Part shown: positions 1-17,495 of the stretch, piece after piece
Layout of the letters: every line of letters starts with the position of its first letter
Numbering within the stretch: position 1 is the stretch's first letter
Origin: Acidobacteriaceae bacterium
GTDB taxonomy: Bacteria > Acidobacteriota > Terriglobia > Terriglobales > Acidobacteriaceae
Length of the DNA: 17,495 bases
NCBI GenBank assembly: GCA_003162495.1
Contig: PMOF01000147.1
Coordinates: 1 to 17,495, forward strand
Direction: 5' to 3'
The notes under the pieces: generated by a model
What the model was told of the DNA's origin: nothing
Database searches by the model: none
Seen by the model: the letters and a program-made list of their open reading frames with translations, nothing else
Program-made: the position numbers and the translations under genes

Positions 1-746
1 ACCACGCCCACCGGCAGCCCCCGCGGGAAGATCAGGTCGCCGCCGGCGGTGAGCACCTTCTCGCCTTTCTGGATGCGCTGATCGGCAAGCAGGCCCACAA
101 TTTGCGGCTGCCCGGCTGCGTTGCCGCGCAGGATGCCGCGAATCCGCGTGGTCTGCAGGATCACCCCCGCGCCGCTGCTCGGGTCGTTAATGGGCAGCAC
201 CTGCGCGGTGTGCGGAAATACATCGCGCACCTTGCCGACGATGCCGTCCGCCGTAATCACCGCCATATCGCGTTCGATCTTATCGTCTGCGCCCTTGTCA
301 ATGTAGAAGGCGTGCGACTGATCGCTGCCGCTGGACCCGATGGCCTGCGCAGCCACGGTCTTGTAAATGTATTTTTGCTGGAAGCCGAGCATCGCCTGCA
401 GCCGCTCGCCCTGGTGCGCGTCCTCAAGCAGAGCCGCCTGTTCCAGCCGCAGCCGGTCAATGGTCTGCTTCAGATCGTGATTCTGCTGGCGGGTATGGCG
501 CAGGTCGATAAAGTTTTGCCATAGAGAGATGGTGTCCATTCTGGACCCGTGGATGAGCCGCTCGGGGGGCGACACGACCGCCTCGGCCCACAGGCGAAGA
601 AGTCGCACGTGCGTCCCGTCCTGAGGATCAAGCATGTTTCCACCCGCCACGGCCTTGCGCACCTGCGTGGCAAGTCCCAACACCTGCGCCACCAGAACGG
701 CCAGCAGCACCAGGAGATTTCGATAGCGGACAAAGAACGATTCCAT
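1..746 (-). CDS. mreC: Rod shape-determining protein MreC (partial, C-terminus beyond window)
   Basis: MreC links the cytoplasmic MreB filaments to the periplasmic peptidoglycan synthesis machinery of the elongasome. The frame reads from ATG at 746 without a stop to the window edge, giving 248 residues starting MESFFVRYRNLLVLL. A single membrane segment lies at about residues 10-29. It is followed by a coiled coil rich in Q, L, E and R at about 75-120, then the beta-rich MreC core, with YIDKGADDKIERDM near 148-161, a GIVGKV turn near 168-173 and GGDLIFPRGLPVGV at the visible end. This order is typical of MreC. The gene lies downstream of mreB on the same strand, 167 bases away, so cotranscription is likely. 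No good Shine-Dalgarno precedes the ATG, and the spacer holds a large inverted repeat. The identification is firm; only the C-terminus is missing. Confidence 0.93.
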   Translation of the reverse strand, partial: MESFFVRYRNLLVLLAVLVAQVLGLATQVRKAVAGGNMLDPQDGTHVRLLRLWAEAVVSPPERLIHGSRMDTISLWQNFIDLRHTRQQNHDLKQTIDRLRLEQAALLEDAHQGERLQAMLGFQQKYIYKTVAAQAIGSSGSDQSHAFYIDKGADDKIERDMAVITADGIVGKVRDVFPHTAQVLPINDPSSGAGVILQTTRIRGILRGNAAGQPQIVGLLADQRIQKGEKVLTAGGDLIFPRGLPVGV

Positions 747-764
747 GGCAGTTGAAGAACTAGG

Positions 765-908
765 GACTAGGGACTGAGGGACTAGGGACTAGAATGCGGT
801 TGAATTGCAGGGGCGTTGGAAATTCTAACGAATAGGGTCGAGCTATATGCGGGCCATCAACCTCCCATGCTTGCTCAACCTTAGTCCCTAGTCCCTCAGT
901 CCCTAGTC
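765..908. repeat. 27-bp perfect inverted repeat in the mreB-mreC spacer
   Basis: The left arm at 765-791 and the right arm at 882-908 are perfect reverse complements over 27 bases, separated by 90 bases. Each arm is itself made of iterated 7-8-mers of the type TAGGGAC / TGAGGGAC, and one more copy precedes the left arm at 761-767. The right arm begins 5 bases after the mreB stop and the left arm ends 18 bases before the mreC start. A transcript through both genes could therefore fold into a long stem. Whether it is a mobile REP/MITE-like element, a processing site or an attenuator cannot be told from one copy. Confidence 0.85.
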
Positions 909-913
909 TGTGG

Positions 914-1996
<1,083 letters not shown>

Positions 1997-2194
1997 TCAA
2001 CTCTTATTGTACGGCTATCTGGCATGAGCCCGCTTGAAATGCCTCTCGATAGTAACGAGGCGTCTCTCACGGCCGAATCGGCGATTAGGGTGGAACGCAG
2101 ATTCGAGTTCAAGGTCCGCTCGATCTTGTACCCTGATTGAGTTGTCTTGAACCGCTCAACTAACGGCGATCTTCGTCAACCGATCGAGGTTTTT

Positions 2195-3685
2195 ATGACC
2201 TATCCCAGGTTTCACAATCTGATTGGCGGCAAATGGCTGCCTGCCATCGGCGGCAAAACCATGCTCAACCTGAACCCGGCCAACAACAGGGACGTGGTGG
2301 GCGAGTTTCCCGCCTCAGGCGCCGAGGATGTTGCCAAAGCCGTGTCCGCCGCCAAGAAGGCATTTGCCACCTGGCGACTGGTTCCGGCGCCCAAACGGGC
2401 CAAGATCCTGCAGCGCGCGGGTTACTTGCTCTCGGTGCGCAAAGAGGAATATGCCCGCGACATGACCCGCGAGATGGGCAAGGTGCTGGCCGAGACCCTA
2501 GGTGACGTGCAGGAGGCCATTGACGAGGCCTTCTATGTGGCCGGCGAGGGGCGCCGCCTGTTTGGCCAGACCACGCCCAGCGAATTGCAGAACAAGTTCG
2601 CAATGAGCGTGCGCATGCCGTTGGGTGTCGTGGGGCTGATTACTCCCTGGAACTTCCCCATGGCGATTCCCAGTTGGAAACTTTTTCCGGCGCTGGTCTG
2701 CGGCAATACCTGCGTCATCAAGCCGGCGGAAGACACGCCGCTCTCCACCTATAACCTGGTGCAGGCGTTGATTGAGGCTGGCCTGCCGCCGGGGGTCGTC
2801 AATATCGTATTCGGTCTCGGTCCCGACGCCGGCGCGCCGCTGGTCGAGCACCCCGACGTTCGCGCTATCAGCTTCACCGGGTCCAGCGAAGTGGGCTCGC
2901 TGGTTGCTCAGCGCGCTGCCGCCAACTTCAAGCCGGTCTCGCTGGAAATGGGTGGCAAGAATGCGCAGATCGTGCTTGACGATGCCAACCTCGAACTGGC
3001 GCTCGATGGCGCACTGTGGGGCGGTTTTGGCACCACGGGCCAGCGCTGCACGGCCACCAGCCGTATTCTGCTGCAGAAGGGAATCGCGGCCAAATTCATT
3101 TCCAGATTCGTGGCTCGCACCAAAAAACTCAGCGTCGGCAATGGGCTCGAAAAAGGCGTCGATGTGGGCCCCCAGGTGAACGCTGCCCAGATTGAAACCT
3201 CAAAGAAGTACGTGGCTATTGCGCTGGCCGAGGGCGCAAAGCTGCTGGCCGGCGGCCATCCGCTCACCAAAGGCGCCTATGCCAAGGGAACATTTTTTGA
3301 ACCCACGATCCTGGGCAGCGTGACGCCCACCATGCGCATTGCCCGCGAAGAAGTCTTTGGCCCGGTCGTCTCGCTGCTCGAATTTGACACGTTCGAGCAC
3401 GCCATTCAGATCGCCAACTCCATCGACTACGGCCTCTCGACGGCCCTCTATACCAAAGACGTGAACCGCGCCTTCACCGCCATCCGCGATCTCGAAGCCG
3501 GCATCACCTACATCAACGCTCCTACCATCGGCGCGGAAGTCCACCTGCCCTTCGGCGGCGTGAAACAAACCGGCAACGGCCATCGCGAAGGCCTGGGCGC
3601 CATCGACTTCTACACCACGTGGAAGTCCGTCTACGTCGATTTTTCAGACAAATTGCAGAGGGCCCAGATCGACAACGCGGAGTGA
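2195..3685 (+). CDS. NAD(P)-dependent aldehyde dehydrogenase
   Basis: This is a member of the aldehyde dehydrogenase superfamily, which oxidises an aldehyde to a carboxylate with NAD(P)+. The chosen ATG at 2195 follows GAGG at 2186-2189 with 5-base spacing and gives 496 residues, the normal family length. A TTG at 2147 would add 16 residues and has no ribosome site. Visible catalytic elements are PWNFP (Asn at about 153), IKPAEDTP (Lys at about 176), the cofactor-fold motif [15 protein letters not shown] (general base Glu at about 251) and GQRCTATSR (nucleophile Cys at about 285). The C-terminal [15 protein letters not shown] stretch resembles semialdehyde dehydrogenases such as the alpha-ketoglutaric and aminoadipic semialdehyde enzymes. 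The substrate cannot be fixed from sequence alone. It is divergent from mreB, with no pathway partner nearby. Confidence 0.95.
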
Positions 3686-3721
3686 GCTAGAATCAGGCTG
3701 GAAATGGCCGCTGCCGCTCTT

Positions 3722-3744
3722 CGCTCAAAGCAGGCGCTTGAGCG
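3722..3744 (+). terminator. Hairpin after the aldehyde dehydrogenase (weak terminator candidate)
   Basis: CGCTCAA pairs with TTGAGCG, and an inner GC pairs with GC across one bulged A, leaving the loop AGGC. The hairpin lies 36 bases after the stop codon, in the 147-base gap between two convergent genes. No T-run follows directly, so intrinsic termination is uncertain. Confidence 0.3.
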
Positions 3745-3832
3745 GGGTACTTGAGGAGGCGAGAAAAAATGGCGTGAATCTCGGCTTCATGGGCGCAGCG
3801 CAGCCAAGGTCCTGAAACCAACATCAGTGGCC

Positions 3833-6142
3833 TTAACGCGATTTGGCCGTTTTTGGCCACTTGCGCACAGCGTGTCTTGGCGTGGCCGCTGCGGCGGAGT
3901 TCAGCTTGTCCTGCAGCAGTTGATTCTGCTCGCTCATGTCAGGATAATTTGGAGTAAAGCTCCAGTAAGCGAGGTTCGCATAGGCCTGGGCCGGGCATGG
4001 AATCTCGCCTTGCGCGCTGATGGACGCAAGTTTTCCATCCGCCCCAGTCTGATTCTGGAAGACGTCGTTATCTTTTTCACGGGCAGCTTCATCAACGGCC
4101 AATGGAGCGGACGAATTCCCCTGAGCTTTCCGGCCCGCCGCCAGGTTGCCGGCGGCGTACTTCAAGACCGCTTCCCGGCTGCACAAGATAAAGCCGTAGG
4201 AATTCTTCAATTCGATGTTCATCGAAAGCGGGCGTGGCGGATTGCTGACCATCAGCGCAAACTCCGCTTGCCGCGACGGATCGTCGGGTGTGATCACGAA
4301 AGTGTAATTCAGCTTTCCATCCCATTTTGTCGTCAGATGGCCACTCAGCCCGGCTGCGCCTGAATCCACCGAGCCTAAGTCCCTGGGATCGCGCGATATG
4401 TTTGGATCTGCCACGACGGCTGCCGGCGTCGCAGCAGGCTTGGTCGCTTTCCAGGTAATGGCCGCGATCACGCCCCCAAACAGGACTCCCATGATGATGC
4501 CAATCACCACAATCATGACCGCCGCATTCGATGCCGGTCTTGCCGATTCAGCGGGCACATCCTGTGCAACCGGCGGGAGAAGCTCGATCGACGGAACGGG
4601 CTGACCGGGAGCAGGAAAGTCAACTGGTGGAAGTTCCGCCGCCGGAGGAGGAGGGATCACAATCGACTCTGGCTGGCCGGCAATTGCCTCGGCACGGAGT
4701 TGCCGCTCCGCCTCCGCCTTGGCGAGATACTCCTGGTGCTGTGCCTCCAGCTTGGTCAGGTAATCGAGCTGCTCGGTTCTCAAGGACATATCCGAGCGTT
4801 CCTGCGGGACCACATCCGGCGCCGCAAAAATGCTCTCCACTGGATTCGCAACCGGCATCTGGCTTATAACTGGCTGCGCGCTCTGCTCGACCGTCTCGAT
4901 GACGTGCTGGTCCGCAACCGCATCCGGCGCCGCGGTAACGCTCACTTCGGGAACCGCAATTGGCACCTCGCTCAAGACTGGCTGCGCGCTCTGCTCAACC
5001 GTCTCGCTGACGTGCTCGTGCTCGACTGCATCCAGAGCCGCGAAAAAGATCTCCACCGGATTCGCAACCGGCATCTCGCTCACGACTGGCTGCGTGTTCT
5101 GCTCAGCCGTCTCGCTTACGTGTTCGTGCTCGACCGCATCCGGCGCCGCGGCAACGCTCTGTTCGGGAACCGCAACCGGCATCACGCTCACGACTGGCTG
5201 CGCGCTCTGATCAACCGTCTCGCTTACGTGCTCGTTCGCGACCGCATCCGGCGCCGCGAAAAAGCTCTCTTCGGGAACCGCAACCGGCATCTCGCTCACG
5301 ACTGGCTGCGAGTTCTGCTCAACCGTCTCGCTGACGTATTCGTGCTCGACCGCATCCGGCGCCGCGAAAAAGCTCTCTATTGGAACCGCAACCGGAATCT
5401 CGCTCACAACTGGCTGCGTGCTCTGCTCAACCGTCTCGCTGACGTGCTCGTGCGCGACCGCATCCGGCGCCGCGAAAACGCTCTTTTCGGGAACCGCAAC
5501 CGGCATCTCGCTCAGGACTGGCTGCGTGTTCACTTCTGCTACCCCATCGAGGGACTTTTGCCGATCCGCCTCCAACTGGGCGAGACGAGCCTGGTGCTCC
5601 GCCTCTAATTGGGCCAGGTAATCCAGTTGCTCAAGCCTTAACGACCCACGTGAAAGGTTTTCCTTGCTCGCACTCGTCGTCTTGTCGGCGACGGGCTGCC
5701 CGCGCTCCTCAGTCGTCTCGCCGAGGGGCACTTGCGAAGCCGCATCATAAACCGCGCTGAAGCTCTCCTGGGAAGCCACAACCGGCAGCTCGTCGCCGCT
5801 CGGCGGTACGCTCTCTTCCATTGCCTCGCCGGCGTGTTCGTGCCGATTAGCCTCCAGCCTGGCTAGATAATCCCGGTGCTCCTCCTTCAACTTCGCGAGG
5901 TAATCCAACGGCTCAGATCCCGACCTCAAACTTGAGAGTCCTCCCTGGCCCGCACCCGGTGTTTCGCCGCGGCTCGGTGGCAGGCTCCTGTCACCTATCT
6001 GAGCGAATAAGTCTCGCTGATAGGCGTCCTGCGTGGCGGTGAACAGCGATTGCTGCCCAGTATTCGGCATATCGCCGGTGTCAGGCTGGCCGTTGCTCTC
6101 CGCCGTATTGCCGCTCAATTCATGCTGGTACGTATTCATCAT
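3833..6142 (-). CDS. Repeat-rich membrane-anchored protein of unknown family (larger paralogue)
   Basis: No known family was recognised in this 769-residue protein. Order of parts: a diverged 36-residue unit (about 17-52); coiled coil LDYLAKLKEEHRDYLARLEA (79-103); a second diverged unit (111-146); coiled coil LDYLAQLEAEHQARLAQLEA (171-198); seven tandem 36-residue units (205 to about 449); coiled coil LDYLTKLEAQHQEYLAKAEA (458-486); a proline-rich linker (about 494-532); one membrane helix (about 541-565); and a C-terminal domain (about 575-755). The last domain shares much of its sequence with the neighbour at 6360-7526, including the patterns GHL..WD.KL.Y, NxPRPL, GFxLC (Cys654), DxFQNQxG and PCP (Cys716). 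By analogy with that neighbour the C-terminus should lie outside the inner membrane. The start at 6142 (ATGATG) is preferred over the ATG at 6208. The latter sits in a box shared with the neighbour, where the equivalent ATG meets a stop after six codons. AAAGGG precedes the chosen start. A structural or envelope role is possible but unproven. Confidence 0.85.
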   Translation of the reverse strand: MMNTYQHELSGNTAESNGQPDTGDMPNTGQQSLFTATQDAYQRDLFAQIGDRSLPPSRGETPGAGQGGLSSLRSGSEPLDYLAKLKEEHRDYLARLEANRHEHAGEAMEESVPPSGDELPVVASQESFSAVYDAASQVPLGETTEERGQPVADKTTSASKENLSRGSLRLEQLDYLAQLEAEHQARLAQLEADRQKSLDGVAEVNTQPVLSEMPVAVPEKSVFAAPDAVAHEHVSETVEQSTQPVVSEIPVAVPIESFFAAPDAVEHEYVSETVEQNSQPVVSEMPVAVPEESFFAAPDAVANEHVSETVDQSAQPVVSVMPVAVPEQSVAAAPDAVEHEHVSETAEQNTQPVVSEMPVANPVEIFFAALDAVEHEHVSETVEQSAQPVLSEVPIAVPEVSVTAAPDAVADQHVIETVEQSAQPVISQMPVANPVESIFAAPDVVPQERSDMSLRTEQLDYLTKLEAQHQEYLAKAEAERQLRAEAIAGQPESIVIPPPPAAELPPVDFPAPGQPVPSIELLPPVAQDVPAESARPASNAAVMIVVIGIIMGVLFGGVIAAITWKATKPAATPAAVVADPNISRDPRDLGSVDSGAAGLSGHLTTKWDGKLNYTFVITPDDPSRQAEFALMVSNPPRPLSMNIELKNSYGFILCSREAVLKYAAGNLAAGRKAQGNSSAPLAVDEAAREKDNDVFQNQTGADGKLASISAQGEIPCPAQAYANLAYWSFTPNYPDMSEQNQLLQDKLNSAAAATPRHAVRKWPKTAKSR
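4800..5530 (-). repeat. 108-bp in-frame tandem repeat, about 7 copies
   Basis: The plus-strand word CATCC(G/A) recurs at 4813, 4921, 5029, 5137, 5245, 5353 and 5461, exactly 108 bases apart. It encodes 36-residue units inside the larger paralogue, with the shared core QPVxSEMPVAVPExSxFAA followed by PDAVxHEHVSETVEQ. The last unit is incomplete and runs into a coiled coil. Units are alike at the DNA level, which points to recent expansion by slippage or unequal recombination. The whole number of codons per period keeps the frame. Confidence 0.95.
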
Positions 6143-6194
6143 CAGCCAGAGCCCTTTCGCCTTGTCCGACTTCCATATTTTTGCGGTTAAATGA

Positions 6195-6210
6195 ATTGGA
6201 CCACGCATTG
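6195..6210 (-). promoter_or_regulatory. Shared 16-bp box upstream of the larger paralogue
   Basis: On the minus strand this reads CAATGCGTGGTCCAAT. The same box with one change (CAATGCGTGATCCAAT) stands at 7580-7595 before the smaller paralogue. There are 52 bases between the box and the predicted start codon here and 53 there. It may be an operator, an activator site or a promoter part inherited when the gene duplicated. Confidence 0.6.
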
Positions 6211-6359
6211 CGTCCTGTGAAAACCCTTATCTGCCGCAAAACGGTCCTTTTAAGTTACTTTAGGGGAATACAGGCCCAATCTCGGTGGGTTGGATCAGAG
6301 GCAATTCCGCCGCTCATGAGTCGGAAATTCCGACCCATAATCCCTCCCGCCGCGGCGAT

Positions 6360-7526
6360 TCATCGCTTCAACCGGCCATGTAGAGGGCTTTCGCCCGTGC
6401 GCGTGATGGTGCAGTTTGCCGCCTGATCGCACTTGTAATGGACGGTGACGGGGAAGTCCACCGTCTTGAGCGCATTGGCTTCTCCGCTGGTCTTGTCAAT
6501 CTGAAAACGCCTCCCCGAGACGGCTTCGATCATGCCTGTCGATGGGTCATACGCGGCGAAAGCATCGTCTCCTTCGATGTAGAAAGGGGAGACCTTTGGC
6601 GCAGCTTTTGTTGCTATCTTCTTCTCGGCAAGGGCTCCGTTCGTCCTGGGCAGTGTGAGCTTCCGCAATTCTTCCTGTTCTGCAACGGATGGAAAGTTGG
6701 ACGTCACGTTCCAACTTGTAGTCGTTTGGTAGGCATTCTCAGGGCAGGGAAGAACCCCTTCGGCCTTGATCGCTTCAACACGTCCACTTGGCCCCACTTG
6801 ATTCTGGAAAATGTCCTTGCCCTGCTCCCTCGCCACTTCCATCGCATTCCACTGTGCGGAATCCATTCCGGGCGTCAACCGTCCGCCGAATAAATCCTTC
6901 GCGGATGAAACTCTGGCCAGAGCCTCGGGATTGCGCTCGGCCAGAGCCGCCGCTTTCCCAGCGTCGTACTTCAAAAGGATGTCCTTGGTGCACAACACAA
7001 AGCCCTCGGCATTTTGCAATTGAATCGTAATAGCGAGAGGGCGCGGAGAATTGGCGGCCGCCAGCGAAAACCCCGTCAGGTGATCCGGATCGCTGGGCTC
7101 AAACGACAGCCGGTATCTCAGCTTTCGGTCCCATTCGAGGAATAGATGGCCCTTCAATCCCGGCCCGGTGGCAAACGCGTATCCCAGATCGTACGGCCCA
7201 GTGGGATTGCTCACGTTCCAGGAAATGATCGCGACCGTGATTCCGAACAGAATTCCCAGTCCCACCGCTACCGAGGCATACACCCGTGCGGGGCTCTCCC
7301 CGAAGACCCGAAACTGTTGCTTCAACTCTTCAAGGAAGGGTAGCCGGGGAGGCTGCGGAGCAGGTGCGGCGCTCGGCTTCTCAACCGCGTTGTCCGCGTC
7401 CAGGGAAAAGTGGAGGGTGGGGTCCGTCTCGTAGCCGTGCTCCGGCTCAACAATCTGGTAGCGGAGAGACAGTTGTTCGCCCTCTTTTTTTTCCTGGCCG
7501 GGATCGTGGTGTTCCCCATCTGTCAT
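6360..7526 (-). CDS. Membrane-anchored protein of unknown family (smaller paralogue)
   Basis: The function is not recognised. The 388-residue product has an acidic, low-complexity N-terminus (1-60), a proline-rich patch and a basic helix FLEELKQQFRVFGESPAR (64-81). One membrane helix follows at about 84-103, then a C-terminal domain at about 113-285 that is clearly paralogous to the neighbour at 3833-6142. Conserved cysteines fall at about 179 (GFVLC) and 261 (PCP). Positive charges before the helix and none just after it suggest N-in, C-out, so the two cysteines could form a disulphide in the periplasm. A further C-terminal part of about 80 residues, with its own Cys pair in HYKCDQAANC, is absent from the neighbour. 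The ATG at 7526 follows AAAGGA with 9-base spacing. The alternative GTG at 7589 lies inside the conserved upstream box. The gap to the larger paralogue is 217 bases. Confidence 0.85.
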   Translation of the reverse strand: MTDGEHHDPGQEKKEGEQLSLRYQIVEPEHGYETDPTLHFSLDADNAVEKPSAAPAPQPPRLPFLEELKQQFRVFGESPARVYASVAVGLGILFGITVAIISWNVSNPTGPYDLGYAFATGPGLKGHLFLEWDRKLRYRLSFEPSDPDHLTGFSLAAANSPRPLAITIQLQNAEGFVLCTKDILLKYDAGKAAALAERNPEALARVSSAKDLFGGRLTPGMDSAQWNAMEVAREQGKDIFQNQVGPSGRVEAIKAEGVLPCPENAYQTTTSWNVTSNFPSVAEQEELRKLTLPRTNGALAEKKIATKAAPKVSPFYIEGDDAFAAYDPSTGMIEAVSGRRFQIDKTSGEANALKTVDFPVTVHYKCDQAANCTITRTGESPLHGRLKR

Positions 7527-7579
7527 CAGGCAGCATCCTTTGCCGGTGGTCGGATAAGCGTGTTCTCTGGGATTACCCC

Positions 7580-7595
7580 ATTGGATCACGCATTG
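7580..7595 (-). promoter_or_regulatory. Shared 16-bp box upstream of the smaller paralogue
   Basis: The minus strand reads CAATGCGTGATCCAAT, one base different from the box at 6195-6210 and at nearly the same distance from its start codon. Weaker similarity continues on both sides: GGCAG followed about 20 bases later by the box, and a TCSGAC then AAAGG toward the start. Two separate copies argue that each paralogue has its own control region. Confidence 0.6.
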
Positions 7596-7699
7596 TGATT
7601 GATTGGTAGTCCTAAACTGCCTCGTGGGCTATCCTCGGTCACCAGCAGCGACATAGGATCGCGGGCCCTGGCCAGCGCCTTGCCGCAACCAGCCCCCCT

Positions 7700-8245
7700 C
7701 TAGCTTTTCCCTTCAAGCACATCCCGGAGCGCGAAACTGGTTTCCAGACGCGTTACCCCGGGCAGGCGCGAAAGTTCGTTTTGGTGCAGGCGGCCGTAGT
7801 CGTCGATATCCGCCACGCGCACCACCAGCATGTAGTCGTACTGGCCAGCCATCAAGTGGCAGCTTGCGATCGCCTTCGAGCGCCGAACGGCCGACTCGAA
7901 TGCGCCCAGAACCGGAGCCGACTGGCGCTCGAGAGTTACGCGGATAAATACGGTCATGCGCTGGCCCAGCAGCCGGTCGTCGATTTGGGCGCGGTAGCCG
8001 CGGATCGCTCCTGCCGTTTCCAGCGCCTGAATGCGACGCGAGGCTGCCGAGGCTGAGAGCCCCACCGCCTCGCCGACCTCGTAGTTGGTGGCTCGTCCAT
8101 GGCGGCTCAGGTGGCGCAGAATGGCGGCGTCCAGATCGTCGAGTCCGCCAGCCAACCCGGCAGCCCCGTTTGCCAGTCCGCGTTCCGAGCTGCCATCGCT
8201 CGAATCTTGCGCCATCTGGCCATTTCTATCACGTTTCGTTCCCAT
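7700..8245 (-). CDS. Lrp/AsnC-family transcriptional regulator
   Basis: This is a feast/famine regulator, probably controlling the divergent alanine dehydrogenase gene. After about 33 low-complexity residues it shows the Lrp helix-turn-helix: LDDLDAAILRHLSRHGRATN, then EVGEAVGLSASAASRRIQAL and GAIRGY. The ligand-binding RAM domain follows, with VFIRVTLE, HLMAGQYDYMLVVRVAD and LPGVTRLETSFALRDV. The GQYDY turn and the ending are typical. The 181-residue length assumes the ATG at 8245, and a start at the ATG at 8215 is also possible because no strong ribosome site favours either. Divergent placement of an Lrp-type gene beside ald is common (for example AldR in mycobacteria), so alanine is the likely effector by inference. 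Confidence 0.92.
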   Translation of the reverse strand: MGTKRDRNGQMAQDSSDGSSERGLANGAAGLAGGLDDLDAAILRHLSRHGRATNYEVGEAVGLSASAASRRIQALETAGAIRGYRAQIDDRLLGQRMTVFIRVTLERQSAPVLGAFESAVRRSKAIASCHLMAGQYDYMLVVRVADIDDYGRLHQNELSRLPGVTRLETSFALRDVLEGKS

Positions 8246-8290
8246 ATTGGACTTCTATCACAAAGTTTGCACACATTGGAAGCGATTTGC
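8244..8290. promoter_or_regulatory. Candidate Lrp-type operator between the regulator and ald
   Basis: The divergent spacer holds direct repeats in register with the DNA helix: ATATTGGA at 8244-8251 and ACATTGGA at 8273-8280 are 29 bases apart, and TTTGC at 8266-8270 and 8286-8290 are 20 apart. Lrp-family proteins often bind such phased AT-rich sites. No promoter hexamers of good quality could be assigned. Confidence 0.3.
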
Positions 8291-8426
8291 GCCGTAGGAT
8301 GAGGGGCAGTTGCAAGAGCGGATCGGAGAGCGTCGCTTCGGCAGCCCCCGGCGACCTAACCCCGGCGTCGTGACGTGCTCATCCAGGCCCTCCTGGTCAG
8401 CATCCAACCCCCATCAGGAGCAAACC

Positions 8427-9542
8427 ATGATCATCGGCGTTCCCAGAGAGATTAAGGACCAGGAAGCCCGCGTGGGCGTAACCCCGGCGGGCGTCAAAGC
8501 CCTCACCGAAGCGGGCCACAAGGTGTTGGTCGAGACCCTGGCGGGCGCGCAGTCCGGATTTCCCGACGATGAATACCAGAATGCCGGCGCGGAGATTGTG
8601 GGCGAGGCCGGTTATGTCTGGGGCAAATCCGACATGGTGGTCAAGGTGAAAGAGCCGGTCGAGAGCGAGTATGTCTTTTTTCGCGAGGGCCTGGTGCTGT
8701 TTACTTATCTGCACCTGGCGCCGCTCAAGGGGCTCACCGACAAGTTGCTGGAGTCCAAGGTCATCGGCATTGCGTATGAAACCGTCCGCGACCGCCAGGG
8801 CACTCTGCCACTGCTCACGCCCATGAGCGAAGTGGCGGGCCGCATGAGCGTGCAAGTGGGCGCGACCTATCTTGAAAGGGAACGCGGCGGGCGAGGGATC
8901 CTGCTAGGTGGCGTGCCGGGTGTGCCGCCGGCTCACGTCTGCATCCTCGGCGGAGGCATTGTGGGCACAAACGCGGCCCGCATCGCGCTCGGGTTCGGCG
9001 CCAAAACAACCCTCATCGACATGAACCTGAACCGGCTGCGCGAACTCGAAGACATCTTCGGTGGACGCCTCTACACGCTGGCCTCCAATAGCTACAACGT
9101 GGCCCACGCCACGCGGGAGGCTGACCTGGTGATCGGCGGCGTGCTGATTCCCGGCGCGACCGCGCCCCGCATCGTGACCCGCGCTATGGTTTCTCGGATG
9201 AAGAAGGGAGCGGTCATTGTGGATGTGGCCATCGACCAGGGCGGATGCGTGGAAACGGCGCGGCCGACTTCGCACTCCAATCCAAGTTATGTGGTGGACG
9301 GCGTGGTGCATTATTGCGTGACCAACATGCCGGGCGCGGTGCCGCACACTTCCACGCTGGCCTTGACCAACTCGACTTTCCCTTACCTGATGCGCCTGGC
9401 CAACCTGGGCGCGCGCGAGGCGCTCAAGCAGGACGCGGGCCTGGCCGACGGGCTGAACACCTGGCTGGGCACGCTGACCTATCGCGGCGTAGCCGAGAGC
9501 CAGCAACGGCCGTGGACCGCGGCAGCCAGCGTGCTTGCGTAG
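8427..9542 (+). CDS. ald: Alanine dehydrogenase
   Basis: The enzyme reversibly deaminates L-alanine to pyruvate and ammonium with NAD+, linking amino-acid use to central carbon metabolism. The ATG at 8427 has AGGAG at 8416-8420 with 6-base spacing and gives 371 residues, the family norm. An upstream in-frame start at 8310 is not supported. Substrate and catalytic residues fall at the standard positions: Arg15 in [10 protein letters not shown], Lys75 in KVKEP, His96 in YLHLAPL and Asp270 in VDVAIDQGG. The NAD fold shows GGGIVG at 175-180 with the acidic residue Asp198 in LIDMN. The ending motif [11 protein letters not shown] is also typical. The gene is divergent from an Lrp-type regulator and is followed after 50 bases by a NIPSNAP gene on the same strand. 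Confidence 0.98.
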
Positions 9543-9564
9543 GCGCTGCTTGCCGTAGGATGAT

Positions 9565-9584
9565 CCTGGGACGACATCCCCAGG
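9565..9584 (+). promoter_or_regulatory. Short hairpin overlapping the NIPSNAP ribosome site
   Basis: CCTGGG at 9565-9570 can pair with CCCAGG at 9579-9584 across an 8-base loop. The right arm covers the first bases of the Shine-Dalgarno AGGAGG at 9582-9587. This could dampen translation, but a 6-bp stem may also be chance in GC-rich DNA. Confidence 0.3.
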
Positions 9585-9592
9585 AGGACATC

Positions 9593-10402
9593 ATGGAACG
9601 CCGCCAGTTTCTCGCCGCATCCGTTGCCACCTCAGCTCTCGCCGTCGCCGGGCATGCCGCGGGGCAGGCGCCCGCCGGCCAATCCACGGCCGCACGCGCC
9701 CGCGAGTTCTACCAGATGCGCCGCTACACCCTGCTAACCGGGCCGCAGACTAAGCTGACCGAAAGCTATTTCGGCGACGCGCTCATTCCGGCACTTACCC
9801 GCATGGGCATGGGTCCCATGGGCGCCTTCCGGCTGGACATCGGGCCGGAGACGCCGGTCTATTACCTGCTGATTCCGGGCGCCCCGGTTGAAACTCTTGC
9901 CGAACTGGATTTGCGGCTGGCCCGGGATGCCGATTTTCTGAAAGCTGCAGACCCCTTCTGGAACGCAACCGCCGCGGCGCCTGCTTTTCAGCGCGTCGAA
10001 AGCTTTTTGCTAGCGGCCTTTGAGGGCTGGCCCAAGCTGACTCCTCCAGCGTCTTCCGCCGCCAAAGCCAAACGCATTTTTCAACTGCGCACCTACGAGA
10101 GCCCCAGCCATGCGGACCACGTTCGCAAGGTCGAGATGTTTCATTCCGGCGAGTTTGAAATCTTCACCCAGGCGGGCTGCCACCCGGTCTTCTTTGGCGA
10201 TACGCTCATCGGCGCGCGGATGCCGAGTCTGACTTACATGCTGAGCTTCACCGACGCAGCCGACATGGATGCGCGGTGGGACGTGTTTCGCAACGATCCG
10301 GCGTGGAAGAAGCTCTCCACCAGTCCGCGTTACACCGCCGATCAGTTGGTGACTAACATCACCAACCTGGTGCTGAGTCCGCTGGGCTGCTCGCAAATCT
10401 AA
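9593..10402 (+). CDS. Tat-exported NIPSNAP-family protein
   Basis: The 269-residue product starts MERRQFLAASVATSALAVAG, a twin-arginine signal with RRQFL at 3-7 followed by a hydrophobic stretch and an AGHAAGQA cleavage region near 20-26. Two ferredoxin-like NIPSNAP modules follow. The first runs at about 40-140, beginning YQMRRYTLLTGPQ. The second runs at about 165-265, with FQLRTYESPSHADHVRKVEM, the phenylalanine-rich GEFEIFTQAG, and WDVFRNDPAWKKL, which is the clearest family signature. The biochemical role of NIPSNAP proteins in bacteria is not settled. Export suggests a periplasmic function. The ATG at 9593 has AGGAGG with 5-base spacing. The gene lies 50 bases after ald and may be cotranscribed with it. 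Confidence 0.92.
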   Translation: MERRQFLAASVATSALAVAGHAAGQAPAGQSTAARAREFYQMRRYTLLTGPQTKLTESYFGDALIPALTRMGMGPMGAFRLDIGPETPVYYLLIPGAPVETLAELDLRLARDADFLKAADPFWNATAAAPAFQRVESFLLAAFEGWPKLTPPASSAAKAKRIFQLRTYESPSHADHVRKVEMFHSGEFEIFTQAGCHPVFFGDTLIGARMPSLTYMLSFTDAADMDARWDVFRNDPAWKKLSTSPRYTADQLVTNITNLVLSPLGCSQI

Positions 10403-10464
10403 ACTCTGCTCGGCCCGCAAAGGCGCAAGGAAATCGGTGCTCAGAAACGGGCCTGGAATTCTCC

Positions 10465-10500
10465 TTGACACAAGCACTCTAATAGATATATAGCTATTAG
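10465..10500 (+). promoter_or_regulatory. padR promoter with palindromic operator
   Basis: A consensus -35 TTGACA at 10465-10470 is followed after 16 bases by TATATA at 10487-10492. A dyad centred at 10489/10490 covers 10479-10500, with half-sites CTAATAG and CTATTAG; 10 of 11 base pairs match. It overlaps the -10, so a bound dimer would block RNA polymerase. Transcription should begin near 10499, only a few bases before the ATG at 10505. Confidence 0.75.
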
Positions 10501-10504
10501 TCAT

Positions 10505-11110
10505 ATGGCGCGACGTTCAAGCTCAAGCATGGAAGTTCTTCTCGGCCTGTTGACGACTGAACCCATGTCGGGATACGACCTGGGGCTGACGATCAGGGGA
10601 TCGGTCGGCTACTTTTGGAATGAAAGCTATGGCCAGATCTATCCAAATCTGAAAAAGCTCGCGGCCGGCGGATTTGTGAGTTCGAAGAGCGAGCCGCAGA
10701 AGGGCAAACCGGACAGGCAGGTCTACTCGATTACGAAAAAGGGACGCGAACGACTGGCCAAGTGGCTGGCTGTGCCGCCGCAACCGGAGGTGCCACGCAA
10801 CGAATTGCTGCTAAAGCTTTTTTTTGGCGAGCAGGTTCCGGCGCCGATGCTCATTGATTATGTGGAGCACATGGCAGAGGAACACCGCGCGGTGCTTTTG
10901 CTGCTGGAACGCGCGGAACGCGAGGAGATCGACAAGAACCGGCACTATCCCGGTGCGCCCTATTGGAGAATGGCCGCGCACTACGGGCAGGCGGAAATAA
11001 AAGCTCACGTGCTTTGGGCTGAAGAGACGATCGCCGAACTGAAAAAGATGGCCAGCAAACAGCGGAGTGACTCAGCAATTGGTCTGGAGAGAAGACATGC
11101 AAGGAAATGA
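10505..11110 (+). CDS. PadR-family transcriptional regulator
   Basis: This is a winged-helix repressor of the PadR family, 201 residues. The N-terminal DNA-binding domain (about 8-90) shows LLGLLTTEPMSGYDL, the signature IYPNLKKLAAGGFV and the wing KPDRQVYSITKKGRERL. A C-terminal helical dimerisation region (about 95-185) contains a VEHMAEEHRAVLLLLERAE helix. The ATG at 10505 lies almost at the expected transcription start and has no Shine-Dalgarno, so initiation may be leaderless. The 3' end overlaps the CPBP protease gene by 14 bases when the ATG at 11097 is used, so the two form an operon. PadR repressors usually control their own gene and a neighbouring membrane protein, which fits the operator seen here. 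The ligand is unknown. Confidence 0.95.
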   Translation: MARRSSSSMEVLLGLLTTEPMSGYDLGLTIRGSVGYFWNESYGQIYPNLKKLAAGGFVSSKSEPQKGKPDRQVYSITKKGRERLAKWLAVPPQPEVPRNELLLKLFFGEQVPAPMLIDYVEHMAEEHRAVLLLLERAEREEIDKNRHYPGAPYWRMAAHYGQAEIKAHVLWAEETIAELKKMASKQRSDSAIGLERRHARK

Positions 11111-11855
11111 CGTTGGCAGAGCGGGGGGTCCGGAAGCGCACCACACATCGGAAAAGATCGCTTCGTGGAAACATCTGGCTGGCTTTCTGCTTATCGTGGC
11201 AGGCATCGTAGCCATGGGCTTTTATGCCCAGAATGCGGGAAGCGGAAGCTCCGGCGCAGCAGGCGGCGGACAACTTGCCGGCCACGGCAACGCGATCTCT
11301 ATCTACCTGACTGTGGCCGTCATGGACTGGGCGCTGCTCTATTACTGTTGGGCCGGTGTGCATCGTTTCGGGGGCAACCTTGAAACGCTTTCCGGCGGGC
11401 GCTGGACATCGTGGAAAGATTTACTGGTGGACCTGGCCATCGCATTGCCATTCTGGATTCTATGGGAGGCGGCGGCGTATGGCGTTCATCGGTTGCTGGG
11501 TTCAGGCAGCGCGAAGACCGTCGATAGCCTGTTACCGCGGAGCCCGCTTGAGATCCTGGTCTGGATTGGGGTTTCGATCACGGCGGGCGTCTGTGAAGAA
11601 ATGGCATTTCGCGGCTATCTGCAGCGCCAGTTTCACGCTCTGAGCGGCAGGGTGGTTCCGGCCATCCTTGGTCAGGGATTGGTGTTTGGCCTTTTTCACG
11701 CCTATCAAGGTTGGAAGAACGTGATCGTGATCAGCGTGCTTGGAGTTCTATACGGTGCGCTGGCTGCGTGGCGCAGGAATCTGCGCGCAAACATCATCGT
11801 TCATGCCTGGTCCGATGTCTGGGGAGGTTGGCTGCAGGGGGTGGTTTGGAAATAA
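11097..11855 (+). CDS. CPBP-family intramembrane metalloprotease
   Basis: This is a member of the CPBP (CAAX protease / bacteriocin-processing) family of integral membrane glutamic proteases, 252 residues. The family motifs are present: EEMAFR (Glu167, Glu168, Arg172) in helix ITAGVCEEMAFRGYLQRQF, FGLFHAYQG with His201, and NIIVHAWSD with His236 and Asp240. Hydrophobic helices are visible at about 27-45, 66-86, 108-130, 150-165, 185-200 and 208-224. The ATG at 11097 follows GGAGA at 11086-11090. A GTG at 11067 is possible and would extend the overlap with padR. The gene is coupled to padR and probably repressed by it. The substrate is unknown; members act in bacteriocin immunity, protein maturation or regulated proteolysis. 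Confidence 0.9.
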   Translation: MQGNDVGRAGGPEAHHTSEKIASWKHLAGFLLIVAGIVAMGFYAQNAGSGSSGAAGGGQLAGHGNAISIYLTVAVMDWALLYYCWAGVHRFGGNLETLSGGRWTSWKDLLVDLAIALPFWILWEAAAYGVHRLLGSGSAKTVDSLLPRSPLEILVWIGVSITAGVCEEMAFRGYLQRQFHALSGRVVPAILGQGLVFGLFHAYQGWKNVIVISVLGVLYGALAAWRRNLRANIIVHAWSDVWGGWLQGVVWK

Positions 11856-11862
11856 GCGGCGT

Positions 11863-11885
11863 AGGGTTCGGCGTCGTTGAACCCT
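11863..11885. other. Inverted repeat between the CPBP and ntrY genes
   Basis: AGGGTTC at 11863-11869 pairs with GAACCCT at 11879-11885 across a 9-base loop. It lies 8 bases after the CPBP stop and just upstream of the ntrY promoter. It could be a weak terminator, although no T-run follows, or an operator at the -35 region. Confidence 0.35.
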
Positions 11886-11913
11886 GACCCCTGATCTCTG
11901 CCGGTTCTATAAT
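11884..11913 (+). promoter_or_regulatory. Promoter of the ntrY-ntrX operon with a perfect -10
   Basis: A perfect TATAAT at 11908-11913 ends six bases before the ATG at 11920. A partial -35, CTGACC at 11884-11889, is 18 bases upstream. The transcription start should fall at or next to the A of the start codon, giving a leaderless message. Confidence 0.6.
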
Positions 11914-11919
11914 CTCCGC

Positions 11920-14235
11920 ATGCCATTCTTCAGCGATCCACGGCGTCGTTCGGTTGCCCTGCTGGGCAGCGGAGTGGTGCTGTTTCTCGCCTTGCTGGCC
12001 TCTCTCAACGCATTCAATAACCCCAGCATCCGCTTTCTGAATCCTGAGACCTCCGGGGAGACGCTGATCTTTACCAGCCTCACGGTGCTGGTGTTCCTGT
12101 TGCTGATGGCGCTGCTGATGCTGCTGCTCAGGAACATTCTGAAGATCTACGCGGACCAGAGCAGCAGCGCCCTCGGTGCGCGGCTGCGCACCCGGATGGT
12201 GCTGGGCGCGGCGTTGATTGCGCTCACCCCCGCGGTGTTCATGTTCCTGTTCAGCTTTCAACTCATGAACCGCTCGATCGACCGTTGGTTCTCGCAGCCC
12301 ACATCGGAGTTGCGCGAGGACTCGACCCGGGCGGTGCTGGAACTGGCGCATTATGTCACCAACAATGCGCGGGTGGAGGCGGAGTCGATTGCGGCATCGG
12401 GCGCGCCGGACCAGGATCAGCCCAAGCTCCAGGACGAACTTGTCTCCCACCGCATCACGCTGGCCGGCGGATTCGCGGTGGTTTATGGCAAGGACTTGAA
12501 GATGCTTGCCAACTTTCAGGCTCCGCGTGAGTCGAGCAAGGCAAGCCTGCATCCGTGGTTGAACGAGGGCGGGAAGGGAACCGCTATTCCGCTGGCCGGC
12601 CCGTTTTCGTCAAATCTGTTGGGGGCGGCCCAGCGCAGCGACGAGCCGGTGCTCGCGGTGGCAGAGCAGGAATATGCGCTTGGCTTGGCCGGGACCTCGT
12701 CGGGGAAGATCGTGGTGGTGGGGCTGCCCATGCCCCAGGGACTTACCCAGACCGCGGCGCGCATCCGCTCCGGCGCTGAAGATTATTGGCAGCTTTTCCG
12801 CGCCCGCCACACCATCCGCACCACCTTTTTCCTGATGCTGCTGCTGATCACCGTGTTCGTATTCTTTTCCAGCGTGTGGCTGGCGCTGTTTCTTTCCAAG
12901 CAAATCACGCGTCCCGTGGAAGCTCTGGCCGACGCCATGGACGAGATCGCCGCCGGCAAGCATGAGCATCGTGTGGCGCTGATCGCTTCCGGCGAAATGG
13001 GCGACCTGGTCCGCGCCTTCAACCATATGGCGGCGGACCTGGATGCCAGCCGGCAGTTGGCCGAGAGTTCGTCCGCGCAACTGACATCGGCCAACCTGGC
13101 GATCGAGGAGCGACGCCGCGAACTGGAAACGATTCTCGAAACCATCCCCTCGGGCGTCGTCACCCTGGATGGCGCAGGCGCGGTGCTCCAATGCAATCGC
13201 GCCTTTGCCGCACTGATGGGACGACGCGACGACCTTGGCCTTGGCGGCCAACCTATCGAGTCGCTGCTTCCGGCCGACTGCGCGGACGATCTGGCCGGGG
13301 TGATCCGGCGCGGCCAGCGCATGGGCGCAGCTTCCACAGAGATTGAACTGCACGCGAGGGGGCGCACCATTCATCTGGCGGTGACCAGCGCGCGCCTTGA
13401 ACTGGCGCATGGACGGCCGGGAACGGTGCTGGTGGTTGAGGACATGACCGAGTTGCTGCGCGCTCAGCGGCAGTTGGCGTGGAAAGAAGTTGCCCAACGC
13501 GTGGCTCACGAGATCAAGAACCCCCTGACTCCGATCGCCCTCTCTGCCGAGCGCATCGGCAAGCATCTGGATCGCGGTACTCTGGACTCGCCTTCCGTGA
13601 TTCGCAAATGCAGCGAAGTGATCCTTGGCTGCGTAGGCACGTTGCGCACGCTGGTTGACCAGTTCTCCGCGCTCGCGCAGTTTCCCGCGCCGCAGCCACG
13701 CGCCTGCGACATGAACAAGGTGGTGGAAGAGGCGCTGGCGCTGTTTGCCGGCCGTCTGGATGGCATTACCGTGCAGTGGGACCTGGAGCCGGGATTGCCT
13801 ACCATGCTGGCCGATCCGGAAGCCATCCGCCGCGCCCTGGCCAACCTGATTGACAATGCGGCGGAAGCCATGCAGGGCAGCCTGTTGCGCGTGCTTGGGC
13901 TCCAGAGCTCGCTTAGCGAGGATGGCGCTTCCATCGAAGTGACCGTTTCCGACACCGGACACGGGCTCACTGATGAAATTCGCGAGCGGCTGTTTCTGCC
14001 CTTCTACTCCACCAAGCATCGCGGCACCGGGCTGGGCCTTTCCATCGCGGCGAAGATTGTGCAGGAGCATGGCGGCAGCTTGCGCGCGGAGAGCAACAGC
14101 CCCAAGGGAGCGCGCTTCCTGCTGCGGTTGCCGCTGATGGAAGTGGGCAGCGCGCAGTTGGCACCGGTCACGCTCGAAGGCAATGCCGATGCGCCAGGCA
14201 ATCCGACTGCTTCCCTCAAGGGAATGCATTCATGA
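11920..14235 (+). CDS. ntrY: NtrY-like sensor histidine kinase
   Basis: This is a membrane sensor kinase that should phosphorylate the response regulator encoded next. The 771 residues show three N-terminal membrane helices (about 11-31, 45-70, 92-115) and an extracytoplasmic region to about 300. A fourth helix lies at about 303-325 and a HAMP linker at about 326-378 (KQITRPVEALADAMDEI). A PAS domain is at about 395-505 (LETILETIPSGVVTLDGAG). The HisKA motif VAHEIKNPLTP has phospho-acceptor His530. The HATPase has N-box Asn646 in IDNAAEAMQ, G1 box DTGHG at 678-682 and G2 box GTGLGLS. This order, and the HEIKNPLTPI wording, are those of NtrY, which takes part in nitrogen and redox control in proteobacteria. 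The signal in this lineage is unknown. The start lies six bases after a TATAAT. The stop overlaps the next start as ATGA. Confidence 0.92.
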   Translation: MPFFSDPRRRSVALLGSGVVLFLALLASLNAFNNPSIRFLNPETSGETLIFTSLTVLVFLLLMALLMLLLRNILKIYADQSSSALGARLRTRMVLGAALIALTPAVFMFLFSFQLMNRSIDRWFSQPTSELREDSTRAVLELAHYVTNNARVEAESIAASGAPDQDQPKLQDELVSHRITLAGGFAVVYGKDLKMLANFQAPRESSKASLHPWLNEGGKGTAIPLAGPFSSNLLGAAQRSDEPVLAVAEQEYALGLAGTSSGKIVVVGLPMPQGLTQTAARIRSGAEDYWQLFRARHTIRTTFFLMLLLITVFVFFSSVWLALFLSKQITRPVEALADAMDEIAAGKHEHRVALIASGEMGDLVRAFNHMAADLDASRQLAESSSAQLTSANLAIEERRRELETILETIPSGVVTLDGAGAVLQCNRAFAALMGRRDDLGLGGQPIESLLPADCADDLAGVIRRGQRMGAASTEIELHARGRTIHLAVTSARLELAHGRPGTVLVVEDMTELLRAQRQLAWKEVAQRVAHEIKNPLTPIALSAERIGKHLDRGTLDSPSVIRKCSEVILGCVGTLRTLVDQFSALAQFPAPQPRACDMNKVVEEALALFAGRLDGITVQWDLEPGLPTMLADPEAIRRALANLIDNAAEAMQGSLLRVLGLQSSLSEDGASIEVTVSDTGHGLTDEIRERLFLPFYSTKHRGTGLGLSIAAKIVQEHGGSLRAESNSPKGARFLLRLPLMEVGSAQLAPVTLEGNADAPGNPTASLKGMHS

Positions 14236-15587
14236 ATCACATTCTGGTGGTGGACGACGAGGCGGAGATTCGCGCTTCACTTGAAGACATCCTGCGCGAG
14301 GAGGGCTACAGCGTGGCCAGCGCCGCCAGTGGCGCCGAGGCGCTAGTGCTGCTGCGGGACGCGCCCTATGACGTGGTCTTGCTCGACATCTGGCTTCCCG
14401 ACCGCGACGGGCTGGACGTGCTGGCGGACATCCACCAACTGGCCATCGAGATGCGGCCGGAAGTGGTCATCATCAGCGGCCATGGCACGATCGAAGCCGC
14501 CGTGAAGGCCACCAAACTTGGCGCGTACGATTTCCTGGAGAAGCCTCTCTCGCTCGATCGCACCCTGATTGTGCTGAAGAACGCGGTGGAGGCGCGACGA
14601 CTGCGCGCCGAGAATCTTGAGTTCAAGCGCCAATTCAACCTGAGTTCGGTGCTCACAGGCGAAAGCATTCCAGTGAAGGCGCTGCGACAGCAGATTCGCC
14701 TGATGGCGCCCACCAACGGCCGCGTGCTCATCTACGGCGAATCGGGTACCGGCAAGGAATTGATTGCCCGTGCCATTCACGCCGAGAGCCAGCGCCGCGA
14801 CAGTGTTTTCCTGGAACTGAACTGCGCCGCCATTCCGGAGGCTTACATTGAGGCGGAACTTTTTGGTTACCGCTACAGCGCCCAGCCAGGCGGACCGACA
14901 GAGCAGCGAGGTACGCTGGAGCGTGCCGACGGGGGAACGCTTTTTCTGGATGAAGTGGGCGACATGAGCCTGAAGACGCAGGCCAAGGTGCTCTCTGCGC
15001 TGGACGACCAGCTCTTTACGCCCGTGGGCGGCACGCAACCGCTGCGGGTGGATGTGCGCCTCATTGCCTCCACCAACAAGGATCTCGAAGAGGAGATCGC
15101 CAAGGGGAACTTCCGCGAGGACTTGTTCTACCGTCTCAATGTCGTTCCCTTCGCCGTGCCGCCGCTGCGCGAGCGCAAGCAGGATATTCCGCTGCTGGCG
15201 CGCGAGTTTCTGGCTGAGTTCGGCCGCCAATACGGCCGCCCGCGCATGGAGATCGGCGACGAAGCCCTGGCCACGCTGGCCGAGTACCGTTGGCCGGGCA
15301 ATGTGCGGGAGCTGAAGAATGTGATAGAGCGGGTGATGATCCTGAATCCGCGCGTGCTGCGCATCGAACGCAAGCATCTGCCCCCGTTGACCCACAAGGC
15401 CGGCACCCGCTCCACGGAAGAATTTTCGTCGCTGCAACAGGCTCGCGACGCGTATGAGCGCGAGTACATTCTCAAGAAGATTGAAGAAGCGCGCAACAAC
15501 GTGAGCCATGCGGCGGAGCTGCTGGGGCTGGAGCGCAGCCACCTCTACAGGAAGATGAAGGCACTGGGGATCAGCGTGCGTGAGTAG
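14232..15587 (+). CDS. ntrX: NtrX-like response regulator with AAA+ domain lacking the GAFTGA loop
   Basis: This is the partner of the upstream kinase, translationally coupled by a 4-base ATGA overlap. In 451 residues it has a receiver domain (1-120) with acidic Asp8/Asp9, phospho-acceptor Asp52 in LLDIWLPD and Lys104 in FLEKP. An AAA+ ATPase follows (about 140-370) with Walker A GESGTGKE at 169-176, Walker B LFLDEVGDM at 237-245, and WPGNVREL. A Fis-type helix-turn-helix is at about 422-447 (NNVSHAAELLGLERSHLYRK). The usual ELFGHEKGAFTGA is replaced by ELFGYRYSAQPGGPTEQRG at 209-227, so the sigma-54-contacting GAFTGA is missing while nucleotide-binding motifs remain. Some proteobacterial NtrX proteins also lack it and work without sigma-54. 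It is therefore probably a DNA-binding regulator acting with another sigma factor or as a repressor. Confidence 0.93.
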   Translation: MNHILVVDDEAEIRASLEDILREEGYSVASAASGAEALVLLRDAPYDVVLLDIWLPDRDGLDVLADIHQLAIEMRPEVVIISGHGTIEAAVKATKLGAYDFLEKPLSLDRTLIVLKNAVEARRLRAENLEFKRQFNLSSVLTGESIPVKALRQQIRLMAPTNGRVLIYGESGTGKELIARAIHAESQRRDSVFLELNCAAIPEAYIEAELFGYRYSAQPGGPTEQRGTLERADGGTLFLDEVGDMSLKTQAKVLSALDDQLFTPVGGTQPLRVDVRLIASTNKDLEEEIAKGNFREDLFYRLNVVPFAVPPLRERKQDIPLLAREFLAEFGRQYGRPRMEIGDEALATLAEYRWPGNVRELKNVIERVMILNPRVLRIERKHLPPLTHKAGTRSTEEFSSLQQARDAYEREYILKKIEEARNNVSHAAELLGLERSHLYRKMKALGISVRE

Positions 15588-15599
15588 GGACAGAAAGAT

Positions 15600-15625
15600 C
15601 CCAGGTCTCAAAATCGAGACCTGGG
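15600..15625. repeat. Perfect 10-bp-stem hairpin (REP-like) after ntrX
   Basis: CCCAGGTCTC and GAGACCTGGG form a perfect 10-bp stem with a 6-base loop AAAATC, 12 bases after the ntrX stop. No T-run follows; GCACCC comes next. It could act as a factor-assisted terminator or 3'-end stabiliser. Its symmetric GC-rich form with the GGGGCACCC tail also suits a dispersed palindromic repeat family, which needs a genome count to confirm. Confidence 0.6.
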
Positions 15626-15820
15626 GCACCCATCACCTTTAGCTGATGTCCAGAAGCGAACACAGATTTGCGAAAGCGGACAGCGCGCCGGCGCGGCCCG
15701 CGCGGAGGCCATGCGGCTATGACCTTGGCGGTGAGCGAGTTGGGCGGTTCGCAACACCCAGATGCATTGGCGGTAGAATTGCTTAAATCCTGCCCATGAG
15801 CACCATGCATGGAGGCCAAC

Positions 15821-16276
15821 ATGGCGTACTTTGAACGGGTTCGCGACGTAATTTCAGGGCCGTTTAGCCCCGATGTGATTCAGCAGCGCAGCAAGGCCGG
15901 CTGGCAGATGGTTTCAATCGAATGGCGGCGCGAGTTGCCCGATTCGGAAGCTCCCACCGAAGGCGCATTCAGCGAGGCGATCCCCTACGGGCTGCGGATT
16001 TCCGACGATTGCAAACGGCTGGAGGTGCACCCCACCGAACACCAGACTCTCATGCTGATGATGGAGTTGCTGGTGCAGGACTTTTCCTATTCCAGCATCG
16101 TGAGCGACCTGAATGAAAAGGGCTTTCGCATGCGCGACGGCCGGCCCTGGAGCCGCATCGCAGTCTTCAACATGATTCCGCGCCTCATTGAAGTGGGGCC
16201 GCGGTTCTTCAACTCCGACGAATGGGAAAAGCGGCGGCAGAGGTTCTCGCGCGCCAAATCGCCGGAGGTGGCGTAA
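15821..16276 (+). CDS. Small protein with recombinase-like DNA-binding segment
   Basis: The family is not recognised with certainty. The chosen ATG at 15821 has GGAGG at 15811-15815 with 5-base spacing and gives 151 residues. The ATG at 15809 would overlap that ribosome site. The N-terminal half (MAYFERVRDVISGPFSPDVI and GWQMVSIEWRREL) does not resemble a known domain. The segment at about 85-125, YSSIVSDLNEKGFRMRDGRPWSRIAVFNMIPR, looks like the helical 'Recombinase' domain of large serine recombinases, where a similar pattern of short helix, LNExG, R.G.PW and S.. V..ML recurs. No serine resolvase catalytic domain is present, so recombination activity is unlikely. DNA binding is an inference. 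A TAGAAT at 15774-15779 may be its -10 element. It is convergent with the gene at 16328-17359. Confidence 0.8.
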   Translation: MAYFERVRDVISGPFSPDVIQQRSKAGWQMVSIEWRRELPDSEAPTEGAFSEAIPYGLRISDDCKRLEVHPTEHQTLMLMMELLVQDFSYSSIVSDLNEKGFRMRDGRPWSRIAVFNMIPRLIEVGPRFFNSDEWEKRRQRFSRAKSPEVA

Positions 16277-16327
16277 GAGCTTTCCGAATTCGTCGCGCGC
16301 CGTCGACTTGCCGCTCCGCTGCGGCGT

Positions 16328-17359
16328 CTACTTGAGAATCGGTCCCAGGGATCCGACGTTATCGCCCAACTGCGGGTCCACGCGAAAATCCCACACCGAC
16401 TGGTTGATGTCCGATGCGGAAAGAATTTCGACCAGCGCGTACTCGCCGATCAGCAGGGCCTTCTGCGGCTGGATGCGCAGCCAATGCTTGCCCGGCAAGA
16501 TCTCTACCTTGGCCGGAATTACATCTTCATCCTGGGTGACGGTGCCGTTAGAGCTCATGTGGATGGCCCCCACAATGCGCAACGCCCGGCGCTCATCCAC
16601 GCGCACAATGGCAAACCCCGATGTGGGTGAATGCGCGCCGTGCTTCTTGGAAGAGCGATCGACCGCGCCCCGGGTGTCGACCGTCATGGCGTGCGAAACC
16701 ACCTGCTGGGCGTCGTCGGGCGCGTTGAGAGAGAGATAGATGGCCGGATCGTTCACGTGCAGATGAATCTTGGCATGGGCGCCGTCCAGTTCCAGACTGG
16801 CTTTGGCGCCGGCCAACGGGTTCAGCGTGTTCAGGCCGTGTTTGCTCTTCGTATTCGCGTTCAGCTCCGTGGGCAACAATTCCACGAGTTCCGGAGTGCC
16901 CTGATAGGTGTCGAGGGCGAAGACACCGTTCTCGTCGGGCAACTCCAGTCCGCTGGCAACCTCAGGCATGCGCGCTTTGACCTGGTCGCGCTCGGCCGCT
17001 TCTTCCTTGTCGATGTCCTCAGCCTCTTTCATGGCCGGCGAAGGGGACTCGGCCAGGTTGGCGTGATCGCGCTCCCACTTGCGGGTCGCAACCCAGTCGA
17101 CCAGGCTTTCCGGAAGTTCTTCCCAATCGCCACCCCGCTCCAGCGAGATATAGCGCACCCGGTCGCCCAAAATTTCATATTTCCGCACCAACTGGTAGGT
17201 GCCGTCCTTTAGGATGAGGCGGTGGTTGGTGGCCATGCCCGGCACGTCAGGCTTCAGGGGAAGCGTCTTCTGGGCGTGCGCTCCCGCGGCGGCCGCCGCC
17301 AGCAGCAACACAGCCAGGCCGCTCGCAAACAAGATCCGAAACAGACGCAAACGAGGCAT
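16328..17359 (-). CDS. Exported protein of unknown function
   Basis: No family was recognised. The ATG at 17359 gives 343 residues beginning with a signal peptide: basic MPRLRLFR, a hydrophobic core to about residue 27, and an AHAQ cleavage site. An upstream TTG at 17479 would bury this signal behind 40 residues and is less likely. After the signal comes HRLILKDGTYQLVRKYEILGDRVRYIS (about 45-70), a short beta module followed by DWEELPESLVDW. An acidic, Lys/Glu-rich helix (about 105-130) follows, then a larger mixed domain (about 140-340) with HVNDPAIYLSL, FAIVRVDERRALRIVG and a C-terminal QSVWDFRVDPQLGDN. No cysteine or lipobox is seen in the mature region. A periplasmic or outer-surface protein is likely. 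The gene is convergent with the small protein at 15821-16276. Confidence 0.85.
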   Translation of the reverse strand: MPRLRLFRILFASGLAVLLLAAAAAGAHAQKTLPLKPDVPGMATNHRLILKDGTYQLVRKYEILGDRVRYISLERGGDWEELPESLVDWVATRKWERDHANLAESPSPAMKEAEDIDKEEAAERDQVKARMPEVASGLELPDENGVFALDTYQGTPELVELLPTELNANTKSKHGLNTLNPLAGAKASLELDGAHAKIHLHVNDPAIYLSLNAPDDAQQVVSHAMTVDTRGAVDRSSKKHGAHSPTSGFAIVRVDERRALRIVGAIHMSSNGTVTQDEDVIPAKVEILPGKHWLRIQPQKALLIGEYALVEILSASDINQSVWDFRVDPQLGDNVGSLGPILK

Positions 17360-17387
17360 AGCTTGACAGTTTAGACGAGCGGGGCAC

Positions 17388-17399
17388 GCCAACGTTGGC
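17388..17399. promoter_or_regulatory. 12-bp perfect palindrome upstream of the exported-protein gene
   Basis: GCCAACGTTGGC is a perfect dyad 28 bases before the ATG at 17359. Its position fits an operator near the promoter, but no convincing -35/-10 pair could be assigned and a single palindrome of this length may be chance. Confidence 0.3.
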
Positions 17400-17495
17400 T
17401 CGCCCGCTGCGTCAAAAACATGGGGGCGCTTGTAACCTTCGGCGAAACCCCGCATCGAACTTTGTGTATCCTTAATCAAGGGGTTGTCTGTTTGA

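Follow-up and report, generated by a model that had tools for sequence, protein, structure and literature searches.

A tandem gene pair of a modular membrane-anchored protein family found mainly in one genus of the Acidobacteriaceae

The tandem pair and its leader sequences

The window, by which we mean the whole stretch of 17,495 nucleotides analysed here from an Acidobacteriaceae bacterium, contains two adjacent genes, P1 and P2, both on the minus strand and at the coordinates given in the preliminary description of this DNA. The features are as follows.

6360..7526, minus strand: P1 gene, 388 aa; N-in/C-out membrane protein with domains A and B, topology predicted
6672..7193, minus strand: P1 domain A, about residues 112-285; predicted Ig/FN3-like sandwich with C179 and C261 (model and conservation, weak fold matches)
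6363..6584, minus strand: P1 domain B, about residues 315-388; predicted OB-like barrel with C366 and C372 (weak fold matches)
3833..6142, minus strand: P2 gene, 769 aa; paralogue with a long repeat-bearing N-terminal part, one helix and domain A only
3905..4390, minus strand: P2 domain A, about residues 585-746 (model mc8d4d8432bbc)
4803..5526, no strand assigned: tandem repeat, 108-bp unit in 6.7 copies, encoding the 36-aa repeats of P2
7580..7593, minus strand: promoter-like element ATGCGTGATCCAAT, 53 nt before the P1 ATG
6195..6208, minus strand: promoter-like element ATGCGTGGTCCAAT, 52 nt before the P2 ATG

A membrane helix and a C-terminal domain had been described as common to the two proteins, and this is borne out: BLASTP aligns them with 33% identity over 281 aa (E 4e-44), their outer parts reach an alignment score of 350 where 1000 shuffles reach 68 at most, all eight landmark patterns searched are found in both, and hydropathy gives each one strong hydrophobic helix. 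The N-terminal parts are indeed unrelated, with a score of 31 that is equalled by 808 of 1000 shuffles. That of P2 contains the repeats noted before, seven in-register units of 36 aa spanning about residues 206-457; where coiled coils had been described it shows heptad-like segments, three in number, at 77, 171 and 457. Behind domain A, P1 has the second outer domain, B, with two more conserved cysteines, which the preliminary description had overlooked; P2 ends after A. An antisense open reading frame of 302 aa lies over the P2 repeats (4700-5608, plus strand) and most likely results from the codon repetition rather than being a gene.

Translation of P2 probably begins at the ATG at 6142 and not at the longest-frame start at 6208, because the promoter-like element spans 6195-6208. 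In the window ATGCGTGRTCCAAT occurs without mismatch only at this place and upstream of P1, and whole-genome searches with the pattern ATGCGTGRTCHAAT gave just two exact occurrences in each of G000 and G011, always upstream of a paralogue. When one mismatch is allowed, G000 has four matches (two exact) against two for the reversed control pattern, and G011 three (two exact) against none. The spacing from element to ATG is 51-54 nt by hand count, and the leader 3' of the element is also similar between the paralogues in two genomes; five of the eight rows of this leader comparison test the element, since the stretches of G004 and G010 start too late and that of G017 holds part of it. A 15-base consensus was further scored on 27 family genes of the fetched loci, the two of the window being omitted, and just six had a shuffle fraction below 0.05; this scoring used longest-frame starts and thus missed a G003 copy visible in the leader comparison. 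The element therefore belongs to a subset near P1 and P2 and not to the whole family. That element and leader were kept although the proteins diverged so far suggests selected twin promoters for P1 and P2. No sigma-70-type site came out of a consensus promoter scan of the minus strand, and the interval between the two genes showed nothing terminator-like; TTTTCA-17-TCCAAT can be read by eye upstream of P2, and P1 has no clear first hexamer. Rfam gave no family at gathering score on the window.

Outer domains, cysteines and membrane topology

Searches of P1 and P2 against Pfam, NCBIfam, PHROGs, PADLOC and PDB sequences returned nothing above curated cut-offs, in line with the preliminary description of an unrecognised family, and P1 had no output-domain match in Pfam and NCBIfam. 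Below threshold, P2 was hit by FlgN (E 0.004, 18 of the 30.5 bits, on the heptad-like stretch at residues 160-211), PRIMA1 (E 0.88), EvgS (E 0.11, 9.9 of 1995 bits) and a PHROG without a name (E 0.077). PHROGs searched with P1, P2 and three relatives gave E 0.072 at best, and PADLOC gave no match at E <=0.1. DUF5775 matched four of 111 relatives (best E 1.7e-4) and was set aside because the remaining 107 do not match; DUF1854 matched three of the 111 (best E 0.06). Among the titles and abstract openings found, none describes the P1/P2 family. Its outer domains match no named family well, and we regard it as a real but modest orphan family.

The P1 model has a pLDDT of 83.3, most blocks within A and B exceeding 90, and the P2 outer-part model reaches pLDDT 87.6 and pTM 0.79. 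From these models and weak fold matches, A is predicted to be an Ig/FN3-like sandwich and B an OB-like barrel; in Foldseek searches neither model had a PDB match at E <=0.001, and the P2 model had none at that level in a viral library (best E 1.6e-3). Domain A matches the FN3-like secreted protein IrmA (PF18673, PDB 5ek5) below any significance cut-off, tied with unrelated sandwiches; PF18673 is unlisted for P1 and P2 at E <=1 in Pfam and matches one of the 111 relatives (E 0.029). Unlike IrmA, the P1/P2 family is membrane-anchored and has a second domain, and a functional link is not claimed. The nearest proteins to B, again by weak fold matches, are the OB-fold proteins PilY2 and CusF/SilF. 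CusF binds metal through His, Met and Trp ligands; an alignment of 24 B domains has one invariant His and no invariant Met.

Four outer cysteine sites are invariant in 111 of 111 aligned A+B members, which agrees with the earlier proposal of cysteines able to pair; the alignment omits 15 of the 126 proteins found, A-only and fragmentary ones among them (P0007, P0034, P0035, P0038, P0039, P0046-P0050, P0053, P0054, P0126, P0130 and P0131), so that the count for the B cysteines covers A+B members. A further alignment, of 76 rows, takes in P2, P0034, P0035, P0039 and the A-only P0046-P0050, and in it both cysteines of domain A are likewise invariant. The outer part has exactly four cysteines in 109 of the 111 and five in two, and one disulfide probably holds each of A and B. 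Most of the invariant positions are Gly, Pro, Cys, leucine or aromatic residues. Lysine and arginine are more numerous before the helix than after it in 87 of 109 proteins, equal in 13 and fewer in nine; in the 87 this bias fits an N-in orientation, and together with the outer cysteine counts it supports the predicted placement of the C-terminal part outside the membrane, as had been proposed.

Distribution, architectures and history of the family

With P1 as query, matches were found in 26 of 60 genomes, that is, in 26 of the 36 belonging to the genus of the window (own genome included) and in none of the 24 outside it; a contig search with P1 alone as query gave no relative. A family profile matched six of 299 genomes of the class, and three of these six (G066, G120, G140) encode compact divergent relatives of 272-294 aa that keep the four cysteines and the helix-A-B order in alignment, with only about 20-25 residues preceding the helix. 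A profile built from the three matched 15 of 399 genomes, five of them (G114, G222, G235, G400, G401) through short segments (E 5e-5 to 9e-4), of which three contain a stop, and in a phylum-wide draw four of 297 matched, one (G191) through a short segment interrupted by stops. Holders that can be named are proteins of Terracidiphilus sp. and Occallatibacter savannae AB23. Since the first look of the searches was loose and few candidates were scored per genome, absence is not proof. The sequence searches point to a family largely confined to one genus, and a few divergent relatives occur in the class. The preliminary description had named restriction to Acidobacteriota with conserved pairing as possible support for a new family; tandem pairing is not general: 18 of 20 fetched loci have a single family gene, G011 has a P1/P2-type pair as in the window, and G003 has an A+B gene adjoined by a B-only gene (L045).

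The family is modular, with helix+A+B in P1, helix+A in P2 and helix+B at other loci. Profiles of A and B identify eight helix+B proteins in seven genomes, namely L045 and L105 in G003 and L106-L109, L111 and L112 in six further genomes; all other family proteins at the loci of that scan are A+B, except the second gene of G011 (A alone) and L102, which was missed by the B profile yet shows the B cysteines in alignment. A second count, covering the protein-search matches and part of the fetched loci (L105-L112 excluded except L110), comprises 153 proteins with a profile match, of which 141 are A+B, 11 A and one B; three of the 11 are fragment-like (P0053, P0054, P0130) and one is L102. A protein search on helix+B proteins gave 63 matches, viewed as a list.

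In a domain A tree of 79 rows, which excludes those three fragments, P0060-P0131 (for size) and the B-only protein, P2 shares a 10-row clade (support 100/94) with the second gene of G011 and with metagenome proteins of both the A-only and the A+B type, and P1 falls with the first gene of G011 in a separate clade of 21 rows (96/96). As each paralogue groups with its G011 counterpart, the tandem duplication probably predates the split of the two species. Domain B was probably lost at least once within the P2 clade, and twice by simple counting. Nine pairs were compared by Nei-Gojobori dN/dS: the N-terminal part exceeds domain A in all seven pairs with both values estimable, and the outer domains stay below 0.45 wherever estimable, many dS values being near saturation and the domain limits, taken from merged profile matches, being only loosely set in several pairs. 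For G011 P1 the start taken here (L040:7308) lies eight codons upstream of the ATG at 7332.

Possible roles of the family

We place the highest weight, at a probability of roughly 45%, on a modular, mostly genus-restricted family of anchored proteins with non-enzymatic binding or scaffold modules outside the membrane, P1 and P2 being old tandem paralogues. Both would cross the inner membrane once, from an N terminus inside to a C terminus outside, the helix being a signal anchor that is not cleaved. A, B or both, each with one probable disulfide, would make up the outer part, which may serve binding or scaffolding in the envelope; the acidic low-complexity cytoplasmic part would be a tether without dedicated signalling output, and P2 may be a B-less partner or modulator expressed alongside P1. 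Anatomy, conservation, loss or swap of domains and the common promoter-like leader are observed or predicted, and the binding or scaffold role is suggested by this anatomy, by the lack of a recognised output domain and by the kind of conserved residues.

The preliminary description had seen a sensor-like or scaffold domain joined to variable cytoplasmic parts. Variable cytoplasmic parts are indeed present, and a transmembrane sensor, whose outer domains bind a ligand and whose tails signal to different partners, would agree with a protein conserved outside and variable inside around one helix, and with the heptad-like segments of P2. We nevertheless think it unlikely: no output domain reached the curated cut-off in Pfam or NCBIfam scans of P1 and P2, the tails are repeats and mostly acidic low-complexity sequence, the compact relatives have only about 20-25 residues ahead of the helix, and swap or loss affects A, B or both on the outside, so that a sensor domain on different cytoplasmic modules is unsupported. 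An accessory of MreB-dependent elongation comparable to RodZ, with the tail toward MreB and the outer domains toward the wall, was considered because of gene position. We take the neighbours in the window, named by eye, to be mreB, mreC, lrp, ald, ALDH, ntrY and ntrX; in 18 of the 20 fetched loci a family gene has mreB, lrp, ald or ALDH nearby, and it lies on the strand of mreB in all 15 whose stretch includes mreB, and immediately upstream of mreB in G004. RodZ has an outer beta domain, and the predicted single helix with the C terminus outside (by hydropathy and charge) and outer beta domain of this family resemble it; the genome also encodes a separate RodZ-like HTH_25 protein of 175 aa (L115:1155-1682, minus strand, contig C263) with only about 40 residues after its helix. 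Against this, P1 and P2 lack the cytoplasmic HTH_25 (none at E <=1 in Pfam), the window's ALDH gene separates mreB and P2 on the opposite strand, and, with neighbours again named by eye, six genomes of the genus (G005, G008, G018, G021, G371, G433) keep mreB with other genes in that interval, without a domain-profile match. Compact relatives and B-only copies also sit elsewhere, the latter in four genomes (L106-L109) in a common neighbourhood of what are presumably carA- and signal peptidase-like genes, and L056 and L057 adjoin a gene that we take for an NRAMP transporter. Because of the six genomes this reading was set lower; it ranks a little below the sensor, and both carry less weight than binding or scaffolding. 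As side observations, the own-genome HTH_25 protein seemingly lacks a large periplasmic domain, the best HTH_25 matches in five related genomes searched are also short open frames (151-182 aa), and the aldehyde dehydrogenase gene that G011 carries between mreB and P2 has shrunk to a 46-codon matching stretch (L040:10359-10496, minus strand).

Patchy presence, duplication, repeat expansion and domain loss might instead mark a fast-evolving envelope or surface protein shaped by contact with phages or competitors, but the low outer-domain dN/dS, the position kept in most fetched loci and the PHROGs and PADLOC results given above make this the least probable of the readings. More ambitious, and improbable to much the same degree as the sensor, is that P1 and P2 form a co-regulated hetero-complex of an undescribed acidobacterial envelope system, with A and B as new extracytoplasmic domain families shuffled on anchors and the repeat-rich acidic part of P2 as a length-variable intracellular scaffold. 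On present evidence the best reading is an envelope-anchored family with a proposed binding or scaffold role; its position is stable, and the gene looks dispensable because the six genomes hold other genes in that interval.

As one more lineage-restricted membrane family it is of moderate general interest. For a group common in soil it contributes A and B as definable domain families, and the boundaries, cysteine pairs, promoter-like element and a named carrier, O. savannae AB23, make annotation and testing practical.
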